In this document: piece by piece, positions 1 through 64,000 of the stretch
Numbering within the stretch: position 1 is the first letter of the stretch
How the letters are laid out: the number at the start of each line of letters is the position of its first letter
Assembly (NCBI RefSeq): GCF_001570365.1
Contig: NZ_BBYK01000045.1
Span: 62,001 to 126,000, forward strand
Length of the DNA: 64,000 bases
Source: Microtetraspora fusca
GTDB lineage: Bacteria > Actinomycetota > Actinomycetes > Streptosporangiales > Streptosporangiaceae
Direction of reading: 5' to 3'
Made by a program: the position numbers and the translations under genes
The notes under the pieces: generated by a model
The model's input: only the letters and a program-made list of their open reading frames with translations
Database searches by the model: none
Told to the model about the DNA's origin: nothing

Positions 1-15
1 CTAACAAATGTTTGG
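1..15. promoter_or_regulatory. KstR2-type operator upstream of echA20
   Basis: The sequence ctaacaaatgtttgg is an imperfect palindrome (core AACAAATGTT) directly upstream of echA20. The same 15-bp sequence with one change (core AACAATTGTT) occurs at 10148-10162 between divergent steroid genes. I infer it is the site of the KstR2-like TetR protein encoded at 11037-11663. The mycobacterial KstR2 box is different in sequence but similar in architecture. The site may extend left of the window. Confidence 0.7.
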
Positions 16-29
16 TGGAAAGGTAGCGT

Positions 30-776
30 ATGGGAATCTCCACCAGGAACCATGGCAACGGCATCGCCGAGGTGGTCGTCGACACGCCGCCCGTCAACGC
101 GCTGACCGTGCGCGGCTGGTTCGACCTCGCCGACGCCGTACGGCAGGCCGGGCGGGAGCCGGAGACCCGCGTCGTCGTGCTGTGCGCCGAGGGCCGCGGA
201 TTCAACGCCGGCGTGGACATCAAGGAGATGCAGGCCACCAGCGGGTTCGACGCCCTGGTGGGCGCCAACCGGGGCTGCTACGCCGCGTTCTCCGCGGTGT
301 ACGAGTGCGAGGTGCCGGTCATCGCGGCCGTGCACGGTTTCTGCCTCGGCGGCGGCATCGGCCTCGTGGGCAACGCCGACATCGTGGTCGCGTCCGAGGA
401 CGCGTACTTCGGGCTGCCCGAGGTGGACCGCGGCGCGCTCGGCGCGGCCACGCACCTCGCCCGGCTGGTTCCGCAGCACCTGATGCGGGCGATGGTGTAC
501 ACCTGCCGGACCATCACGGCGGCCGAGCTGCACGCGCACGGCTCGGTGCTGGAGGTGGTGCCGCGCGACCGGCTCAGGGACGCCGCCTTCGAGGTCGCGG
601 CCCAGATCGCCGGCAAGGACCCGTACGTGATCCGCCGGGCCAAGGAGTCGCTGAACGGCATCGACCCGGTCGACGTCCACCGCAGCTACCGGTTCGAGCA
701 GGGCTTCACCTTCGAGCTCAACCTCATGGGCGCCGGCGACCGCCACCGCGACGGCTTCGTCTCCGAGGGGGCGTGA
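30..776 (+). CDS. echA20: EchA20-like crotonase, steroid ring hydrolase
   Basis: A 248-residue crotonase-fold protein. In Mycobacterium EchA20 opens a steroid C/D ring intermediate (HIEC-CoA to COCHEA-CoA). The oxyanion-hole pattern GFCLGGGIGLVG lies at about residues 110-121, and NAGVDIKE near 60-67 matches the family's substrate loop. The length is normal for the family. The ATG at 30 has a good ribosome-binding site (ggaaagg, 17-23). It is followed by ipdA, ipdB and ipdC in the same order as in mycobacteria, which is the strongest evidence for the specific name. The operator at 1-15 should place it under KstR2 control. A generic enoyl-CoA hydratase is the alternative, but the synteny argues against it. 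Confidence 0.88.
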   Translation: MGISTRNHGNGIAEVVVDTPPVNALTVRGWFDLADAVRQAGREPETRVVVLCAEGRGFNAGVDIKEMQATSGFDALVGANRGCYAAFSAVYECEVPVIAAVHGFCLGGGIGLVGNADIVVASEDAYFGLPEVDRGALGAATHLARLVPQHLMRAMVYTCRTITAAELHAHGSVLEVVPRDRLRDAAFEVAAQIAGKDPYVIRRAKESLNGIDPVDVHRSYRFEQGFTFELNLMGAGDRHRDGFVSEGA

Positions 777-785
777 TGACGGAGC

Positions 786-899
786 GAGTGAGGAGTGGTG
801 AGCGACCAGTGAGCGCGGAGCGAACTCGACGCAGCGAGGGGAGTGGTCGGCCGAGGGACGAGGCCGCCCGTGGAGTGAGTGAGGAGTGGTGAGCGACCA
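786..899. repeat. 23-bp exact direct repeat between echA20 and ipdA
   Basis: Positions 786-808 and 877-899 are identical over 23 bases (starting gagtgaggagtgg), 91 bp apart. They fill the spacer between two cotranscribed genes. The second copy runs into the ipdA start codon and supplies its GAGGAG-like ribosome-binding sequence. The spacer is rich in gagcgag words, like the opposite-strand block at 15190-15320. I see no protein-coding signal in it. Confidence 0.85.
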
Positions 900-1781
900 A
901 TGAATACCAGCAAGATCATGACGGTCGAGGAGGTCGTCGGGTCGCTGGAGAGCGGCATGACGATCGGCATCGGCGGGTGGGGTTCGCGGCGCAAGCCGAT
1001 GGCCCTGGTCCGCGCGATCTACCGCTCGTCCCTCAAGGACCTGACGATCGTGTCGCTGGGCGGGGCCGATGTGGGCCTGCTGTGCGCGGCCGGCAAGGTC
1101 CGCAGGGTGGTCGCCCCCTTCGTGACGCTGGACTCCGTGCCGCTCGAACCGCACTTCAGGGCGGCCAGGCAGAGCGGCGCGGTCGAGTTCGTCGAGTACG
1201 ACGAGGGCATGTTCATGTTCGGCCTGCTCGCCGCCGCGCACCGGCTGCCGTTCCTGCCCACCCGGGCCGGGCTCGGCTCGGACGTCCTGCGGGTCAACCC
1301 GGACCTGCGCACCGTCCGCTCGCCGTACGACGACGGGGAGGAGCTCCTCGCGGTGCCCGCGCTGACGCTCGATGCGGCGCTGATCCACCTGGACCGGGCC
1401 GACACGCGGGGCAACGGCCAGTACCTCGGCCCCGACCCGTACATGGACGACCTGTTCGCCAAGGCGGCGGGCCGCTGCTACGTGAGCTGCGAGCGGCTGG
1501 TCGGCCCCGGCGAGCTGGACGGGCCGCCGCAGACGCTGCTCGTCAGCCGGATGCACACGGCCGGCGTGGTGGAGACCCCGAACGGCGGCCACTTCACCGA
1601 CTGCGGCCCCGACCGTGCGAGGGACGAGGCGTTCCAGCGGCACTACGCGACGTCGGCGGCCGACCCGGACGCGTGGGCGGCGTTCGCCGAGCGGTTTCTG
1701 AGCGGGGACGAGGCGGCCTACCAGGAGGCGGTCCGCCGCTGGCACGAGGAGCACGAGGAGCAGGAGGAGAAGGCACGATGA
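900..1781 (+). CDS. ipdA: IpdA, CoA-transferase-fold hydrolase subunit alpha
   Basis: A 293-residue class I CoA-transferase family subunit. In steroid degraders IpdAB is not a transferase but a ring-opening hydrolase acting on COCHEA-CoA after EchA20. The N-terminus MTVEEVVGSLESGMTIGIGG is typical of the family. I chose the ATG at 900; the frame is open upstream to a GTG at 879, but the extra residues are encoded by the repeat sequence. The stop overlaps the ipdB start (ATGA at 1778-1781), which suggests coupled translation of the two subunits. The C-terminus is Glu-rich. Confidence 0.88.
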   Translation: MNTSKIMTVEEVVGSLESGMTIGIGGWGSRRKPMALVRAIYRSSLKDLTIVSLGGADVGLLCAAGKVRRVVAPFVTLDSVPLEPHFRAARQSGAVEFVEYDEGMFMFGLLAAAHRLPFLPTRAGLGSDVLRVNPDLRTVRSPYDDGEELLAVPALTLDAALIHLDRADTRGNGQYLGPDPYMDDLFAKAAGRCYVSCERLVGPGELDGPPQTLLVSRMHTAGVVETPNGGHFTDCGPDRARDEAFQRHYATSAADPDAWAAFAERFLSGDEAAYQEAVRRWHEEHEEQEEKAR

Positions 1782-2530
1782 TCGCGACCCGTGCGGAGAT
1801 CTGCGTGGTCGCCTGCGCCGAGGCGTGGCGCGGCGACGGCGAGATCCTGGCCGCGGCGATGGGCACCTGCTCGATCCTGGGCGCCCGGCTGGCCCGGCTC
1901 ACGTTCGAGCCGGGGCTGCTGACCACCGACGGCGGGGCGATGCTCACCGCCGAGCCGGTGCCGTTCGGCGCGCCGGCCGGGCCCGTCGAGGGCTGGATGC
2001 CGTTCCGCGACCACCTGTGGCTGGTGCAGAACGGCCGCCGTCACGTGATGATGGGCGCCTCCCAGATCGACCGGCACGGCAACACCAACATCTCGGCCGT
2101 CGGCGCCTGGGAGCGGCCGAAGTCCCAGCTCCTCGGCGTGCGCGGCGCCCCCGGCAACACGATCTGCAACCCGACGAGCTACTGGATCCCCAAGCATTCC
2201 ACCCGGGTGTTCGTCCCGAAGGTGGACATGGTCAGCGGTGTCGGCTACGACCGGGCGGCCGAGCTGGGCCCGCGTGCGTCCCGGTTCCACGACCTGCGCC
2301 GGGTGGTGACCGACCTGGGCGTGTTCGACTTCGGCACGCCGGACGGCGCGATGCGGCTCGTCTCCACGCATCCCGGCGTCACGGTCGAGCAGGTCGCCGC
2401 CGCCACCGGGTTCGATCTCGTGATCGACGGCGACGTGCCGGAGACCCGGCAGCCGACGGACGAGGAGCTGCGGCTGATCCGCGAGGTGCTCGACCCGAGG
2501 AGCCTGCGCGACCGGGAGGTCCGGGCGTGA
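1778..2530 (+). CDS. ipdB: IpdB, CoA-transferase-fold hydrolase subunit beta
   Basis: A 250-residue partner of IpdA with the CoA-transferase beta-subunit fold. Recognisable stretches are GASQIDRHGNTNISAVG (about residues 94-110) and the GAPGNTICNP region after it. It should form a heteromer with IpdA and cleave the last carbocycle of the steroid nucleus in the cytoplasm. It overlaps ipdA by 4 bp upstream and ipdC by 4 bp downstream (GTGA at 2527-2530), so the block is a translationally coupled operon. Length and order match mycobacterial Rv3552. Confidence 0.88.
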   Translation: MIATRAEICVVACAEAWRGDGEILAAAMGTCSILGARLARLTFEPGLLTTDGGAMLTAEPVPFGAPAGPVEGWMPFRDHLWLVQNGRRHVMMGASQIDRHGNTNISAVGAWERPKSQLLGVRGAPGNTICNPTSYWIPKHSTRVFVPKVDMVSGVGYDRAAELGPRASRFHDLRRVVTDLGVFDFGTPDGAMRLVSTHPGVTVEQVAAATGFDLVIDGDVPETRQPTDEELRLIREVLDPRSLRDREVRA

Positions 2531-3591
2531 TCGAGCAGGTCCTGGACACCCCGCTGACCCGGCTCATCGGGGTGCGCCACCCCGTCGTGCAGACCGGCAT
2601 GGGCTGGGTGGCGGGCCCGCGGCTGGTGTCGGCGGTGGCGAACGCGGGCGGCCTCGGCGTCCTCGCCTCGGCCACCATGACGCTCGACCAGCTCGCCTCG
2701 GCCATCGCGGAGGTCCGTTCGCGCACCGACGCGCCCTTCGGGGTGAACCTGCGCGCGGACGCCTCGGACGCGCGCGACCGCATCGACCTGCTGATCAAGC
2801 ACGGGGTGAAGGTCGCCTCGTTCGCGCTCGCCCCCCGCCAGGAGCTGATCGCCAGGCTGAAAGACGCCGGGATCGTGGTGATCCCCTCGGTCGGGGCGCG
2901 GCGGCACGCGGAGAAGGTCGCCGCCTGGGGCGCCGACGCCGTCCTGGTCCAGGGAGGCGAGGGCGGCGGCCACACCGGAGCGGTCGCCACCACCCTGCTG
3001 CTGCCCCAGGTCGTGGACGCGGTCGACATCCCGGTGATCGCCGCCGGCGGCTTCTTCGACGGGCGCGGCCTGGCCGCCGCCCTTGTGTACGGCGCGGCCG
3101 GCGTGGCGATGGGCACCCGCTTCCTGCTCACCCGGGACAGCTCGGTCCCGGACGCGGTCAAGCGGACCTACCTCGGCATGTCGGACACCGTGGTCACCCG
3201 GCAGGTGGACGGGATGCCGCACCGGGTGCTGCGCACGCCGCTGGTCGACGCCCTGGAGCGGTCGGGGCAGGTGAGCGGGCTGGTCCGCGCGGTGCGCAAC
3301 GCCGCGAGGTTCCGCCGCGTCTCCGGGATGTCCTGGACCGGGATGATCCGCGACGGGCTGGCCATGAAGCACGGCAAGGAGCTGACCTGGTCCCAGGTGC
3401 TGATGGCGGCCAACACGCCCATGCTGCTCAAGGCGGCCATGGTGGACGGACGTCCCGACCTCGGCGTGATGGCCTCCGGCCAGGTGGTGGCGCTGATCGA
3501 CGACCTGCCCTCCTGTGAGGAGCTGATCGACGGGATCGTCACCCAGGCCGCGGACGTCCTGCGGGGCATCGGCGCCAACCTGGCCGGCTGA
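2527..3591 (+). CDS. ipdC: IpdC, flavin-dependent 2-nitropropane-dioxygenase-like reductase
   Basis: A 354-residue TIM-barrel flavoprotein of the nitronate monooxygenase family. The sequence has QTGMGWVAGPRLVSAVANAG near the N-terminus, VLVQGGEGGGHTG (about residues 139-151) and AAGGFFDGRGLAAAL (phosphate-binding loop of FMN). In Mtb the homologue Rv3553 works with IpdF on the HIC-CoA intermediates before EchA20. The GTG start at 2527 overlaps the ipdB stop. A strong hairpin terminator follows at 3606-3641, so this is the last gene of the operon. Confidence 0.86.
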   Translation: MIEQVLDTPLTRLIGVRHPVVQTGMGWVAGPRLVSAVANAGGLGVLASATMTLDQLASAIAEVRSRTDAPFGVNLRADASDARDRIDLLIKHGVKVASFALAPRQELIARLKDAGIVVIPSVGARRHAEKVAAWGADAVLVQGGEGGGHTGAVATTLLLPQVVDAVDIPVIAAGGFFDGRGLAAALVYGAAGVAMGTRFLLTRDSSVPDAVKRTYLGMSDTVVTRQVDGMPHRVLRTPLVDALERSGQVSGLVRAVRNAARFRRVSGMSWTGMIRDGLAMKHGKELTWSQVLMAANTPMLLKAAMVDGRPDLGVMASGQVVALIDDLPSCEELIDGIVTQAADVLRGIGANLAG

Positions 3592-3605
3592 GCCGCCGAC
3601 GGCCG

Positions 3606-3641
3606 AAGGCCGGTGCGCCTCTGGGGGCGTACCGGCCTTTT
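3606..3641 (+). terminator. Rho-independent terminator after ipdC
   Basis: A 12-bp GC-rich stem (ggccggtgcgcc / ggcgtaccggcc, one G-U pair) is followed by TTTT. It lies between convergent genes and could serve both strands. Confidence 0.85.
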
Positions 3642-3658
3642 CCATGTGTGCCGCTGGC

Positions 3659-4036
3659 TCAGTACGGCAGCTGCTGCAGCGTCCAGCCGTTGCCGTCCGG
3701 GTCGGAGAAGGCGGCGTAGCAGACGGTGGGCTTGCCGGGCGCGGTGAGATCCTCCACCTCGGCGATGTCCACCCCGCGCTCGACGAGCAGGGCACGGGCG
3801 GCGTGGATGTCCTTCACCACCAGGTGCAGAGCCTTCACCGACCCCGGCGGGGTGTCCACGACGCCGACGCCGAACGCGATCGAGCAGGCCGACCCCGGAG
3901 GCGTCACCTGTACGACGCGGAACGCGCCGTTGCCGAAGTCGACGTCGCAGACGAATCCCAGTTTCTCGGTGTAGAACTCCTTGGCGCGGTCCACGTCCGA
4001 GACGGGGATCGGCACAAGTTCGAGCTTGAAGTCCAC
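3659..4036 (-). CDS. VOC/glyoxalase-superfamily protein
   Basis: A 125-residue single-domain vicinal-oxygen-chelate protein (VDFKLELVPIPVSDVDRAKEFY at the start, DPDGNGWTLQQLPY at the end). I chose the GTG at 4036 because ggaagg lies 9 bases upstream; a longer frame reaches 4084 without a ribosome-binding site. Such proteins include lyases, dioxygenases and antibiotic-binding proteins, and the substrate cannot be read from sequence. It diverges from the TetR-MMPL pair, whose tandem operator lies in the shared intergenic region, so it may belong to that regulon. Confidence 0.8.
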   Translation of the reverse strand: MDFKLELVPIPVSDVDRAKEFYTEKLGFVCDVDFGNGAFRVVQVTPPGSACSIAFGVGVVDTPPGSVKALHLVVKDIHAARALLVERGVDIAEVEDLTAPGKPTVCYAAFSDPDGNGWTLQQLPY

Positions 4037-4143
4037 GGCACGCCGCCTTCCTGACCTCGATGATCGCGGGTGGTCCCGCCTCACCCTTTCACGGAATTTC
4101 TGCCCGTACCCGGAGATGTGGTGGTCTCTCGTACCGGCGTCCC

Positions 4144-4178
4144 ACTGTCCGATCGGTCAGAACTGTCCGATCGGTCAG
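4144..4178. promoter_or_regulatory. Tandem operator for the TetR-MMPL pair
   Basis: The 17-mer actgtccgatcggtcag occurs twice in direct repeat (4144-4160 and 4162-4178). Each copy holds the palindrome CTGtCCGATCGGtCAG. The second copy ends 13 bp before the TetR start codon. The spacing of 18 bp between copies would put two dimers on nearly the same DNA face only with distortion, so cooperative binding is possible but not shown. Confidence 0.8.
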
Positions 4179-4191
4179 CTAAGGTGATCAC

Positions 4192-4749
4192 ATGACTCGC
4201 TCCGCCACCACCATGCGCGCGGACATCCTGGAGTCGGCGGCGCGGCTGTTCGCCACGGCCGGCTTCCGCGGCACGTCGCTGCAGGACATCGCCTCGGACG
4301 TGGGCTGCTCCAAGGCGTCCCTGCTGTACCACTTCACCAACAAGGACGCGATCCTCACCGAGCTGCTGTCGCCGGTGGGGCGGGAGCTGGCCGAACTGGA
4401 GGAGCGGCTCGCTGGGCTGGACGGCGACGAGGCCGTACGCGGGGCGGTCGCCGGGCTCGTCGAGCTGTCCCTGCGCTTCCGGCGCGAAGCCACGATCCTC
4501 ATACACGACCTGGACGCCATGACCAGCCGTCCCGAGGTGCCCGACATGCCTGACATGAAGGCCCTCACCGAGCGGCTGGTGGACGCGCTGACCGGCCGTT
4601 CCGGGGACCCGCGGGCCCGGGTCTGGGGCTGGATGGTGCTGGTGGGCGTCACCCTCACGAGCGCCGCCGACCTCGCGGTGCCCGAGGAGACGCTGCGCGC
4701 GGAGCTGACCCGGGGCGCGCTGCGTGCGCTCGGCCGCCCCATCCACTGA
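4192..4749 (+). CDS. TetR-family repressor of MMPL exporter
   Basis: A 185-residue TetR regulator. The N-terminal helix-turn-helix is clear (GFRGTSLQDIASDVGCSKAS, then LLYHFTNKDAIL, residues about 25-56), followed by a helical ligand domain. Twin palindromes at 4144-4178 sit just upstream and are probably its operator, giving autoregulation. It is 27 bp upstream of an MMPL transporter on the same strand, the usual arrangement for a drug- or metabolite-responsive efflux pair. The ligand is unknown; its location inside a steroid cluster suggests a steroid-derived compound, but that is inference. Confidence 0.85.
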   Translation: MTRSATTMRADILESAARLFATAGFRGTSLQDIASDVGCSKASLLYHFTNKDAILTELLSPVGRELAELEERLAGLDGDEAVRGAVAGLVELSLRFRREATILIHDLDAMTSRPEVPDMPDMKALTERLVDALTGRSGDPRARVWGWMVLVGVTLTSAADLAVPEETLRAELTRGALRALGRPIH

Positions 4750-4776
4750 CTCTTCGAGAAAGAGATCCCGCTTCCG

Positions 4777-6936
4777 ATGTCAACATTGCTGTACCGGCTG
4801 GGCCGGTTCTCCTTCCGCAGGCGAGGGCGCGTGGCCGCCGTGTGGCTGCTGTTGCTGGCGCTGCTGGGAGGGGCGGTCGCCGCCTTCGGCGGGTCCACCA
4901 CCGACAAGTTCGTCATGCCCGGCACCGAGTCGCAGCGGGCGCTGGACGCGCTCACCAGGGAGTTCCCCCAGGCCAGCGGGGCCACCGGCACCATCGTCGT
5001 CGCCGCCCCGCAGGGGAGGAAACTGGACCCCGCGGCCGTCGCCCCCGTCGTGAAGGAGGCGGCCGCCGTCCCCGGCGTCGTCGCCGCCCTGGACCCGTTC
5101 CAGGTCGGCGCGGTCTCCGCGGACGGCCGCCACGCCCTGGTCCAGGTCCAGTTCGACCGGGGGCTCAAGGACGTCACCGCGGCCCAGCGTGACGCGTACC
5201 TGAAGGCCGGCTCCTCGGTGACCGGGCTGCGGGTGGAGCACGGCGGCGAGATCATGACCACCGCGCCCGAAGTGGGCGGCTCCGAAGGGGTCGGCGTCCT
5301 GATCGCCGCGGTCGTGCTGGTCGTCACCTTCGGCTCGCTGGTGGCCGCCGGCATGACGCTGCTGAACGCGCTGATCGGCGTCGGCGTCGGCATGGCCGGG
5401 CTTTTCGCGCTCAGCGGCGTCGTCGAGCTGACCTCGGTCACGCCGGTGCTGGCACTGATGCTGGGCCTGGCCGTCGGCATCGACTACTCGCTGTTCATCA
5501 CGTCCCGCTACCGCCAGTTCCTCGCGGAGGGCATGGAGGGTGACGAGGCCGCCGGGCTGGCGACCGGCACCGCCGGCTCGGCGGTCGTGTTCGCCGGAGC
5601 CACCGTCGTGATCGCGCTCGCCGGTCTGTCGGTCGTCGGCATCCCCTTCCTCACCGTCATGGGCCTGGCCGCCGCGGGCACCGTGGCGGTCGCCGTCCTG
5701 GTCGCCCTCACGCTGCTGCCCGCGTTCCTGTCGTACGCCGGGGCCCGCGTGCTGCCGCGTGGGCAGCGGGCGGGCCAGGAGGCGAGCCCGGCCCGGGAGG
5801 GCTTCGGACACACCTGGGGGCGGATCGTCACCCGGCTGCGCGTGTCGATCCTGCTGGCCGGGGTCGTCGCCCTGGGCGCGCTCACGCTGCCCGCGCAGGA
5901 CCTGCGCCTGGCCCTGCCGGACGCCGGCACCGCCGCCACCGGCTCACCGGCCCGCGAAGCGTACGACCTGACCAGCGAAGGGTTCGGCGAGGGCTTCAAC
6001 GCCCGGCTGATCGCCGTGGTCACCGCCCCCGACGCCACGGCGACCACCGCGGCCGCCGGACAGGCCTCCGCGCTGATCCAGCAGACCGAGGGCGTCCTGG
6101 CCGTGGCCCCGCCCCAGACCAACCCCGCGGGCACCACCGCGCTGCTGACCATCATCCCGAAGGCCGGACCCACTGCCGCGGCCACCGAGGACGCCGTCCA
6201 CGCCATCCGCGCCAAGGTCGCCGACATCAAGGGCGCGGAGATCGCGGTGACCGGCGCCACCGCCGTGGGCATCGACGTCTCCGACAAGCTGGCCGACGCC
6301 ATGCCGGTGTACCTGTTGCTGGTGATCGGCCTGTCGGTGCTGCTGCTGATGCTGGTCTTCCGCTCGATCCTGGTGCCGGTCAAGGCGGCGCTGGGCTTCC
6401 TGCTCACCGTCGGCTCGACCTTCGGCGTCACGGTGGCGATCTTTCAGCAGGGGCATCTCGCCGACCTGGTCGGCCTGGACGTGCCGGGACCGCTGGTCAG
6501 CTTCCTGCCGATCCTGCTGATCGGCATCCTGTTCGGGCTGGCCATGGACTACCAGGTGTTCCTGGTCTCGCGGATGCGCGAGGACTACGTGCACGGCGAC
6601 ACGCCGCGCCAGGCCACGATCAACGGCATGGGACACAACGCCCGCGTCGTCACCGCCGCCGCGCTGATCATGACGGCCGTGTTCGGCGGGTTCGTGTTCA
6701 TGGACGACCCGATCATCAAGTCCATGGGCTTCGCGCTGGCCGTCGGCGTGCTGGTGGACGCCTTCGTGGTCCGAATGACGCTGGTTCCGGCCGTGATGTC
6801 CATGTTCGGCGCCGCCGCCTGGTGGCTGCCCCGCTCCCTGGACCGGGCGCTGCCCAACCTCGACATCGAGGGCGAACGCCTGCGCCACCACCTCGCCGCC
6901 CCCGCCGTCCCGGAAACGGTCGGCGTCGGACGCTGA
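4777..6936 (+). CDS. MMPL/RND-family membrane transporter
   Basis: A 719-residue RND-superfamily protein of the actinobacterial MMPL type. It has a single N-terminal helix (about 19-39), a periplasmic loop, a block of five helices (about 170-330), a repeat of that layout (helix near 355-375, loop, then five helices from about 505 to 680). The conserved GLAVGIDYSLFITSRYR and GLAMDYQVFLVSRMRE segments carry the Asp-Tyr pairs typical of proton-driven MMPL pumps. Length is normal. It follows the TetR gene by 27 bp and is closed by the terminator at 7009-7043. It probably exports a lipid or hydrophobic metabolite. Confidence 0.88.
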   Translation: MSTLLYRLGRFSFRRRGRVAAVWLLLLALLGGAVAAFGGSTTDKFVMPGTESQRALDALTREFPQASGATGTIVVAAPQGRKLDPAAVAPVVKEAAAVPGVVAALDPFQVGAVSADGRHALVQVQFDRGLKDVTAAQRDAYLKAGSSVTGLRVEHGGEIMTTAPEVGGSEGVGVLIAAVVLVVTFGSLVAAGMTLLNALIGVGVGMAGLFALSGVVELTSVTPVLALMLGLAVGIDYSLFITSRYRQFLAEGMEGDEAAGLATGTAGSAVVFAGATVVIALAGLSVVGIPFLTVMGLAAAGTVAVAVLVALTLLPAFLSYAGARVLPRGQRAGQEASPAREGFGHTWGRIVTRLRVSILLAGVVALGALTLPAQDLRLALPDAGTAATGSPAREAYDLTSEGFGEGFNARLIAVVTAPDATATTAAAGQASALIQQTEGVLAVAPPQTNPAGTTALLTIIPKAGPTAAATEDAVHAIRAKVADIKGAEIAVTGATAVGIDVSDKLADAMPVYLLLVIGLSVLLLMLVFRSILVPVKAALGFLLTVGSTFGVTVAIFQQGHLADLVGLDVPGPLVSFLPILLIGILFGLAMDYQVFLVSRMREDYVHGDTPRQATINGMGHNARVVTAAALIMTAVFGGFVFMDDPIIKSMGFALAVGVLVDAFVVRMTLVPAVMSMFGAAAWWLPRSLDRALPNLDIEGERLRHHLAAPAVPETVGVGR

Positions 6937-7008
6937 CCTCAGGCCGGCGGTGCGCCGTTCCGGACCGGGCAGACGGCCACGGACCTGATCGAAAGCGCCC
7001 AAACGCGA

Positions 7009-7043
7009 CGGGCCCCCGATCGCGGCACGCGATCGGGGGCCCG
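7009..7043. terminator. Bidirectional hairpin between MMPL and fadE genes
   Basis: A perfect 16-bp inverted repeat (7009-7024 and 7028-7043) with a 3-nt loop lies between two convergent genes. There is no U tract, as is common in actinomycetes. Confidence 0.85.
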
Positions 7044-7057
7044 CCTGCGGGGAGGGG

Positions 7058-8059
7058 TCAGGCCAGGGCGGCGAGCACCCGGGCGCGGTGCGCCGAGGAG
7101 GAGCCCCACGCCGAGTGGAGGGCCCGGGCCTTCCTGATCCAGAGGCTCGGGTCGTACTCGTCGGTGTAGCCGATCGCGCCGTGCACCTGGAGGGCGATCT
7201 TGGCCGCCGCGTACGCCGCCTCCGACGCGGCGACCTTCGCGGCGGACACGTCGCGGGGGAAGTCCGGCGAGCCGTGGGCGAGGGCCGCGCCGTGGACCAG
7301 CGGCCGGGCGTACTCCAGGCCGACGAGCGCGTTCGCGAGGTGGTGCTTGACCGCCTGGAATTCGCCGATCGGCCGTCCGAACTGCCGCCGCGCCCGGGCG
7401 TACTCGACCGAGGCGTCCAGCAGCGCGCGGCCCACGCCGACGAGCTGGGCGGCGGTCGCCAGCGCGCCCATGTCGTGTGCGGCCTCTGCCGCGGCGCGCA
7501 CCGAGGGGCCGCGGGCGAGGAGCTTGCCGCCCTCGACGGGGAAGAGCCGGCGGGCCGGATCCAGGGAGACGCGCGCCGCGCCGGGGAGCGCCGCGCGCAG
7601 CTCGTCGCCGTCCACCGCCAGCACGAGCCCCGCCGCGTCCGCGTCCAGCGCGTACGGCACGGCCGGGGGCAGGGCCACCGTCGCCACCGTGTTCCCCTCG
7701 GCGATGCCCGCGAGCCACCCCTCCACCGTCCCGGGCGCGACGACGAGATCCTCGGGGGCCAGCCCGTCGAGCAGCGCGGCGACGGCGACGCTCTCGGCGA
7801 GCGGCCCCGGCGCGGCGTGCCGTCCCAGCTCGTGGAAGGCGGTGACCAGCTCGACGGGGAGCGGTCCCGCGCCGCCCGCCGACTCGGGCACGGCGACGGC
7901 GAGGGCGCCCGCGTCGGCGAGCGAGCGCCACAGGGCCAGGCCGGGCCCGTGCGACCCGGCCGCCCAGGCGCGGATCGCGGCCGGCGTGCCCGCCTCGGCC
8001 AGGAGCTTGTGCAGGGTCTCGCCGAACAGCCGCTGCTCGGCGTCGAGGATGAACTTCAC
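7058..8059 (-). CDS. Acyl-CoA dehydrogenase subunit (FadE32/33-like)
   Basis: A 333-residue acyl-CoA dehydrogenase homologue, shorter than the usual 380. It keeps the C-terminal half best (YARARRQFGRPIGEFQAVKHHLAN, residues about 238-262, and HGAIGYTDEYDPSLW near 300). I chose the GTG at 8059, preceded by gggagg. Mycobacterial steroid degraders use heteromeric FadE enzymes made of one short and one longer subunit, and this gene lies downstream of a 375-residue FadE. I infer an alpha2beta2 enzyme acting on a HIP-CoA or MOODA-CoA type substrate. The exact Mtb counterpart is uncertain. Confidence 0.78.
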   Translation of the reverse strand: MKFILDAEQRLFGETLHKLLAEAGTPAAIRAWAAGSHGPGLALWRSLADAGALAVAVPESAGGAGPLPVELVTAFHELGRHAAPGPLAESVAVAALLDGLAPEDLVVAPGTVEGWLAGIAEGNTVATVALPPAVPYALDADAAGLVLAVDGDELRAALPGAARVSLDPARRLFPVEGGKLLARGPSVRAAAEAAHDMGALATAAQLVGVGRALLDASVEYARARRQFGRPIGEFQAVKHHLANALVGLEYARPLVHGAALAHGSPDFPRDVSAAKVAASEAAYAAAKIALQVHGAIGYTDEYDPSLWIRKARALHSAWGSSSAHRARVLAALA

Positions 8060-8172
8060 GGCCGCCTCCCGATGGTCGTCATGACGCCGCGCCCGAGGTA
8101 GGCGAGGGCGCCCCACTCGCAAGCGCTGTCACAAGCGCCGACACGCGCGCTGTCCCGGTCGCGTCCCATCGG

Positions 8173-9300
8173 TCACCGCCCCGACCTGGGCAGGCCGAGG
8201 ACGCGCTCGGCGATCACGTTGCGCTGGATCTCGTTGGTCCCGGCGTAGATCGGGCCGGCGAGGGAGAAGACGTAGCCCTCCAGCCACTCGCCGTCGAGCT
8301 CACCGTCCGGGCCGAGCAGGTCGAGCGCGGTCTCGTGCAGCGCCACGTCCAGCTCCGACCAGAAGATCTTGTTGACGCTGGACTCGGCCCCGACGTCCTC
8401 GGTGCGCGAGACGGTCTCGAACCCCTTAAGCCGGTACGCCCGCGACTTGATCCACGCGTCGGCCACCCGGTCGCGCAGCGCCGTGTCGGCCGGGTCGCCG
8501 CGCTCCTTCCAGAGCTCCACCAGCCGGTCGGCGGCGGCGAGGAACCGCCCGGGGCTGCGCAGGGTGAGCCCGCGCTCGTTGCCGGTGGTGCTCATCGCGA
8601 CCCGCCAGCCCTCGCCCGGCGCGCCGATCACGTCCCGGTCGGGCACGAAGACGTCGTCGAAGAACAGCTCGGCGAAGGCCGGCTTGCCGTCGATGCGCCC
8701 GATCGGGCGGCGGGTCACGCCCTCGGCGTCCAGCGGGAACATGAGGTACGTCAGGCCGCGGTGCCGCTCGGCCTCCGGGTCGGAGCGGAACGGGCCGAAG
8801 CCCCAGTCGGCGAAGGCGGCGCGGGAGCTCCACGTCTTCTGGCCGTTGAGCAGCCAGCCGCCGTCCGCCCGGGTCGCGGTGGCGCGCAGCGACGCCAGGT
8901 CGCTGCCGGCGCCCGGCTCCGACCACGCCTGGGCCCAGATCACCTCGCCCGACGCCATCGAGGGCAGGATCCGGTCGAGCTGCTCGGGCGTGCCGTGGTT
9001 GAACAGGGTCGGGGCGAGGAGGTTGATGCCGTTCTGGCTGACCCGGCCCGGGGCCCCGGCCGCGTAGTACTCCTCCTCGAAGACCAGCCACTCCAGCGTC
9101 GTCGCGTCCCGGCCGCCGTACCGGCTGGGCCAGGAGACGACGGACAGCCGCGCCTCGTGCAACTCGCGCTCCCACGCGCGGTGCGCGGCGAAGCCCTCCT
9201 CGACCTCCAGCGAGGGCAGGGGAGTGGCGGGGACGTGCGCGCGCAGCCAGTCCCGGACCTCGCTCCGGAACGGTTCGACGGAGGACAGGTCAAGATCCAT
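8173..9300 (-). CDS. Acyl-CoA dehydrogenase (FadE30/31-like)
   Basis: A 375-residue acyl-CoA dehydrogenase. It has the FAD/substrate segment WAQAWSEPGAGSDLASL (about 131-147), GQKTWSSRAAFADW, and the terminal GPIYAGTNEIQRNVIAERVLGLPR. Medium-chain enzymes carry their catalytic Glu immediately before the final GT (YEGT); here that residue is Ala, so the base must come from elsewhere or from the partner subunit. It overlaps the echA stop by 11 bp and lies 113 bp ahead of the shorter FadE. The context says it dehydrogenates a steroid-derived acyl-CoA. Confidence 0.82.
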   Translation of the reverse strand: MDLDLSSVEPFRSEVRDWLRAHVPATPLPSLEVEEGFAAHRAWERELHEARLSVVSWPSRYGGRDATTLEWLVFEEEYYAAGAPGRVSQNGINLLAPTLFNHGTPEQLDRILPSMASGEVIWAQAWSEPGAGSDLASLRATATRADGGWLLNGQKTWSSRAAFADWGFGPFRSDPEAERHRGLTYLMFPLDAEGVTRRPIGRIDGKPAFAELFFDDVFVPDRDVIGAPGEGWRVAMSTTGNERGLTLRSPGRFLAAADRLVELWKERGDPADTALRDRVADAWIKSRAYRLKGFETVSRTEDVGAESSVNKIFWSELDVALHETALDLLGPDGELDGEWLEGYVFSLAGPIYAGTNEIQRNVIAERVLGLPRSGR

Positions 9301-10129
9301 CGGCGGCCGCCTTCATGCTCTTGGGATCCATCCCGGCCAGGGAGTCGGCCGAGGTCTCGGCGTTGTGCGCGTGCGCGAGGTGGTGCAGGCCGAACACCGA
9401 ATCCATCCCGGCGTGCATCCCCTGCAGGTCCTCGGCCTGGTTCACCGCCTTCTTGGTCAGCGCGAGCCCGAGGCGCGGCATGGCGGCGATCCGCTCGGCC
9501 AGCGCGAACGTCTCGGCCTCCAGCTCCTCGCGGGCGACGACCCGGTTGACCATGCCCACCTCGTACGCCCGGCGGGCGGGCATCCGGTCCCCGGTGAAGA
9601 GGAACTCCTTGGCGATCCGCGGCGGCATCGCCCACGGGTGGGCGAAGTACTCGACACCGGGGATGCCCATGCGCACCACCGGGTCGGCGAAGAACGCGTC
9701 GTCCGAGGCGACGATCAGGTCGCACACCCAGGCGAGCATGAGCCCGCCCGCGATGCAGGCGCCCTGCACCATGGCGATCGTCGGCTTGGGGATCTCGCGC
9801 CAGCGGCGGCACATGCCGAGGTACACCTCGGACTCGCGGGCGAAGCGGCTCTCGGCGCCCTCCTTGCCCACGTGGTCCCACCACAGGCTCGCCCTGCGGT
9901 CGAAGGAGACGTGCGCGTCGCGTCCGGGTGTGCCGATGTCGTGCCCGGCCGAGAAGTGCTTGCCCTCGCCGGCCAGCACGATCACCTTGACCTCGTCGTC
10001 GGCGACGGCGCGGTAGAAGGCCTCGTCGAGGGCGTAGGTCATCGCTGAGTTCTGTGCGTTGCGGTACTGCGGGCGGTTCATGGTGACCACCGCCACCGGC
10101 CCGCGCCGCTCGTAGCGGACTACGGTCAT
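9290..10129 (-). CDS. Enoyl-CoA hydratase of the steroid locus
   Basis: A 279-residue crotonase-fold protein. It has NRPQYRNAQN near the start, AGEGKHFSAGHDIG (about 53-66) and the oxyanion loop VQGACIAGGLMLAWVCDLIV. I prefer the ATG at 10129, seven bases after gaggg, to the GTG at 10135. It is the first gene of the minus-strand trio with two fadE genes, so it probably hydrates the product of those dehydrogenases. It differs from EchA20 at the start of this window. Expression should be controlled by the palindrome at 10148-10162 just upstream. Confidence 0.82.
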   Translation of the reverse strand: MTVVRYERRGPVAVVTMNRPQYRNAQNSAMTYALDEAFYRAVADDEVKVIVLAGEGKHFSAGHDIGTPGRDAHVSFDRRASLWWDHVGKEGAESRFARESEVYLGMCRRWREIPKPTIAMVQGACIAGGLMLAWVCDLIVASDDAFFADPVVRMGIPGVEYFAHPWAMPPRIAKEFLFTGDRMPARRAYEVGMVNRVVAREELEAETFALAERIAAMPRLGLALTKKAVNQAEDLQGMHAGMDSVFGLHHLAHAHNAETSADSLAGMDPKSMKAAADGS

Positions 10130-10147
10130 CGGCACCCCTCATTCTTT

Positions 10148-10162
10148 CTAACAATTGTTTGG
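10148..10162. promoter_or_regulatory. KstR2-type operator in the echA/ipdF divergent promoter
   Basis: ctaacaattgtttgg, with perfect 10-bp palindrome AACAATTGTT (10150-10159), lies between the divergent starts at 10129 and 10202. It repeats the site at 1-15 with one base changed. A TAGAGT at 10163-10168 could be the -10 for ipdF, which would place the operator between -35 and -10. Confidence 0.78.
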
Positions 10163-10201
10163 TAGAGTAAACCATGTGAAGCTCACTGAGGAGGGTCGGG
10201 A

Positions 10202-10978
10202 ATGAAGCCGTCCTACGTTCCGGGCCACGGCCTGCTGCGCGACCGGGTGGCCGTGGTGACCGCCGCCGCGGGCACCGGCATCGGCGGCGCCTGCGCCCGC
10301 CGCATGCTGGAGGAGGGCGCCCGTGTGGTGATCAGCGACGCCCACGAGCGGCGGCTGTCGGAGGCCCAGGCCACTCTGGAGAAGGAGTTCGGCCCCGGCT
10401 CGGTGACCGCCGTCCCGTGCGACGTGACCTCGGAGGAGCAGGTCCAGCGTCTGTTCTCCGAGGCCGAGGAGCGCTTCGGCCCGCTCGACGTGGTCGTCAA
10501 CAACGCCGGTCTCGGCGGCACGGCCACGCTCGTCGAGATGACCGACGAGCAGTGGAACAAGGTGCTCGACGTGACGCTGAACGGCACCATGCGCTGCACC
10601 CGCGCCGCGCTCACCCGGATGCAGCCGCGCGCGCGTGGCGTGATCGTGAACAACGCGTCCGTCATCGGGTGGCGGGCCCAGGAGGGGCAGGCGCACTACG
10701 CGGCGGCCAAGGCCGGCGTCATGGCGCTCACCCGGTGCGCCGCCCTCGAGGCCGCGCCGTACGGCGTGCGGATCAACGCGGTGGCCCCCTCGCTGGCCAT
10801 GCACCCCTTCCTGGCCAAGGTCACCACCGAGGAGCTGCTGGACGAGCTCACCAGGCGCGAGGCCCTCGGCCGGTACGCGGAGCCGTGGGAGGTCGCCAAC
10901 GTCATCGTCTTCCTTGCCAGCGACTACTCCTCGTACATGACCGGCGAGGTGGTCTCCGTGTCCAGCCAGCACCCCTGA
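10202..10978 (+). CDS. ipdF: IpdF, SDR-family 5-hydroxy-HIC-CoA dehydrogenase
   Basis: A 258-residue short-chain dehydrogenase. The cofactor loop TAAAGTGIG (about 20-28), NNAG (about 101-104), the catalytic Ser in NNASVIGW and the YAAAK motif are all present, and the end reads SSYMTGEVVSVSSQHP. The pattern GHGLL...TAAAGTGIG and the Q-H-P terminus resemble mycobacterial Rv3559c (IpdF), which oxidises the 5-hydroxyl of HIC-CoA. The ATG has a strong gaggaggg upstream. It is followed by kstR2 and fadA6 on the same strand. Confidence 0.87.
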   Translation: MKPSYVPGHGLLRDRVAVVTAAAGTGIGGACARRMLEEGARVVISDAHERRLSEAQATLEKEFGPGSVTAVPCDVTSEEQVQRLFSEAEERFGPLDVVVNNAGLGGTATLVEMTDEQWNKVLDVTLNGTMRCTRAALTRMQPRARGVIVNNASVIGWRAQEGQAHYAAAKAGVMALTRCAALEAAPYGVRINAVAPSLAMHPFLAKVTTEELLDELTRREALGRYAEPWEVANVIVFLASDYSSYMTGEVVSVSSQHP

Positions 10979-11036
10979 GCCGGTCCGCCGACCGTTCCCC
11001 CCTGGCCCCTTACGGCACCGAAAGGCCCACCGATCC

Positions 11037-11662
11037 ATGAGCCCACGTCGCCGAGACTCCGACAGCACCGCGGCCGCGCGGGCCGAGCGGCGGGCCGAGC
11101 TGCTCGCCGCGGCGGCCGAGGTCTTCGCCTCCCGGGGATACGCCGTCACCACCGTGCGCGAGGTGGCCGACGCGGCCGGGATCCTCGGGGGCAGCCTCTA
11201 CTACCACTTCGACTCCAAGGAGTCGATGGCCGACGAGATCCTGTCGGCGTTCCTCACCGACATGTGGGCGGCGTACGAGGAGGTGCTCGGCGCGGGGCTC
11301 GGCGCCGGCGCGACCTTCCGCGCCCTGGTCGGCGCGTCGTTCGAGACGATCCACCGGCACCGCCCCGCCGTCGTGATCTACCAGAACGAGTCCAAGCACC
11401 TGGCGACGAACCCGCGCTTCTCGTACCTGCTGGACAACCAGCGGCGGTTCCGAGAGGTGTGGCTGTCGGTCCTCGACCGGGGCGTCCTGGACGGCGAGCT
11501 GCGCGCCGACCTCGACACCGGCCTCATCTACCGGTTCATCCGCGACACCGTCTGGGTGGCCGCGACCTGGTACCGCTGCGACGGCCCGCTGCCCGCCGAC
11601 GAGATCGCCAGGCAGTACGTCGCGATGGTCCTCGAAGGGATCCTTCAACCTAAGGAGTTGTG

Positions 11663-11663
<1 letters not shown>
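11037..11663 (+). CDS. kstR2: KstR2-like TetR repressor
   Basis: A 208-residue TetR regulator. Its helix-turn-helix is VTTVREVADAAGILGGSLYYHF (about 36-57) with SKESMADEIL after it. The central parts (VVIYQNESKHLATNPRFSYL and LIYRFIRDTVWVAATWYR) match mycobacterial KstR2 closely as I remember it. KstR2 represses C/D-ring genes and is released by HIP-CoA. Here it is embedded between ipdF and fadA6, two of its expected targets, and the fadA6 start overlaps its stop (TGATG). Its operators are probably at 1-15 and 10148-10162. Confidence 0.87.
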
Positions 11664-12820
<1,157 letters not shown>

Positions 12821-12845
12821 TCCGGCCCGGCCGCCGCGCCGCGCT

Positions 12846-14357
12846 CTACCTGTGCTGCCGCGGCTCGGGTGCGAGGGCGCTCGGCGGCCGGTAGAGGTAC
12901 CACTGCTCGGTCGCCGTCGTGATCAGCGGGGTCCGCCGCCAGGACGTCAGGAACGCGGCCGGGGTGTCCTTCCTGTTGCTCAGCACGCCGACCCAGTCCC
13001 CGCGGACGAGCGCGGCGTCGATCTGCCGGGGAAGCTCGTAGCCGCCGTAGTCCTTCGTGATTCCGACCATGCCGCAGCCGGAGAGGTAGCCGACCTGGAT
13101 CGCGGCGTGGCCGTACAGGAAGCACGGGCGCGAGATGCCGAGGCCGTGCAGCGCCTCGGCGGCCAGGCGGTCGGGCTCCCGGGCCGCGCCCTCGATCTCG
13201 GCGCGCTCGAGCAGCGTGCCGCCCTGGAGCACGAAGAACGCCAGCATCGCGGCGGCGACCAGTACCCGGCCGACCCGGACCCGGGCCACCGACGCGAGGC
13301 CGCAGGCCACGGGCAGGGCGAGCAGCGCGTACGCCGGAAGGAGGAAGCGCGGCGCGGCGTACCCGATGGTGAAGATGTACGACAGCGCGAGAGCGGTCCC
13401 GGAGGCGGTCGCGATGAGCAGCGGCCGCCTCCGGGACGGCTTGCGCACCGCCCACAGGCCGACCGCCGCCAGCACGGGGATGGCGGCGAACCACGCGAGG
13501 TGGCCGAGCGGGATGTCGCCGCAGGGGTGGCCGAAGCGGCACAGGATGGGGCCGTCCAGCGCCCGCAGATGCTCGCCCAGGCTGAAGTGCAGCCCGGCCT
13601 CGTTCTTCGCGCTCGCCGCGGACAGCCGCGCGAGCGGGCCGCCGTAGCTCAGCGCCGCCTCGACCAGCCACTCGCCCCAGCCGACCGCGAGCCCCACGAC
13701 GACGGCCGCGACCTGCCGGAGCCGCCGGGTCGCCAGCCCGTACACCACGAGGGGGAGCGCCAGCCAGGACGCGTCCGTCGGGCGGACCAGCGAGGCGATC
13801 GCGAAGGCGATCGCCAGTCCCACCAGCGCCCCCCTGCGCTTGGTCTGGCAGAACAGGGCGACGCCGCCGACCGCGCAGAACGCGACCCAGATGTTCGGCA
13901 TCGCCTCGCTGCCGTAGAAGAGCGACGTCCACAGCCCGGCGAACAGCGCGGCCGCGGCGGGGACGGCGGCCCCCGGGCGCAGCCGCACCCAGGGCGCGTA
14001 CGCGAGGAACAGGCCGAGCCCGGACAGCAGGCTGAGGTAGACGCGGATGGCGATGACCGACGAGGTGAACACGGTCACCGGCGCGACCAGGAGCGGCACG
14101 CCCCGTGCCCGCGGCGCGCTGAACCAGGCCGGGAGGATCCCCGGCCTGAACTGGCTGACGTAGATGCTCTCGTCCCAGCCCAGCCCGACCCGGGCCGTCA
14201 CCATGAGCTGGACCGCCGAGTAGCAGACGGCCACCGCGGCGAGCGCCAGGTACCAGCGGCGCGAGGCCGCCCAGGCCCGGATCCCCTTGCGGGAGGACAG
14301 ATCCGGCGCCGGCGTGGAGCCGCCACGCCGTGCGGCGGTCTCCGTAAGCTGATTCAT
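12846..14357 (-). CDS. Polytopic membrane protein, GT-C glycosyltransferase-like
   Basis: A 503-residue integral membrane protein with about ten predicted helices. After the first helix (about 35-57) the extracytoplasmic loop carries GWDESIY, an acidic pair in the position where GT-C (PMT/ArnT-type) glycosyltransferases keep the catalytic Asp. The C-terminal 120 residues form a soluble domain (CFLYGHAAIQVGYLSG and LTSWRRTPLITTATEQWYLY). I chose the ATG at 14357, which has ggggag upstream. The donor would be a polyprenyl-phosphate sugar if the family assignment holds. No partner gene is adjacent, and it is convergent with fadA6. Confidence 0.7.
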   Translation of the reverse strand: MNQLTETAARRGGSTPAPDLSSRKGIRAWAASRRWYLALAAVAVCYSAVQLMVTARVGLGWDESIYVSQFRPGILPAWFSAPRARGVPLLVAPVTVFTSSVIAIRVYLSLLSGLGLFLAYAPWVRLRPGAAVPAAAALFAGLWTSLFYGSEAMPNIWVAFCAVGGVALFCQTKRRGALVGLAIAFAIASLVRPTDASWLALPLVVYGLATRRLRQVAAVVVGLAVGWGEWLVEAALSYGGPLARLSAASAKNEAGLHFSLGEHLRALDGPILCRFGHPCGDIPLGHLAWFAAIPVLAAVGLWAVRKPSRRRPLLIATASGTALALSYIFTIGYAAPRFLLPAYALLALPVACGLASVARVRVGRVLVAAAMLAFFVLQGGTLLERAEIEGAAREPDRLAAEALHGLGISRPCFLYGHAAIQVGYLSGCGMVGITKDYGGYELPRQIDAALVRGDWVGVLSNRKDTPAAFLTSWRRTPLITTATEQWYLYRPPSALAPEPRQHR

Positions 14358-14830
14358 CGTATTTCTCCCCGTCACAGCCGGCTCAGGTTTCCCTCCTGGC
14401 TCGGCGAATCATCTGCGCCAGATTAGTTAGCGCTTCTTCAGCGACCGTCGAGCATCGGGTAAAGGCAGGTTTAACTCCGCCGCCGGGGGTTACGAACCGG
14501 ATTTTCCCGGCCGTCGTCCGGGGTTCGTTCGCGCACGTCGTCCGGGTTCCAGGGCGTACACGTCGCGCGCCGGGCGTTGAGGGGCGTTCCGTCGGCGTGA
14601 TCGCGACGACTCCTGGGGAAATGATGAAATTCCGGATAATTCCCCTCGTGTGGGCTTTTGGGGAAGCCCGGGTATTCACCGGCATGATTCGGGGATTTCG
14701 ACGGTCGAATTCCCGGACGTCCCCGCCCGCGTTCCCACAGCGGCGGCCAGGCAGGTCCGCCCTGGGGGGCCGGTCGCCGCCGGCGCCTCGGGAACGACGA
14801 GCGGCCGAGGAACGGTGGTGCGGAGTGAGC
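14358..14830. other. 473-bp divergent intergenic region with hairpins
   Basis: There is no coding signal that I trust. The region is more AT-rich than its flanks. It contains an imperfect palindrome at 14692-14714 (gggatttcga / tcgaattccc, 3-nt loop) and a GGGCTT/AAGCCC hairpin near 14652-14669. Either could be a PadR operator or an RNA leader element. Confidence 0.5.
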
Positions 14831-15184
14831 ATGTGGGAGCCGAAGAACCTGCTCAGCCCGTGCCTGCTCCTGCTGCTCGGCGAGCGCCCCGACCACGGGT
14901 ACGAGCTGGTGCGACGGCTGCGTCCCCTCGGCATCGTCGACGGCGACACCAGCACCGTCTACCGCACGCTCCGCTCGCTGGAACGCCACGGATGCCTGTG
15001 CTCCGACTGGGCGCCCTCCGGCACGGGACCGGCACGGCGCGTCTACCGGATCACCGCCAAGGGGCAGGCCGAGCTGCTGAGCTGGCTCGGCACGCTGGAG
15101 GAGACGCGCAGGAGGCTCGACTACTACATGCGCCGGCTCGCACCGCTGATCGAGAACCGCCGATCCCACCCCGACGGTGTTTGA
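14831..15184 (+). CDS. PadR-family transcriptional regulator
   Basis: A 117-residue winged-helix regulator: LLLLLGERPDHGYELVRRL is the first helix region, DGDTSTVYRTLRSLERHGCL the recognition helix, and a long C-terminal helix ends in YYMRRLAPLIENR for dimerisation. The frame is open far upstream, but similarity starts at MWEPKNLL. I chose the ATG at 14831 with cggag 5 bases before it; an in-frame GTG at 14825 is possible. PadR proteins usually repress a neighbouring transporter; here the neighbour is the divergent membrane protein 470 bp away, so the target is open. Confidence 0.82.
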   Translation: MWEPKNLLSPCLLLLLGERPDHGYELVRRLRPLGIVDGDTSTVYRTLRSLERHGCLCSDWAPSGTGPARRVYRITAKGQAELLSWLGTLEETRRRLDYYMRRLAPLIENRRSHPDGV

Positions 15185-15189
15185 TGGCG

Positions 15190-15320
15190 CTCGCTGTGTC
15201 TATTTGCGCTCGCTGCGCTCGCGCGGGCTCGGGGCGCCTTGAGGCGATGTCTTCCCTCGTCGCTCGGAGTCGCTCGTCCCTCGCTCCCCGCTCGCTCCTC
15301 AGTCCAGACACCGCCGCGCC
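15190..15320. repeat. GCTCGC-rich intergenic repeat block
   Basis: The segment is built from gctcgc/cgctcg words on this strand, which are gagcg words on the other. It resembles the gagcgag-rich spacer at 786-899 read in reverse. No ORF with protein-like composition is present. I take it to be a dispersed intergenic repeat of this lineage. Confidence 0.55.
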
Positions 15321-15398
15321 CCTCGCGGGTGTGTGGTTGGCCTGGTGCTCGTAGCGGCGGTCGAAGCCGGAGTGCCTTCACCTGATGACGCGTAGTGA

Positions 15399-15413
15399 TA
15401 TACGGCGCGTATA
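15399..15413. promoter_or_regulatory. Palindrome upstream of secreted mini-protein
   Basis: TATACG-gcg-CGTATA is a perfect 6-bp inverted repeat 68 bp before the start codon of the secreted protein. It is a plausible operator in an otherwise GC-rich region; no regulator can be named. Confidence 0.45.
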
Positions 15414-15480
15414 CGGATATGTCAGATCCTTGCTCGAGTCGGTGAAATTCCGAACCGGCAGCGAGGCAAAGGAATGGATC

Positions 15481-15777
15481 ATGAAGTTCAGAAGGGCGAC
15501 AACCACGATCGCCGCCACGCTGACAATCGTAGCCGGAGGGCTGGTGACCGCGTCGTCGGCGCTGGCACAGCAAGCTCCGAGTTGCATAACCACGAAGACG
15601 TCAAGTTCTGGCCTGACGAGGACGGTGACCGCAACGAACAACTGCGGTGTCGACATGCACCTCGTGATCGTTTGGCAATACGCAACCGATTCCGACTGCC
15701 TTGGTGTCGGGGCGGGGTATGCCATCACCTCCCAGCGGGCCTACCCCGCCAAGTTCATCAGGGTGGACCGCTGTTGA
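15481..15777 (+). CDS. Secreted tendamistat-like (alpha-amylase-inhibitor-fold) mini-protein
   Basis: A 98-residue precursor. An N-terminal signal peptide (MKFRRATTTIAATLTIVAGG onward) ends at SSALA-QQ, leaving about 63 residues. The mature part has four cysteines in the order PSC...NNC...SDC...DRC with gaps of 20, 18 and 25 residues. As I recall tendamistat, its four cysteines have gaps of 16, 18 and 28 and begin PSC...NGC. The inhibitory Trp-Arg-Tyr of tendamistat between the first two cysteines is missing (TTKTSSSGLTRT there), so amylase inhibition is not implied. The ATG at 15481 has aaggaa upstream. Function unknown. Confidence 0.65.
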   Translation: MKFRRATTTIAATLTIVAGGLVTASSALAQQAPSCITTKTSSSGLTRTVTATNNCGVDMHLVIVWQYATDSDCLGVGAGYAITSQRAYPAKFIRVDRC

Positions 15778-15831
15778 TCGGCGTCCTGGCGGCTGCCCCT
15801 CGCGGGTCCTGGCCTTGCCGCGTTCGGTGGG

Positions 15832-15939
15832 CTACATCCGTTTGATTCTGAGGTAGCGGCGGATGTCCGGCCACTGCACCACGACGAGCGCCAGCGTGAC
15901 GCCGGCCAGGACCGCGGCGGTCACCTTGAGCTTCTTCAT
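15832..15939 (-). CDS. 35-residue single-helix protein (DUF6893-like), end of hydrogenase operon
   Basis: A micro-protein of 35 residues: basic start MKKLKVT, one hydrophobic segment (AAVLAGVTLALVVV, residues 8-21) and a basic tail WPDIRRYLRIKRM. It resembles the very short DUF6893 proteins annotated near actinobacterial hydrogenases. Its ATG overlaps the stop of the maturation protease (ATGA, 15936-15939) and ggaggaaggg lies upstream, so translation is supported by context. It is predicted to be a one-pass inner-membrane protein with most positive charge at the C-terminus. It may anchor or tune the hydrogenase at the membrane; that is inference. Confidence 0.75.
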   Translation of the reverse strand: MKKLKVTAAVLAGVTLALVVVQWPDIRRYLRIKRM

Positions 15940-16820
15940 CGGTGCGCACTCCCTTCCTCCTCCGGGATCTCTCCCGGACGTCCGTCACGACCGGCTTCGC
16001 CCGCGTCGGCGACCAGGCCGGCCGCCACCGACACGACCATGCGGGCCGCGTCGTCGACCGCGGTCCGCACCGGGACGCTGAGCTCGACCAGGACGTCCTC
16101 GTCGGGCGTCCCCCTCAGCACCGCCGCGGGCTCGCAGCACAGGACGAGGACGCGCGGGGGGATCCGGCCCAGCTCCCGGGCGAGGCGCAGCACCTGCACC
16201 GGGTCCATGCCGTGCGTCTCCACCGGCGTTCCGCCCTCGTCCGAGAGACGGGGCTCCAGGAGGGTGAGCGTTCCCGGGCGCTCCCCGCGCGGCGCGGCGT
16301 CCACGAACAGCACGGCCGCGTAGTCCCGCTGCAGCGCGTACGCGAGGTCCATGCCGCGGATCCCGAAGTCCACGACGTCCACCCCCGTCGGCAGCTCGGG
16401 CGGCCGGGACTGCTCCAGGCGGCGCACGACCTCGACGCCGAAGCCGTCGTCGCCGAGGAAGATGTTGCCGATCCCGGCGACGAGGACGCGGACCGGCCGG
16501 GCGGCGGCGACGGCCTCCTCCTCGACGACCGGCTCCACCTCCTCGGCGGCGTAGAAGAAGCGGTGGCCGGGAAGCCGCGCCTCACCGAGGTCGCGGCCCG
16601 GGTCGTCCTCCAGGGTGACCGCGAGGTGCGGCCGGCCCTCGTCGTCCTGCTCGACGGCCTCCACGACCGCGATCCGTCCGGCGAGCGCGAGGTCGAAGAT
16701 GTCCGCCCGGGAGGACCTCGGCCGCAGCCGCACCCTGCTCCCCGGGCCGACGGGCACGCCGTCGACCTCCACCGTGCCGGGCCCCCGCCTCTCCATGCGC
16801 GCCCAGAAGTCCATCGTCAT
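15936..16820 (-). CDS. [NiFe]-hydrogenase maturation protease with N-terminal extension
   Basis: A 294-residue protein. The C-terminal part is a HyaD/HybD-type endopeptidase: VAGIGNIFLGDDGFGVEVVRR (about 115-135) with the nickel-binding Asp, DFGIRGMDLAYAL, and HGMDPVQVL with a nickel-binding His. These enzymes trim the large-subunit C-terminus after Ni insertion. About 110 residues precede the protease domain, which is unusual; they form a small beta-rich, acidic domain. The ATG at 16820 has gaggagg upstream. It follows the large-subunit operon and is overlapped by the micro-protein gene. Confidence 0.83.
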   Translation of the reverse strand: MTMDFWARMERRGPGTVEVDGVPVGPGSRVRLRPRSSRADIFDLALAGRIAVVEAVEQDDEGRPHLAVTLEDDPGRDLGEARLPGHRFFYAAEEVEPVVEEEAVAAARPVRVLVAGIGNIFLGDDGFGVEVVRRLEQSRPPELPTGVDVVDFGIRGMDLAYALQRDYAAVLFVDAAPRGERPGTLTLLEPRLSDEGGTPVETHGMDPVQVLRLARELGRIPPRVLVLCCEPAAVLRGTPDEDVLVELSVPVRTAVDDAARMVVSVAAGLVADAGEAGRDGRPGEIPEEEGSAHR

Positions 16821-16821
16821 G

Positions 16822-17868
16822 TCACGGCCCCTCCTCGGCCATCGGGCGTACGGGCCGGACCGGGCGGATGTCGCGCAGGGTGCCGTGCAGCCGCATGAGC
16901 TGCTCGGGCGTCAGCGCGGCGCACCGGTCCAGGATCTCCCGTGCGCGGGGGTCGCCGTCGCGGATCTCGCGCTGCTCCTCGTCGGTCAGCGACAGCACGC
17001 TCAGGGTCAGCAACTGGTCGATCTCGGAGGCGTCGAAGAGGTCGCCCGGGCTCTCCGGCGCGATCTCGGGGTGGTCGTACAGGATGATCGGCGCGGAGAG
17101 CATCGTGTCGCGCGTGCCGGAGGGGCCGACCAGGACCGGCCAGACGCCGACGTTGCGGCATCCCTCGGCGAGCGGCCGCAGCTCGTCCGGCGGGTCCATG
17201 AGCGAGACGAAGCCCGTCCCGCCCTGCGTCCGCAGCACGGTGTGGCAGGACAGGAGCGTCCGTTTCAGCGCCTCCTCGCGGGAGTCGCCCTCCCATCCGC
17301 TCGTGTTGACCACCAGGACGGTGAGCCGGAAGACCCCGGGGGCCGGTCGCTCGGCGCGGATCTCCACCTCGCCGCGCACCTTGCGCCAGGCGCGCACGAT
17401 CGCGCCGACCCGCCGCCCGGACGGCTCCGACAGCCACTCGACCTCGCGTCCGGCGGGGAAGTCGACCTGCTCGCGGTGCGGACGCTCCACGAGGCCGCCG
17501 AGGGTCAGTCCGGGCACGTGGACCTCGCGTTCGGTCGCCTCCTCGTGGGCGACGTGCCGCAGGTCGCCCGCGGTCAGCTCCGGGACCGTCTCCAGGCGCA
17601 GGCCGTGGCCGTCGTCCCGGGGCCGGGCCGGGTCGCACGTGAGCGCGTGCAGGAAGCGCACCTCCACGTCGATCGCGTCCTCGGGCGCCGCCTCCACCAG
17701 GCACTGCGTCTGCGCGTACCACGCGTCGCCGTCCTCGGCGCAGAACGCCCTGGGGTGGAGGCCCCCGATGGTCCAGCGGTGCCGGTTCTTCAGCGCCGAC
17801 CGGCGGTAGGGCCACAGCAGGTAGCCCTCGTACAGCACGGCCTGGGCGATCCGTCGCACGTCGTCCAC
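16822..17868 (-). CDS. Hydrogenase-operon conserved protein of unknown function
   Basis: A 348-residue soluble protein starting MDDVRRIAQAVLYEGYLLWPYRR. I recall such proteins as regular members of group 1h hydrogenase operons but know no proven function. Visible features are LVVNTSGWEGDSREEALKRTLLS (about 213-235), LYDHPEIAPESPGDLFDASEID and a terminal LTPEQLMRLHGTLRDI segment. There is no signal peptide or membrane helix. It starts 8 bp after the upstream stop and ends 1 bp before the protease start, so it is made in step with hydrogenase maturation. A role in assembly or Fe-S delivery is a guess from context. Confidence 0.75.
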   Translation of the reverse strand: MDDVRRIAQAVLYEGYLLWPYRRSALKNRHRWTIGGLHPRAFCAEDGDAWYAQTQCLVEAAPEDAIDVEVRFLHALTCDPARPRDDGHGLRLETVPELTAGDLRHVAHEEATEREVHVPGLTLGGLVERPHREQVDFPAGREVEWLSEPSGRRVGAIVRAWRKVRGEVEIRAERPAPGVFRLTVLVVNTSGWEGDSREEALKRTLLSCHTVLRTQGGTGFVSLMDPPDELRPLAEGCRNVGVWPVLVGPSGTRDTMLSAPIILYDHPEIAPESPGDLFDASEIDQLLTLSVLSLTDEEQREIRDGDPRAREILDRCAALTPEQLMRLHGTLRDIRPVRPVRPMAEEGP

Positions 17869-17875
17869 GGCCCGC

Positions 17876-18523
17876 TCACCGCCCTTCCAGCAGGGCGGAG
17901 ATCACGTCGTCCCAGCCGGTGAGCGTGTTGCGCACCTTGTAGGCGTAGAGCCGGTCGAAGACCGAGCGGTCCAGGCGCAGCCAGGCGCTGCCGGGGAAGT
18001 AGTGGTCCATCAGGTCCTTCCAGACGCGTACCGGCATGGTGAACTCGGCCTCGGTGTCCCACGGGACGCGGGCCGCCCGCAGCAGCCCGCCCTCCAGGTA
18101 GAAGATCGTGCCGCTGAAGAGGAACTCCAGCGGGACCTCCCCGTCCGGCAGGGCGTGCAGGTATTTGGCCGCCACCACGTCGAAGTCGTACGTGCAGGTC
18201 ACCGGGATCTCGGCGACGCAGCCGCCGTCGTGGAAGGCGGGGACCCGCGCGGTGGCGTGCGTCCACAGGAGGCTGCGCAGCGTACGGCCCCAATCTCGCG
18301 GCGGGCCGAACAGCTCGGCGAGGCGCTCCCGCGCCTCGTCGTCGTAAGGGCGGCGCGCCGCCGCGATGCGGATCTGCGCGTGCAGGTCGAGCGAGCGGAT
18401 CTCGGCGGGGCCCGCGCTGTCGAGCCGCGCGTGGAACCGGAGCGTGGGGACGGCCGCGAACTCGGCCGCCTCCACGCCCTCGACCGTCACCCGCAGCGCG
18501 GGCGGGCAGGCCGTCGTCGTCAT
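17876..18523 (-). CDS. DUF6084-like hydrogenase-associated protein
   Basis: A 215-residue protein with alternating beta strands (LRFHARLDSAG, LDLHAQIRIAAARRPYDDEA) and a well conserved middle (LLWTHATARVPAFHDGG, VTCTYDFDVVAAKYLHAL). I match it to the DUF6084 family, found with actinobacterial uptake hydrogenases. It has no catalytic motif I recognise and no membrane segment. It is followed closely by the 348-residue protein. The two are probably partners, as they are nearly always adjacent in such operons (recalled, not computed). Confidence 0.75.
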   Translation of the reverse strand: MTTTACPPALRVTVEGVEAAEFAAVPTLRFHARLDSAGPAEIRSLDLHAQIRIAAARRPYDDEARERLAELFGPPRDWGRTLRSLLWTHATARVPAFHDGGCVAEIPVTCTYDFDVVAAKYLHALPDGEVPLEFLFSGTIFYLEGGLLRAARVPWDTEAEFTMPVRVWKDLMDHYFPGSAWLRLDRSVFDRLYAYKVRNTLTGWDDVISALLEGR

Positions 18524-18541
18524 CGGAAACTCGCCTCCTCC

Positions 18542-18808
18542 TCAGGCCGGGGAGAGGTTCGGCATGCGCGGGTCGATGGGGTCGCGCCTGCCCGGGTTGA
18601 TCCCGGTGGACCGCGCCGCGGTCGAGCGGCCGTCGGGGAGGTGGCCCCGCTGATGCTCGTAGTGCCCCGCCGCGTTGCCCTCCTTGATCCCCTTGATGTG
18701 CGCGGTGAAGTCCGGGCTGACCATGGCGCGTCCCGTCCTGATCGCCTCGGGCGCCCGGCCCTTCCCGATCTTGGATTTGATCTTGGTCGCGGCGCTCGAC
18801 TTCGTCAT
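18542..18808 (-). CDS. Small basic hydrogenase-operon protein, 88 residues
   Basis: An 88-residue, lysine/arginine-rich protein beginning MTKSSAATKIKSKIGKGRAP and ending DPIDPRMPNLSPA. Its ATG overlaps the stop of the upstream DUF5947 gene (ATGA, 18805-18808), good evidence that it is real despite its low-complexity start. There is no signal peptide or helix. I do not recognise the family. It may be disordered; the basic N-terminus could bind nucleic acid, membranes or an acidic partner such as the protease extension. Confidence 0.68.
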   Translation of the reverse strand: MTKSSAATKIKSKIGKGRAPEAIRTGRAMVSPDFTAHIKGIKEGNAAGHYEHQRGHLPDGRSTAARSTGINPGRRDPIDPRMPNLSPA

Positions 18809-19512
18809 GGCCGGGCTCCTTCCGGTCGGTTCCCGTCGCGTGTGCCGCCGCGGGCGTCCACGGTCGCGGCCCCGCGGCGCAGGCCGGCGAAGAAGGCGGT
18901 GATCTCGCGCCAGACCTCCGGCCCGCCGGCCAGGCCCTTCCAGTGCGTCCGGATCAGGCCCACCAGCGCGTAGCAGTCGTCGATCGGCACGATCCAGTGG
19001 TCGCGCGCGTCGCCCGTACGGTCGACCAGCAGCGCCTCCACGTCGGGGGCCAGCCCGCCGAGCACCGGGTTGGCCGCCTCCAGCCGCGCCCAGGTCGCGC
19101 GCGCCAGCGGCGACTCGACCGCGCCTCCCGGGCTGGGGTAGAGGAGCACCGCCCGCCGCGCGGCCGAGTCGTGGAAGAAGAACGCCATCCGGACGGGGAT
19201 GCGCAGGGCGTCCCATGCCGCGTCGTCCAGTGCGAACCCGCGCAGGTACCAGCGGCGGTCGGGAACGGCCCGGTATTGCCCGCCGCCCGATCCGGGCCGG
19301 TCGAAGAGCGTCGCACAGGGGCGGCACGCGCAGCGCAGCTCGCGGCTGGACAGGTCCACCAGGTGCCGGTGCCCGTCCGCGACCGGCGTCGCGCACAGGT
19401 CGCACCGCTCGACGGCCGCCGGGGCGTCCGCGCCCGTGGCGTTCTGCGGCGCGGCGTCCTGGGGCCGGGTGAGATACCGGCGCAGGGAGTCCATCGTGAT
19501 CCGTCGTTCCAT
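18805..19512 (-). CDS. DUF5947-like hydrogenase-associated Cys-rich protein
   Basis: A 235-residue protein. Near the N-terminus it has CDLCATPV followed by RELRCACRPCATLF, four to five cysteines in a zinc-ribbon or rubredoxin-like layout (about residues 37-69). The rest is a single globular domain (WYLRGFALDDAAWDALRIPVRMAFFF, then WIVPIDDCYALVGLIR). I assign it to DUF5947, a usual member of group 1h hydrogenase loci. A metal-handling or electron-transfer role is a reasonable inference from the cysteines. The ATG at 19512 has gagg upstream and starts 10 bp after the NifU-like gene. Confidence 0.75.
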   Translation of the reverse strand: MERRITMDSLRRYLTRPQDAAPQNATGADAPAAVERCDLCATPVADGHRHLVDLSSRELRCACRPCATLFDRPGSGGGQYRAVPDRRWYLRGFALDDAAWDALRIPVRMAFFFHDSAARRAVLLYPSPGGAVESPLARATWARLEAANPVLGGLAPDVEALLVDRTGDARDHWIVPIDDCYALVGLIRTHWKGLAGGPEVWREITAFFAGLRRGAATVDARGGTRDGNRPEGARP

Positions 19513-19522
19513 CGCGGCCGCC

Positions 19523-20122
19523 TCACGACGTCCCGGCGCCGGAACGGCCGCGCAGCAGGCTGTCCACGGGGATCACGGCCGCCGGAGGGGCCGCCTCCTC
19601 GATCTCGACCCGCGCGATCTCGGGCGCGGCGTCGCGGATCGCCTCCTCCAGCGCGGCGCGCAGGGCGGGCACCGCGGAGCGACAGCCGCCGCGGCGGCGC
19701 AGCCGGACCCGGGCCACCGGGCCGCCGGGGGCCGCGTCCGTTTCGTCGTCCCCCGGGCGGCCCTCCGCCTCGACCGCGACCAGCTCGGCGTTCGCCCCGC
19801 CCAGGCGCGGGGCGGCCCGCTCCACCGCCTTCCGTACGCGGGTCTCGACATCCGACGGGTGCAGGCCGTGCAGCAGGAGCAGGTGCCCGACCAGCTCGTC
19901 AGCCGCCAGCGCGTTGCCCAGTGAAGCGCCGCCCGCGGTCACGGCCGCCGCCATGATCCGCGCCAGGCCCTCGCCGTACAGCTCCAGCAGCGGCTGGAGG
20001 AGCTCCGCGACGGTGGCGCGGGCCTGCGGGTCCGTCATCGACTCGACCCGCTGGAGCAGCTCCTCCACGCGGTGCGCGCGGTCGGCGGCCTCCTCGTCCG
20101 TCAGCGGGATGTGCGCTGCCAT
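19523..20122 (-). CDS. NifU C-terminal-like protein with incomplete Cys pair
   Basis: A 199-residue protein. Its N-terminal half is helical; the C-terminal half (about 110-185) resembles the NifU/Nfu scaffold fold (ARVRLRRRGGCRSAVPALRAALEEAI). Nfu proteins use a CxxC pair to hold an Fe-S cluster, but here only one Cys remains at that place, the other being Ala. It may bind a cluster only as a dimer or have lost that role. I chose the ATG at 20122 (gagg 8 bases upstream) over the GTG at 20131. It directly follows the large subunit. Confidence 0.75.
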   Translation of the reverse strand: MAAHIPLTDEEAADRAHRVEELLQRVESMTDPQARATVAELLQPLLELYGEGLARIMAAAVTAGGASLGNALAADELVGHLLLLHGLHPSDVETRVRKAVERAAPRLGGANAELVAVEAEGRPGDDETDAAPGGPVARVRLRRRGGCRSAVPALRAALEEAIRDAAPEIARVEIEEAAPPAAVIPVDSLLRGRSGAGTS

Positions 20123-20132
20123 CGGTCTCACC

Positions 20133-21929
20133 TCAGCCCGACACGCTCGTGCCCAGTGTGGGGGAGTGGACCTGCCTGAGCACCCTGCCCTCGCCGAGGT
20201 ACATGTGCACGCCGCACGGCAGGCAGGGGTCGAAGCTGCGCACCGTGCGCATGATGTCGATGCCCTTGAAGTTCTCCGGGCCGTTCTCCTCGAAGATGTG
20301 CATCCCCTGCACCGCGTCCTCGTACGGACCGGGCGTCCCGTAGACGTCCCGTGGGCTGGCGTTCCACGGCGTGGGCGGGTACGGGTGGTAGTTCGCGATC
20401 TTGCCGTCGCGGATCACCAGGTGGTGCGACAGCACGCCGCGCACCGCCTCGTGGAAGCCGACGCCGAGCCCCTCCTCCGGGACGTCGAAGTCGGTGAAGA
20501 CCTTGGTGCGCCCCGCCCTGACCTCGCCGAGGGCCTGCTCCACGAAGTGCACCGCCATCGCCGCCGCGTACGCGATGAAGTAGACGCGCGCGCGGTCCCG
20601 CTCGATGGTGTTGGACCACTTCGGGATCTTCCACTCGAACTGCATCTCGGGGAGCTGTCCGCTCTTGGGCAGGTTGATGATGACGCTGTGGCCGGTCGCC
20701 TTGACCGTTCCGGTGTCCACCAGCCCGGCGAGCGCCGTGGTCCAGAGGCGGGCGATGGGGCCGCCGCCCGTGTCCAGCGCGAGGTAGTCGCCGGTGCGCG
20801 AGTCGTACCAGCGGGGGCTCATGACCCAGGAGTAGTTGCCGTTCTCCAGGTCGCGCTTCTGCGGCCGGGGCAGGGTCGTCTGGTTCCACGGGTGCCGCTG
20901 GTCCACCGGGTTGCCGAGCGGGTCGCGGGTGACGAACGTCTCCTCGTTCTCCCAGTCGTCGTAGTAGGAGCTGCCCAGCAGGATGCGGATGCCGAGGTTG
21001 ATGTCGACCAGGTTGGTCGTGAGGAGCTGCCCGTCCAGGACGATGCCCGGGGTCACGAACATCGCGCGGCCCCAGTCGTTCATGGTGCGGTAGTTGTAGT
21101 CGACCACGCCGGGGTTCTGGAACGCGCCCCAGCAGCCGAGCATGATCCGCCGCCGCCCCACCTCCTCGTAGCCGGGCAGCGCCTCGTAGAAGAAGTCGAA
21201 GACGTCGTCGTTCATCGGGACGGCCTTCTTGATGAAGTCCAGCGCCCGCAGCAGCCGCACCAGGTAGTCGGTGAACACCTGCGGCGTCGCGACCGTCCCC
21301 ACGCCTCCGGGATAGAGGGTGGACGGGTGGACGTGCCGCCCCTCCATCAGGCAGAACATCTCCCGCGTGAGCCGGCTCATCTGCAGCGCCTCGCGGTAGA
21401 CCGCCCCGGTGAACGGGTTGAAGGCGCGCATGATGTCGGCGATCGTGCGGTAGCCGTGGATGTGGCCGTGCGGCGCCTCGGCCGTCTCCGCCCGGCGCAG
21501 CAGGCCCGGGTTCGTCTCCTTGACCATCTGCTCGCAGAAGTCGACGAACACCAGGTTGTCTTGGAAGATCGTGTGGTCGAACATGTACTCGGCGGCCTCG
21601 CCCAGATTGATGATCATCTCGCCGAGCGGCGGCGTCTTGATGCCGTACGCCATGTTCTGGGCGTAGACCGAGCAGGTGGCGTGGTTGTCGCCGCAGATGC
21701 CGCAGATCCGGCTGGTGATGAAGTGCGAGTCCCGCGGGTCCTTGCCGCGCATGAACACGCTGTAGCCCCGGAACAGGGACGACGTGCTCTTGCACTCCAC
21801 GACTTCCTTGTTGCTGAAGTCGATCTTGGTGTAGATGCCGAGGTTCCCGATGATCCTGGTGATCGGGTCCCAGGACATCTCGACCAGCGTTCGCTGCTCC
21901 TCAGCCGCCTTCTGCGATCGGATTGCCAC
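20133..21929 (-). CDS. hhyL: Group 1h [NiFe]-hydrogenase large subunit
   Basis: A 598-residue large subunit holding the Ni-Fe active site. The L1 motif RICGICGDNHATC (Cys about 76 and 79) and the C-terminal L2 motif DPCLPCGVH (about 567-575) give the four Ni-Fe ligands. A 23-residue tail after His575 should be removed by the protease encoded at 15936-16820. Group 1h enzymes oxidise atmospheric H2 during starvation. I chose the GTG at 21929, nine bases after gagggg; the frame stays open upstream through the small-subunit region but that part is only a shadow. The stop of hhyS is 17 bp upstream. Confidence 0.9.
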   Translation of the reverse strand: MAIRSQKAAEEQRTLVEMSWDPITRIIGNLGIYTKIDFSNKEVVECKSTSSLFRGYSVFMRGKDPRDSHFITSRICGICGDNHATCSVYAQNMAYGIKTPPLGEMIINLGEAAEYMFDHTIFQDNLVFVDFCEQMVKETNPGLLRRAETAEAPHGHIHGYRTIADIMRAFNPFTGAVYREALQMSRLTREMFCLMEGRHVHPSTLYPGGVGTVATPQVFTDYLVRLLRALDFIKKAVPMNDDVFDFFYEALPGYEEVGRRRIMLGCWGAFQNPGVVDYNYRTMNDWGRAMFVTPGIVLDGQLLTTNLVDINLGIRILLGSSYYDDWENEETFVTRDPLGNPVDQRHPWNQTTLPRPQKRDLENGNYSWVMSPRWYDSRTGDYLALDTGGGPIARLWTTALAGLVDTGTVKATGHSVIINLPKSGQLPEMQFEWKIPKWSNTIERDRARVYFIAYAAAMAVHFVEQALGEVRAGRTKVFTDFDVPEEGLGVGFHEAVRGVLSHHLVIRDGKIANYHPYPPTPWNASPRDVYGTPGPYEDAVQGMHIFEENGPENFKGIDIMRTVRSFDPCLPCGVHMYLGEGRVLRQVHSPTLGTSVSG

Positions 21930-21946
21930 CGTGTCGTTCCCCTCTT

Positions 21947-22993
21947 CTACCGGTGCGGCCAGCGCGGCGCGTAGCCGCTGGTGAGCTTGGGCCGGTTGTG
22001 CCGCCAGCGGGGCTCCTCGTTGACCGTCGTGTTCGTGATCCCGCGCAGCCTGCGGATCATCCCCCCGTACACGCTGGACATCGCCGAGGAGATCTTGCCG
22101 CCGGGCGGTTCGTCCATGAACGGCATGAACTTGTCGGGGAAGCCGGGCATGGTGCAGGCGATGCAGATGCCGCCCACGTTGGGGCAGCCGCCGATGCCGT
22201 CCATCCAGCCGCGCTTGGTGACGTTGCAGTTGACCACCGGGCCCCAGCACCCGATGCGCACCTGACACTTGGGCGAGTTGTAGTCCTTGGCGAAGTCGCC
22301 CTGCTCGTAGTAGCCGGCCCGGTCGCAGCCCTCGTGGACCGTCTTGCCGAACAGCCACGTCGGCCGGAGCCGCTCGTCGAGCGGGATCATCGGCGCCAGG
22401 CCGGCGGCCTGGTAGAGCAGCCAGGTCAGGGTCTCCATGAAGTTGTCCGGCTGCACCGGGCAGCCGGGCACGTTCACGATGGGCAGCCCGCCCGCCGAGC
22501 GGAAGTCGGCCCCGAGGTAGTCGGCGAGCCCCATACAACCGGTGGGGTTGCCCGCCATCGCGTGGATGCCGCCGTACGTGGCGCAGGTGCCCGCGGCGAC
22601 GACCGCCCACGCCCTCGGCGCGAGCCGGTCGATCCACTCGTTGACCGTGATGGGGTCGCCGGTGACCGGGTCGTTGCCCATGGACGTCCAGTAACCCTCG
22701 CCGTTGATCTTCTCGTTGGGGATCGAGCCCTCGACGACGAAGATGAAGGGGCCGAGTTCGTCCCGCGCGGCCTGGTGGAAGGCGGCCATGAACTCGTCGC
22801 CCACCTGCTGGGCCAGCACCTTGTTGTGCAGGTGCACCTTCGGCAGGCCGGGGACGAGGCCGAGGACGACGTCCTCGATGCTCGGCAGCGACGCGGCGGT
22901 CACCGAGACCGTGTCCCCGTCGCAGCTCATCCCCTCCGAGGTCCACAGGATGTGCACCTCGTCCAGCGCGGCGGTAACCGCTGGTGCGCTCAT
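21947..22993 (-). CDS. hhyS: Group 1h [NiFe]-hydrogenase small subunit
   Basis: A 348-residue electron-transfer subunit carrying three Fe-S clusters. It lacks a Tat signal, as expected for this cytoplasm-facing group. The proximal-cluster motif is C-D-G-D (Cys24, Asp27) instead of CxxC; group 1h enzymes are known to use three Cys and one Asp there, a trait linked to O2 tolerance. Later clusters use GCDRAGYYEQGDF and CQVRIGCWGPVVNCNVTKRG followed by GGCPNVGGICIACTMPGFPD. The ATG at 22993 has gagggg upstream. It is the first gene of the nine-gene minus-strand operon that runs down to 15832. Confidence 0.91.
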   Translation of the reverse strand: MSAPAVTAALDEVHILWTSEGMSCDGDTVSVTAASLPSIEDVVLGLVPGLPKVHLHNKVLAQQVGDEFMAAFHQAARDELGPFIFVVEGSIPNEKINGEGYWTSMGNDPVTGDPITVNEWIDRLAPRAWAVVAAGTCATYGGIHAMAGNPTGCMGLADYLGADFRSAGGLPIVNVPGCPVQPDNFMETLTWLLYQAAGLAPMIPLDERLRPTWLFGKTVHEGCDRAGYYEQGDFAKDYNSPKCQVRIGCWGPVVNCNVTKRGWMDGIGGCPNVGGICIACTMPGFPDKFMPFMDEPPGGKISSAMSSVYGGMIRRLRGITNTTVNEEPRWRHNRPKLTSGYAPRWPHR

Positions 22994-23024
22994 GGCCTAC
23001 CCCTCTCTTGGCCACAGCGGGGCG

Positions 23025-23041
23025 TCACGCGCTGCGCGTGA
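23025..23041. promoter_or_regulatory. Palindrome in the hhyS leader
   Basis: TCACGCG-ctg-CGCGTGA is a perfect 7-bp inverted repeat 32 bp upstream of hhyS. In RNA it would form a hairpin shortly before the ribosome-binding site; in DNA it could be an operator. I could not pick a convincing -35/-10 pair for hhyS in the remaining 23042-23250, which holds nothing else I recognise. Confidence 0.5.
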
Positions 23042-23251
23042 ACGCGGACGCCGTGTGCCTCAACGTCTATCAACCTCCGGCTGCCTTGGTAAGTGCGTCG
23101 CGCACCTAGCGTCACCCCGCTGACCTGCGGTTATTTGGCGGGTGGCGGCGGTCCCCGTTACCGGCTGCGGGGTTTGCCGGGAGGCGGGCGGGCGGCGGCT
23201 CGACGACGAACGATGCGCGCCCTCCCGGTCCGCGTCCCGGGGGTGCGAAAG

Positions 23252-23305
23252 TTAGTCAGAATGTCCTGACAAACTCTTGACGCTGCACCGTCGGTCATCT
23301 AGAAC
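23252..23305 (+). promoter_or_regulatory. Promoter and operator of the iol operon
   Basis: An inverted repeat (GTCAG-aatgtc-CTGAC, extended to 23252-23273) lies immediately upstream of a -35 TTGACG (23277-23282) and, 17 bp on, a -10 TAGAAC (23300-23305). A GntR- or LacI-type inositol regulator would fit, but its gene is not in this window. Confidence 0.7.
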
Positions 23306-23331
23306 TGAAGGCCCCTGGGCAAGGAGTCGAC

Positions 23332-23478
23332 ATGCGTGTGGGTTCGCCGGTCCTGGGCCGCATCGGTGCGTTTCGTGCCGTCACCCTTGCCTCCCTCGTG
23401 GATGCGCCGGACGTTTCCGACGCCGACACGGGCGCGGCCGGTGTCGCGTTCGTCGCGTCCCTGAGGAGCGCGGAGTGA
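23332..23478 (+). CDS. 48-residue upstream ORF coupled to iolC
   Basis: An ATG at 23332 follows a canonical aaggag by 5 bases, and the frame runs 48 codons to a TGA that overlaps the iolC start (GTGA, 23475-23478). The peptide (MRVGSPVLGRIGAF at the start, ASLRSAE at the end) matches nothing I know and has no signal or membrane segment. Promoter and ribosome-binding site quality argue that it is translated. It may be a leader that feeds ribosomes to iolC rather than a functional protein. Confidence 0.55.
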   Translation: MRVGSPVLGRIGAFRAVTLASLVDAPDVSDADTGAAGVAFVASLRSAE

Positions 23479-24437
23479 CGGACGTGCTCACCATCGGCCG
23501 GGTCGGCGTGGACGTCTACCCGCTGCAGACCGGAGTGTCGCTGCGGGAGGTGGAGACCTTCGGCAAGTACCTCGGCGGCAGCCCGGTCAACGTGGCCGTG
23601 GCCGCCGCCCGGCTCGGCCGGTCGAGCGCCGTGATCACCCGCACCGGGGCCGACCCGTTCGGCCTGTTCGTCCACGACGCGCTGCGCGAGTACGGCGTGG
23701 ACGACCGGTACGTCCTCGCGGTGCCCGGCCTGCCCACGCCCGTGACGTTCTGCGAGATCCGGCCACCGGAGGACTTCCCGCTCTACTTCTACCGCTTCCC
23801 CAAGGCGCCCGACCTGGAGATCCTCCCGTCCGAGCTCGACCTGGAGGCCATCGCGCGGGTGCCCCTGTTCTGGGCGACCGTGACAGGCATGTCCCAGGAG
23901 CCGTCCCGGGGCGCGCACTTCGCGGCCTGGCGCTCGCGCGGGCGCCGCCCGCACACGGTGCTCGACCTCGACTACCGGCCGATGTTCTGGCCGAGCATGG
24001 AGGCCGCCGCCGAGCAGGTACGCCGCGCCCTCCCACACGTCACCGTCGCGGTCGGCAACATCGACGAGGTCGAGGTGGCCACCGGCACGCGGGAGCCGTA
24101 CGAGGCCGCGCGGGCGCTGCTGGCTGCCGGCGTCGAACTGGCGATCGTCAAGCGCGGCTCGGCGGGCGTGCTGGGCATGAGCAAGAGAGAGGCCGTGGAG
24201 GTGCCGCCGGTCCCGGTGGACGTCGTCAACGGGCTCGGCGCCGGCGACGCCTTCGGCGGCGCGCTCTGCCACGGCCTGCTCGCCGGCTGGCCGCTGGAGC
24301 GGATCCTGCGGTTCGCGAACGCGGCGGGCGCGATCGTCGCGGGGCGCCTGGCCTGCGCGCCGGCGATGCCCACGGCCGACGAGGTCGAGGCCGTCCTGTC
24401 AGGCGACTCTTCGAGGGGGGACGCGTCAGATGCGTGA
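23475..24437 (+). CDS. iolC: IolC, 5-dehydro-2-deoxygluconokinase
   Basis: A 320-residue PfkB-family kinase that phosphorylates 5-dehydro-2-deoxy-D-gluconate in myo-inositol breakdown. The N-terminal GKYLGGSPVNVAVAAARLGR (about 32-51) is the substrate-side signature, and VVNGLGAGDAFGGAL near residue 252 holds the catalytic Asp in the GAGD anion hole. The GTG at 23475 has gaggag at 23463 and overlaps the stop of the small upstream ORF. The following aldolase gene overlaps it by 8 bp. Order iolC, aldolase, iolD agrees with actinobacterial inositol clusters. Confidence 0.88.
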   Translation: MTDVLTIGRVGVDVYPLQTGVSLREVETFGKYLGGSPVNVAVAAARLGRSSAVITRTGADPFGLFVHDALREYGVDDRYVLAVPGLPTPVTFCEIRPPEDFPLYFYRFPKAPDLEILPSELDLEAIARVPLFWATVTGMSQEPSRGAHFAAWRSRGRRPHTVLDLDYRPMFWPSMEAAAEQVRRALPHVTVAVGNIDEVEVATGTREPYEAARALLAAGVELAIVKRGSAGVLGMSKREAVEVPPVPVDVVNGLGAGDAFGGALCHGLLAGWPLERILRFANAAGAIVAGRLACAPAMPTADEVEAVLSGDSSRGDASDA

Positions 24438-25326
24438 GGAGGACTACCGCCGGCTGCTCGACGACCGCGCGTGGCGGCCCGGCCGGGTGGCCGACGCGGC
24501 CGCGCGGCGTAGGCGCCGGCCCCTGCTGGTCGACCGCGACCAACTCCTGATCATCGCGGCCGACCATCCGGCCCGGGGCGCGCTCGGCGTGGGCGCCCGT
24601 CCGATGGCGATGGAGAACCGGGCCGACCTGCTGGACCGGCTGCTGACCGCCCTGTCCCGGCCGGGCGTGGACGGCCTGCTCGCCACGCCCGACATCGTCG
24701 AGGACCTGCTGCTGCTCGGCGCGCTCGACGACAAGATCGTGATCGGCTCGATGAACCGGGGCGGCGTGCAGAACGCGGCGTTCGAGTTCGACGACCGCTT
24801 CACCGCGTACGACACCGAGTCCATCGCGGCCATGCGTCTGGATGGCGGCAAGATGCTGTGCCGCATCGCCCTGGAGGACACCGCCACCGCGGCCACCCTG
24901 GAGAGCTGCGGCCGGGCGATCACGGGCCTCGCCGGGCACGGCCTGATGGCGATGATCGAGCCGTTCTGGTCCTCGCGGACGGACGGAGTGGTCACCCACG
25001 ACCTGTCGCCGGAGGCGGTGATCCGGGCGATCAGCGTCTGCCAGGGGCTCGGCGCCACCTCGGCCAGGACCTGGCTCAAGGTCCCGGTGATCGACGACAT
25101 GGAGCGCGTCATGCGGGCCACCACGCTGCCGACGCTGCTGCTCGGCGGCGACCCCGGCCGGCACCCCGACCGGGTCTTCGCCTCCTGGGGCAAGGCGCTG
25201 CGGCTGCCCGGCGTGCGCGGCCTGGTCGTCGGCCGGGCGCTGCTGTACCCCCCCGACGACGACGTGGCCGCGGCGGTGGACACCGCGGCCGGCCTGCTGG
25301 AGATATCGGGAGGAACGTCATCATGA
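24430..25326 (+). CDS. Cgl0159-like aldolase of the inositol cluster
   Basis: A 298-residue (beta/alpha)8 protein of the family named after Corynebacterium Cgl0159. Features are LLIIAADHPARGALGV (about 39-54), LDGGKMLCRIALED (Lys in the barrel) and LKVPVIDDMERVM. By position between iolC and iolD I infer it cleaves 5-dehydro-2-deoxygluconate-6-phosphate to malonate semialdehyde and dihydroxyacetone phosphate, the IolJ step. The Schiff-base Lys is probably the one in DGGKML or LKVP; I cannot tell which. It overlaps iolC by 8 bp and iolD by 4 bp. Confidence 0.8.
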   Translation: MREEDYRRLLDDRAWRPGRVADAAARRRRRPLLVDRDQLLIIAADHPARGALGVGARPMAMENRADLLDRLLTALSRPGVDGLLATPDIVEDLLLLGALDDKIVIGSMNRGGVQNAAFEFDDRFTAYDTESIAAMRLDGGKMLCRIALEDTATAATLESCGRAITGLAGHGLMAMIEPFWSSRTDGVVTHDLSPEAVIRAISVCQGLGATSARTWLKVPVIDDMERVMRATTLPTLLLGGDPGRHPDRVFASWGKALRLPGVRGLVVGRALLYPPDDDVAAAVDTAAGLLEISGGTSS

Positions 25327-27197
25327 GACTCACCACGGCCCAGGCGCTGGTCCGCTTCCTGTCCCGGCAGTGGAGCGAGCGGGACGGCGTGGAGCGGCGG
25401 CTCATCGAGGGCTGCCTCGGCATCTTCGGCCACGGCAACGTCGCGGGCGTCGGCCAGGCGCTGGCCGAGCAGGGCGCCGGCGCCCGGTCGGCCCTGCCGT
25501 ACTATCTGGCGCGCAACGAGCAGGCGATGGTCCACACCGCCGTCGGGTACGCGCGGGCGGCGAACCGGTTGTCCACCTTCGCCTGCACCAGCTCGATCGG
25601 CCCCGGCGCGACCAACATGGTGACCGGCGCGGCGCTGGCCACGATCAACCGGATCCCGGTGCTGCTGCTGCCCGGCGACGTCTTCGCCACCAGGGTCTCC
25701 GCGCCGGTGCTGCAGGAGCTGGAGGACCCGCGCTCCTACGACGTGACCGTCAACGACACGCTGCGCCCGGTCTCCCGCTTCTTCGACCGGATCAACCGTC
25801 CCGAGCAGCTCCCGTCGGCGCTGCTCGCCGCGATGCGGGTGCTCACCGACCCGGCCGAGACCGGCGCGGTCACGCTCGCCCTGCCCCAGGACGTGCAGGC
25901 CGAGGCGTACGACTGGCCGGAGGAGCTGTTCCGCGACCGGGTGTGGCACGTCCCGCGGCCGGTGCCGGAGCCCGCCGCGCTGGCCCGCGCCGTACGCGCG
26001 ATCGAGTCCGCGCGGCGGCCGCTGATCGTCGCGGGCGGCGGGGTGAAGTACAGCGAGGCGTGCGAGGAGCTGCGGCACTTCGCCGAGAAGCACGGCATCC
26101 CGGTCGGCGAGACCCAGGCGGGCAAGGGCGCGCTGCCGTACGACCACCCGCTCGCGGCGGGCGCCGTCGGCCACACCGGCACCGCGGCGGCGAACGCGCT
26201 GGCCCGCGAGGCCGACCTGGTGATCGGCATCGGGACGCGCTACACCGACTTCACCACCGCCTCGCGCACGCTCTTCGGCGGTGCGCGGTTCCTCAACATC
26301 AACGTCGCCGCGTTCGACGCGGCCAAGCACGCGGGCGAGACGCTCGTCGCCGACGTGAAGGAGGCGCTGTTCGCCCTCGACGCGGCGGTCGGCAGGACGG
26401 TCGGCGCGCCGGCCTGGCGGGCCGACCCCGAGTGGTCCGCGCGCGCGGCCCGCCTCGCCGGCGAGTGGCGGGAGGAGATCGCCCGCGCCACGTCGGGCCG
26501 CGAGCTGACCCAGCCGGTGCTCCTCGGCGTCGTCAACGACGCGCTCAACGACCTGCCGGACGGCGGCGTGGTCGTGAACGCCGCCGGGTCGATGCCCGGC
26601 GACCTGCACCGGCTGTGGCGGCCGGGCGACCCCGACCAGTACCAGGTCGAGTACGGCTACTCCTGCATGGGCTACGAGATCGCGGGCGGGCTGGGCGTGA
26701 AGCTGGCCAGGCCCGACCGCGAGGTGGTCGTGCTGGTCGGCGACGGGTCCTACCTGATGATGGCCCAGGAGATCGCCACCGCCGTGCAGGAGGGCGTCAA
26801 GCTCGTCGTCGTCCTGGTCGACAACCACGGGTTCGCCTCCATCGGCGGCCTGTCGGAGTCGGTGGGCGCGCGGCGGCTCGGCACCGCGTACCGGCTGCGC
26901 GGCGACTCCGGCGAGCTGGACGGCGGCCCGCTCCCCGTGGACCTCGCCGTCAACGCGGCCAGCCTCGGCGCCGACGTGCTGACCGCCAGGGACCCGGACG
27001 GCCTGCGCGCCGCGCTCGCCAAGGCGCTCGCGGCCAGGACCACCACGGTCGTGTACGTCGAGCCGGTCCCGGCGGAGGGGCCGCCGGCCCAGGCCTGGTG
27101 GGACGTCCCGGTCGCCGAGGTGTCGCGCCTCCCGGAGACGCGGGCGGCGCGGGAGCGGTACGAGGAGCGCAAGCGCGACCAGCGGCCCTACCTCTGA
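25323..27197 (+). CDS. iolD: IolD, 3D-trihydroxycyclohexane-1,2-dione hydrolase
   Basis: A 624-residue thiamine-diphosphate enzyme that opens the inositol ring. The N-terminal domain has the catalytic Glu region near FGHGNVAGVGQAL and YLARNEQAMVHTAVGYARA (about 60-78); the C-terminal ThDP/Mg site is VVLVGDGSYLMMAQEIATAV followed by VVVLVDNHGFASIGGLSE. The length is normal. The ATG at 25323 overlaps the aldolase stop. No iolB, iolE, iolG or mmsA follows, so the rest of the pathway must be elsewhere; the operon ends here with no clear hairpin. Confidence 0.9.
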   Translation: MRLTTAQALVRFLSRQWSERDGVERRLIEGCLGIFGHGNVAGVGQALAEQGAGARSALPYYLARNEQAMVHTAVGYARAANRLSTFACTSSIGPGATNMVTGAALATINRIPVLLLPGDVFATRVSAPVLQELEDPRSYDVTVNDTLRPVSRFFDRINRPEQLPSALLAAMRVLTDPAETGAVTLALPQDVQAEAYDWPEELFRDRVWHVPRPVPEPAALARAVRAIESARRPLIVAGGGVKYSEACEELRHFAEKHGIPVGETQAGKGALPYDHPLAAGAVGHTGTAAANALAREADLVIGIGTRYTDFTTASRTLFGGARFLNINVAAFDAAKHAGETLVADVKEALFALDAAVGRTVGAPAWRADPEWSARAARLAGEWREEIARATSGRELTQPVLLGVVNDALNDLPDGGVVVNAAGSMPGDLHRLWRPGDPDQYQVEYGYSCMGYEIAGGLGVKLARPDREVVVLVGDGSYLMMAQEIATAVQEGVKLVVVLVDNHGFASIGGLSESVGARRLGTAYRLRGDSGELDGGPLPVDLAVNAASLGADVLTARDPDGLRAALAKALAARTTTVVYVEPVPAEGPPAQAWWDVPVAEVSRLPETRAARERYEERKRDQRPYL

Positions 27198-27529
27198 CAG
27201 GCCGGACACTGGAACTCCTCGTGGAGAGACGGACCTGACCACCTCGCGCGAGCCCGCCGCCCTCGCTCTGGAGGCGGTGCGCCCGCACGCGCGCGACGGC
27301 CGGGGCGGTGGAGCACCTGGGACCACAGCGGCGTCGGCGCACTTTCGCGTGTCCGGATGTGGCCGTGCCTGAGGGTGCCGATGAGGTCGCTTTGCGTAAT
27401 GTGTCCAATGTTGACGTGGTGTGTGTAGCTTTGCCGGTTTAATTCACTTACCTCCGTCGGGCCTGGGCGATCTTTCGGGTATTGCGTGATCAAGCGCATT
27501 TCTCCCATTTCGTCGCTCGGGGGTGCCCT
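27198..27529. other. 332-bp intergenic region after iolD
   Basis: No reliable coding signal. The right half is comparatively AT-rich (for example ttaattcactta near 27440) and probably contains the promoter of the NERD gene; a TTGACG lies at 27411-27416 but I find no well-spaced -10. Confidence 0.5.
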
Positions 27530-28306
27530 GTGCCCAGGAAATCCATCTATGTCGAGCAGGATGAGAAGTTCCACGGAAGCTCCCCACAGTGGTGGTACGA
27601 GCAGTTCTGGCATGAGGCCCGGCCCGCCCGGATCAAGCGACGACGCTGGGTCGCGGGCATCGGCGCCGTGGCCGGGCTCCTGTTGTCGATCCGGTTCGGG
27701 CTCCTGCCGGTTGTGGCGGTCCCCCTCGGCGCCGCCGTCGCGGCCGGAGGCGACCTGCTCTTGGTCTGGTGGGACCGCGAGTCCACCGCCGTGTGGCGGG
27801 GCAAACGGCGCGGCGAGATCCGCACCGGCAAGCTGCTCCGCCGCGCCCTGCGGCGGCGCGGATACAACGTGCTCGACGGCCGTGCCGTACCGGGGGAGAC
27901 CTCGATCGACCACCTCGTGATCGGCCCCGGCGGGGTGTGGATCGTGGACAACGAGGCATGGGGTCCCGACGTCTACATCGCCCGCTACGGCGACCGGCTG
28001 TTCTTCGACGAGAAGTACGGCAGCGCCGTCGCCAAGGGGCTGACCGATGCCGCGGCCGCCATGTCCGAGCGGCTGAGCGGCGAGTCCGGCATCGAGGTGA
28101 GCGTCCAGCCGATCCTCGCGGTGCACGGCGGCAAGCTGTTCACGCCCGACGGACCGCGCGGGGTGGTGGTCGCCGAGGGGCTCGTGCTCGCCTATCCCCG
28201 GGTGGTGTCCCGGGTCGTCCTCGGCACGGGCGAGGCGGACTACGACGAGCAGGAGGTCGAGCTGCTCACCCGCACCGCCGCCCGGATCCTGCGCCGCGTG
28301 TTCTGA
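27530..28306 (+). CDS. Membrane-anchored NERD-domain protein
   Basis: A 258-residue protein. Residues about 40-80 hold two short hydrophobic helices (AGIGAVAGLLLSIRFGLLPVV and LGAAVAAGGDLLLVWW). The C-terminal part is a NERD (nuclease-related) domain: GKLLRRALRRRGYNVLDG, then SIDHLVIGPGGVWIVDNEAWG, then a globular tail. NERD belongs to the PD-(D/E)xK superfamily and usually reads DxK after the second strand; here it reads DNEAW, so the catalytic Lys is not in its normal place. The GTG at 27530 follows a G-rich ribosome-binding site. Function unknown; DNA-related or structural. Confidence 0.75.
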   Translation: MPRKSIYVEQDEKFHGSSPQWWYEQFWHEARPARIKRRRWVAGIGAVAGLLLSIRFGLLPVVAVPLGAAVAAGGDLLLVWWDRESTAVWRGKRRGEIRTGKLLRRALRRRGYNVLDGRAVPGETSIDHLVIGPGGVWIVDNEAWGPDVYIARYGDRLFFDEKYGSAVAKGLTDAAAAMSERLSGESGIEVSVQPILAVHGGKLFTPDGPRGVVVAEGLVLAYPRVVSRVVLGTGEADYDEQEVELLTRTAARILRRVF

Positions 28307-28402
28307 GGCCCTCGGCGCATCTCGGCACCGCCCGTGTACGGCCCGGCCTGCGGAGGAAAACCGGTTGGCCGGGCGGCGGGCGCGTGCCTACCATGGCCGG
28401 TC

Positions 28403-29281
28403 GTGATTCATGGAGTGAGCGCCCCGGACCTGCTCGGCGAGACGGAACTGCCCGACGGCCGCCCGCTGGGATGGGCGCAGTGGGGGCCGCCGGAGGGCAC
28501 CCCGGTGCTGTTCTTCTCCGGCGCGGCGATGGGGCGCGGCCTCGGGTTCGGCGCGGACGCGCTCGGCCGGCTCGGCGCGCGGCTGATCGCGGTGGACCGC
28601 CCGGGGCTCGGGGCGTCCGCCCCTCTCCCCGGCCGGACGCTGGAAAGCTGGGCCGCCGACGTGGCGCGCCTCGCCGAACGGCTGGAGCTGCCGGAGTACG
28701 GCATCGTCGCCTTCTCCCAGGGCGCGCCGTTCGCCCTGGCGTGCGCGGCGGCGGGGCTGCCGACGGCGGTGGCCGTGGTCTCGGGGCAGGACGATCTCAC
28801 CTACCCGGCCTTCGCCGAGCTGCTCGACCCGGGCCTGACCGATCTGCTCCGGGCCGTGGCCGCCGACGCCGAGGGGTTCGAGAGGGAGTTCGCCCGCGAG
28901 GCCGACGCGGCGATGATGTGGCGGCTGGTCGTCGGGACGAGCTCCGACGTCGATCTGGCCGTCTACACCGATCCGGACTTCGCCGCGGTCTACCGCGCGT
29001 CGCTGGAGGAGGGCTTCCGCCAGGGGCCCGCGGGGTACGTCCGCGATCTCGTCCTGGCCTTCGGCCACTGGCCCTTCGACCCGTCCTTGATCACCGTTCC
29101 CGTGGACCTCTGGTACGGCGGGCATGACGCGAGCAGCGTCCACTCCCCGGACCACGGGGCCGAGCTGGCGCGCCGGATCCCCGCCGCGCGCAGGCACCTG
29201 TTGCCCGAGGCGGGCGGGTCGCTGCTGTGGACCCACGCCGAGGAGATCCTGACGTCCCTGCTGGACGTGGTGCGTCGCTGA
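28403..29281 (+). CDS. Alpha/beta-hydrolase
   Basis: A 292-residue alpha/beta-hydrolase. The chain GWAQWGPPEGTPVLFFSGAAMG begins the fold, AVDRPGLGAS is the usual strand-turn, the nucleophile elbow is IVAFSQGAPFAL (Ser about 101, with Ala at the first Gly position of GxSxG), and the catalytic His is probably in LLWTHAEEIL near the C-terminus. The start is uncertain: GTG 28403 and GTG 28415 are both in frame and neither has a strong ribosome-binding site. Substrate unknown; esterase, lipase or haloperoxidase-like activities are possible. Confidence 0.75.
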   Translation: MIHGVSAPDLLGETELPDGRPLGWAQWGPPEGTPVLFFSGAAMGRGLGFGADALGRLGARLIAVDRPGLGASAPLPGRTLESWAADVARLAERLELPEYGIVAFSQGAPFALACAAAGLPTAVAVVSGQDDLTYPAFAELLDPGLTDLLRAVAADAEGFEREFAREADAAMMWRLVVGTSSDVDLAVYTDPDFAAVYRASLEEGFRQGPAGYVRDLVLAFGHWPFDPSLITVPVDLWYGGHDASSVHSPDHGAELARRIPAARRHLLPEAGGSLLWTHAEEILTSLLDVVRR

Positions 29282-29626
29282 CCCCGGCACGGCGTTCAGG
29301 GGCGTGCCGCGCCGACCGGCCGCGCTGCTCTCGCCCCGCGCCTTCCGGTGACCGGGAGCACCCTGCCGGGCCGGCCCGCCGTACGGACAGCGTGCCGGTC
29401 GGCCGGGCGGGACGGCCGGGGAGCGCACGGAGGGCACGGAGGGCAGGGGATCGCGGCGCGATGCTGGCAACCTCCCTACTCCCGGTGGGTGAGACACCCG
29501 GAGCGATGCCTTTCACCTGTGACTAGCGTCACGCGCCATGGGGCCCGGGAGCCGCGGAACGGCCCGGAACGTCCCCCTCTTCCTCCTCCGGAACACTCTT
29601 TCTCCCCCCGGAACAAAGGATCCGCG
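29282..29626. other. 345-bp intergenic region upstream of MFS gene
   Basis: No gene recognised. It contains a GGGT-gagac-ACCC hairpin within 29485-29510 preceded by ctggcaacctccc, and a short ATCGC/GCGAT hairpin near 29450. The stretch is a possible structured leader for the MFS gene, but it does not match a riboswitch consensus I can defend. Confidence 0.4.
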
Positions 29627-31135
29627 ATGGCGCTGAATCTGAATCCATCACATGGTGCGGTGCCCAAGGGCCGCCTGTTCGCCGTGCTCGGCCTGATCGT
29701 CCTGTTCTCGGAGATCGCGACCTTCGAGATCCTCATGGTCTACCCGGCGCTTCCGCACATGGCCACGGCCTTCAAGACGCTGAACATCGCCTGGGCCGCC
29801 TCCATCGTCACCCTCGCCGGAGCGACGGTCAGCCCGCTGGTCGGCAAGGCCGCGGACAGGTGGGGCAAGAAGCGAATGATCATTGTGCTCGGCTGCGTCT
29901 TCGTCATCGGCAGCCTCATCTGCGCGGTCGCGACGTCCCTCCCGATGCTGCTGGTGGGCAGGGCCCTGCAGGGAGGCCTCGTCGGAGTCGTCACGCTCTC
30001 CTACAGCTTGGTCCGCGACATCGTGCCGCGCGACATCGTCCCCATCGCGCTGGGAGTCGTGGTAACCGGCATCGGGATGTCGGCCATCGCGGGGCCGTTC
30101 CTCGCCGGCTGGCTGATCGACGGCTTCGACTACCGGGGGGTCTTCTGGTTCATGGCCGCCTACGTGGTGGTTCTGCTGCCGCTGTACGCGGCTCTGGTCC
30201 CGGAGAGCCCGGTCCGTGTCGACCGGCCGATCGACTATCTCGGCGTCGTGCTGCTCGGCCCGGGCATCGTCATCGTGCTGATGGGTGTGGGCAACGCCAA
30301 GACAGCGGGGTGGGGCTCGGCGTCCACGGCGACGATGCTGCTCGTCGGGATCGCGATGCTGGTCGCGTTCGTGTTCCGGCAGCGGGTGGCGCGCAATCCC
30401 CTGATTGACCTGAACGTGCTGCTGGGGCGCAGGTTCGGCCCGACGGTGCTGGCAGTGTCCTGCGTGGCGTACATGATGAACGCGCACGCGCTGATGATCC
30501 CCGCGATGTTGCAGACGCCGAAGGGCGTTCCCGGACTCGGCTACGGCGCCGGGCTGACGGCGACCCAGTTGGCGATCTGGACCTGCTGGCTGGGCATCGT
30601 GTCGATGTTCGTGGGCCCGCTCGGCGGCTACCTGGCCAAAAAGATCGGGGCGCGCCAGGTCCTGCTCGCCTCCGCGGTGCTGTTCCTCCTGGCGATGTTC
30701 CTGGGTAGCCGGCTGTTCAACGCGCAGTGGCAGGTTGCGATCATGAGCGTGACGGCTGGTTTCGCGGTGGGCTTCCTTCACTCGTCGAACGCCAACCTGA
30801 TCCAGGACGCGCTTCCGCCCTCGCAGAACGGCGTGGGAACCTCGATCAGCGGTATGTGCGCACTGCTCGCCGCCGGTATCGCCACCACCCTCACCGGCAT
30901 CGTCATGTCCAAGCACGTGCTGACGGTCGACCAGCACACCCGATCCGTGCTGTACGCCGACAGCGCCTTCACCCAGGGGTACCTCTACGCCGCGGTCGTC
31001 GGCGTGGTCGGTCTGGTGGTGGCCCTGGTCATGAAGCACGGCCGCCAACCCGCCCAGGGCGGGTTGACCGAGCCCGGGAACGACGCCCGGCCGACTGAGG
31101 ACGCCCGTCCGCACGGCGCCGGGCGCGGCGCCTGA
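29627..31135 (+). CDS. MFS drug-efflux transporter (EmrB/QacA-like)
   Basis: A 502-residue transporter with about 13-14 hydrophobic segments, as in the DHA2 family. Motif A is VGKAADRWGKKRM (about 68-80), between helices 2 and 3; VGRALQGGLVGVV is motif B-like. The ATG at 29627 has aaagga upstream; the open frame extends further left but without protein-like content. A short hydrophilic tail ends the protein. It is 100 bp from a convergent TetR gene. Export of a drug or metabolite is likely; the substrate is unknown. Confidence 0.85.
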   Translation: MALNLNPSHGAVPKGRLFAVLGLIVLFSEIATFEILMVYPALPHMATAFKTLNIAWAASIVTLAGATVSPLVGKAADRWGKKRMIIVLGCVFVIGSLICAVATSLPMLLVGRALQGGLVGVVTLSYSLVRDIVPRDIVPIALGVVVTGIGMSAIAGPFLAGWLIDGFDYRGVFWFMAAYVVVLLPLYAALVPESPVRVDRPIDYLGVVLLGPGIVIVLMGVGNAKTAGWGSASTATMLLVGIAMLVAFVFRQRVARNPLIDLNVLLGRRFGPTVLAVSCVAYMMNAHALMIPAMLQTPKGVPGLGYGAGLTATQLAIWTCWLGIVSMFVGPLGGYLAKKIGARQVLLASAVLFLLAMFLGSRLFNAQWQVAIMSVTAGFAVGFLHSSNANLIQDALPPSQNGVGTSISGMCALLAAGIATTLTGIVMSKHVLTVDQHTRSVLYADSAFTQGYLYAAVVGVVGLVVALVMKHGRQPAQGGLTEPGNDARPTEDARPHGAGRGA

Positions 31136-31235
31136 GGACGGCCTCCTGGCCGAGGTCAGGGTGGGGGCCGGGAACGCCTTCCGGTAACCGGTACCTGGGC
31201 TCTCGCTCCGGCTCCCGCCGCCCCCGACTGTGTCC

Positions 31236-31913
31236 TCACCCCATGAAGTCGTGTCGCGGGGGATGTGGGGCGCGGAGCAGTGCTGACATGCTCTCGACGA
31301 GGTCCGCCACAACGTCGCCGAGAGTGGCGACCGGGCCGTCGGAGACCGCCAGTTGACGCTCGTGGTCGGCCAAGACGCGAATCACGGTCAGCGCCATCCA
31401 CCGGGTCCGTCGCTCGAACACCTCCTGCGGCAGATCGGGCAGTCGTGACTGCAGCCGCTTCAGCATGTAGGCGTTGCCGGGCAGGTTCTGACCGCCGTAC
31501 GTGCGGGGATCCCGCAGGATGGGGTGGTCGATGGCGCCGGCGAGGAAGCGCAGATACCAGGTTCGCCCAGGACCCTTCGCCATCGACTCGGCCAGCGGAA
31601 GCACGAGCAGCCGGACGAGTGACTCGATGCCCGCGGGTTCACCGGCCGCCTCCAGCTCAGCGACCAACTCCATGCGCCGCCCGTCGATCGGCGCCGAACG
31701 GTGGCGCACGATCGCGTCGATCAGCCCGTCTTTCGACCCGAAGTGGTACTGGGCGGCCGAGTTGTTGCGCTGGCCCGCGTTGGCGCCGACGGTCCGCAGC
31801 GAGACCGAGGCGAGCCCGTTCTCGGCGAAGAGCCGTTCCGCCACCTCGATCAGCCGGATCCGGGTGTCCTGGTGCTGGTTCTCCTGGCTCTGGCTCGCTA
31901 CGGGGCCGGTCAT
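31236..31913 (-). CDS. TetR-family regulator
   Basis: A 225-residue TetR protein: LFAENGLASVSLRTVGANAGQRNNSAAQYHF forms the helix-turn-helix (about 29-58). The ligand domain is typical in size. The divergent MBL hydrolase gene lies to its right and the two palindromes at 31948-31987 lie between, so it probably represses both itself and that gene. It could also act on the convergent MFS gene, but no copy of the operator is visible there. An alkyl ester or sulfate ligand would fit the neighbour, by inference. Confidence 0.82.
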   Translation of the reverse strand: MTGPVASQSQENQHQDTRIRLIEVAERLFAENGLASVSLRTVGANAGQRNNSAAQYHFGSKDGLIDAIVRHRSAPIDGRRMELVAELEAAGEPAGIESLVRLLVLPLAESMAKGPGRTWYLRFLAGAIDHPILRDPRTYGGQNLPGNAYMLKRLQSRLPDLPQEVFERRTRWMALTVIRVLADHERQLAVSDGPVATLGDVVADLVESMSALLRAPHPPRHDFMG

Positions 31914-31947
31914 GTGGGGTCCTGCGCGGACAAGCCGTTGATTGCGT

Positions 31948-31987
31948 AAGACATATGCCTTATCTTGCCATAAGACACGTGCCTTAA
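31948..31987. promoter_or_regulatory. Twin 16-bp TetR operators
   Basis: TAAGACATATGCCTTA (31948-31963) and TAAGACACGTGCCTTA (31972-31987) share the palindrome TAAGrCAyrTGyCTTA, 24 bp apart start to start. A half site (gtgtgccttat) follows near 31993. They lie between the divergent TetR and MBL genes. Confidence 0.85.
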
Positions 31988-32196
31988 TTCGTGTGCCTTA
32001 TCTCGCCGATGAGGAGACTTCAGATGACCGACGTGCAGGCCCCCGGGTGATCGACGAGACCTTCGACGTGGGCGTGACCTCCGGCTTTCCCGTGGGCGAC
32101 CATCCAGGGTCCTATCCGTTCAGGGGCGGATCGATCGGACGGGTCGACATCCCCTCCCTTAATTCACGAGACCTGTCGAGAACGGAGTCGAACGAA

Positions 32197-33495
32197 GTGA
32201 CGACGCAGATTTTCCCTGCCAACCAGCAGGCGACGGCGGAAAGGGCCTTCGGACTGTTCAGCGCCGATCAGGCGAGGCACATCTTTTCCCGGGAACACGG
32301 CGCGGGCCACGAGGCCATCGTTCTGGAGGCGGCGCCCCGCACGTTCTTCATCCAGCCGGGGATGGTGAACGTCGCCCTGTTCGAGACCGACGAGGGGCTG
32401 CTCCTGGTCGACTGCGGCTGCGCCGGGGACGGCCCGGCTCTGCTGGGGGCGATCCGCTCGATCAGCGACAGGCCGCTCCACACGGTGGTGTACACGCACG
32501 GCCACATCGATCACGCCTTCGGTCTGTGGGCCTTCCTCGAGGAGGGCGAGCGCCCCGAGATCATCGCGCACGAGAACCTGGTCGGTCACTTCCGCAGGTA
32601 CATGAAGACCGGGGGGCTGAACGCGCGGATCAACGGACAGCTTCCGGGTCCCGACGGCAAGAGGTGGCCGTGCGAGGAGTCCGACTTCGCCTGGCCGACC
32701 CGGCTGTTCGGCGACCGCCTGGAGCTGACCATCGGCGGTGAGACGTTCGTGGTACGGCACGGCAAGGGGGAGACCGACGACGCCGCCTGGGTCTGGGCCC
32801 CGGAGCGGGGCGTCATAGCCGCCGGCGACCTGGTGACGGGATACCTGCCCAACGCGGGCAACCCCAGGAAGGTGCAGCGTTTCGCCGAGGAATGGGCGGA
32901 CGCAGCCGGCGAGATGGCCGCGCTCAATCCGGCAGTGATCATTCCGGGGCATGGCGACCTGGTGTCGGGCGCCGACGCCATCAGGGACGAGCTCACCGCC
33001 ATGTCCCGCTACCTGCGCCACATCGTGGATCACGCCCTCGCCGGTCTCAACTCCGGGGTGCCACATGACGAGATCGTCGAGACCCTGCGGATCCCGGTCG
33101 AGCTGGCCGGCCACCCGAGGCTGCGGGCGATCTACGACAAGCCGGAGTTCATCTGCCGCAACGTCATCCGGCGTTACAGCGGCTGGTGGGACGGGCACCC
33201 CGCCAACCTGTTGCCGGCACCGAAGCGCGACCAGGCGACGGAGATCGCCCGGCTCGCCGGCGGTGTGGACGCACTCGTCGCGCGCGCCAGGGAACTGGCG
33301 GAGGTCGATCTCCGGCTCGCCTGCCATCTCGCCGAATGGGCGTTCCTGGCCGACCGGGGCGACGACAACGCCCAGCAGTGCTACGTCGACGTCCTGGAAA
33401 GGCGCGCGTCCATCGAGCCGTCACTGATGGCCCAGGTCAACCTGCGGGTGAGCAGGCAGTGGGTGCACGCGGCCCGTGAGGCGACCTCGGCATGA
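32197..33495 (+). CDS. MBL-fold alkyl-sulfatase-like hydrolase
   Basis: A 432-residue metallo-beta-lactamase-fold enzyme of the SdsA1/alkyl-sulfatase group. The metal motif is VVYTHGHIDHAFG (HxHxDH; about residues 92-100), further ligands are in GDLVTG and PGHGDLVSG, and a helical dimerisation domain follows (residues from about 265). The length lacks the extra SCP2-like domain of long alkyl sulfatases. I chose the GTG at 32197 (ggag 9 bases upstream). The frame remains open to 31942, and a GTG at 32047 would add 50 protein-like residues. Likely activity is release of sulfate or another acid from an alkyl ester. Confidence 0.8.
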   Translation: MTTQIFPANQQATAERAFGLFSADQARHIFSREHGAGHEAIVLEAAPRTFFIQPGMVNVALFETDEGLLLVDCGCAGDGPALLGAIRSISDRPLHTVVYTHGHIDHAFGLWAFLEEGERPEIIAHENLVGHFRRYMKTGGLNARINGQLPGPDGKRWPCEESDFAWPTRLFGDRLELTIGGETFVVRHGKGETDDAAWVWAPERGVIAAGDLVTGYLPNAGNPRKVQRFAEEWADAAGEMAALNPAVIIPGHGDLVSGADAIRDELTAMSRYLRHIVDHALAGLNSGVPHDEIVETLRIPVELAGHPRLRAIYDKPEFICRNVIRRYSGWWDGHPANLLPAPKRDQATEIARLAGGVDALVARARELAEVDLRLACHLAEWAFLADRGDDNAQQCYVDVLERRASIEPSLMAQVNLRVSRQWVHAAREATSA

Positions 33496-33522
33496 GGCGG
33501 TGACACCGGTGTCGGCATGCTG

Positions 33523-33641
33523 CCGCGCGCGACCAGCGGCACGGGGTCGTTCGCGTCGCGGACGAGTGTCGGCTCCACGAAGTGGCCTGGCAGGCCGGTG
33601 CCACGACCACCGCCCGGGACCACCCTCGCGCCGTCGGCCAC
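33523..33641 (-). pseudogene. Aldehyde dehydrogenase fragment
   Basis: The minus strand encodes about 36 residues resembling the ALDH segment before the catalytic loop (ADGARVVPGGGR, then GLPGHFVEPTLVRD). ALDH proteins normally continue with a motif ending in EEIFGPV; here the sequence degenerates. There is no start or intact domain, so this is a relic of a larger gene lost between the MBL enzyme and the small gene at 33644. Confidence 0.55.
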
Positions 33642-33643
33642 GG

Positions 33644-33904
33644 TTACGGGGCGGACGCGTCCGGCTCCCCACCCCGCCCCTCGGCGGGCACGGTGGCGAG
33701 CCGGTCGAAGATCTCGATGGCGGCCTGCCGTACCTCGTCGGGCGTGATGCCGTCGAGCGCGACGCGCGCCTGGTCGAGGTCGCGGGCGGTGGCGCAGCTG
33801 ATCGCGACGGACGCGGCCGCCGCCTGGCGCAGCGACCCGGCCGGCGCGCTGTCCGCCATCTCCCTGGCGCTCATGGCGACGTCGAGGTTGTCTTTGGGGT
33901 TCAC
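33644..33904 (-). CDS. Small conserved-looking protein, unknown
   Basis: An 86-residue acidic/alanine-rich helical protein (VNPKDNLDVAMSAREMADSA at the start, PDEVRQAAIEIFDRLATVP near the end). I chose the GTG at 33904, which has gaggag 4-5 bases upstream; the frame runs left to 34009. I do not recognise it. The composition suggests a three-helix bundle. It lies alone between a decayed ALDH and the DJ-1 pair. Confidence 0.55.
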   Translation of the reverse strand: MNPKDNLDVAMSAREMADSAPAGSLRQAAAASVAISCATARDLDQARVALDGITPDEVRQAAIEIFDRLATVPAEGRGGEPDASAP

Positions 33905-34021
33905 GGCTCTCCTCACGGTCGTAGGCGGTTCAGGCCATTGTGCGACATGGACGCCGCCCGGCTCCGTCCGGGCGGCCCGCTCGCGTGCCGTCGCGTCGCC
34001 GAGGAGCACCGCCGGCGTCCG

Positions 34022-34645
34022 TCAGCCGATCAGGCTCAGTGCCCGCTCCGCGAGCCCGGCCGGGGCGGTCTTCGGGGAGCCCGCGCCGAACGGCGGCAGC
34101 GGGTCGTACTCGATCGCGAGCTGCACCGCCTGGGCGGTCGCCGGGTCGGCGGCCTCGGCCAGGAGGGTCAGCGCCATGTCGATCCCGGCCGAGACACCCG
34201 CCGCGGTGACCACCGTCCCGTCGGTGACCACCCGCTCGCTCACCGGTTCGGCGCCGAACGCGGCGAGCTGGTCGAGCCAGCCCCAGTGCGTGGTCGCCCG
34301 GCGGCCGCGCAGCACCCCGGCGGCGCCCAGCAGGAAGGACCCGCTGCAGACCGAGGTCGTCCACCGGGCGTGCTCGTGCGCCGCGCCGATCCAGCCGACG
34401 AGAGCCGGATCGGACAGGGCGTCCAGTGTCCCGGGGCCGCCGGGGACCAGGATCACGTCCGGGCGCGGCAGGTCGGCGAGGCGCGTGGTGGCGGTGAGCG
34501 AGAGGGAGCCGCGGTCGTCGAGCACCGGTCCCGTCTCGGGGGCCACGAAGGTGACCCGCCAGCCGGGCGCGAAGGCCAGCACCGTGTACGGTCCCACCGC
34601 GTCGAGGGCGGTGAACCGGGGATAGAGCGGGATGGCGACGTGCAT
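34022..34645 (-). CDS. DJ-1/PfpI-family protein
   Basis: A 207-residue class I glutamine-amidotransferase-like protein. The nucleophile elbow is TSVCSGSFLLGAAG (Cys about 98) and the glutamate region is VPGGPGTLDAL; GVSAGIDMALTL closes the domain. Such proteins act as isonitrile hydratases, glyoxalases or chaperones. The ATG at 34645 has ggag upstream and lies 2 bp after the stop of the GlxA gene, so they form an operon. It resembles the N-terminal domain of its neighbour, which suggests gene duplication. Confidence 0.83.
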   Translation of the reverse strand: MHVAIPLYPRFTALDAVGPYTVLAFAPGWRVTFVAPETGPVLDDRGSLSLTATTRLADLPRPDVILVPGGPGTLDALSDPALVGWIGAAHEHARWTTSVCSGSFLLGAAGVLRGRRATTHWGWLDQLAAFGAEPVSERVVTDGTVVTAAGVSAGIDMALTLLAEAADPATAQAVQLAIEYDPLPPFGAGSPKTAPAGLAERALSLIG

Positions 34646-34647
34646 GG

Positions 34648-35613
34648 TCAGCTCTCCTTCAGATGGAATCGGCGACGGTGATCGCCTGGTGAGATCCGCC
34701 AGTGCCGGCGGAAGACTCGGTAGAGGGTCTCCGGGGTGCCCAGCCCGCACTCGCGGGCGACCCGGTCCAGGGGGTGGTCGGTCGTCTCCAGCAGGCGCCG
34801 GGCGGCGTCGGCCCGGCTGCGCTCGACGTACCGGCCGGGCGGTACGCCGGTCTGCGCGGTGAAGACCCGGGAGAAGTGGCGCGGGCTCATTCCCGTGCGG
34901 TGGGCGAGGGCCGGGACGCTCAGGTCCGCGCCGGGGTTGGCGTCGATGAACGCCTGCAGTTCCCGCAGCGGCTCGCTGCGCGGGGTGAGCGCGCGCAGCG
35001 GCGCGCTGAACTGGCTCTGCCCGCCGGGCCGGTGCAGATACACCACGAGGCCCCGCGCGACGTCCCGGGCCAGGCGGTGCCCGTGGTCCTCGGCCACCAT
35101 GGCGATGGCGAGGTCGACCCCGGCGCTGACCCCGGCGGAGGTCCACACGTCGCCATCCCGGACGTAGATCGAGTCGGCGTCCACCCGGACGGCGGGATAA
35201 CGGGAGGCGAGCTCGTCGGCCGTCAGCCAGTGGGTGGTCGCGCGCCTGCCGTCGAGCAGCCCGGCCTCGGCCAGCAGCAGCGCTCCGCTGCACACCGACG
35301 CGACCCGGCGGGCGGATCCCGCCAGCCGGGCGATCCCGCCGACCAGATCCCGGTCTCCCAGGTGCGACGGCACGGACAGCCCGCCCGCGACCAGCAGGGT
35401 GTCGACCGGCTCCGCCACCTCGCCGAGCGGGAGCTGTGCGACGACGTCGATGCCCGAGTGCGCCGGTACGGCGCCGGCCCGGGCGGCGGCCACACGCAGC
35501 CGGTAGCCGTCGGCGCGGAGCAGCAGGTTCGCGGTGGCGAACACGTCGGCCGGTCCGGCCAGGTCGAAGAGCTGGAAGCCATCGAAGATCACAAGGACGA
35601 CGTCGCGGGGCAC
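34648..35613 (-). CDS. GlxA-family regulator (DJ-1 domain plus AraC HTH)
   Basis: A 321-residue protein with an N-terminal DJ-1/PfpI domain (VVLVIFDGFQLFDLAGPADVF; Cys in ASVCSGALLLAEAG) and a C-terminal AraC-type double helix-turn-helix (SVPALAHRTGMSPRHFSRVF, then PLDRVARECGLGTPETLYRVFRR). It probably controls the downstream DJ-1 gene. I set the start at GTG 35613; an ATG at 35655 would add 14 residues and neither has a well-spaced ribosome-binding site. The ligand is unknown. Confidence 0.85.
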   Translation of the reverse strand: MPRDVVLVIFDGFQLFDLAGPADVFATANLLLRADGYRLRVAAARAGAVPAHSGIDVVAQLPLGEVAEPVDTLLVAGGLSVPSHLGDRDLVGGIARLAGSARRVASVCSGALLLAEAGLLDGRRATTHWLTADELASRYPAVRVDADSIYVRDGDVWTSAGVSAGVDLAIAMVAEDHGHRLARDVARGLVVYLHRPGGQSQFSAPLRALTPRSEPLRELQAFIDANPGADLSVPALAHRTGMSPRHFSRVFTAQTGVPPGRYVERSRADAARRLLETTDHPLDRVARECGLGTPETLYRVFRRHWRISPGDHRRRFHLKES

Positions 35614-35909
35614 GCCTCCATCCTGGTCACCGGCCCGATATGGCGGCAACGCCATGAATATTGCATTTCATGCCATGCGCGGCGGCCGTCAATGGGACCG
35701 ACCCCTGGATCCCCGTTCCGTCGGCTTCGCCACCGTGACCGCCCGCGGCGCGAGGCCGGGCGCGGGGCACATCCAGGCGCCGGTCCGGCTCGGCGCGGGC
35801 GACAGCTCGGCGGGACCACGGACGCCGCGGTCCGGTGGCGCGTCGTACGGGGGCCGACCGCTCGGGATGTCGGCCTATGGTTGTGGGCGCTCTATCGAGG
35901 AGCGCCCTC

Positions 35910-36029
35910 GGGGCGCGCGAAGCGGGCGCGACCGATCTCCTGGTCAGCCCGGTCGGAAGCGACAAGGAGCAGGCCCGCACGCTCGCCTTCCTGGACGACC
36001 TCGCGGGCGCGCGGGCCCGGAGCGTCTGA
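35910..36029 (+). pseudogene. C-terminal fragment of LLM F420-dependent oxidoreductase
   Basis: About 37 codons read REAGATDLLVSPVG, SDKEQARTLAFLDDLAG and end in a normal stop. This is the typical C-terminus of luciferase-like (LLM) F420 oxidoreductases. The rest of the gene is missing; 35656-35910 to its left holds no recognisable coding sequence. It is evidence of a past deletion next to the glxA gene. Confidence 0.6.
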
Positions 36030-36059
36030 CCGCGGGAGGGAAGCCTCCAGCAGAGCGGA

Positions 36060-36125
36060 TTTGTATCAGCGACTTGCGACAAGTCGCCGAGTCGGGCAAT
36101 CTTTGTGTCAACGGATTGATACAAA
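36060..36125. promoter_or_regulatory. GntR operator region with TTTGTATCA repeats
   Basis: TTTGTGTCA (36102-36110) and TGATACAAA (36117-36125) form an inverted repeat with a 6-bp gap, the right arm running into the aaggag ribosome-binding site. Another arm, TTTGTATCA, is at 36060-36068, followed by a perfect hairpin gcgacttg-cga-caagtcgc (36069-36087). Probably bound by the GntR protein encoded at 37016. Confidence 0.75.
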
Positions 36126-36134
36126 GGAGTCGGT

Positions 36135-37019
36135 ATGGCGGCTGTGCTCGTCCTTCCCCTCACGGCGCTTCTCGTTCTCGTCGCCGTGCTTCTCGCGGTG
36201 CTGTTGTCGCTGAACCGGGTGGTAAGCGTCCCGTCCGGCGGCGATCCCGCCGTACTGCGCGCCACGTCGAGGCGGCTCCTGTGGGCCCGGCTGGCCGGGC
36301 TCGCCGCCGGAGCCACGGCGTCCTGGCTCGTGTTCGCCTGGGACGGCCTCGGCCGGGGGCCGATGCTGGCGGCTCCCGTGCTGGGTGTGGGGCTCCTGCT
36401 CGGCACGCTGGCCGGCGAGCTGACCGTGCCGCGGCCGCACGGTCCGGTCCGGGGAGCCTCGCTGGAGATCAGACGCGCCCGTGACTACCTGCCCGGATTC
36501 TCCGCGCCGCTGGCCGCGGGGCTGTCGCTGATCGCCGTCGTGCTGCTGACCGTCACCTCCGTCACCGCCGCCGCCGACGACCTCGGCCGGCCCGGCCGCA
36601 CGCTGGCCATGGTCAGCGCCGACGGCACGGTGCGCAGCGCGGTCGGCCCGTGGCCCGGCTGGTTCTACGCGTGGCCGATGCTGGCCGTGCTGGCGGCCGC
36701 GTTCCTGCTCTCCGCTCTGGTCGTCCACCGGGTCGTCCAGCGCGGACGCCCGGGCCTCGACGCGGCGGCCAGAGCGGTGGACGACGCGCAGCGCGCCCAC
36801 TCCGCCCGGGTCGTCACCGCGGCCTATGGCCTCTGCGTGGCCCTGCCGCTGACCGGCGTCGCCGTCGTCACGGCCGGTGCGCTCTTCCGGCAGAGCGACC
36901 TCGCCGGCTGGGCGGTGCCCACCGGGTTCGCGGTGCTCGGGGTCGCCCTCATCGCGGTCGCCTCGGCCGTCTGGTACCTGGCCGAGTTGCTCTCCCGCCC
37001 CCGGATCAGAGCGTCATGA
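36135..37019 (+). CDS. Multi-pass membrane protein under GntR control
   Basis: A 294-residue protein with about seven or eight hydrophobic helices (first at residues 4-26, last at 265-285) and little else. No motif identifies it; actinobacterial YtrA-type GntR genes often follow such membrane proteins. Its ATG follows aaggag that forms part of the operator's right arm, so repressor binding should block the start region directly. The stop overlaps the GntR start (ATGA). A cell-envelope stress or transport function is only a guess. Confidence 0.75.
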   Translation: MAAVLVLPLTALLVLVAVLLAVLLSLNRVVSVPSGGDPAVLRATSRRLLWARLAGLAAGATASWLVFAWDGLGRGPMLAAPVLGVGLLLGTLAGELTVPRPHGPVRGASLEIRRARDYLPGFSAPLAAGLSLIAVVLLTVTSVTAAADDLGRPGRTLAMVSADGTVRSAVGPWPGWFYAWPMLAVLAAAFLLSALVVHRVVQRGRPGLDAAARAVDDAQRAHSARVVTAAYGLCVALPLTGVAVVTAGALFRQSDLAGWAVPTGFAVLGVALIAVASAVWYLAELLSRPRIRAS

Positions 37020-37381
37020 TCGAGGTCGACGTCACCAGTCCCTCGCCGCCGTACGAGCAGATCCGGGCGCAGCTCGCGGAGCTGATCAGGTGCGGGGTGC
37101 TGGGCGCGGACACCCGGCTGCCGCCGGTACGGCAGCTCGCCGCGGACCTCGGTCTGGCCGCCGGCACGGTAGCGCGGGCGTACAAAGAGCTGGAGCAAGG
37201 CGGATACGTCACCGGGAAGCGCGGGGGTGGCACCCGTGTCCTGGCGCAGCCCGAGACCGGCCCGGCCCGAGAGGAGCTGATCAGGGAGCACGCCCGCGCC
37301 TACCTCGCCGAGGTGGTCCGGCTCGGCGGCACCGCCGAGGAAGCCGTCGCCGCCCTGACGGAACTGGCCGCCGAGCGATAG
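37016..37381 (+). CDS. GntR-family regulator, YtrA subfamily
   Basis: A 121-residue short GntR protein: PPYEQIRAQLAELIRCGVL, then LPPVRQLAADLGLAAGTVARAYKELEQGGYV, the winged helix-turn-helix, followed by only about 40 residues of helical dimer domain, which defines the YtrA subfamily. It is translationally coupled to the membrane protein gene upstream and probably autoregulates through the operator at 36060-36125. These short regulators usually respond to envelope-active antibiotics. Confidence 0.85.
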   Translation: MIEVDVTSPSPPYEQIRAQLAELIRCGVLGADTRLPPVRQLAADLGLAAGTVARAYKELEQGGYVTGKRGGGTRVLAQPETGPAREELIREHARAYLAEVVRLGGTAEEAVAALTELAAER

Positions 37382-37402
37382 CCCGTGGAGTGGAAGAGGC
37401 GG

Positions 37403-37825
37403 TCAGTGGTCGGATCCGGAGCGTCCATGACGGAAGGCGCCCCAGACGAGGAAGTACAGGGCGGCGGAGACGACTGCCCAGGCGCCGAGCCCGGCGAGCA
37501 GGGCGAACGGCGCCGGGATCCGGGTCGCGAGCACCCAGACGCAGGCGGCGTACACGATCATGCCGGCCGCGCCGAGCATCGCGCCGCGCGCGTCCTGGGC
37601 GGCGGGCCTCCGGTTGTGCTCCTCATGCTGGATCAGCGTGAGCGTCGCCGCGAGGATGGCGGGGAAGGCCAGGAAGACCCCGCCGGTGACCTCACCCCAG
37701 GCGCGGCCGATCAGCGCGGCCGCCACCGAGATCACCGCGCCGAAGACGAACCGCACCGCCATCTCACGCTTGGTGATCTTCTTCAGACGTGACGGCTGGA
37801 TGCGGATCTTCATGGGCGATCTCAT
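37403..37825 (-). CDS. Small membrane protein (DUF3147-like)
   Basis: A 140-residue protein with four hydrophobic segments (about 24-42, 48-64, 80-100, 105-128). The ATG at 37825 overlaps the stop of the gene upstream (ATGA 37822-37825). Together with that gene it resembles the tandem DUF3147 membrane proteins of actinobacteria, of unknown function; I hold this only as a likely match. It converges with the GntR gene, 21 bp apart with no terminator. Confidence 0.62.
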   Translation of the reverse strand: MRSPMKIRIQPSRLKKITKREMAVRFVFGAVISVAAALIGRAWGEVTGGVFLAFPAILAATLTLIQHEEHNRRPAAQDARGAMLGAAGMIVYAACVWVLATRIPAPFALLAGLGAWAVVSAALYFLVWGAFRHGRSGSDH

Positions 37826-38172
37826 GGGACCACCGCGAGCAGCACTCGGCAGACGGTGGCCGTGGCGGCCCAGGCGGCGAGTGCGGCCAGGGTGCCGACC
37901 GTCGCGCCCAGCCGGGTGACCAGCGGGACCGCCGAGGCGCAGTAGGCCACCAGCGCGATCGCACCGGCGATCATCCCGAGGGCGGACTCCGCGACCGGCA
38001 CGTCTCCCTGGACCACCATCGTGATGGTCATGCCGGCGAGCGCGACGGACGGGGCGGCGGAGAAGATCCCGGCGAACTGCTTCGGCATGGCCAGCTCTCC
38101 GATCAGCGCGAACGCCATGACGAAGAGGCCGCCGCAGAGCCCCCGGGCGACGAGCACCAGCAGATCGCCCAA
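37822..38172 (-). CDS. Small membrane protein, partner of the preceding one
   Basis: A 116-residue protein with four helices (LVARGLCGGLFVMAFALIGELA, IFSAAPSVALAGMTITMV and two more). I chose a TTG start at 38172, five bases after gggagg; the frame continues upstream to 38253 in low-quality, Gly/Arg-rich sequence. The two genes are coupled and are probably paralogues working as a heteromeric complex (inference). Confidence 0.58.
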   Translation of the reverse strand: MGDLLVLVARGLCGGLFVMAFALIGELAMPKQFAGIFSAAPSVALAGMTITMVVQGDVPVAESALGMIAGAIALVAYCASAVPLVTRLGATVGTLAALAAWAATATVCRVLLAVVP

Positions 38173-38386
38173 TCCCGCCTCCCACAGTCCGCCCGGCCGT
38201 CCGCCCCACCGTCCTCCGGCGGAACCGGCGCGGGGGAGGCGCGCGGGGACCACGCTCGCGCGCGGAGGACAGGAGATCCCGCCTTTGTAACACCCGTCCG
38301 GGCGATTCCGCCGGAGCCGTGCCGTACAGGTGACAGGCTTGGGCGGCCGATCACCGTTCCCGGATCCCGCCGGACGGCGGAGGGCG

Positions 38387-39478
38387 TCAGGAGGCGAGCC
38401 GGGCCAGCGCTCCGGTGTAGATCTCGACGGCCTCCTCGATGCGCGAGATCACGCAGTACTCGTCGGTGACGTGGGCCTGCTCGGGCTCCCCGGGACCGCA
38501 GATCACGGCCGGCGCCCCGCCACTGGCGGCGACCAGGACGGACGCGTCGGTGAAGTAGCTGGCCGCGGGCCGGTCGCCCGGCGGCGTGGCCCCCGCGGCG
38601 AGCAGCGCCTGGACGAAGTCGTCGTCCGGGTCGGTCCACACGGCGGGCAGGTCGGTCAGCACCTCGAGGGAGGTCTCCTCACCGAGGGCGCGTCCCAGCC
38701 GCTCACGCAACTCGGCGTGGTCCTGGCCGGCGACGGTGCGCATGTCCACGGTCGCCTCGGCCAGGTCGGGGACGGAGTTCACGTTGATCCCGCCGCGTAC
38801 CGTGCCGACGTTGGCGGTCGGGGCGCCCAGCCACGGGTGGGCGGGCACGCCGGGGTCGAACCCCTCCACCGCGCCGATCGCACGGGCCAGCTTGTAGACC
38901 GCGTTGTCCCCCAGATGCGGCATCGAGCCGTGCGCGGTGCGCCCGCGGGCGACCGCCTTGAGCCACAGCGCGCCCTTGTGCCCGAGCAGCGCCCGGTTGG
39001 CGGTCGGCTCGGCGACCAGCATCGCCCGCGCCTCGCCGACCATCCCGGCGGCGATCATGTCGATCGCGCCCTCGCACCCGGTCTCCTCACCGACGGTGAG
39101 GACGACCTCCAGGGCCGCCCGCGGGCCCGAGCCGCGTACGTGCCGTTCGGCGGCGACGACGAGCGCGGCCACCCCGGCCTTCATGTCGCTGGAGCCGCGC
39201 CCGTAGAGGCGGTCGCCGTCCACCTCGGCGGCGTGCGGGTCGTGCGCCCACGCCTGGCCGCCCAGCGGCACGGTGTCCAGGTGCCCGGTCAGGACGACCG
39301 GGACGCCCGAACCCCAGCGGGCCACCAGTCCGGTACGCCCTGGCGCGTACCGATGCTCCCGCACGTCGAAGCCCGCCGCCGACAGCCGCCGGGCGAGCGG
39401 CTCGGCGACCGCCGCCTCGCCGCCGCCGACCGAGTCGATCCTGATCAGGTCGCGGGCCAGCTCCACCGCCTCGCTCAC
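38387..39478 (-). CDS. M20-family metallohydrolase (ArgE/DapE-like)
   Basis: A 363-residue di-zinc hydrolase. The metal motifs are LTGHLDTVPLGG (His, Asp), YGRGSSDMKAGVAAL (bridging Asp) and TVGEETGCEGA (catalytic Glu followed by a ligand Glu); the lid domain contains GRTAHGSMPHLGDNA. It cleaves N-acyl or amide bonds of small molecules. The GTG at 39478 overlaps the lacI stop (GTGA) and has ggaagggg upstream, so it is cotranscribed with lacI. In this LacI module it may process an N-acylated substrate or product. Confidence 0.83.
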   Translation of the reverse strand: MSEAVELARDLIRIDSVGGGEAAVAEPLARRLSAAGFDVREHRYAPGRTGLVARWGSGVPVVLTGHLDTVPLGGQAWAHDPHAAEVDGDRLYGRGSSDMKAGVAALVVAAERHVRGSGPRAALEVVLTVGEETGCEGAIDMIAAGMVGEARAMLVAEPTANRALLGHKGALWLKAVARGRTAHGSMPHLGDNAVYKLARAIGAVEGFDPGVPAHPWLGAPTANVGTVRGGINVNSVPDLAEATVDMRTVAGQDHAELRERLGRALGEETSLEVLTDLPAVWTDPDDDFVQALLAAGATPPGDRPAASYFTDASVLVAASGGAPAVICGPGEPEQAHVTDEYCVISRIEEAVEIYTGALARLAS

Positions 39479-40518
39479 GCGGTTCCCCTTCCCTTTCCCA
39501 TTCCGTTCGCGCCGCCGGCGGCCACCGGTCGGCTGGTCTCCCGTACGACGAGCCGGGGGGCGATCGCGACGCGCTGGGCGGGCCTCGGGTCGCTCACCCG
39601 GACCTGCCCCAGCAGGCGCACCGCCTCGGCCGCCATCTCCTCGACCGGCTGCCGGACGGTGGTGAGCGGCGGGTCGCACATCGCGGCGTGGCCGACGTCG
39701 TCGAAGCCGACGACCGACACGTCGTCGGGCACCCGGACGCCGCCCGTCCGCAGCGCCCGCACCAGCCCCACGGCGATCTCATCGTTGCCGCACACCACGG
39801 CGTCGGGCATGGTGTCGCCGTCCAGCAGCAGGCGGCCCGCCTCGATGCCCCATTCGAGGGTGAACTCGCCGAGCAGCGGTGCCGTGGCGTTCACCCCGGC
39901 CCGGGCGGCGGCCCGCTCGAAGCCGGACAGGCGGGATCTGGCCGAGGAGTTCATCAGGCGGCTGCCCACGAACGTGACCACTCGCGCGCCGCCGGCGGCC
40001 ACGTGCTCGACCGCCTGGGCCAGGGCGGAGTCGTCGTCCACGCCCACCCAGTCGGCTCCGCCGCCCTCGATGTACCGGTCGACCTGGACCAGCGGGACAC
40101 GTCGCGCGGCGTTCAGCACCGCGGGCACGCTGGCCTCGATGTCGCACGGGCTGATGATCAGGCCGTCCACCCGCCGGGCGAGCAGCGTCTCGAGCCGCCT
40201 GGCCTCGACGTCCGGCCGGTACTGCGACGCGCACAGGAGCAGGTCGCGCCCGGTCTCCTGGAGCTGGTGCTCGACCGCCTCGACGATCGTGGTGAAGAAC
40301 GGGTTGCCGATGCCGGGGACGATCATGCCGATCGTGCCCGTGGTCCGGTCGCGCAGCGCCTTGGCGACCGCGTTCGGCTGGTACCCGAGCTCGGCGGCGG
40401 CGCGGGACACCCGCTCGGCGATCTCGGGGGTGACCTTGCGCCGCCCCGAGAGGGCGCGGGAGGCCGAGGCCACGGATACGCCGGCCGCCCTGGCCACGTC
40501 ATGGATTGTCACGCCCAT
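39475..40518 (-). CDS. LacI-family repressor of the uptake/catabolic module
   Basis: A 347-residue LacI protein. The helix-turn-helix is VTIHDVARAAGVSVASASRALSG (about 3-25) with a hinge helix up to LGYQPNAVAKALR; the rest is a periplasmic-binding-protein-like sensor domain (VGVDDDSALAQAVEHVAAGG, CGNDEIAVGLVRAL). It diverges from the ABC importer. A perfect 16-bp palindrome at 40681-40696 is its likely main operator and a degenerate copy at 40531-40546 sits just before its own start, suggesting autoregulation. The inducer is probably the imported sugar or nucleoside. Confidence 0.86.
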   Translation of the reverse strand: MGVTIHDVARAAGVSVASASRALSGRRKVTPEIAERVSRAAAELGYQPNAVAKALRDRTTGTIGMIVPGIGNPFFTTIVEAVEHQLQETGRDLLLCASQYRPDVEARRLETLLARRVDGLIISPCDIEASVPAVLNAARRVPLVQVDRYIEGGGADWVGVDDDSALAQAVEHVAAGGARVVTFVGSRLMNSSARSRLSGFERAAARAGVNATAPLLGEFTLEWGIEAGRLLLDGDTMPDAVVCGNDEIAVGLVRALRTGGVRVPDDVSVVGFDDVGHAAMCDPPLTTVRQPVEEMAAEAVRLLGQVRVSDPRPAQRVAIAPRLVVRETSRPVAAGGANGMGKGRGTA

Positions 40519-40530
40519 GGTGTCATCATC

Positions 40531-40546
40531 GTGTAATCGATTTCCC
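40531..40546. promoter_or_regulatory. Degenerate LacI operator at the lacI start
   Basis: gtgtaatcgatttccc keeps the core TAATCGATT of the main operator at 40681-40696 but loses the symmetric ends. It lies 13 bp upstream of the lacI ATG (minus strand), where no Shine-Dalgarno is visible. Confidence 0.6.
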
Positions 40547-40641
40547 TGTCCTGTCGGGGCTGGAGCGCTCGTTGCCGATCTGTGAGCTTCCTCACTGAAG
40601 AGTTCAGGAGAACGATAGATCGTTCTGGGGGTTACGTCACC

Positions 40642-40696
40642 TTGACGCCCGTTTGTGCTGCTCGCTAGCATCCCAGAAATTGGTAATCGATTACCA
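40642..40696 (+). promoter_or_regulatory. Promoter and LacI operator of the ABC operon
   Basis: -35 TTGACG (40642-40647), 18-bp spacer, -10 TAGCAT (40666-40671). The perfect palindrome TGGTAATCGATTACCA (40681-40696) follows, covering the expected transcription start and early leader, the classic place for a LacI-type roadblock. Confidence 0.82.
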
Positions 40697-40752
40697 CACT
40701 CCCCACACTTTTACCTGCGGCTCCACTGGAGCGGCCCCCGAAAGGCTGTCCG

Positions 40753-41733
40753 ATGGCACGATCCATTCGACTCACCCGCATCACCACGGCGACCGCACTC
40801 CTCGCGACCGGCCTGCTGGCCGCCGCGTGCGGTGGCACGGACGACTCCGGCTCCGCGGCCTCGGGCGGCGCTGACAAGCCGAAGATCGGCCTCGTCCAGA
40901 TCAACCAGCAGGCGATCTTCTTCAACGAGATGAACGCCGGTGCCCAGCAGGCGGCGAAGGAGGCGGGCGTCGAGCTGACGGTCTTCAACGCCAACGACGA
41001 CCCCGCCAAGCAGAACGAGGCGATCGACAACTTCGTCCAGCAGCAATTCGACGCCGTCGTCGTGGTGGCCATCGACGTCGAGGGCATCAAGCCCGCCGTC
41101 AAGATCGCCAAGGACGCCGGGCTGAAGGTCGTCGCGGTGGACGCCATCGTGGACTCCCCGTCCGTCGACACCCAGGTCGGCGTTGACAACGCCGCCGCCG
41201 CCCAGCAGGCCGGCGCGTTCGTGAACGACTGGGCCAAGGCGCAGAACGTCTCCGCACCCAAGATCGGCGTCGTCGGCGCGCTCAATTCGTTCATCCAGAA
41301 CATCCGCAAGGACGACTTCGTCAAGACGGTCGAGGGCGCGGGCGCGAAGATCGTGCAGACGGTGGACGGCCAGAACAAGCAGGAGGCCGCCATGACGGCC
41401 GCCGAGAACCTGCTCACGTCCCGTTCCGACATGAACGTCGTCTACGCCACCGGCGAGCCGGCCCTCCTCGGCACCGTGGCCGCGGTGAAGTCGCAGAACG
41501 CGGCCGACCGGGTCAAGGTCTTCGGCTGGGACCTCACCAAGGAGGCGATCAGCGGCATCGACGCCGGGTTCGTCGCCGGCGTCGTCCAGCAGGACCCGAA
41601 GACCGAGGGCTACGAGGCGGTCAAGGAGGCCAAGGCCCTCGTCGGCGGCGCCCAGCCCAAGAAGAAGATCGACGTGCCGGTGACGATCGTGACCAAGGAC
41701 AACGTCGACCAGTACCGGGCCACCTTCAAGTGA
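40753..41733 (+). CDS. Sugar-type ABC substrate-binding lipoprotein
   Basis: A 326-residue binding protein of the RbsB/periplasmic-binding-protein-4 family. The signal ends in a lipobox LLAAAC (Cys26) followed by a Ser/Gly-rich linker, so it is a membrane-anchored lipoprotein. The body has IGLVQINQQAIFFNEMNAGA and the hinge sequences typical of pentose or nucleoside binders (FNANDDPAKQNEAIDNFVQQ, VYATGEPALLGTVAAV). First gene of the LacI-controlled operon; substrate unproved, but the downstream nucleoside hydrolase suggests a ribosyl compound. Confidence 0.88.
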   Translation: MARSIRLTRITTATALLATGLLAAACGGTDDSGSAASGGADKPKIGLVQINQQAIFFNEMNAGAQQAAKEAGVELTVFNANDDPAKQNEAIDNFVQQQFDAVVVVAIDVEGIKPAVKIAKDAGLKVVAVDAIVDSPSVDTQVGVDNAAAAQQAGAFVNDWAKAQNVSAPKIGVVGALNSFIQNIRKDDFVKTVEGAGAKIVQTVDGQNKQEAAMTAAENLLTSRSDMNVVYATGEPALLGTVAAVKSQNAADRVKVFGWDLTKEAISGIDAGFVAGVVQQDPKTEGYEAVKEAKALVGGAQPKKKIDVPVTIVTKDNVDQYRATFK

Positions 41734-41777
41734 GCGACGAGACGGCAACCGAACGGAAACCTGAGGAGGTGAATCCC

Positions 41778-42617
41778 GTGGCCCCAGCGGAGAGCGCCGC
41801 CGAGCGCACCGTCGACCGCGTGGTCATGCGCGACATCCGCAAGCGCTACGGAATGGTCGACGCGCTGCGCGGCGTGACGCTGCGCGTCGGCCCGGGTGAG
41901 GTGATCGGGCTCGTCGGCGACAACGCCGCCGGCAAGTCCACCCTGATGAAGGTGCTCGCGGGCGCGGTCGTGCCGGACTCCGGCGAGATCGTCTTCGACG
42001 GGCAGACGGTCTCGTTCGCCACGCCGCGCGACGCGCGCGAGCTGGGCATCGAGATGGTGTACCAGGACCTCGCCCTGTGCGACGACATCGACGTGGCCGG
42101 CAACCTGTTCCTCGGCCGCGAGCCCCGCAAGGCCGGCGGCCTGCTGCTCGACGTCGCGCGGATGCACAGGGACGCCCGCCGGCACCTGGACGCGCTGAAC
42201 ATCCGGATCCCGCTCACCGACATCCCGGTGGGCGGCCTGTCCGGAGGGCAGCGCCAGGCGGTGGCCATCGCCCGCGCGGTGACCTTCGGCCCCAAGCTGC
42301 TCATCCTCGACGAGCCCACGGCGGCGCTGGCCGTCGCCGAGGTCGAGACCGTGCTCGAACTGATCAAGACGGTCTCCGCGCAGGGCGTCTCGGTCATCCT
42401 GATCACGCACCGCCTGCAGGACCTGTTCCGGGTCTGCGACCGGCTCTGCGTGATGTACGAGGGCACCCTGCGGGCCGACCTCGACGCCCGGGCCACCAGC
42501 CTGGAGCGGCTCGTCTCCGAGATCGTCGCCCACGACCAGATCGACTCCGGCAAGAACGACGCCGGAGAGGCCGGCGGGCGGAAGGAGCACGACACGACCG
42601 AGGGAGCGCGACGGTGA
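41778..42617 (+). CDS. Sugar ABC transporter ATPase, single-domain
   Basis: A 279-residue ATPase: Walker A GLVGDNAAGKST, signature LSGGQRQAVAIARA, Walker B LLILDEPTAAL and switch ILITHRL. It has one nucleotide-binding domain, unlike two-domain RbsA. A GTG at 41730 overlaps the previous stop, but the GTG at 41778 is preceded by a near-perfect gaggaggtg (41763-41771, 6-base spacing), so I take it as the start. The last 25 residues are hydrophilic and disordered. Works with the binding protein and the permease. Confidence 0.86.
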   Translation: MAPAESAAERTVDRVVMRDIRKRYGMVDALRGVTLRVGPGEVIGLVGDNAAGKSTLMKVLAGAVVPDSGEIVFDGQTVSFATPRDARELGIEMVYQDLALCDDIDVAGNLFLGREPRKAGGLLLDVARMHRDARRHLDALNIRIPLTDIPVGGLSGGQRQAVAIARAVTFGPKLLILDEPTAALAVAEVETVLELIKTVSAQGVSVILITHRLQDLFRVCDRLCVMYEGTLRADLDARATSLERLVSEIVAHDQIDSGKNDAGEAGGRKEHDTTEGARR

Positions 42618-43666
42618 CCACCAGCGAGCCGACCACCACCGGCGGGCGGGCCGGCGCAGGCAAGCCCCCCGTCGTCAGCGAACGGGTCGTGACCACACGC
42701 TCGGCCCGCGCCAACGCCCACATCGGCAAGCACGCGCAGACGATCGCGATCGGCGTCGTGCTGGTCCTCCTGCTGATCTTCTTCGCGTTCTCGGCGGACC
42801 GGTTCGCGACGACCGGCAACCTGCTCAACCTGCTGCGGCAGATCTCGCCGACGCTGATCGTCGCCATCGCGATGACGTTCGTGATCAGCACGTCCGGCAT
42901 CGACCTGTCGGTCGGATCCACTGTCGCGCTGTCGGGATCGCTGCTGGCGATCGTTCTGCAGCACGGCTGGGACCCGACGCTGGCGCTCGTCGCCATCCTC
43001 GCGCTCGGCGCGCTGATCGGGTTCGTGAACGGCTGGTTCTCGTCGTACCAGAACATCCCGCCGTTCATCGTCACTCTGGCCATGCTGTCGATCATGCGCG
43101 GCACCGCGCTGCGCGCCACCGAGGGGTACTCCACCCCGATCGACGGCGATCTGTGGATCGTCCAGCTCGGGCAGGGGCGCGTCGCCGGGATCCCGGTGCC
43201 GGTCATCCTCGCCGTCGTGATCGCGGCGGTCGGCTGGATCACCCTGACCCGCACGCCGTTCGGACGGTACGTGATCGGCCTGGGCTCCAACGGCGAGTCG
43301 CTGCGCCGTACCGGCGTGAACACCCGCAAGGTCGGACTGGCCGTCTACGTGCTGACCGGCCTCGCCGCGGCCCTGGCCGGCGTGCTGATCGCCACCCGGC
43401 TCAGCTCCGGCTCCTCGAACGCGGGGACCGGCTTCGAGCTCGAAGTGATCACGGCCGTGGTGCTCGGCGGCACCAGCCTCTTCGGCGGCCGGGGCAGCAT
43501 GCTCGGCACCATCCTGGGCGCGCTCACCCTCGGCGTCATCGCCAACGGCCTCGTGCTGCTGCACGTCTCGCCGTTCTACGTCCAGATCGTGCAGGGCGCG
43601 ATCCTGCTGCTGGCCATCTTCGCCAACAGCAAGGTCTGGGCCAGGTTCGGCGCGGTGCGTAAATGA
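42614..43666 (+). CDS. Sugar ABC transporter permease
   Basis: A 350-residue RbsC/XylH-type permease with about ten helices starting at residue 47. Conserved loops include TFVISTSGIDLSVGS and AVVLGGTSLFGGRGSMLGT (near 275-293). A 45-residue Thr/Gly/Arg-rich cytoplasmic N-terminus precedes the first helix. The GTG at 42614 overlaps the ATPase stop by 4 bp. With a single permease and a single-domain ATPase, the transporter is probably a homodimer of each. Confidence 0.87.
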   Translation: MTTSEPTTTGGRAGAGKPPVVSERVVTTRSARANAHIGKHAQTIAIGVVLVLLLIFFAFSADRFATTGNLLNLLRQISPTLIVAIAMTFVISTSGIDLSVGSTVALSGSLLAIVLQHGWDPTLALVAILALGALIGFVNGWFSSYQNIPPFIVTLAMLSIMRGTALRATEGYSTPIDGDLWIVQLGQGRVAGIPVPVILAVVIAAVGWITLTRTPFGRYVIGLGSNGESLRRTGVNTRKVGLAVYVLTGLAAALAGVLIATRLSSGSSNAGTGFELEVITAVVLGGTSLFGGRGSMLGTILGALTLGVIANGLVLLHVSPFYVQIVQGAILLLAIFANSKVWARFGAVRK

Positions 43667-44760
43667 CCGTGGAGACGGGAGGCACCGGGGTCACCGTGAC
43701 CACGGTGCTCGGCCCGGTGCCCGTCGAGGAACTGGGCGTCACGCTCTGCCACGAGCACCTGCGCAACGACGGCGCCCTCGCCTGGCACCCGGCGCCCGAG
43801 GGCGACACCGAGGGCGAACTGATCGCCGGCTCGCCGGTGCGGATGGAGTTCCTCGGCCGGCTGCGCAACGACCCGTACCTCTCGCGCGACAACGTCTCCC
43901 TGGACGACACCGGCGTGGCGATCGAGGAGGTGGCCCGGTTCGCCGCGCGCGGCGGGCGCAGCGTCCTCGAGGTCACCCCGGACGGCCTCGGCCGCGCCCC
44001 GGCCGAGCTGGCCGCGATCGCCCGCGCCACCGGTCTCAACATCGTGATGGGCTGCGGCTTCTACCTGGAGCGCACCCACCCGGAGCGGGTCCGCGGCATG
44101 AGCGTCGCGGACGTCGCCACCGAGATCGAGCGCGACCTCACCGAGGGCGTGGACGGGGTGCGCGCGGGCGTCATCGGCGAGATCGGCGTCTCCCCGGACT
44201 TCACCGCCGAGGAGGAGAAGGTCCTGCGCGCCGCCGCGCGGGCGCAGGCCCGCACGCGGGTGCCGCTGTCCGTGCACCTCCCCGGGTGGGTACGGCACGG
44301 CCACCGCGTGCTCGACGTCATCGCCGAGGAGGGCGGCCTGATCGAGGCCACCGTCCTGTCACACCTCAACCCCAGCGGGCGGGACCGCGACTACCAGGTC
44401 GCGCTCGCCACCCGCGGCGCCTACCTCGGGTACGACATGTGCGGCATGGACTACCTCTACCCCGGCGAGGGCCAGTCCCCGTGCGACGAGGACAACGCCG
44501 CCGCGGTCGCGTGGCTGCACCGCGCCGGGCTGGGCCACCGGGTGCTGCTGTCCCAGGACGTGTTCCTCAAGACCATGCTGGTCCGCTACGGCGGCACCGG
44601 TTACGCGCACATCCTGACCCACTTCGTGCCGCGGCTGCACCGGCACGGGCTGACCCCCGCGGACACCACGCGGCTGCTCGTGGACAACCCCCGCGACCTT
44701 TTCCTGGCCTTCGCGGCATCAGGGAACCGACACACTTCCCACACCAACGACACCCTCTAA
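43663..44760 (+). CDS. Phosphotriesterase-family hydrolase
   Basis: A 365-residue amidohydrolase-superfamily protein. Metal ligands are visible: LCHEHLRNDG (HxH), VIGEIGVSPD (Glu at the place of the bridging carbamylated Lys, as in E. coli PhP), LSVHLPGW, TVLSHLNPSG and the Asp of VLLSQDVF. Members include lactonases and phosphatases for sugar derivatives. The start overlaps the permease stop (ATGA). In this operon it probably acts on the imported compound or its first product, for example opening a lactone. Confidence 0.83.
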   Translation: MTVETGGTGVTVTTVLGPVPVEELGVTLCHEHLRNDGALAWHPAPEGDTEGELIAGSPVRMEFLGRLRNDPYLSRDNVSLDDTGVAIEEVARFAARGGRSVLEVTPDGLGRAPAELAAIARATGLNIVMGCGFYLERTHPERVRGMSVADVATEIERDLTEGVDGVRAGVIGEIGVSPDFTAEEEKVLRAAARAQARTRVPLSVHLPGWVRHGHRVLDVIAEEGGLIEATVLSHLNPSGRDRDYQVALATRGAYLGYDMCGMDYLYPGEGQSPCDEDNAAAVAWLHRAGLGHRVLLSQDVFLKTMLVRYGGTGYAHILTHFVPRLHRHGLTPADTTRLLVDNPRDLFLAFAASGNRHTSHTNDTL

Positions 44761-44772
44761 GGAGACATCCTC

Positions 44773-45522
44773 ATGACCCGCGTGCTTGTCGCCGGCGAAT
44801 CGTGGGTGAGCGTTTCGACCCATTACAAGGGCTTCGACGCGTTCACCACGACCACCTACCACACCGGTTTCGAGCCGCTGCGGGACGTCCTGGTCGCCGA
44901 CGGCGTGGAGGTCGACCACCTCCCGGCGCACGACGTGCCCAAGCTGTTCCCCGGAACGCTCGACGCCCTGTCCGCGTACGACGTCGTCGTGCTCTCCGAC
45001 ATCGGCGCCAACAGCATCCTGCTGCACCCCGACACCTGGCTGTCCAGCGGCAAGACCGCCAACCGCATCGAGCTGCTGGCCGACTGGGTGGAGCAGGGCG
45101 GCGGCCTCGCGATGGCGGGCGGCTACCTGAGCTTCCAGGGCTTCGAGGCCAAGGCCGCCTACAGCGGTACCGCCGTCGAGCGGGTACTGCCCGCCCGCAT
45201 CTCCCGCTTCGACGACCGGGTGGAGACGCCGCAGGGCGTGCCCGGCGCCCTCGTCGACGGCTCGCACCCGATCACCGCCGGCCTTCCCGCGGGATGGCCC
45301 GAGCTGCTCGGGTACAACCGGTTCGAGGTGCCGGAGGACGCGACCCTCCTCGCCACGGTCGGCGGCGACCCGCTGCTCGCCGTACGCGAGGCGGGGGCCG
45401 GCCGTACGCTCGCCTGGGCGTCGGACATCGCGCCGCACTGGTGCCCCGACGAGTTCGTGGCGTGGGACGGGTACGCCAAGCTGTTCACCCGCGCCGTGCG
45501 CTGGCTGGCCAAGGAGATCTGA
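44773..45522 (+). CDS. Glutamine-amidotransferase-like protein (COG5426 type)
   Basis: A 249-residue protein with the class I amidotransferase-like fold: VLVAGESWVSVSTHYKGFDAF, then VVVLSDIGANSILLHP and GGGLAMAGGYLSFQGF, where the nucleophile elbow carries Gly-Gly-Tyr in place of a Cys. Hence it is not an active amidotransferase of the usual type. Related proteins occur next to sugar and polyol genes with unknown function. The ATG at 44773 has aaggag upstream. Its place between a PTE-like enzyme and a nucleoside hydrolase suggests a real pathway step. Confidence 0.78.
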   Translation: MTRVLVAGESWVSVSTHYKGFDAFTTTTYHTGFEPLRDVLVADGVEVDHLPAHDVPKLFPGTLDALSAYDVVVLSDIGANSILLHPDTWLSSGKTANRIELLADWVEQGGGLAMAGGYLSFQGFEAKAAYSGTAVERVLPARISRFDDRVETPQGVPGALVDGSHPITAGLPAGWPELLGYNRFEVPEDATLLATVGGDPLLAVREAGAGRTLAWASDIAPHWCPDEFVAWDGYAKLFTRAVRWLAKEI

Positions 45523-45523
45523 C

Positions 45524-46465
45524 GTGCCCATCCCGGTGATCCTGGACTGCGACCCCGGCCATGACGACGCCATGGCCATCCTGCTCGCGGTGGCGAATCC
45601 GGCGATCGACCTGCGCGCGGTGTCCACCGTCGCGGGCAACCAGACCGTCGAGAAGACGGCGCTCAACGCCCGGCGGATGCTCAGCCTGGCGGGGGTCACC
45701 GGGGTGCCCGTCGCGGCCGGCTGCGACCGGCCGCTGACCGGGACCCTGGAGGTCGGCGACTACGTGCACGGGGAGAGCGGGCTGGACGGCCCGGCGTTCG
45801 GCGAGCCGGACGTGCCCCTCGACCCGCGGCACGGTGTCGAGCTCATCCACGACACGCTCGCGGCGGCGGACGAGCCCGTCACGATCGTGGCGATCGGGCC
45901 GCTGACCAACATCGCGACCCTGCTGCGGCGCCACCCCGAGGACCGGGAGCGGATCCGCGAGATCGTGATCATGGGTGGCTCGACCGAGCGGGGCAACCAC
46001 ACCCCCTACGCCGAGTTCAACATCGTCACCGACCCGGAGGCCGCCGCCGAGGTCCTCGACAGCGGTGTCCCGACGACGTGGGTGGGGCTCAACGTCAGCC
46101 ACCAGGCGCTGGTCACCCCCGACGTGCTCGACCGCATCTCCGCGCTCGGCACCCCGCTGGCTCGCGTCTGCGTGGAGCTGCTCACCTTCTTCGGGTCGAG
46201 CTACCACCAGGCGTGGGGCTTCGAGGCGCCGCCGCTGCACGACCCGATCACCATCGCGTACCTGATCGACCCGCAGGTCATGACGTACGCGCGGGTGGGG
46301 CTGCGGATCGAGGTCGAGGGCAGGTACACCCGGGGCGCCACGGTCGCCGACCTCCACAGCCGGATGGACTGGGAGCCCAACGCGAACGTGGGCCTGATCC
46401 TCGACCGGGACCGCTTCTGGGACCTCATGATCGGCGCGATCGAGCGGCTCGGAGCGCCAAAATAG
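45524..46465 (+). CDS. Inosine-uridine-preferring nucleoside hydrolase family
   Basis: A 313-residue nucleoside hydrolase. The calcium/ribose motif is ILDCDPGHDDAMAILLA (DxDPGxDD type, residues 6-22), with IGPLTNIATLLRRHP, IVIMGGST and NIVTDPEAA as further family marks; the last acidic ligand is probably in the LHDPITIAYLI segment. It splits N-ribosides into base and sugar. The GTG at 45524 follows aaggag and lies 1 bp after the previous stop. It is the last gene of the LacI operon and the best hint to the substrate. Confidence 0.88.
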   Translation: MPIPVILDCDPGHDDAMAILLAVANPAIDLRAVSTVAGNQTVEKTALNARRMLSLAGVTGVPVAAGCDRPLTGTLEVGDYVHGESGLDGPAFGEPDVPLDPRHGVELIHDTLAAADEPVTIVAIGPLTNIATLLRRHPEDRERIREIVIMGGSTERGNHTPYAEFNIVTDPEAAAEVLDSGVPTTWVGLNVSHQALVTPDVLDRISALGTPLARVCVELLTFFGSSYHQAWGFEAPPLHDPITIAYLIDPQVMTYARVGLRIEVEGRYTRGATVADLHSRMDWEPNANVGLILDRDRFWDLMIGAIERLGAPK

Positions 46466-46554
46466 CTTCTGAGCTGCAGAGACGTCGGGAATCCTTCGGG
46501 AAACTCCAGGACACTCCACGTTCCGCCAAGATCATGACGCACGATCATGAAAAG

Positions 46555-46583
46555 CGCCCCGCCGCCATTCAGGCGGCGGGGCG
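46555..46583. terminator. Hairpin after the nucleoside hydrolase operon
   Basis: A perfect 12-bp stem cgccccgccgcc / ggcggcggggcg with loop attca. The T-tract is on the minus-strand side (gaaaag before the stem), but in actinomycetes the stem alone probably stops the plus-strand operon. Confidence 0.75.
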
Positions 46584-46735
46584 TACGTGCGCACAGGCTT
46601 AACACTCGGCCGGCAGCGCTCCGGCTGAAGAGAACGGCAGGGGCGGCAATCCCAGAAGGATGTTCGGTCGTCTCATATTCGAGCCGCTCCGCGCCGAGAC
46701 GTTCACACCAGGGAAATGGCCCGGCCGAGCAGACC

Positions 46736-47218
46736 CTCGGTCCCCTCCGGCAGGGCCTGCATCGGTTCGAGACCGAGACCGAGGCCGTACGCGCCATGCT
46801 CCGCGCGCTGCACGCCGAGGCGCCGAAGCGTACGAGCCAGCTGGCCGAACGTGGCTACCAGAAGTGGGTGGCCGGGTGCGGCCTCACCTACTGGATCATC
46901 TGGCTGGAGGAGTTCCCGAAGATCTTCGACGCGCTCCCGGACAAGGAACAGGAGATGTTTCTGGAGCTGGTCAAGGAGCTGCGCAGCGCGGGCGGCACGA
47001 TCGTCATGTCCTTGCAGCGCAGCGACTACACGCAGATGCCCACGCTGGCCCGCGGGCAGCTCGCGAAGTGGTGCTTCGGCCTGGAGTACGCCGGCGACGC
47101 GAAGTTCGGCCTGTTGAACGTGCTCGCCGAGGACGGGGTGATCGGGCGGGACGATGAGCGCCGCTGCTACCGGATCATCCGCGCGGACGTGCTCGCGCCG
47201 GAGCCTGCCGGCGTGTGA
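46736..47218 (+). pseudogene. Truncated FtsK/Tra-type DNA translocase
   Basis: About 160 codons encode the C-terminal half of an FtsK/SpoIIIE-like motor as found in actinomycete conjugative elements: LTYWIIWLEEFPKIF carries Walker B, and RSAGGTIVMSLQRSDYTQMP is the following signature; the domain continues to the stop at 47218. The Walker A half is absent and the sequence left of about 46736 does not look coding. I read it as the remnant of an integrative conjugative element's transfer gene, marking the left part of the accessory region. Confidence 0.7.
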
Positions 47219-47471
47219 CACCCCCGTGACATCCCGATCAAGATCAAAAAGGGTGGTGGGCGCGCATCCCACGCGCAGCCGTACGCGCGAGCCATTGCAG
47301 CAGCTCTGTACGGAATTTCGCGCCTATCTCTTCCTTCGACCACAGGCGGTCGTAGATCCGTAAGCTCCTTCGCCTTGGCGGCGGCGAGGCCTCCGCGGTG
47401 CTCGTGGCTAATGGTTGCTCACCTGCGCAACTTTTTAACCTTTGTTGGGCTACACGGTAGCTTTGGCGCTC

Positions 47472-48080
47472 GTGGACGGAATCTTGGGCACTGTGGCGGC
47501 GGCAGTGGGCATGTTCGCCGGTACGAATGTCGACGACATCGTTGTGCTGACGGTGTTGGCCTTGTCGATGCGGGCCAGCGGCCTGCCCAAGCGCTGGCAG
47601 ATCTGGGCCGGCCAGTATCTGGGCATCGGCGTGCTGGTGCTGGTCTCGGTGGTGGCCGCGCTCGGCCTGACCATCGTGTCAGACGACTACGTCGGCCTGC
47701 TGGGCCTCGTGCCCTTCGCGCTCGGCGTCTGGGGCCTGATCAAGGCGATTCGGGCTCACGCCAACGGAGAGGACGACCCCTCCACGGCGGTGGCCTCGGG
47801 ACTGGTGTCCGTGGTGGGGGTGACGATCGCCAACGGCGCCGACAATATCTCCGTCTACACGCCCGTCTTCCGCACGATCGGTATGGGGCCGACGATGGTG
47901 ACCATCGCCGTATTCGCAGTCGGGGTCGCCGTGTGGTGCCTGGCCGGTTCCTGGCTGGGCTCGTATCAGAAGGTCGTCACCGTCATTGAGCGCTACGGCC
48001 ACTGGATCGTCCCGGTGGTGTTCATCCTCATCGGGTCGCTCATCGTGATCAAGTCCGGCGTGCTGGGCAAGATCTTTTGA
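47472..48080 (+). CDS. CadD-like cadmium-resistance transporter
   Basis: A 202-residue membrane protein of the CadD family (LysE superfamily), with VGMFAGTNVDDIVVLTVLAL near the N-terminus and the mirrored GVTIANGADNISVYTPVF near residue 120; both carry the conserved N-x-D motif. About six helices. The start is uncertain: GTG 47472, TTG 47484 or TTG 47442 are in frame and none has a good ribosome-binding site. CadD proteins give cadmium or quaternary-compound resistance. It follows the translocase remnant and may be cargo of the old mobile element. Confidence 0.78.
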   Translation: MDGILGTVAAAVGMFAGTNVDDIVVLTVLALSMRASGLPKRWQIWAGQYLGIGVLVLVSVVAALGLTIVSDDYVGLLGLVPFALGVWGLIKAIRAHANGEDDPSTAVASGLVSVVGVTIANGADNISVYTPVFRTIGMGPTMVTIAVFAVGVAVWCLAGSWLGSYQKVVTVIERYGHWIVPVVFILIGSLIVIKSGVLGKIF

Positions 48081-48194
48081 TCCCTGGTCGCGCTCGTGGC
48101 CCTGCTTTGCATGTTCTTCCCGTCCCCACCGACGCACCTCGAGTTCCCGAGTGCAGAAGGATTACAGGGGCTGATCATCGGTGAAGGGCCACCA

Positions 48195-48480
48195 CTGCCC
48201 CGGACACGGAGAAGCAAGAGGAGCAAAGGTGGCCGTTGTAGTACAGACGTTGTAGGACGGCTACTGGTTGACGCACGCCCATTACGAGCTGTGCCGATTG
48301 TCCGGCTTGCCGCGCCATGACGAAACGCCCCCTCCCTCAGGAGGGGGCGTCGTGCTGTACAGCTTGCGCTCGGCTATCGCTGGCCGGACTCGCCCGCTCG
48401 TGCGCAGCCAGCCCGGCAGAATCGCCTGGACGCCAGGTGGCGCCATCACCCGCGCGAGGCCGCAGCCGTCGCCAGTCCCG
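48195..48480. repeat. Diverged repeat unit, left copy (decayed)
   Basis: This stretch resembles 54120-54480: shared pieces are tggccgttgta-tac, gaagcaagag-agcaa, a hairpin, gtcgtgctgtac, ctcggcta-cgctggccgg, ggcagaatcgc and gccatcacccgcgcgag. It contains a perfect hairpin at 48325-48350 (acgccccctcc / ggagggggcgt). On the minus strand it would encode LARVMAPPGVQAILP, as in the intact small gene of the right copy, but a 2-base deletion spoils the end. Confidence 0.6.
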
Positions 48481-48695
48481 CCGCGAGCGCACGGCAGTGT
48501 CCTCGGGATGCCCGCCGCATGGACCACCGGGAGCCATAAGGGCGGGACGGTCCGTCAGCAGGCAGTCTGGCCTGCCTCGTTCCAAGTTGACTCCAAGCCG
48601 ATCACTAAAGCGCGCTGCGACGCTGCGGTGTCGATAACGAGGAGGTGGCCGGGGCGGCGTCCCCTTCCCCCTCCGTCACGATCTCAAGGAGGACC

Positions 48696-48878
48696 ATGTT
48701 GAGACATTCGTTCCGCGCCCTCAGCGGCGTCGGGCTGGCTGCCGCTCTCCTGGTGGCCGGGTTCGGTATTGTCCGTGCGGCCAACCACGCCAATGGCCAG
48801 TCCGATGTCGGCGTCTCTGCCTACTACTACCCCGCGAACCACTACGACACGTGCGAAAAAAGGTGTAGTGAGTTGTGA
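48696..48878 (+). CDS. Small secreted protein, 60 residues
   Basis: A short protein with a clear signal peptide (MLRHSFRALSGVGLAAALLV... ending GIVRA-AN) and a mature tail of about 30 residues with two cysteines (YDTCEKRCSEL) and three consecutive tyrosines. aaggagg lies 3 bases before the ATG and 6 before an in-frame TTG at 48699, which may be the real start. A run of six A near the end could cause slippage. Not a family I know; the peptide could be a small disulfide-bonded secreted factor. Confidence 0.55.
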   Translation: MLRHSFRALSGVGLAAALLVAGFGIVRAANHANGQSDVGVSAYYYPANHYDTCEKRCSEL

Positions 48879-48970
48879 TTGCCCCGTTACACCGTCACCT
48901 CAGCAACGCGAATTGCTTGTGATTCGGGGTAGTACCGCGACAGGGTCCTAGTGGATGGATGGCCACCGCT

Positions 48971-49757
48971 AGAGCGTGTCCGACAAATGATCACGCTGGG
49001 TGCGGTTAGATGATCCTCCGTGGTGAGACGTGGTGAACTGACCGATAAGGCCTGGCAGCGGATCGAGCCGTTACTGCCCGCCACGGACGGCAAAGGCCGT
49101 CCGTGGCGGGATCACCGCCAGGTCATCGACGGCATCCTGTGGCGGCTGCGGACCGGCGCACCCTGGCGCGAGATTCCCGAACGCTACGGCCCCTGGCAGA
49201 CCTGTTACGAGCGGTTCAAGCGCTGGGACGAGGACGGCACCTGGGCGCGTCTGCTGGAGGAGATGCAGGTCAAGGACGACTCCATCGGCCGGGTGGAGTG
49301 GACCTTCAGCATCGACTCGACCATCGCTCGCGCTCACCAGCATGCGGCCGGAGCGAGAAAAGGGGGGACGACGGCGGGACGATCGATACGAAGCAGTCGC
49401 AAAGACGGCAGGCGCTTGGCCGCTCCCGGGGAGGGCTCACCACCAAGCTCCACCTGATCACCGAGGCCCGCGGCCTACCCATGGCCCTGCACCTGACCGC
49501 AGGGAACGTGGTCGACTGCACCGCCTTCGAGGCGGCCATGGCCACGCTACGGGTCCCACGCCGCGGGCCGGGACGACCGCGCACCCGCCCCGACCGGCTC
49601 ATTGGCGACAAGGGCTACTTCTCCAAGCAGATCCGCGTCTACCTGCGCCGGCGCGGTATCAAGGCCGTCATCCCCGAGCGTAGGGATCAGATCGCCAACC
49701 GCAAACGCAAGGGCAGTCGGGGAGGTCGTCCTCCCGCGTTTGACGCTGAGGTCTACA
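48971..49757 (+). mobile_element. IS5-family insertion sequence, 3' end missing
   Basis: The left end is probably agagcgtgtccgacaaatga at 48971, resembling IS427-group terminal repeats. It is followed by a two-frame transposase. The element breaks off after about 49757, where transposase similarity stops and unrelated sequence begins; I find no right inverted repeat before the MBL gene. Confidence 0.75.
49020..49757 (+). pseudogene. IS5-family transposase, frameshift type and truncated
   Basis: Frame 1 (from GTG 49020) has LTDKAWQRIEPLLP, the typical IS5/IS427 N-terminus, through GILWRLRTGAPWREIPERYG and FSIDSTIARAHQHAAGA (first Asp of the DDE triad). At 49358-49367 the slippery run AAAAGGGGGG lets ribosomes shift into frame 2, which continues SRGGLTTKLHLITEARGLP, then LIGDKGYFSKQIRVYLRRRGIKAVIPER (second Asp). 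The third acidic residue, in the ERxFNRLKQWR-like part, is missing because of the 3' truncation after FDAEVY. The enzyme should be inactive. Confidence 0.8.
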
Positions 49758-49859
49758 ACGGCGGCAAGGTGCGCGAGGTTCGTGGGCGACCAGCCGGGCC
49801 AGACGAGCTTGCCCTTCTTGGCCGCCATCGCGAGCGCGGCCCGGAGCCGACAGGCTCGA

Positions 49860-50678
49860 TCAGCCGATCGGTGGTGCGAGGTACTCCAGCGCGTAACCGT
49901 CGCCGGAGGCGGTTACGCGGGCGATGCCGGGTGAGTCGAGGTGGGCGCCGGCTACGAAGTGGTGTGGTTGGGTCAGTTGTTCGAGGAGCGCCGCTCGCGC
50001 GGCGCGGGCCTGGGACTGGTTGCCGTCGAGCTCCCAGGACACGTTTGGCTGATCGAATTGGAGCGTGGGAACGTGAACGGTGTCGCCCCAGGCGAGAAGG
50101 TGGCCGGTGCCGCTCCTGACCTCGTAGACGGTGTGACCGGGTGTGTGGCCCGGTGTCGGGATCGCGGTGGTCCAGTCGTTGATCGCGACCTTCTCCGACA
50201 CGGGTACGACCCGGTCGCGGATCGGCTCGAGCCGCCCGGTGAACACCGAGGTGTCGCCCGCGCCGATCCACACGCGCTCGAGTTTGGTGAACGCCTCTGA
50301 ACCGTCCGGCGCGATCAGGCCGCTCACGTGGTCTTCGTGCTTGTGGGTGATGGCCACATCGGTGACCTGCGCGCGGTCGATTCCCGCTTCGTCGAGCGCG
50401 TCGTAGATCAATCCCATGGTGGGGTCGTGCCAGGCGTTGGACGCGCCGGTGTCGATGAGAACCGACCGCGTGCCGTCGGTGACGAAGAAGGCGTTGACGG
50501 ACAGCCGCAAGTTGTCGCCGGCCAGCGGCACGGCGGCTGGCAGCTCATCGAGCGTGCGCCCATCCTCGTCGCGGAGCCGTGTCGGCGGCATGTCGATGTA
50601 CCCGTCTCGCAACGAGATCACCTGCAGATCGCCGAATTCGAACGTGGCATGGTGCCGGCCACTCGAGATCAAACGCAT
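49860..50678 (-). CDS. MBL-fold metallohydrolase
   Basis: A 272-residue metallo-beta-lactamase-fold protein. The main motif is VAITHKHEDHVSGL (HxHxDH), with ligands again in TPGHTPGHTVYEV, GDTVHVPTLQF and the terminal GAHLDSPG. It lacks a signal peptide in the chosen frame; the ATG at 50678 follows ggagg. Such enzymes include lactonases and glyoxalase-like hydrolases. It is divergent from the XRE-cupin regulator with overlapping palindromes in between, so it is probably that regulator's target. Confidence 0.83.
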   Translation of the reverse strand: MRLISSGRHHATFEFGDLQVISLRDGYIDMPPTRLRDEDGRTLDELPAAVPLAGDNLRLSVNAFFVTDGTRSVLIDTGASNAWHDPTMGLIYDALDEAGIDRAQVTDVAITHKHEDHVSGLIAPDGSEAFTKLERVWIGAGDTSVFTGRLEPIRDRVVPVSEKVAINDWTTAIPTPGHTPGHTVYEVRSGTGHLLAWGDTVHVPTLQFDQPNVSWELDGNQSQARAARAALLEQLTQPHHFVAGAHLDSPGIARVTASGDGYALEYLAPPIG

Positions 50679-50710
50679 GGAACCTCCGTCGTGTTGGGCG
50701 CACATCGCGC

Positions 50711-50732
50711 GTCTTCGATAGAAGACTCTATC
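50711..50732. promoter_or_regulatory. Overlapping palindromes between MBL and XRE genes
   Basis: GTCTTC-gata-GAAGAC (50711-50726) and GATAGA-agac-TCTATC (50717-50732) interlock, so a 22-bp AT-richer segment carries two palindromes. It sits midway between the divergent starts at 50678 and 50792, fitting an operator for the XRE protein. Confidence 0.75.
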
Positions 50733-50791
50733 TTCTTTAGGAGAAACTCTAGACTGTGGGCGAGCGAGATACCCATCGATCGAGGAGCACG

Positions 50792-51400
50792 GTGGTCGAG
50801 CAAGACGGAAACGCGGCCGAACCACAGCACGGTGACGACCTGGCCGGCGCGTTCGGCGGTAACGTGCGGCGACGCCGCGAGGAGGCGGGCCTGACGCTGG
50901 AGCAGCTGTCCACACAGTCGTCGGTCAGCCGGGCGATGCTGTCCAAGGTCGAACGAGGTGAGAAGAGCCCGACGATCGGCGTCGCGTCTAGGATCGCCCA
51001 CGCGCTCGACGCGTCGCTCTCGGACCTGATCGGTGCGCCGGCTGCTGCCGCGTCTGGTGTGGCCATTGTCATGCGCAAGAACGATCGCCCCGTTTTCCGT
51101 GACCCGGAAACCGGCTTCGAGCGGCACATGGTGTCAGCGGCCCCGGGCGCGGGAGGGGCCGAGATGGTCGTCCACTACCTCCCCGCGCAGGTCTCCACCG
51201 GGCTGCTGCCCGCGTATCCGCCGGGTACGGAGAAACAACTCGTGGTGCTCGAAGGCACCCTCACCGTCGCGATCGGCGGGATCAACGAGACCCTGAACAC
51301 AGGCGACTCCCTGTTCTTCCAGGCCGACGCGGACCACGGCTTCGCCAACCGAACGAACGCTCCCTGCGAATACATCATGGTCATCTCGCGCAGAACCTGA
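50792..51400 (+). CDS. XRE-family regulator with C-terminal cupin
   Basis: A 202-residue regulator. The helix-turn-helix (GNVRRRREEAGLTLEQLSTQ, then SSVSRAMLSKVERGEKSP) is at about residues 23-62; a cupin domain follows (LPAYPPGTEKQLVVLEGTLTVAIGG, then GDSLFFQADADHGFAN). Such regulators sense small metabolites through the cupin. I chose the GTG at 50792 after gaggag; an upstream GTG at 50756 is in frame. It diverges from the MBL gene and is followed by a fragment of a PLP-dependent dehydratase, a common partner of this regulator type. Confidence 0.84.
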   Translation: MVEQDGNAAEPQHGDDLAGAFGGNVRRRREEAGLTLEQLSTQSSVSRAMLSKVERGEKSPTIGVASRIAHALDASLSDLIGAPAAAASGVAIVMRKNDRPVFRDPETGFERHMVSAAPGAGGAEMVVHYLPAQVSTGLLPAYPPGTEKQLVVLEGTLTVAIGGINETLNTGDSLFFQADADHGFANRTNAPCEYIMVISRRT

Positions 51401-51579
51401 TCGGCCGCAGCTTGCGGACCTGGACAAAGCTGGCTAGGGAATCGCCAAACTCACGGCATTCTTCGGAAAGCCAACTTGCGAGCAGCTCCGCGGAGTGTCG
51501 GTCCGATTCCTCCACCCTGCGGCGTAGACCCGCAACGTTGTCGTTCCCCCGCCTGCGTGGCCGAGGCGTCCCGCAACGG

Positions 51580-51690
51580 TGCGGATGTCCACACAGATCC
51601 TCCCGGCACAATCGGTGTGGTCTTGTCCGGCGGCAACATCGCCTGGACCACGTTCCGGTCGCTGGTCGGCCGCGCCGAGGGCAGCGGGGG
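51580..51690 (+). pseudogene. C-terminal fragment of PLP-dependent threonine/serine dehydratase
   Basis: About 30 codons read PPGTIGVVLSGGNIAWTTFR and SLVGRAEG. The VVLSGGN motif is the phosphate-contact end of fold-type II dehydratases (threonine ammonia-lyase or hydroxyaspartate lyase group). The rest of the gene is lost. It lies directly after the XRE-cupin gene, so the MBL-regulator-dehydratase locus has been cut by a deletion or insertion. The remainder of 51401-51765 holds nothing else I recognise. Confidence 0.55.
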
Positions 51691-51765
51691 AACTTGTGGG
51701 GTGCCTGGCCTGCGCGGGAGCGCGCAGCGGAGCCTTCCTCCGCCTACCACGCTCGCCGCTTCACC

Positions 51766-52549
51766 ATGGTGCCCCGGCTGAAGAAGGCACTGCGGGTGCC
51801 CACCCCGGCCGACCGTGGACCGGGCCGGCCGTGGCGGCCGGGCACCCCGCCCACGGCGCCGATCGATCCGGATCTGCCGAGCGCGGACATCCGCATCGGC
51901 TACGCCCGCTGCTCGACGCTCGGCCAGGAACTCGACTCCCGGCTCGACGCGCTCAGCAAGCACGGCATCCCGAGGGACAAGATCTTCAGCGAGAAGATCA
52001 GCACCCGCGGCCGCGTACGGCCCGCCTTCGAGGAGGCGCTCCGTACGGCGCGGGAGATCAAGGCGCACGCCCCGCACTGCCGGGTCATCTTCACCGTGTA
52101 CGAGATGAAGCGGCTCGGCCACGATGCCGCCGAACTCACCGCGCTCGCCGACCACCTCACCGCCCACGGCCTGGTCCTGGAGATGCTCGCCGGACCCCTG
52201 CCCGGCATCTACGACCCCACCGGCCCGGGCACGCTCCTGTTCGCATTCTTCGCGGCGATGGCGGAGACCGAGCGGGAGCACATCCGCGAGTCGACCCTGG
52301 AGGGGCTCGACAGCGCGGCCCGCAAGGGTAAGCACGGCGGCCGGCCGCCGGTCATCACCGACGACATGCTCCACACCGTGCTGCGGCGCCGCGCGGGCGG
52401 CGAGTCCGTCGAGCAGATTCCAGCCCGACCTGATCATCCCCACCGGCAAACGCAAGGGACACAGACCCTCCGTCGCCAGGATCTACCGGGCGCTCGCCGA
52501 GCACGCCAAGCGCGAGGCGTACCCCGAAGCCCTCGAGGACGGTTCCTGA
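51766..52549 (+). pseudogene. Serine recombinase (resolvase) with frameshift
   Basis: The frame from ATG 51766 encodes a resolvase-type serine recombinase: IRIGYARCSTLGQELDSRLDAL (catalytic Ser in RCST, about residue 50), EMKRLGHDAAELTALADHL and FFAAMAETEREHIRESTLEGL, then GGRPPVITDDMLHTVLRRRAGGESVEQI. At about 52420 one extra base (attccagcc where atccagcc would be in frame) throws the reading frame; the natural continuation PDLIIPTGKRKGHRPSVARI and the stop at 52549 are in another frame. The catalytic domain is complete, so only the DNA-binding end is spoiled. A sequencing error is possible. Confidence 0.75.
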
Positions 52550-52595
52550 GCCGCGTGTCGGCTCCCAAAAACGTCGATCTCAGCGCTGAGTTCTG

Positions 52596-54068
52596 TCACT
52601 CGGGGACGAACAAAACGTCAACCCAGTAATTAGCGGACGCGTCGGTGTTGGTGGGGAACGCGTTCGTTTCGCCGTAGATGTAGAGGCCGTTTCCTCCGTC
52701 GGCGCCGTCAGCAGGGGCCATCAGCGGACCGTTTGCGTATTGCCCGGTGAAGTAGTCGAGCGTTTTGGAGTAGGCTCCGCCCCTGCCTTCTTTGTAATAA
52801 GAGACGACGTAGGTGGTTCCAGCGGTCACCGCCACTGGGGGGTCGAAGGCGACCGTTTGCCATCCCTCGGCGGTTTCGTTCGTGAATACAGCGCTGGCGA
52901 GCAGTTGGCCGCTGCTGGACCACAGGCTGCCGATGTGCCTGCCGTAGTTTCGCGAACCCCTGTAGAAGCGCATCCCGGTGATGGTGCCATCGGTAGCCGG
53001 GCGGAACTTCGTGCCAAGTGCGACCGGTTCAGCGTCGGAATGATTCAGCTCGCCGGGCTCCTCGGAGGTGTCCCACATACTGTTAGGCGGGGTGAAAAAA
53101 ACGTCTACCCAATAGTTCGTCTTTTGGTAGGTGCTGGAGGGGAAAGTATTGGTGTCGCTGTAGGCGTAGACGCCGTTTCCGCCGTCCGTGCCGTCAGCGA
53201 GGGCGGTTATCCACTTGCCGGAGCGCGCCCACGAGAAGTAGTTGAGCGTTCTGCTGAAGTGCCCGGACGAGGTGTGGTTGGAGACGATGTAGGTAGTGTT
53301 TGCGGTTACTGCTACAGGGGGGTCGAAGGCGACCGTTTGCCATCCCTCGGCGGTTTCGTTCGTGAACACAGCGCTGGCGAGCAGTTCGCCGGTCCTGGAC
53401 CAGAGGCTGCCTGTATGGGTGCCGATGTCCTGCGTGTTCTTGTAGAACTTCATGCCTGCGATGGTGCCGTTGATGGCTGTGCGGAACTTCATGCCGACCA
53501 CCACCGGATCTGTGCCGGGTGCCGTGTCCGGTTGCGAGATATCTCCACCCCACACGGTGTCCACCACTCTGTGTGAAAGCGGAGGTGAGGTGCTCGAGAT
53601 GGCGTGGATCAAACCCTCGAAGTTAGAGATGTTGCCACCCATGAACATCGCGGTGATCTTGTGCACTCCGAATGTGAGCGACGAGGTGGTGAACGTGGCC
53701 TTGCTCGAACTGCTGAACTGATAGCCGGATCCGATGACGGTGCCGTAGTCCTTGAAGACGACCCGCCCATGAGGGATCCGCCCTGAGTCCCCAGTCACCG
53801 TGGCGGTGAACGTGACAGACTGCCCGGGGTAGGACGGGGTGACCGACACGGTCAGCGAGGTGGTCGTGGGCTCTTCTGACCCCTGCAGGAGCGCGTGAGA
53901 CCAGTGGGTTCCGCCGCTGGTCGGGTTCGCCGCTGTCGCTCTGGCCTCACTCGAAGGCAAGACGAAGGCGGTCACCGCAAGGACGGATGCCAGGAAGCCG
54001 GCCAGCCACAAGCGGCTGGCGTACGTGCCACGCCGATGAGGGAGGACGTAGCGGGCCCAGGTGTGCAT
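52596..54068 (-). CDS. Secreted DUF4082 repeat protein
   Basis: A 490-residue exported protein. After a long basic n-region comes a hydrophobic core (LWLAGFLASVLAVTAFVL, about 22-39) and a likely cleavage after EARATA. An Ig-like domain follows (SLTVSVTPSYPGQSVTFTAT, about 70-160), then two DUF4082 domains (about 170-325 and 340-490), each with GTKFR/GMKFR...I.GM.FY and ASAVFTNETAEGWQTVAFDP. DUF4082 occurs in extracellular glycan-binding proteins. I chose the ATG at 54068; a GTG at 54119 is in frame and neither has a clear ribosome-binding site. Its G+C is lower than its neighbours, suggesting transfer. Confidence 0.8.
   Translation of the reverse strand: MHTWARYVLPHRRGTYASRLWLAGFLASVLAVTAFVLPSSEARATAANPTSGGTHWSHALLQGSEEPTTTSLTVSVTPSYPGQSVTFTATVTGDSGRIPHGRVVFKDYGTVIGSGYQFSSSSKATFTTSSLTFGVHKITAMFMGGNISNFEGLIHAISSTSPPLSHRVVDTVWGGDISQPDTAPGTDPVVVGMKFRTAINGTIAGMKFYKNTQDIGTHTGSLWSRTGELLASAVFTNETAEGWQTVAFDPPVAVTANTTYIVSNHTSSGHFSRTLNYFSWARSGKWITALADGTDGGNGVYAYSDTNTFPSSTYQKTNYWVDVFFTPPNSMWDTSEEPGELNHSDAEPVALGTKFRPATDGTITGMRFYRGSRNYGRHIGSLWSSSGQLLASAVFTNETAEGWQTVAFDPPVAVTAGTTYVVSYYKEGRGGAYSKTLDYFTGQYANGPLMAPADGADGGNGLYIYGETNAFPTNTDASANYWVDVLFVPE
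52837..53386. repeat. 70-bp near-identical repeat within the DUF4082 gene
   Basis: 52837-52906 and 53317-53386 match at 69 of 70 positions (difference at 52887/53367), exactly 480 bp apart, corresponding to the same place in the two DUF4082 domains. Flanking parts of the domains are far more diverged, so the match points to gene conversion or strong local constraint. Confidence 0.85.
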
Positions 54069-54119
54069 ACGGGCGGCCGGCGCCTGGGCGAGCGAGCCGC
54101 CGTCATCGCTCCTCGTCAC

Positions 54120-54480
54120 ATGGCCGTTGTACTACCGAAATAACAATTTGGAATGACTCGCTTGCGTTAGGTAGTTGTTGCTGACTTGGCTGGTCAACCA
54201 CGGCGTAACCGCATGTGGCGCGGCTGAGCTTCCCGTGAGTATCCCGCTGTCTTCACCTGCGGAAGCTCCGACACGGCACCACGAAGCAAGAGAAGCAAGA
54301 AACGCCCGCCTCCCCGGCTGCGGGGAGGCGGACGTCGTGCTGTACGGCCCGCTCGGCTACCGCTGGCCGGTCTCCGGCTTTGGCGTGCGGAGCCGGCGCG
54401 GCAGAATCGCAGGAACGCCGGGCAACGCCATCACCCGCGCGAGACTGCCGGCCGCGGCCAGGGCCGCTGTCCCCGTCGAG
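54120..54480. repeat. Diverged repeat unit, right copy
   Basis: This unit shares blocks with 48195-48480 (tggccgttgta-tac, gaagcaagag-agcaag, gtcgtgctgtac, ctcggcta-cgctggccgg, ggcagaatcgc, gccatcacccgcgcgag) in a similar order. It includes the minus-strand hairpin at 54303-54334 and the end of the small gene 54357-54542. The two copies lie in the same orientation on either side of the IS/recombinase segment. Confidence 0.6.
54303..54334 (-). terminator. Terminator of the small minus-strand gene
   Basis: A stem cgcctccccg / cggggaggcg (54307-54316, 54321-54330, loop gctg) with further pairs outside. On the minus strand it is followed by gtttcttg, a partial U tract, 22 bp after the stop at 54357. 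Confidence 0.75.
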
Positions 54481-54542
54481 GTGTACGTCATCAGTGATCC
54501 GGCGGCGCAACTCAGGCCGGTAAGAAGGTAAGTCTTGGTCAC
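54357..54542 (-). CDS. Small hydrophobic protein, 61 residues
   Basis: A GTG at 54542 opens a 61-codon frame: VTKTYLLTGLSCAAGSLMTY, an Ala-rich segment TSTGTAALAAAGSLARVMAL, and a basic end LPRRLRTPKPETGQR. One hydrophobic stretch is possible (about 5-35). There is no strong ribosome-binding site. The evidence is the properly placed terminator and the partly conserved, frameshifted copy at about 48380-48470. Family unknown. Confidence 0.45.
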   Translation of the reverse strand: MTKTYLLTGLSCAAGSLMTYTSTGTAALAAAGSLARVMALPGVPAILPRRLRTPKPETGQR

Positions 54543-54634
54543 ACGCCCAGGTAAATCTGCGCGTGACGTGGGTGGTCGAGCTTCGGCCTGGATAGACCGG
54601 CAGAGAACCCGCTTGCCTTCCGGAAGGACCACGC

Positions 54635-55147
54635 ATGCCCGCGCTGCTGCCGCCTATCGGTGCAGAGATTCCCTGCTCCATGCTCGCGATCAACAGCACC
54701 ATCGAGTACGAGAACACAAAGATCACCTGCGACTTCAGGGGCGGTGTCAGGCACCGCGTCGACGTCAATCCCCATGACCCCATGAACAGTGTTCGCCTGC
54801 GCACCGTCGGCTTCAGGGTGACCGCGGAAACGGACAAGGGGCAGATCACCATCGAACAGAACGACGTCGATGTCGACGCCAAGAGCTTGCTGAAGGTGAC
54901 GCAGCAGTTCCCGCCCAGGTTCCAGCACCGCGACGTCCAGGACGTCACCGTCGTCTTCGACTTCGGCGGCGAGCCAGTGATACTGGTGACCAGAGAGCCC
55001 ATGATCACCGAGGCGGACCTCACCCAGTTCCCGCCCCGCGGTGATCTCTACAAGCTGACCCGGCCCGTCGACCTCGTCGACCCGGAGGCCCCGGACAAGG
55101 TGGTCGCCCGGCTGACGGTGTTCGACTCGAAGCGCGGCGGCCTGTAG
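54635..55147 (+). CDS. Hypothetical soluble protein, 170 residues
   Basis: A 170-residue protein with alternating beta-strand pattern (VRLRTVGFRVTAETDKGQITI, VQDVTVVFDFGGEPVILV) and an N-terminus IGAEIPCSMLAINSTIEYEN that does not look like a signal. ggaagga precedes the ATG and a hairpin follows the stop, so it is a well-formed monocistronic gene. I do not recognise the family. The fold may be an all-beta sandwich. It is the first intact ordinary gene right of the DUF4082 repeat unit. Confidence 0.7.
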   Translation: MPALLPPIGAEIPCSMLAINSTIEYENTKITCDFRGGVRHRVDVNPHDPMNSVRLRTVGFRVTAETDKGQITIEQNDVDVDAKSLLKVTQQFPPRFQHRDVQDVTVVFDFGGEPVILVTREPMITEADLTQFPPRGDLYKLTRPVDLVDPEAPDKVVARLTVFDSKRGGL

Positions 55148-55156
55148 GAACAACCT

Positions 55157-55190
55157 GGCGGGCCTTCGGTGGAAGCCCCGAAGGCCCGCC
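55157..55190 (+). terminator. Hairpin after hypothetical gene
   Basis: A perfect 13-bp stem ggcgggccttcgg / ccgaaggcccgcc with an 8-nt loop, 9 bp after the stop at 55147. Confidence 0.8.
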
Positions 55191-55352
55191 CACGCCTCGG
55201 GGAGCCTGGCGTAGTGCTCCGAGTTGACGCCCTCGTCGTTCACTGCGGGGAGCCGATGGAGGCCGCGGCCGATGTCGAGTGTTCGGCGATCAAATAAATC
55301 TACGTTGTAAAGGGGGCCTTCGGGTGCCGACAGGCGACCTGAGCGGATGGCG

Positions 55353-56006
55353 TCAGAGGCCGAACATCGGGCGGCACGCCGTCATCCCGTCAACCCTGAC
55401 CGGGGGCCGGTTCCGCTGAGTCCACTTCTGCCTGGTGAGCCGTAGACGGTCGGATACGACGGCCTCGTCACCGCGGGCGTCAACCGAGACGCCGTCATGC
55501 TCGTAGCCGAGCTTGCGGGACACGCCCTGAGAAGCGTGGTTGTCCTGGAACACTTCGGTGCGCGCGGCACGTGCGTCGAGGTGGTCGAAGGCCAGGGTGA
55601 GCAGGCCGGTCCGAGCCTCGGTTCCGTATCCCTTGCCGTGGTGTTCGACGCCCAGCCAGGAGGACGTTGTGACCTCCCGAACGACTGGGAAATCGCGTGC
55701 TCGAAGCGTGACCACGCCAAGCGGTTGGCCGTTGCGGAAGACCCCGAGTCCGAGCCGCCACGCTGCCACGTCCCATTCTGCGAGCTGGCTCCAGTGTTCC
55801 TGGAGCACAGACCGTGCCCGATCCTCGGGACCGCCGTCGGTCCACGGGGTCAAGAACGGGCGCTCGTCTGCCCGGTGCACGCCCTTGCCTGCGAGATCTG
55901 CGAGTGCCGCCAGCTCTTCCTCGCGCGGCAGGCGGAGTTCAAGTCGTGGTGTGAAGATGGTCAGGCCGTATTGGGGCCACAGGTCAGCAAGCACGGGCCG
56001 GATCAT
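55353..56006 (-). CDS. GNAT-family N-acetyltransferase (RimJ/RimL-like)
   Basis: A 217-residue acetyltransferase beginning with LTIFTPRLELRLPREEELAALADLA, the RimJ/RimL-like start, and containing the acetyl-CoA loop GVEHHGKGYGTEARTGLLTLAF (about 118-139) and a later VFQDNHASQGVSRKLGYEHDG. It probably acetylates an N-terminal or small-molecule amine. The last 20 residues are extra to the domain. The ATG at 56006 has only a weak ribosome-binding site. Target unknown. Confidence 0.82.
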   Translation of the reverse strand: MIRPVLADLWPQYGLTIFTPRLELRLPREEELAALADLAGKGVHRADERPFLTPWTDGGPEDRARSVLQEHWSQLAEWDVAAWRLGLGVFRNGQPLGVVTLRARDFPVVREVTTSSWLGVEHHGKGYGTEARTGLLTLAFDHLDARAARTEVFQDNHASQGVSRKLGYEHDGVSVDARGDEAVVSDRLRLTRQKWTQRNRPPVRVDGMTACRPMFGL

Positions 56007-56136
56007 TACGACTCAGTCCACGCCATGCAACCGAATTACTGCCGAGATCAGAATTGTCATCGCGATGTCAGCGTGTTGCCATTGGCCGCGACCTCGCCCC
56101 GTTGAGCCGCAGTGCTGAGAACTACGGCCGGCCAGG

Positions 56137-56250
56137 TCAGACCTGGATTGCCAAGAGCTTCGCAAGGTGCTGCGCAGGCGTGTCCCATCCGAGCGTCTTG
56201 CGAGGTCTGGAAGGCAACGCCGCGACGACGGCGTCGAAACTGCTCGCGCG
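56137..56250 (-). pseudogene. IS30-family transposase C-terminal fragment
   Basis: The minus strand encodes FDAVVAALPSRPRKTLGWDT, then PAQHLAKLLAIQV and a stop. The RPRKTLGW-TPAxxL pattern is the very end of IS30-family transposases. Upstream the frame breaks within a few codons and no catalytic part remains. The rest of 56007-56314 has no recognisable gene. Confidence 0.7.
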
Positions 56251-56314
56251 TGCGTACTTACGGGCGGGGTTATTTCGATGGAATGGGAGAGGCGGGCCTC
56301 GTTAGTGTCGCGGG

Positions 56315-57220
56315 GTGATCTACGAGCATCCGCTGGCGTACCTGATCGGCGTCGAGGGCATGGCCCTGCTGCGGTCCTTCACGGGTGAATTCGACCGCGA
56401 CTTCGTGGACGCCCGCATCGCCGAGGTCCGGCGGCTGCTCGACGACGAGGTGCTGGCGGACGCGGCCGTCGAGGTGGCGCGCGTGGACACGACCGAGGGA
56501 TACCGCATCTGGTCGGCCACCTATGACGGGCCCAACGGCCTGTTCGACATCGACGAGCCCGTCGTCGGGCGGATCCTGGACGAGATTCCGGTGGGTGTCG
56601 CCCTGGACGCCGCCTGTGGCACCGGCCGGGTCGCGGCGTCGCTGGTCAAGCGCGGACACCAGGTCCTCGGCGTGGACGGCTCACCCGACATGCTCACCCG
56701 GACGCGTGCCCGGGTGCCGGAGGGGGAGTTCCTGCTCGGGGACCTGCACCGCCTGCCGGTGCCCGACGACGCGGTGGACCTGGTCGTCTGCTCGCTCGCG
56801 CTGACGCACGTCCCCTCGCTCGAGCCGGTGCTGGCCGAGTTCGCCAGGGTGCTGCGTCCGGGCGGGTACGTCCTGATCTCGGACATGCACCCGGAAGGGG
56901 GCGCCCGAGGCTTCGTCCCGACCCTACGGCGGGCGGACGGGAAGCCGGGACGGATCACGAGTTACCACCACTCGATCGGCGACTACCTGCGCGCGGGCCT
57001 GTCGGCCGGATTGCAGGTGCGCCGCTGCGAGGAGCCCCGGGTGCCGAAGACGGGAGACACGAGACCGGTGGAGACGCCGTCCACCTCGGAGGCGATCGAG
57101 GTCTGGGACGTCTGGCCCTGGTGCCTGACGGAACTGGTGCCCGAGGCGGCGCTGGCCGCCGGCGGAGACGTGCCGGCGATGGTGATCTGGCTGTTCCAGT
57201 CGCCCCCGCTCGACCACTGA
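56315..57220 (+). CDS. Class I SAM-dependent methyltransferase
   Basis: A 301-residue protein. Motif I is ALDAACGTGRVAASLVKRGH (about 95-114), then VDGSPDML and VDLVVCSLALTHVPSLEPVL and the post-motif RVLRPGGYVLISDMHPEGG. The first 75 residues add a helical region (RIAEVRRLLDDEVLADAAVE) not part of the core. The GTG at 56315 has no Shine-Dalgarno, so the message may be leaderless. The substrate cannot be predicted; SmtA/UbiE-like small-molecule methylation is likely. Confidence 0.8.
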   Translation: MIYEHPLAYLIGVEGMALLRSFTGEFDRDFVDARIAEVRRLLDDEVLADAAVEVARVDTTEGYRIWSATYDGPNGLFDIDEPVVGRILDEIPVGVALDAACGTGRVAASLVKRGHQVLGVDGSPDMLTRTRARVPEGEFLLGDLHRLPVPDDAVDLVVCSLALTHVPSLEPVLAEFARVLRPGGYVLISDMHPEGGARGFVPTLRRADGKPGRITSYHHSIGDYLRAGLSAGLQVRRCEEPRVPKTGDTRPVETPSTSEAIEVWDVWPWCLTELVPEAALAAGGDVPAMVIWLFQSPPLDH

Positions 57221-57248
57221 CGGGCGGAGGCCGCGCCCCTGCGCCGGA

Positions 57249-57644
57249 TCAGCCGGCCGCCTCCTCAGGAGGCGCGAAGACGCAGAACTCGTTGCCTTCC
57301 GGATCGGTCATGACATGTCAGTCGATGTCGTCGCCCGGCTCACGGACCAGGGTCGCGCCGAGAGCGAGGAGCCGGCCCGGGTCGCCCCAGACATCCAGGT
57401 GCAGGCGATTCTTCCCGGTCTTGCGCTCGGGCACCGGGTTGAACCAGATCAGCGGGCCCGCCCCAGCGGGGTCGACGATCGAGATCGGCCACTCGTGCGG
57501 CTGTGTGGAGCCGTCGGCCGTCGGCCTCCGGACGTAGCCGATCGCCGCGCACCACCAGTCGGAGAGCGCATGGTGATCGCGTGCGTCCAGCGCGAGGTCC
57601 TTGAATCGGGCGGGTGCTTCCACCTTGTCACGCACGAGGCCCAT
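57249..57644 (-). pseudogene. VOC/glyoxalase-like protein with a nonsense codon
   Basis: An ATG at 57644 opens a VOC-family frame (RFKDLALDARDHHALSDWWC, then PISIVDPAGAGPLIWFNPVP, then NRLHLDVWGDP). At codon 109 (57318-57320) there is an in-frame TGA, after which the same frame continues with HVMTDPEGNEFCVFAPPEEA and ends at 57249. The family has Trp or a similar residue at that place, so one TGG to TGA change explains it. The gene is otherwise complete at 131 residues. A sequencing error cannot be excluded. Confidence 0.75.
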
Positions 57645-57955
57645 CGAAGCACACCTTGAGGATCGTCCCGGCCGCGCGTCCGCTGTATGTTCGAAAGCCT
57701 GCCGATCTTCTCCGGCCGTTGGCCGTCCCGCGTCGGGACGGGTGCGATGAGAACATCGGGGACGCCGCCGCGAGCGGCTCGTCCACAAGGTGAGGCGCGG
57801 GCATCCGGCAGCCGGTGGCGATGCGGCAGACTGACCTGTAGGTCTTGTGAGTGTTCTGTTGTGACCGGCCAACACGCGGGCCAGCGTGGCGGCCCGTGTG
57901 AGGGGCCGGCGTGCCGGCCCGCGTGCGGACCGGCGTGAAGGAGCGTGAGAAGCCC
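57645..57955. other. 311-bp leader region of pgm with hairpins
   Basis: No coding signal. The right end holds a hairpin ggccggc-gt-gccggcc (57904-57919) within a series of related ggcc/gcg words (about 57875-57935), then gaaggag at 57937. The structure lies just ahead of the pgm ribosome-binding site and could affect translation. I see no clear promoter boxes. Confidence 0.45.
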
Positions 57956-59596
57956 ATGGCCCATGAGCGCGCGGGACTGCCCGCCCGGCCGTCCGATCTC
58001 GTCGACGTGGCCCGTCTCGTCACCGCGTACTACGCGCTGCACCCCGATCCCGAGCAGGTGGGGCAGCGGGTGGCCTTCGGGACGTCGGGGCACCGCGGTT
58101 CGGCGCTGAACGCCGCGTTCAACGAGGACCACATCCTCGCCACGAGCCAGGCGATCTGTGAGTTCAGGGCGATGAAGGGCGTGGACGGGCCGCTGTTCCT
58201 GGGCGCCGACACGCACGCCCTGTCCGAGCCCGCCCGGGTGTCCGCGCTTGAGGTGTTCGCCGCCAACGGCGTGACCGTGCTGATCGACAGCAGGGACGGC
58301 TACACGCCGACCCCGGCCGTCTCGCACGCCATCTTGACCCACAACCGCGGCCGTACGTCCGGTCTGGCGGACGGCGTCGTGGTGACGCCGTCGCACAACC
58401 CGCCGGCCGACGGCGGCTTCAAGTACAACCCGCCGAACGGCGGCCCCGCGGACACCGACGCCACCGGCTGGATCCAGGACCGGGCCAACGCACTGATCGC
58501 GGGCGGGCTGAAGGAGGTCCGGCGCGTGCCGTACGCACGGGCCCTGGCAGCCGAGACGACCGGCCGGTACGACTTCCTGTCCGCGTACGTGGACGACCTC
58601 GGCTCCGTGCTCGACCTGGACGCGATCAGGAACGCGGGCGTGCGGATCGGCGCCGACCCGCTCGGCGGCGCGTCCGTGGCCTACTGGGGAGAGATCGCCG
58701 AGCGGCACCGGCTGAACCTGACCGTGGTGAACCCGCTGGTCGACCCGACCTGGCGGTTCATGACGCTCGACTGGGACGGCAAGATCCGGATGGACTGCTC
58801 GTCGCCGCATGCGATGGCGTCCCTGATCGCGAACCGTGACGCGTACGACGTGTCCACCGGCAACGACGCCGACGCCGACCGGCACGGCATCGTGACCCCC
58901 GACGCCGGGCTGATGAACCCCAACCACTTCCTGGCCGCCGCGATCTCCTACCTGTACGGCCACCGGCCCGGCTGGCGGGCGGCGGCCGGGGTCGGCAAGA
59001 CACTGGTCAGCAGCAGCATGATCGACCGGGTGGCGGCCGACCTGAACCGGCGCCTGGTCGAGGTCCCGGTCGGGTTCAAGTGGTTCGTCCCGGGGCTGCT
59101 CGACGGCTCCCTGGGCTTCGGCGGCGAGGAGAGCGCGGGCGCGTCGTTCCTGCGCCGGGACGGCTCGGTGTGGACCACCGACAAGGACGGCATCATCATG
59201 GCCCTGCTCGCCGCCGAGATGCTCGCCGTCACCGGCCGCTCGCCCAGCATGCTCTACGGCGACCTGGTGGCCCGCTTCGGCAACCCGGCGTACGCGCGGG
59301 TGGACGCGCCGGCCACTCGCGAGGAGAAGGCGGTGCTGTCGAAGCTCTCCGCCGAGCAGGTCACCGCCGACACCCTGGCCGGCGAGTCGATCAACGAGGT
59401 GCTGACGACCGCGCCGGGGAACGGCGCGCCGATCGGCGGCCTGAAGGTCTGCACCGCCAACGCGTGGTTCGCGGCGCGCCCCTCGGGCACCGAGGACGTG
59501 TACAAGATCTATGCCGAGTCGTTCCACGGCCCCGAGCACCTCGCCCAGGTGCAGGAGGAGGCCCGCGGGCTGGTGAGCGACGCCCTGCGCGCCTGA
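57956..59596 (+). CDS. pgm: Phosphoglucomutase (alpha-D-glucose-phosphate specific)
   Basis: A 546-residue phosphohexomutase interconverting glucose 1- and 6-phosphate. All key parts are visible: [13 protein letters not shown] (about 38-50), the active-site phosphoserine loop [13 protein letters not shown], the Mg site [12 protein letters not shown] (DxDxD), sugar loop [12 protein letters not shown] and phosphate loop [15 protein letters not shown] near the end. Length is normal for the bacterial type. The ATG at 57956 is 12 bases after aaggag. A long hairpin at 59741-59788 terminates it. Confidence 0.92.
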
Positions 59597-59740
59597 ACAC
59601 CCCAGCGCGCCGGATGCGCCAGAACGCAGGCAACCCCTGGGCCTGGACAACCATGCGTCCCACCGGCCTGAACGGGCGAGGCCGACGTCCCTGGACGCGC
59701 AAGCCCGACGTGCCGTATTGGCGACCCCGGCGTGCCTGAA

Positions 59741-59788
59741 CACGCGCGCCCGGCGGCCCGGAGACAGACCGGGCGCCGGGCGCGCGTG
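59741..59788. terminator. Long bidirectional hairpin between pgm and polyamine gene
   Basis: A perfect 15-bp stem (59741-59755 with 59774-59788) encloses a second 5-bp stem (cccgg / ccggg). It lies between convergent genes. Confidence 0.85.
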
Positions 59789-59795
59789 ACGGACG

Positions 59796-61583
59796 TCAGG
59801 ACGGTTCGGTCTGTGTCAGCGACGCGGCCACGGCGGCGCGCAGTTCCCGCAGCCGGTGCGCGGGCAGTTCGAGAGGGGTGACGTCGGCCGACCAGGGTGC
59901 GACGGCGGCCACGATCGAGCGGGCCTGCTTCTTGGTCGGGCCGCCGGGCAGCCTGGTCAGCGCCTCGCGCCAGGTGTTGGCCAGCTTGCCGTGCGCGTGG
60001 TCCAGGATCCGGCGCAGGACGATCTCGACGCGCTCCTCCACGCCGCCCGCGATCGCCTGCCCGCCGGGGACCTCCTCCGGCAACGCGCGTCGCGTCGCGT
60101 CCACGACGTTTCCGTGCGCGCTGACGGCGTAGACGGGCGCGAGCGGTTCGGACAGCGCGGAGAGATCGTCCAGGGGCGCGCCCAGGTAGGCGCGCACCTG
60201 CGGCGCCCGCGCGGCCAGCAGCAGCCGGGGCAGCGCCGCCTCCAACCCGGCCGGTACGGCGATCGCCACGCGCTCGGAGGCCGCCGCGTACGGCTTGGCC
60301 AGCCACGTGGCCAGCTTGGCCCGAGGAGTACGGGGCAGCAGGTCCCTGGGCCACTCACCGACGAGGAGGCCGGGGGCGAACTCCGCGAGCGCGGCGGCGT
60401 CCGCGCCGCTCGCCGCCCCCTGGGATTCCACCGACTGCGGGCCGTGAGTGTAGATCGCGGCGGCGAAGCGCTCGGTCCGCGCCGCCACGGCGGGCAGGGT
60501 CTTGGTCGTCGGGCGCAGGACATACATGTCGGCGGCCGAGCCGATGGCCTCCGCCCCGAAATACCGGTTGAAATCCGGATACATGGCCTCGTAGGCGAGG
60601 TTGAGGTCGTGGAGGGTGCTCTGGACCTTCAACGCCAGCATCGGCGTCCGCTCGCTCGCGCCGTACGCGAGGAGGACCCGGCCCTGCTCCACGTCCCGCA
60701 GCCCCTCGCAGGCGCGGGCGACGAACAGGCCGATGCCCTCCGGGGTGTACGGCGGGTCGGTGACGGCCAGGTCCGCGTACCCGTGGACCGAGGGCGGCAG
60801 GCCGAGACGCAGATCCGCCCAGCGGGTGCGCACGTCGAGGCCGAGCCGCTCGGCCTGCTCGCCGATGTAGGCCAGGATGCGCTCGTCGATGTCCACGACG
60901 GTCACCTCGACGTCCGGACGGAGCAGCGCCACCGCGAGCGAGGTCAGGTCGTGGTCGCCCACGCACAGGAGCCGCGCCCCCGGCAGCCAGAACCGCGCGT
61001 CCAGCAGCAGCGCCCGGCGCACGACCGTCTCCGGCGTCGCCGCGACGTGGTCCAGGGCCTGCACGGCGCGGGGCGCGCCCGCGACGAGCCCCTCCATCCG
61101 CGCGAGCAGCTCCGCGTGCCGGGGGAGCAGGTGCCCGACCGGGTCGGCGGGCAGCATGGCCAGCGGCCGGCCGGGCGCCCTCAAGCCGGGTTCCATCGAG
61201 CCGGGCGCAGCCGGGCGGGGAACTTCCGCGCCGGGGACCGTCTCCCCCGGCGCGGGGCCGGGGGCGCGGGCCGCTTCCGTGGCGGGCGCGGTGAGGGGAT
61301 CCTCCCCGAGCAGCTCCCGGCAGGCACGGGCCTCCGCGCGGGTCAGCCGGAACCGGTCGCCGGACTGCTCGACCGCGACCTCGCGCAGCAGCGCCTCGAC
61401 GCCCCGCCTGGAGGTGGCGGTGACCCGGACCAGATCGGCCCGCGTCCACCATCCGCCCTCGCACAGCAGGGCCAACGCCAGGCGGTGGCGCCGCGCGTCC
61501 ACTCCTGTCAGCAGTGCGCGCAGAGCGTCGCGCCCCGCGTCATGGTCGCCGTGATCCGCGTTCCGGTATGTGCCCTGATCCAC
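59796..61583 (-). CDS. Branched-polyamine-synthase-family (BpsA-like) protein
   Basis: A 595-residue protein. Residues about 25-90 form a winged-helix (ALLCEGGWWTRADLVRVTAT); a Pro/Ala-rich linker follows; the centre (about 150-400) is the BpsA/DUF43 aminopropyltransferase domain with LCVGDHDLTSLAVALLRPDVEVTVVDIDE and AVTDPPYTPEGIGLF. A 190-residue C-terminal part is extra. Thermophile BpsA makes N4-bis(aminopropyl)spermidine. Whether this mesophile-type protein does the same is unknown; a DNA or tRNA modifying role was suggested for related proteins only by analogy. Start GTG 61583 with agggtg upstream. Confidence 0.72.
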   Translation of the reverse strand: MDQGTYRNADHGDHDAGRDALRALLTGVDARRHRLALALLCEGGWWTRADLVRVTATSRRGVEALLREVAVEQSGDRFRLTRAEARACRELLGEDPLTAPATEAARAPGPAPGETVPGAEVPRPAAPGSMEPGLRAPGRPLAMLPADPVGHLLPRHAELLARMEGLVAGAPRAVQALDHVAATPETVVRRALLLDARFWLPGARLLCVGDHDLTSLAVALLRPDVEVTVVDIDERILAYIGEQAERLGLDVRTRWADLRLGLPPSVHGYADLAVTDPPYTPEGIGLFVARACEGLRDVEQGRVLLAYGASERTPMLALKVQSTLHDLNLAYEAMYPDFNRYFGAEAIGSAADMYVLRPTTKTLPAVAARTERFAAAIYTHGPQSVESQGAASGADAAALAEFAPGLLVGEWPRDLLPRTPRAKLATWLAKPYAAASERVAIAVPAGLEAALPRLLLAARAPQVRAYLGAPLDDLSALSEPLAPVYAVSAHGNVVDATRRALPEEVPGGQAIAGGVEERVEIVLRRILDHAHGKLANTWREALTRLPGGPTKKQARSIVAAVAPWSADVTPLELPAHRLRELRAAVAASLTQTEPS

Positions 61584-61666
61584 CTGGTCACCCTATCGAC
61601 GGCAACAGGGGCGGCCGTCCCCGTCCGCCTGGCTCGCTCCCGACCGGGACAACCAGACAGACGATC

Positions 61667-61672
61667 TATCCT
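61667..61672 (+). promoter_or_regulatory. -10 box giving a leaderless DUF4429 mRNA
   Basis: TATCCT ends 6 bp before the ATG at 61679, so transcription should start at or next to the A of the start codon. No Shine-Dalgarno is present, which agrees. No good -35 is visible. Confidence 0.65.
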
Positions 61673-61678
61673 GGGTGC

Positions 61679-62593
61679 ATGACGGACGTACTGGTCGGCC
61701 ACGGCTGCGTGTGGGCTTTTGAAGCGGGGGCTGTACGAATCCGGTACGAGCGGTCACGCAAGGTTCCCCGGCTGCTGCGCGAGCTCGGCGAGCGGCTGAT
61801 CCCGTACGAGGCGCTCGCCGACGTCACCGTCACGGTCGGCCAGAAGGGCGCGGTCGTGTTGCGCGCGGTGCCCCGGCCGGGCGCCGACCCCGTCGTCGCG
61901 GCCGCCGCCGGGCAGCTCGGGGAGAAGCACGACCCCTACCGCCTGGTCCTGCCCCGGGACAAGGAGACCCTGGCGGACTATTACGCGACCGAGATCCGCG
62001 GCGCGATCGCCGACCCCGGTCCGGCCCCGGTGTTCCTGGTCGACGCCCCGCCCGCGCCCCGCTCGTTCAAGGCGTGGGACGGCGCGGCCTCCTTCGACGG
62101 CCAGACGGTCACGTTCTCCTGGTTCTGGAGCGGCGCGACCACCGTGAAGTACGAGACCGGCGACCAGCGGTTCCATGTGTCCGATCTCGACGGGGTCGAA
62201 TGGCACGCGCCGCGGCCGCAGGGCGGAGCGCTGCGGCTGAAGGTCCGCGGCGCCGCCGAGCCGCCCAAGCCGGAAGACGACCCGGCCTCGGTGGTCTTCG
62301 GCATGCTGTACGGGTCGACCCACGAGTCGCTGCCCTTCGCCGCCGCCGTGCTGGCCGCCGTACGGCGTCAGGGGCACAGCTCCGTGCGACCCGGCACGGC
62401 CGCCGCACTCCCCGGAGCACCGCTACCGGACGGCGCGCCTGGCCCGGCCGCTCCGGCCACCGGCGGGCCGCCGCGCGGCGACGCCTCCGACATCGCCGAC
62501 CGCATACGCAAGCTCGGCGAGCTCCACTCGGCCGGTCTCATCAGCGATGCCGAGTTCCGGGAGAAGAAGGCGGAGCTGCTGGCGCGACTGTGA
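61679..62593 (+). CDS. DUF4429/SHOCT-domain protein
   Basis: A 304-residue protein. Two DUF4429-like units (about 1-95 with VWAFEAGAVRIRYE, and about 120-220 with AASFDGQTVTFSWFWSGATT) resemble a PH-like fold. A Pro/Ala-rich linker leads to a C-terminal SHOCT motif (DIADRIRKLGELHSAGLISD, then EFREKKAELLARL), a short helical hairpin found at protein ends. No membrane segment. Function unknown; SHOCT proteins are often stress- or envelope-associated. The ATG at 61679 appears to be leaderless. Confidence 0.82.
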   Translation: MTDVLVGHGCVWAFEAGAVRIRYERSRKVPRLLRELGERLIPYEALADVTVTVGQKGAVVLRAVPRPGADPVVAAAAGQLGEKHDPYRLVLPRDKETLADYYATEIRGAIADPGPAPVFLVDAPPAPRSFKAWDGAASFDGQTVTFSWFWSGATTVKYETGDQRFHVSDLDGVEWHAPRPQGGALRLKVRGAAEPPKPEDDPASVVFGMLYGSTHESLPFAAAVLAAVRRQGHSSVRPGTAAALPGAPLPDGAPGPAAPATGGPPRGDASDIADRIRKLGELHSAGLISDAEFREKKAELLARL

Positions 62594-62742
62594 GAATTCT
62601 CCCTTCGGCCTGGCCGCCAACCTGGGCGTCCAGGGGACGTATCGCCTGTTCTCGGGCGACGCCGCTTGTTAAGGTGACGGCGGCGCACGGGGGAGGCTCG
62701 GCCGGCGGGCGACCGCGCCCGGCGACATTTCGGAGGCATACA

Positions 62743-62826
62743 GTGACGCACGTCCAGAGTCGCCGGTCGACATCCACGCCGGCGGCGATCCGTCCCGCAC
62801 GACGCCGGCTGCCGGAGGGCGCGTGA
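62743..62826 (+). CDS. 27-residue micro-ORF coupled to phosphatase gene
   Basis: A GTG at 62743 sits six bases after ggagg and opens 27 codons (VTHVQSRRSTSTPAAIRPAR, then RRLPEGA) whose TGA overlaps the next start codon (GTGA 62823-62826). The phosphatase itself has only a close-spaced ggaggg. The arginine-rich peptide has no family resemblance. It is best read as a leader that couples translation, though a tiny basic protein cannot be excluded. Confidence 0.5.
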   Translation: MTHVQSRRSTSTPAAIRPARRRLPEGA

Positions 62827-63869
62827 GCCGAACGCAGCCCCTGATGGCGATGCTGCCCTTCCTGATGATGGGCATCATCGCCACCGCCGACATCCTCGCC
62901 GGGTCCCAGTACGTGTTCCTGTCGCTGCTGGCCATCGGCCCGGCGTTCGCGAGCCTGGTGGGCGGCGTCCGCCGTACGGTGCTGATCGGCCTCGTCGCGC
63001 TGGTGCTCTCGCTGCTCCTCGCCGTCTACAACGACCTGCTGCGCGCCCCCGAGAGCGACCTGAGCGTCGTCTCGATCTGCGGCGTGACCGCCGCCAGCAT
63101 CCTCGCCACCGTCGGGCGGCAGCGCCGCGAGCGCGAACTGGCCAACGTGCGCTCGGTCGCCGAGGTCGCCCAGCGCGTGCTGCTGCGTCCGGTGCCCCGG
63201 CGGGCGGGCCACCTGCGCGCCGCCGTCTCCTACACGTCCGCGACGGCCGAGGCCCGCATCGGCGGCGACCTGTACGAGGTCGTCACCGGCCCGAGCGGAG
63301 TTCGGGTCATCGTCGGCGACGTCCAGGGCAAAGGGCTGGAGGCGGTGGAGACCGCGGCCCTGGTCCTCGGCGCGTTCCGCGAGGCGGCGCACGACGAGCC
63401 GGACCTCCTCGGCGTCAGCGCCCGCGTGGAGAAGGCGCTCAACCGGCGGCTGACCGGTGAGGACTTCGTCACCGCGATCCTCGCCGAGGCCCATCCGGAG
63501 GGGACGTTGACCCTGCTCAACTACGGGCATCCGGCCCCGCTGATCCTGCGGGCCGACGGCGAGATCGCGTTCGTCGAGCCGGACGTCTGCGCGCCGCCGC
63601 TCGGCCTCGCCGTACTGGAGGTGGACGGGCCGACCCCCTACGAGGTCCCGTTCGCGACGGGGGACCAGGTCCTTCTGTACACGGACGGGGTCATCGAGGC
63701 GCGCGACCGCGCGGGCCGCTTCTATCCGCTCGCCGAGCGCGCCCACCTGCTCAAGGAGAACGATCCCGAGGCGGCCCTGGAGGCGCTGCGGCTCGACCTC
63801 GTCGCGCACGTGGACGCCCCGCTGCACGACGACGCGGCCATGCTGCTGCTGCGCTGCCGCCGGCTGTGA
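62823..63869 (+). CDS. Membrane PP2C/SpoIIE-type serine phosphatase
   Basis: A 348-residue protein. Three or four helices fill residues 8-95 (MLPFLMMGIIATADILAG, VLIGLVALVLSLLLAVYNDLL); the C-terminal 210 residues are a SpoIIE/RsbU-type PP2C phosphatase: EARIGGDLYEV (metal Asp), VIVGDVQGKGLEAV (metal Asp), LLNYGHPAPLIL, QVLLYTDGVIEARD and HDDAAMLLL. These enzymes dephosphorylate anti-sigma antagonists in partner-switching systems. No sigma or STAS gene is adjacent. Its GTG start overlaps the micro-ORF stop. Confidence 0.88.
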   Translation: MSRTQPLMAMLPFLMMGIIATADILAGSQYVFLSLLAIGPAFASLVGGVRRTVLIGLVALVLSLLLAVYNDLLRAPESDLSVVSICGVTAASILATVGRQRRERELANVRSVAEVAQRVLLRPVPRRAGHLRAAVSYTSATAEARIGGDLYEVVTGPSGVRVIVGDVQGKGLEAVETAALVLGAFREAAHDEPDLLGVSARVEKALNRRLTGEDFVTAILAEAHPEGTLTLLNYGHPAPLILRADGEIAFVEPDVCAPPLGLAVLEVDGPTPYEVPFATGDQVLLYTDGVIEARDRAGRFYPLAERAHLLKENDPEAALEALRLDLVAHVDAPLHDDAAMLLLRCRRL

Positions 63870-63957
63870 CCGGGCCGGATCCCGCGTTCCGCGAGTGCCC
63901 GCCGTTCTGGGATCCCCGCTTCCACCGGTGCTTCAGGGCTTGATAGGTTTCCGGGGG

Positions 63958-64000
63958 GTGAGCCGGGAAGTCTGGTCGGCAGTGCCGTCACCGACCCCGG
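63958..64000 (+). CDS. Start of a gene cut by the window edge
   Basis: A GTG at 63958 opens a frame VSREVWSAVPSPT that runs off the end. Upstream, tgataggtttcc offers a -10-like TAGGTT ending about 8 bases before the GTG, so the gene may be leaderless. Too short to identify. Confidence 0.4.
   Translation, partial: MSREVWSAVPSPTP

Follow-up and report, generated by a model that had tools for sequence, protein, structure and literature searches.

A conserved LacI-controlled gene cluster of Microtetraspora fusca with a probable role in the catabolism of a modified ribonucleoside

The 64,000-nucleotide stretch of Microtetraspora fusca DNA analysed here (the window) carries, at 38387-46465, a conserved gene cluster that is best grouped with nucleoside catabolic operons and is undescribed in the open-access literature that we searched. 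We propose, with a probability of about 0.62, that this cluster is a LacI-repressed operon whose products take up and break down a base-modified ribonucleoside or another beta-N-riboside. The original prediction, which had pointed to a modified nucleoside or N-glycoside, is supported in part. A nucleoside or N-riboside as the likely substrate class is backed by four lines of evidence: the residues of the nucleoside hydrolase (NH), the ribokinase gene adjacent to it in many relatives, a binding-protein pocket that is not that for ribose, and a Bmp-type operon in which the phosphotriesterase-like (PTE) and amidotransferase-like (GAT) genes recur.

Results

Eight packed genes surround two LacI-type operators

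The cluster comprises eight packed genes around two LacI-type operators, and the whole predicted gene set is present, each member matching the Pfam profile of the family that had been named for it. The features are as follows.

38387..39478, minus strand: M20 (DapE/ArgE-like) metallohydrolase of about 363 aa, PF01546 and PF07687, translationally coupled to LacI; its start is placed from the sequence and from relatives
39475..40518, minus strand: LacI-family repressor, PF00356 and PF13377, divergent to the importer operon
40532..40545, no strand: second LacI-type operator, the variant TGTAATCGATTTCC, with 2 mismatches, directly before the LacI start
40642..40671, plus strand: weak sigma-70-like promoter TTGACG-18-TAGCAT upstream of the importer, 9/12 consensus matches, 0.4 expected in shuffles
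40682..40695, no strand: palindromic LacI-type operator GGTAATCGATTACC, an exact match and a perfect palindrome
40753..41733, plus strand: CUT2/ribose-type solute-binding lipoprotein (SBP) with a non-ribose pocket, PF13407 (Peripla_BP_4), nearest in the PDB to 5hsg (278 bits)
41730..42617, plus strand: single-domain importer ABC ATPase, PF00005 (ABC_tran) in one stretch
42614..43666, plus strand: ABC permease, PF02653 (BPD_transp_2)
43663..44760, plus strand: PTE-family metal hydrolase with Glu as bridging ligand (E173), PF02126 (212 bits) and 3k2g (357 bits)
44773..45522, plus strand: GATase1_like protein (GAT), PF07090 (306 bits), Tyr118 replacing the nucleophile Cys
45524..46465, plus strand: NH of the RihA/UriH group, PF01156 (IU_nuc_hydro)

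The genes diverge from one intergenic region: the minus strand carries LacI and M20, and the plus strand SBP, ATPase, permease, PTE, GAT and NH. The start codon of M20 is GTG at 39478, and M20 shares 4 bases (GTGA) with the end of the LacI gene; overlaps of the same length join SBP to ATPase, ATPase to permease and permease to PTE. GAT starts 12 bases past PTE, and NH follows 1 base past the GAT stop. Because of these gene overlaps, we regard the cluster as one packed unit. The host genome measures 9.0 Mb.

Control by a single LacI protein, as originally proposed, is supported by the LacI gene together with the conserved operators. Specifically, GGTAATCGATTACC is exact in most NH-type loci and, exact or with few changes, occupies the same place upstream of the importer, whereas shuffling gives a chance expectation of 0.04-0.13 per locus for this site or a close variant. 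Additionally, the operator at the position of TGTAATCGATTTCC is kept in Streptosporangiaceae loci. The repressor itself falls below the cut-off of the RbsR models and, at 196 bits, below the equivalog cut-off of the UriR model.

The gene set is conserved in order across distant genomes

With PTE as query, the full set of eight genes in unchanged order is found in Microtetraspora, Microbispora, Nonomuraea, Streptosporangium, Sphaerisporangium and Sphaerimonospora at about 77-97% identity, and at about 41-76% identity in a Coriobacteriia MAG, an Aeromicrobium MAG, two other Actinomycetes MAGs and two small genomes of another family. A second, short Coriobacteriia contig holds only the part from permease to NH. 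The eight-gene synteny extends down to about 60% protein identity, and dozens of genomes share the arrangement; PTE at E <= 1e-60 is present in 50/343 genomes of the family, 11/395 of the class and 5/396 of the phylum. The original prediction would have been refuted had the gene set not been kept together elsewhere; the genes prove to be conserved together. Since set, order and operator all recur across genomes, the cluster is more than a chance assembly; it is patchy but widespread and is not unique to Microtetraspora fusca. PTE, GAT and M20 also occur with neither NH nor BtpA, described below, as a neighbour (L061, L051, L094 and L062), which counts against the riboside reading.

The binding protein retains only part of the ribose pocket

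The pocket of E. coli RbsB comprises eleven residues that we take to be its ribose contacts, namely N13, F15, F16, D89, R90, R141, F164, N190, F214, D215 and Q235. In an alignment with 42 cluster SBPs, F15, F16, D89, R141, D215 and Q235 are kept in all 42, whereas N13A, F164N, N190G and F214W are found in 42/42 and R90 is lost in 42/42 (to Ala in 39). Thus, 6/11 contacts are kept, and the changes at N13, R90, F164, N190 and F214 are family-wide. Ordinary ribose uptake was rejected on account of this altered pocket. The cluster SBPs share their sequence motifs with the closest solved structure, 5hsg, a Klebsiella protein. Because the same pocket is present in clusters with NH and in those with BtpA, the two forms probably share one sugar-bearing ligand that is not free ribose.

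The nucleoside hydrolase keeps its ribonucleoside site

The cluster NH scores 338.1 bits against IU_nuc_hydro (gathering score 34.2) over positions 5-300, which places it in this family over its full length; against the equivalog models it reaches 341 bits for UriH (cut-off 450) and 339 bits for RihA (cut-off 433), below both. Across 23 sequences, D8, D10, D14, D15, N39, H82, E164, N166, H239 and D240 are invariant, as is DCDPGHDD, the form that the DxDxGxDD motif takes here. These residues match the catalytic and ribose-binding motifs of nucleoside hydrolases, enzymes known to be strict for ribose.

In many NH-type clusters, a ribokinase gene directly follows NH; the kinase of locus L038 scores 297.6 bits against a cut-off of 299.65. 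In Microtetraspora fusca, ribokinase is encoded elsewhere in the genome, outside the cluster. The aligned position of RbsK Glu143, which is presumably a ribose contact, holds Glu in 21/21 NH-type kinases and in 0/34 kinases of the BtpA type, which have Asn (15) or Tyr (19) instead, the sequences compared being phylogenetically non-independent.

NH is exchanged for BtpA and a PfkB kinase

A sister form of the cluster, in which the importer-PTE-GAT core has a PfkB kinase and BtpA/SgcQ after or near it, is present in Rhizobium, Paracoccus, Pannonibacter, Shinella, Aureimonas, Phyllobacterium, Ponticoccus and Pantoea. Its extra genes encode a TenA-family protein, an M20 of the hydantoinase/carbamoylase type or one of the DapE type, and no NH is found in the sister-form loci of Rhizobium, Paracoccus, Pantoea and the other genera listed. 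In a mutant study of the pea rhizosphere, the permease pRL90234, a candidate cluster member only, showed no competitiveness defect. A second BtpA form occurs within Streptosporangiaceae itself (L082-L084 and L095-L108). In L082-L084, the open frames had raised the possibility of a BtpA-PfkB fusion, which was rejected: the two genes are adjacent only and are read in different frames.

Among full loci, NH is found in 21 and BtpA in 19 of a first set, and each in 16 of a second, with 0 loci holding both in either set. Four loci of the second set seem to duplicate earlier records; after their removal, about 71 distinct loci remain, 33 with NH, 35 with BtpA and a PfkB kinase, 0 with both and 3 with neither, counts that depend on score thresholds within stretches of at most 20 kb and would miss an NH or BtpA gene elsewhere in the genome. 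Within loci the two are mutually exclusive, and NH on the one side and BtpA with PfkB on the other appear to be alternatives for the same role. The BtpA label changes at least 4 times on supported branches of the PTE tree, so a single exchange in the distant past does not account for the pattern. BtpA carries a C-terminal motif, GSG...GVIVAS..LK, where it only weakly resembles triose-phosphate isomerase and tryptophan synthase alpha, and we read this motif as a putative phosphate-binding site. That BtpA-type relatives would also receive a riboside is suggested by the shared SBP pocket.

PTE and GAT accompany nucleoside genes in other loci

The G940 operon (L114/L128) consists, in order, of LacI, a Bmp/PnrA-type SBP, a double-domain ATPase, two permeases and several NH genes; after this NH series, with SDR and MFS genes, comes the arrangement PTE-NH-GAT-NH. 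The first NH lies above the UriH cut-off (451.4 against 450). In this operon, PTE and GAT are independently linked to the uptake and cleavage of nucleosides. Similarly, G769 (L115) holds PTE, NH, GAT and ribokinase together with a luciferase-like monooxygenase, a flavin reductase and an ammonium transporter. On Rhodococcus and Arthrobacter plasmids, GAT occurs without PTE and has LacI and a ribokinase-type kinase as neighbours, in loci that include PRPP synthetase and nicotinate phosphoribosyltransferase and, in Arthrobacter, NH. Taken together, these loci indicate that GAT accompanies ribose chemistry even when the importer is a different one.

The GAT protein has no nucleophilic Cys, as had been noted from the sequence: its elbow reads GGYLSF with Tyr118 invariant, which sets it apart from glutaminase-active class I amidotransferases. 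Its predicted structure (pLDDT 77.8) matches 2gk3 with a Z score of 25.8 and an rmsd of 3.6 over 235 residues, and ThuA-like 1t0b with a Z score of 17.7 and an rmsd of 3.1 over 204. The predicted fold is thus of the class-I amidotransferase/ThuA-like type. In view of this fold and of numerous invariant polar residues, GAT is probably an enzyme.

The third enzyme role points to amide or aminopyrimidine chemistry

The M20 protein of the window scores 202.8 bits against TIGR01910 (cut-off 217.6), and none of the models scored singles it out as YlmB-like. Across relatives, this third role is taken by M20A, by M20C of the hydantoinase/carbamoylase family (405 bits against a cut-off of 204) or by a TenA-family protein, which in some relatives accompanies M20 and in others replaces it. 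The relatives' TenA reaches 44.2 bits against a thiaminase II cut-off of 130, below the range of canonical TenA, and TenA is absent from the Microtetraspora fusca cluster. Cluster TenA has Glu137 at the position that we take to be the catalytic Cys site of thiaminase II. By analogy among these families, whichever of M20, hydantoinase or TenA fills the role may hydrolyse an amide, formamide, ureido or aminopyrimidine group.

This chemistry gives rise to a specific version of our main reading, rather unlikely as it stands, in which the substrate would be a ring-opened or formyl/ureido nucleoside, for example one derived from 7-methylguanosine or oxidised guanosine or bearing a t6A-like carbamoyl group. 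PTE would open or trim the ring, M20, hydantoinase-type M20 or the TenA-family protein would strip off an acyl or amino group, and removal of the ribose would fall to NH or to kinase plus BtpA. The amide or aminopyrimidine chemistry common to the M20A, M20C and TenA families and the Glu137 of cluster TenA are consistent with this version, which would also resemble the known processing of a formylated aminopyrimidine, where TenA_E handles N-formyl-aminomethylpyrimidine and YlmB turns FAMP into the amine (PMC10470507). However, the TenA score (44 against 130 bits) and the lack of a YlmB-like signal in the M20 models speak against it. Thiamin-pyrimidine salvage proper was rejected, as TenA is missing from the window cluster and lies far below the cut-off in relatives, leaving an analogy of chemistry only.

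The PTE-like enzyme has a conserved metal site and differs from PTER at the substrate residues

The cluster PTE has the two-metal site and bridging acid ligand of the phosphotriesterase family: all 44 cluster PTEs have H30, H32, E173, H205, H234 and D299. E173, which lies inside IGEIG, is the Glu that had been predicted as bridging ligand.

Relatives of PTE include sugar-phosphate lactonases (NF045706, a weak match), which bears on a different reading, namely that the substrate is a sugar-like non-nucleoside (a sugar acid, a lactone or an opine-like compound), with the PTE-like enzyme as a lactonase and NH or BtpA acting on another bond. That CUT2 importers normally carry sugars and the rhizobial distribution also count in favour of such a compound. 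Against the riboside reading, the RbsB contacts that are kept could suit another sugar-like ligand as well, and the cluster NH may act on a non-nucleoside. On the other hand, dehydrogenase, aldolase and isomerase are all missing from the cluster, the ribonucleoside site of NH is retained, and PTE and GAT recur in a Bmp-type operon with many NHs (L114/L128); we consider this reading improbable.

PTE also matches 9efa (183 bits), which we take to be PTER from its name and from the matching spacing of R204, R233 and H300, the substrate residues of PTER (PMC11374699, PMC13311154). In the 9efa alignment, these residues correspond to G208, P237 and F301 of the cluster PTE, and P237 and F301 are invariant in 44 sequences. 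Because the PTER residues are replaced, N-acetyltaurine and N-acetyl-beta-alanine are unlikely substrates, and a PTER-type hydrolase of either compound was rejected. PTER-like deacylation of an N-acyl amino acid (taurine or beta-alanine) with NH as a passenger, which membership of PTE in the PTER family and the deacylases among M20 members might favour, is accordingly very improbable given these replacements and the presence of NH or BtpA in about 68/71 loci.

Discussion

For the base-modified riboside that we favour, we infer the substrate class, the types of reaction and the order of steps as follows. The importer would bring the intact riboside into the cell. In the NH form, NH would split off ribose, which ribokinase would convert to ribose-5-phosphate; in the BtpA form, the PfkB kinase would phosphorylate the riboside first, and BtpA would then cleave it. 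The PTE-like, M20 and GATase1-like proteins would act on the modified base part, before or after removal of the sugar, most likely by hydrolysis of amide, formamide, ureido or ring C-N bonds.

The original prediction knew of no described pathway with this gene set, and our search of the open-access literature agrees: covering the gene set, BtpA/SgcQ, PF07090, the rhizobial locus and pyridine degradation, it returned no description of the pathway, and no ligand or activity for any member of this PTE, SBP or GAT group. A more far-reaching proposal, possible though on balance doubtful, is that the cluster encodes an undescribed, widespread pathway for base-modified ribonucleosides, in which the PTE-like and GATase1-like proteins would be new enzymes of nucleobase breakdown and BtpA/SgcQ a new class of N-glycosidase that would act on a 5'-phosphorylated riboside made by PfkB, as the alternative to NH. 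If true, testable functions would be assigned to the PTE branch of 3k2g and 3rhg, to GATase1_like PF07090 (2gk3 and 3soz) and to BtpA/SgcQ, and a modified nucleoside would be a nutrient for soil and root-associated bacteria. The NH/BtpA exchange offers a genetic handle, in that two unrelated proteins would fill one role while the importer and core enzymes stay unchanged.

Comparison with known systems

Thiamin-pyrimidine salvage, with its ABC importer, the M20 protein YlmB and TenA, resembles part of the relatives, which combine importer, M20 and a TenA-family protein; unlike it, the cluster adds NH or PfkB plus BtpA, PTE and GAT. The PTER/RPR branch (3k2g, 3rhg and 9efa) has the HxH-Glu-H-H-D metal site in common with the cluster PTE, and 3k2g additionally has the LPGW.R, NPS and DVF.K motifs, whereas R204, R233 and H300 of PTER differ from Gly, Pro and Phe in the cluster. 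The logic of kinase before cleavage proposed for BtpA-type relatives is that of pseudouridine catabolism, which pairs the kinase PsuK with the glycosidase PsuG, a protein to which BtpA is not known to be related.

The Bmp/PnrA-type operon (L114/L128) combines PTE, GAT and NHs with an ABC importer, as the cluster does, yet its transporter is of another family, NH is present in several copies, and no M20 was found in the L114/L128 stretch. Finally, the UriR/UriH and RihA operons share with the cluster a LacI-type regulator and a RihA/UriH-like NH, and many cluster relatives also have a ribokinase. Distinct from these operons, the cluster has a CUT2 importer with an altered pocket and adds the PTE-like, GATase1-like and M20 proteins, for none of which a plain nucleoside operon has a need.

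Possible mobile-element remnants and other features at the downstream border of the operon

By eye, three open reading frames were recognized within window positions 46547-50119, downstream of the nucleoside hydrolase (NH) gene, and a hairpin lies close to the NH end:

46547-50119 (within), frame resembling an FtsK/Tra-type ATPase fragment
46547-50119 (within), CadD-like membrane protein
46547-50119 (within), IS5-like transposase
46555-46583, strong 12-pair GC hairpin, ~90 bases 3' of NH; its terminator score belongs to the minus strand

Because the frame resembling an FtsK/Tra-type fragment, the CadD-like frame and the IS5-like frame all follow NH, the operon adjoins possible mobile-element remnants. 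Elsewhere in the same genome, two phosphotriesterase-family (PTE) genes stand in tandem (L002 and L003, G000:C77:39322-41429), belonging to a different branch (~35-43% identity).

Variation in gene content among loci with PTE and GATase1_like genes

In L114/L128 (genome G940, contig C2), a Bmp-type ABC importer is followed by approximately seven NH genes in series, two of which alternate with PTE and the GATase1_like gene, an unusual number of different NHs for a single operon. Importer, PTE and GATase1_like genes cluster in L051 and L094 with neither NH nor BtpA nearby, and the nucleosidase for these two loci may be encoded elsewhere.

Plasmid-borne loci

A truncated permease-PTE-GATase1_like-M20 fragment of the system (L062) adjoins IS26 on the Klebsiella pneumoniae plasmid pEBSI041-2, a conjugative IncL/M plasmid. 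Two further plasmids, Arthrobacter crystallopoietes pLDW-10 (L087) and Rhodococcus rhodochrous pNit (L091), carry catabolic loci, with pyridines as possible substrates, that encode LLM monooxygenase, nicotinate phosphoribosyltransferase, PRPP synthetase, ribokinase, HAD phosphatase and GATase1_like protein, with NH additionally present in L087. This combination looks like degradation via an N-ribosylated intermediate.
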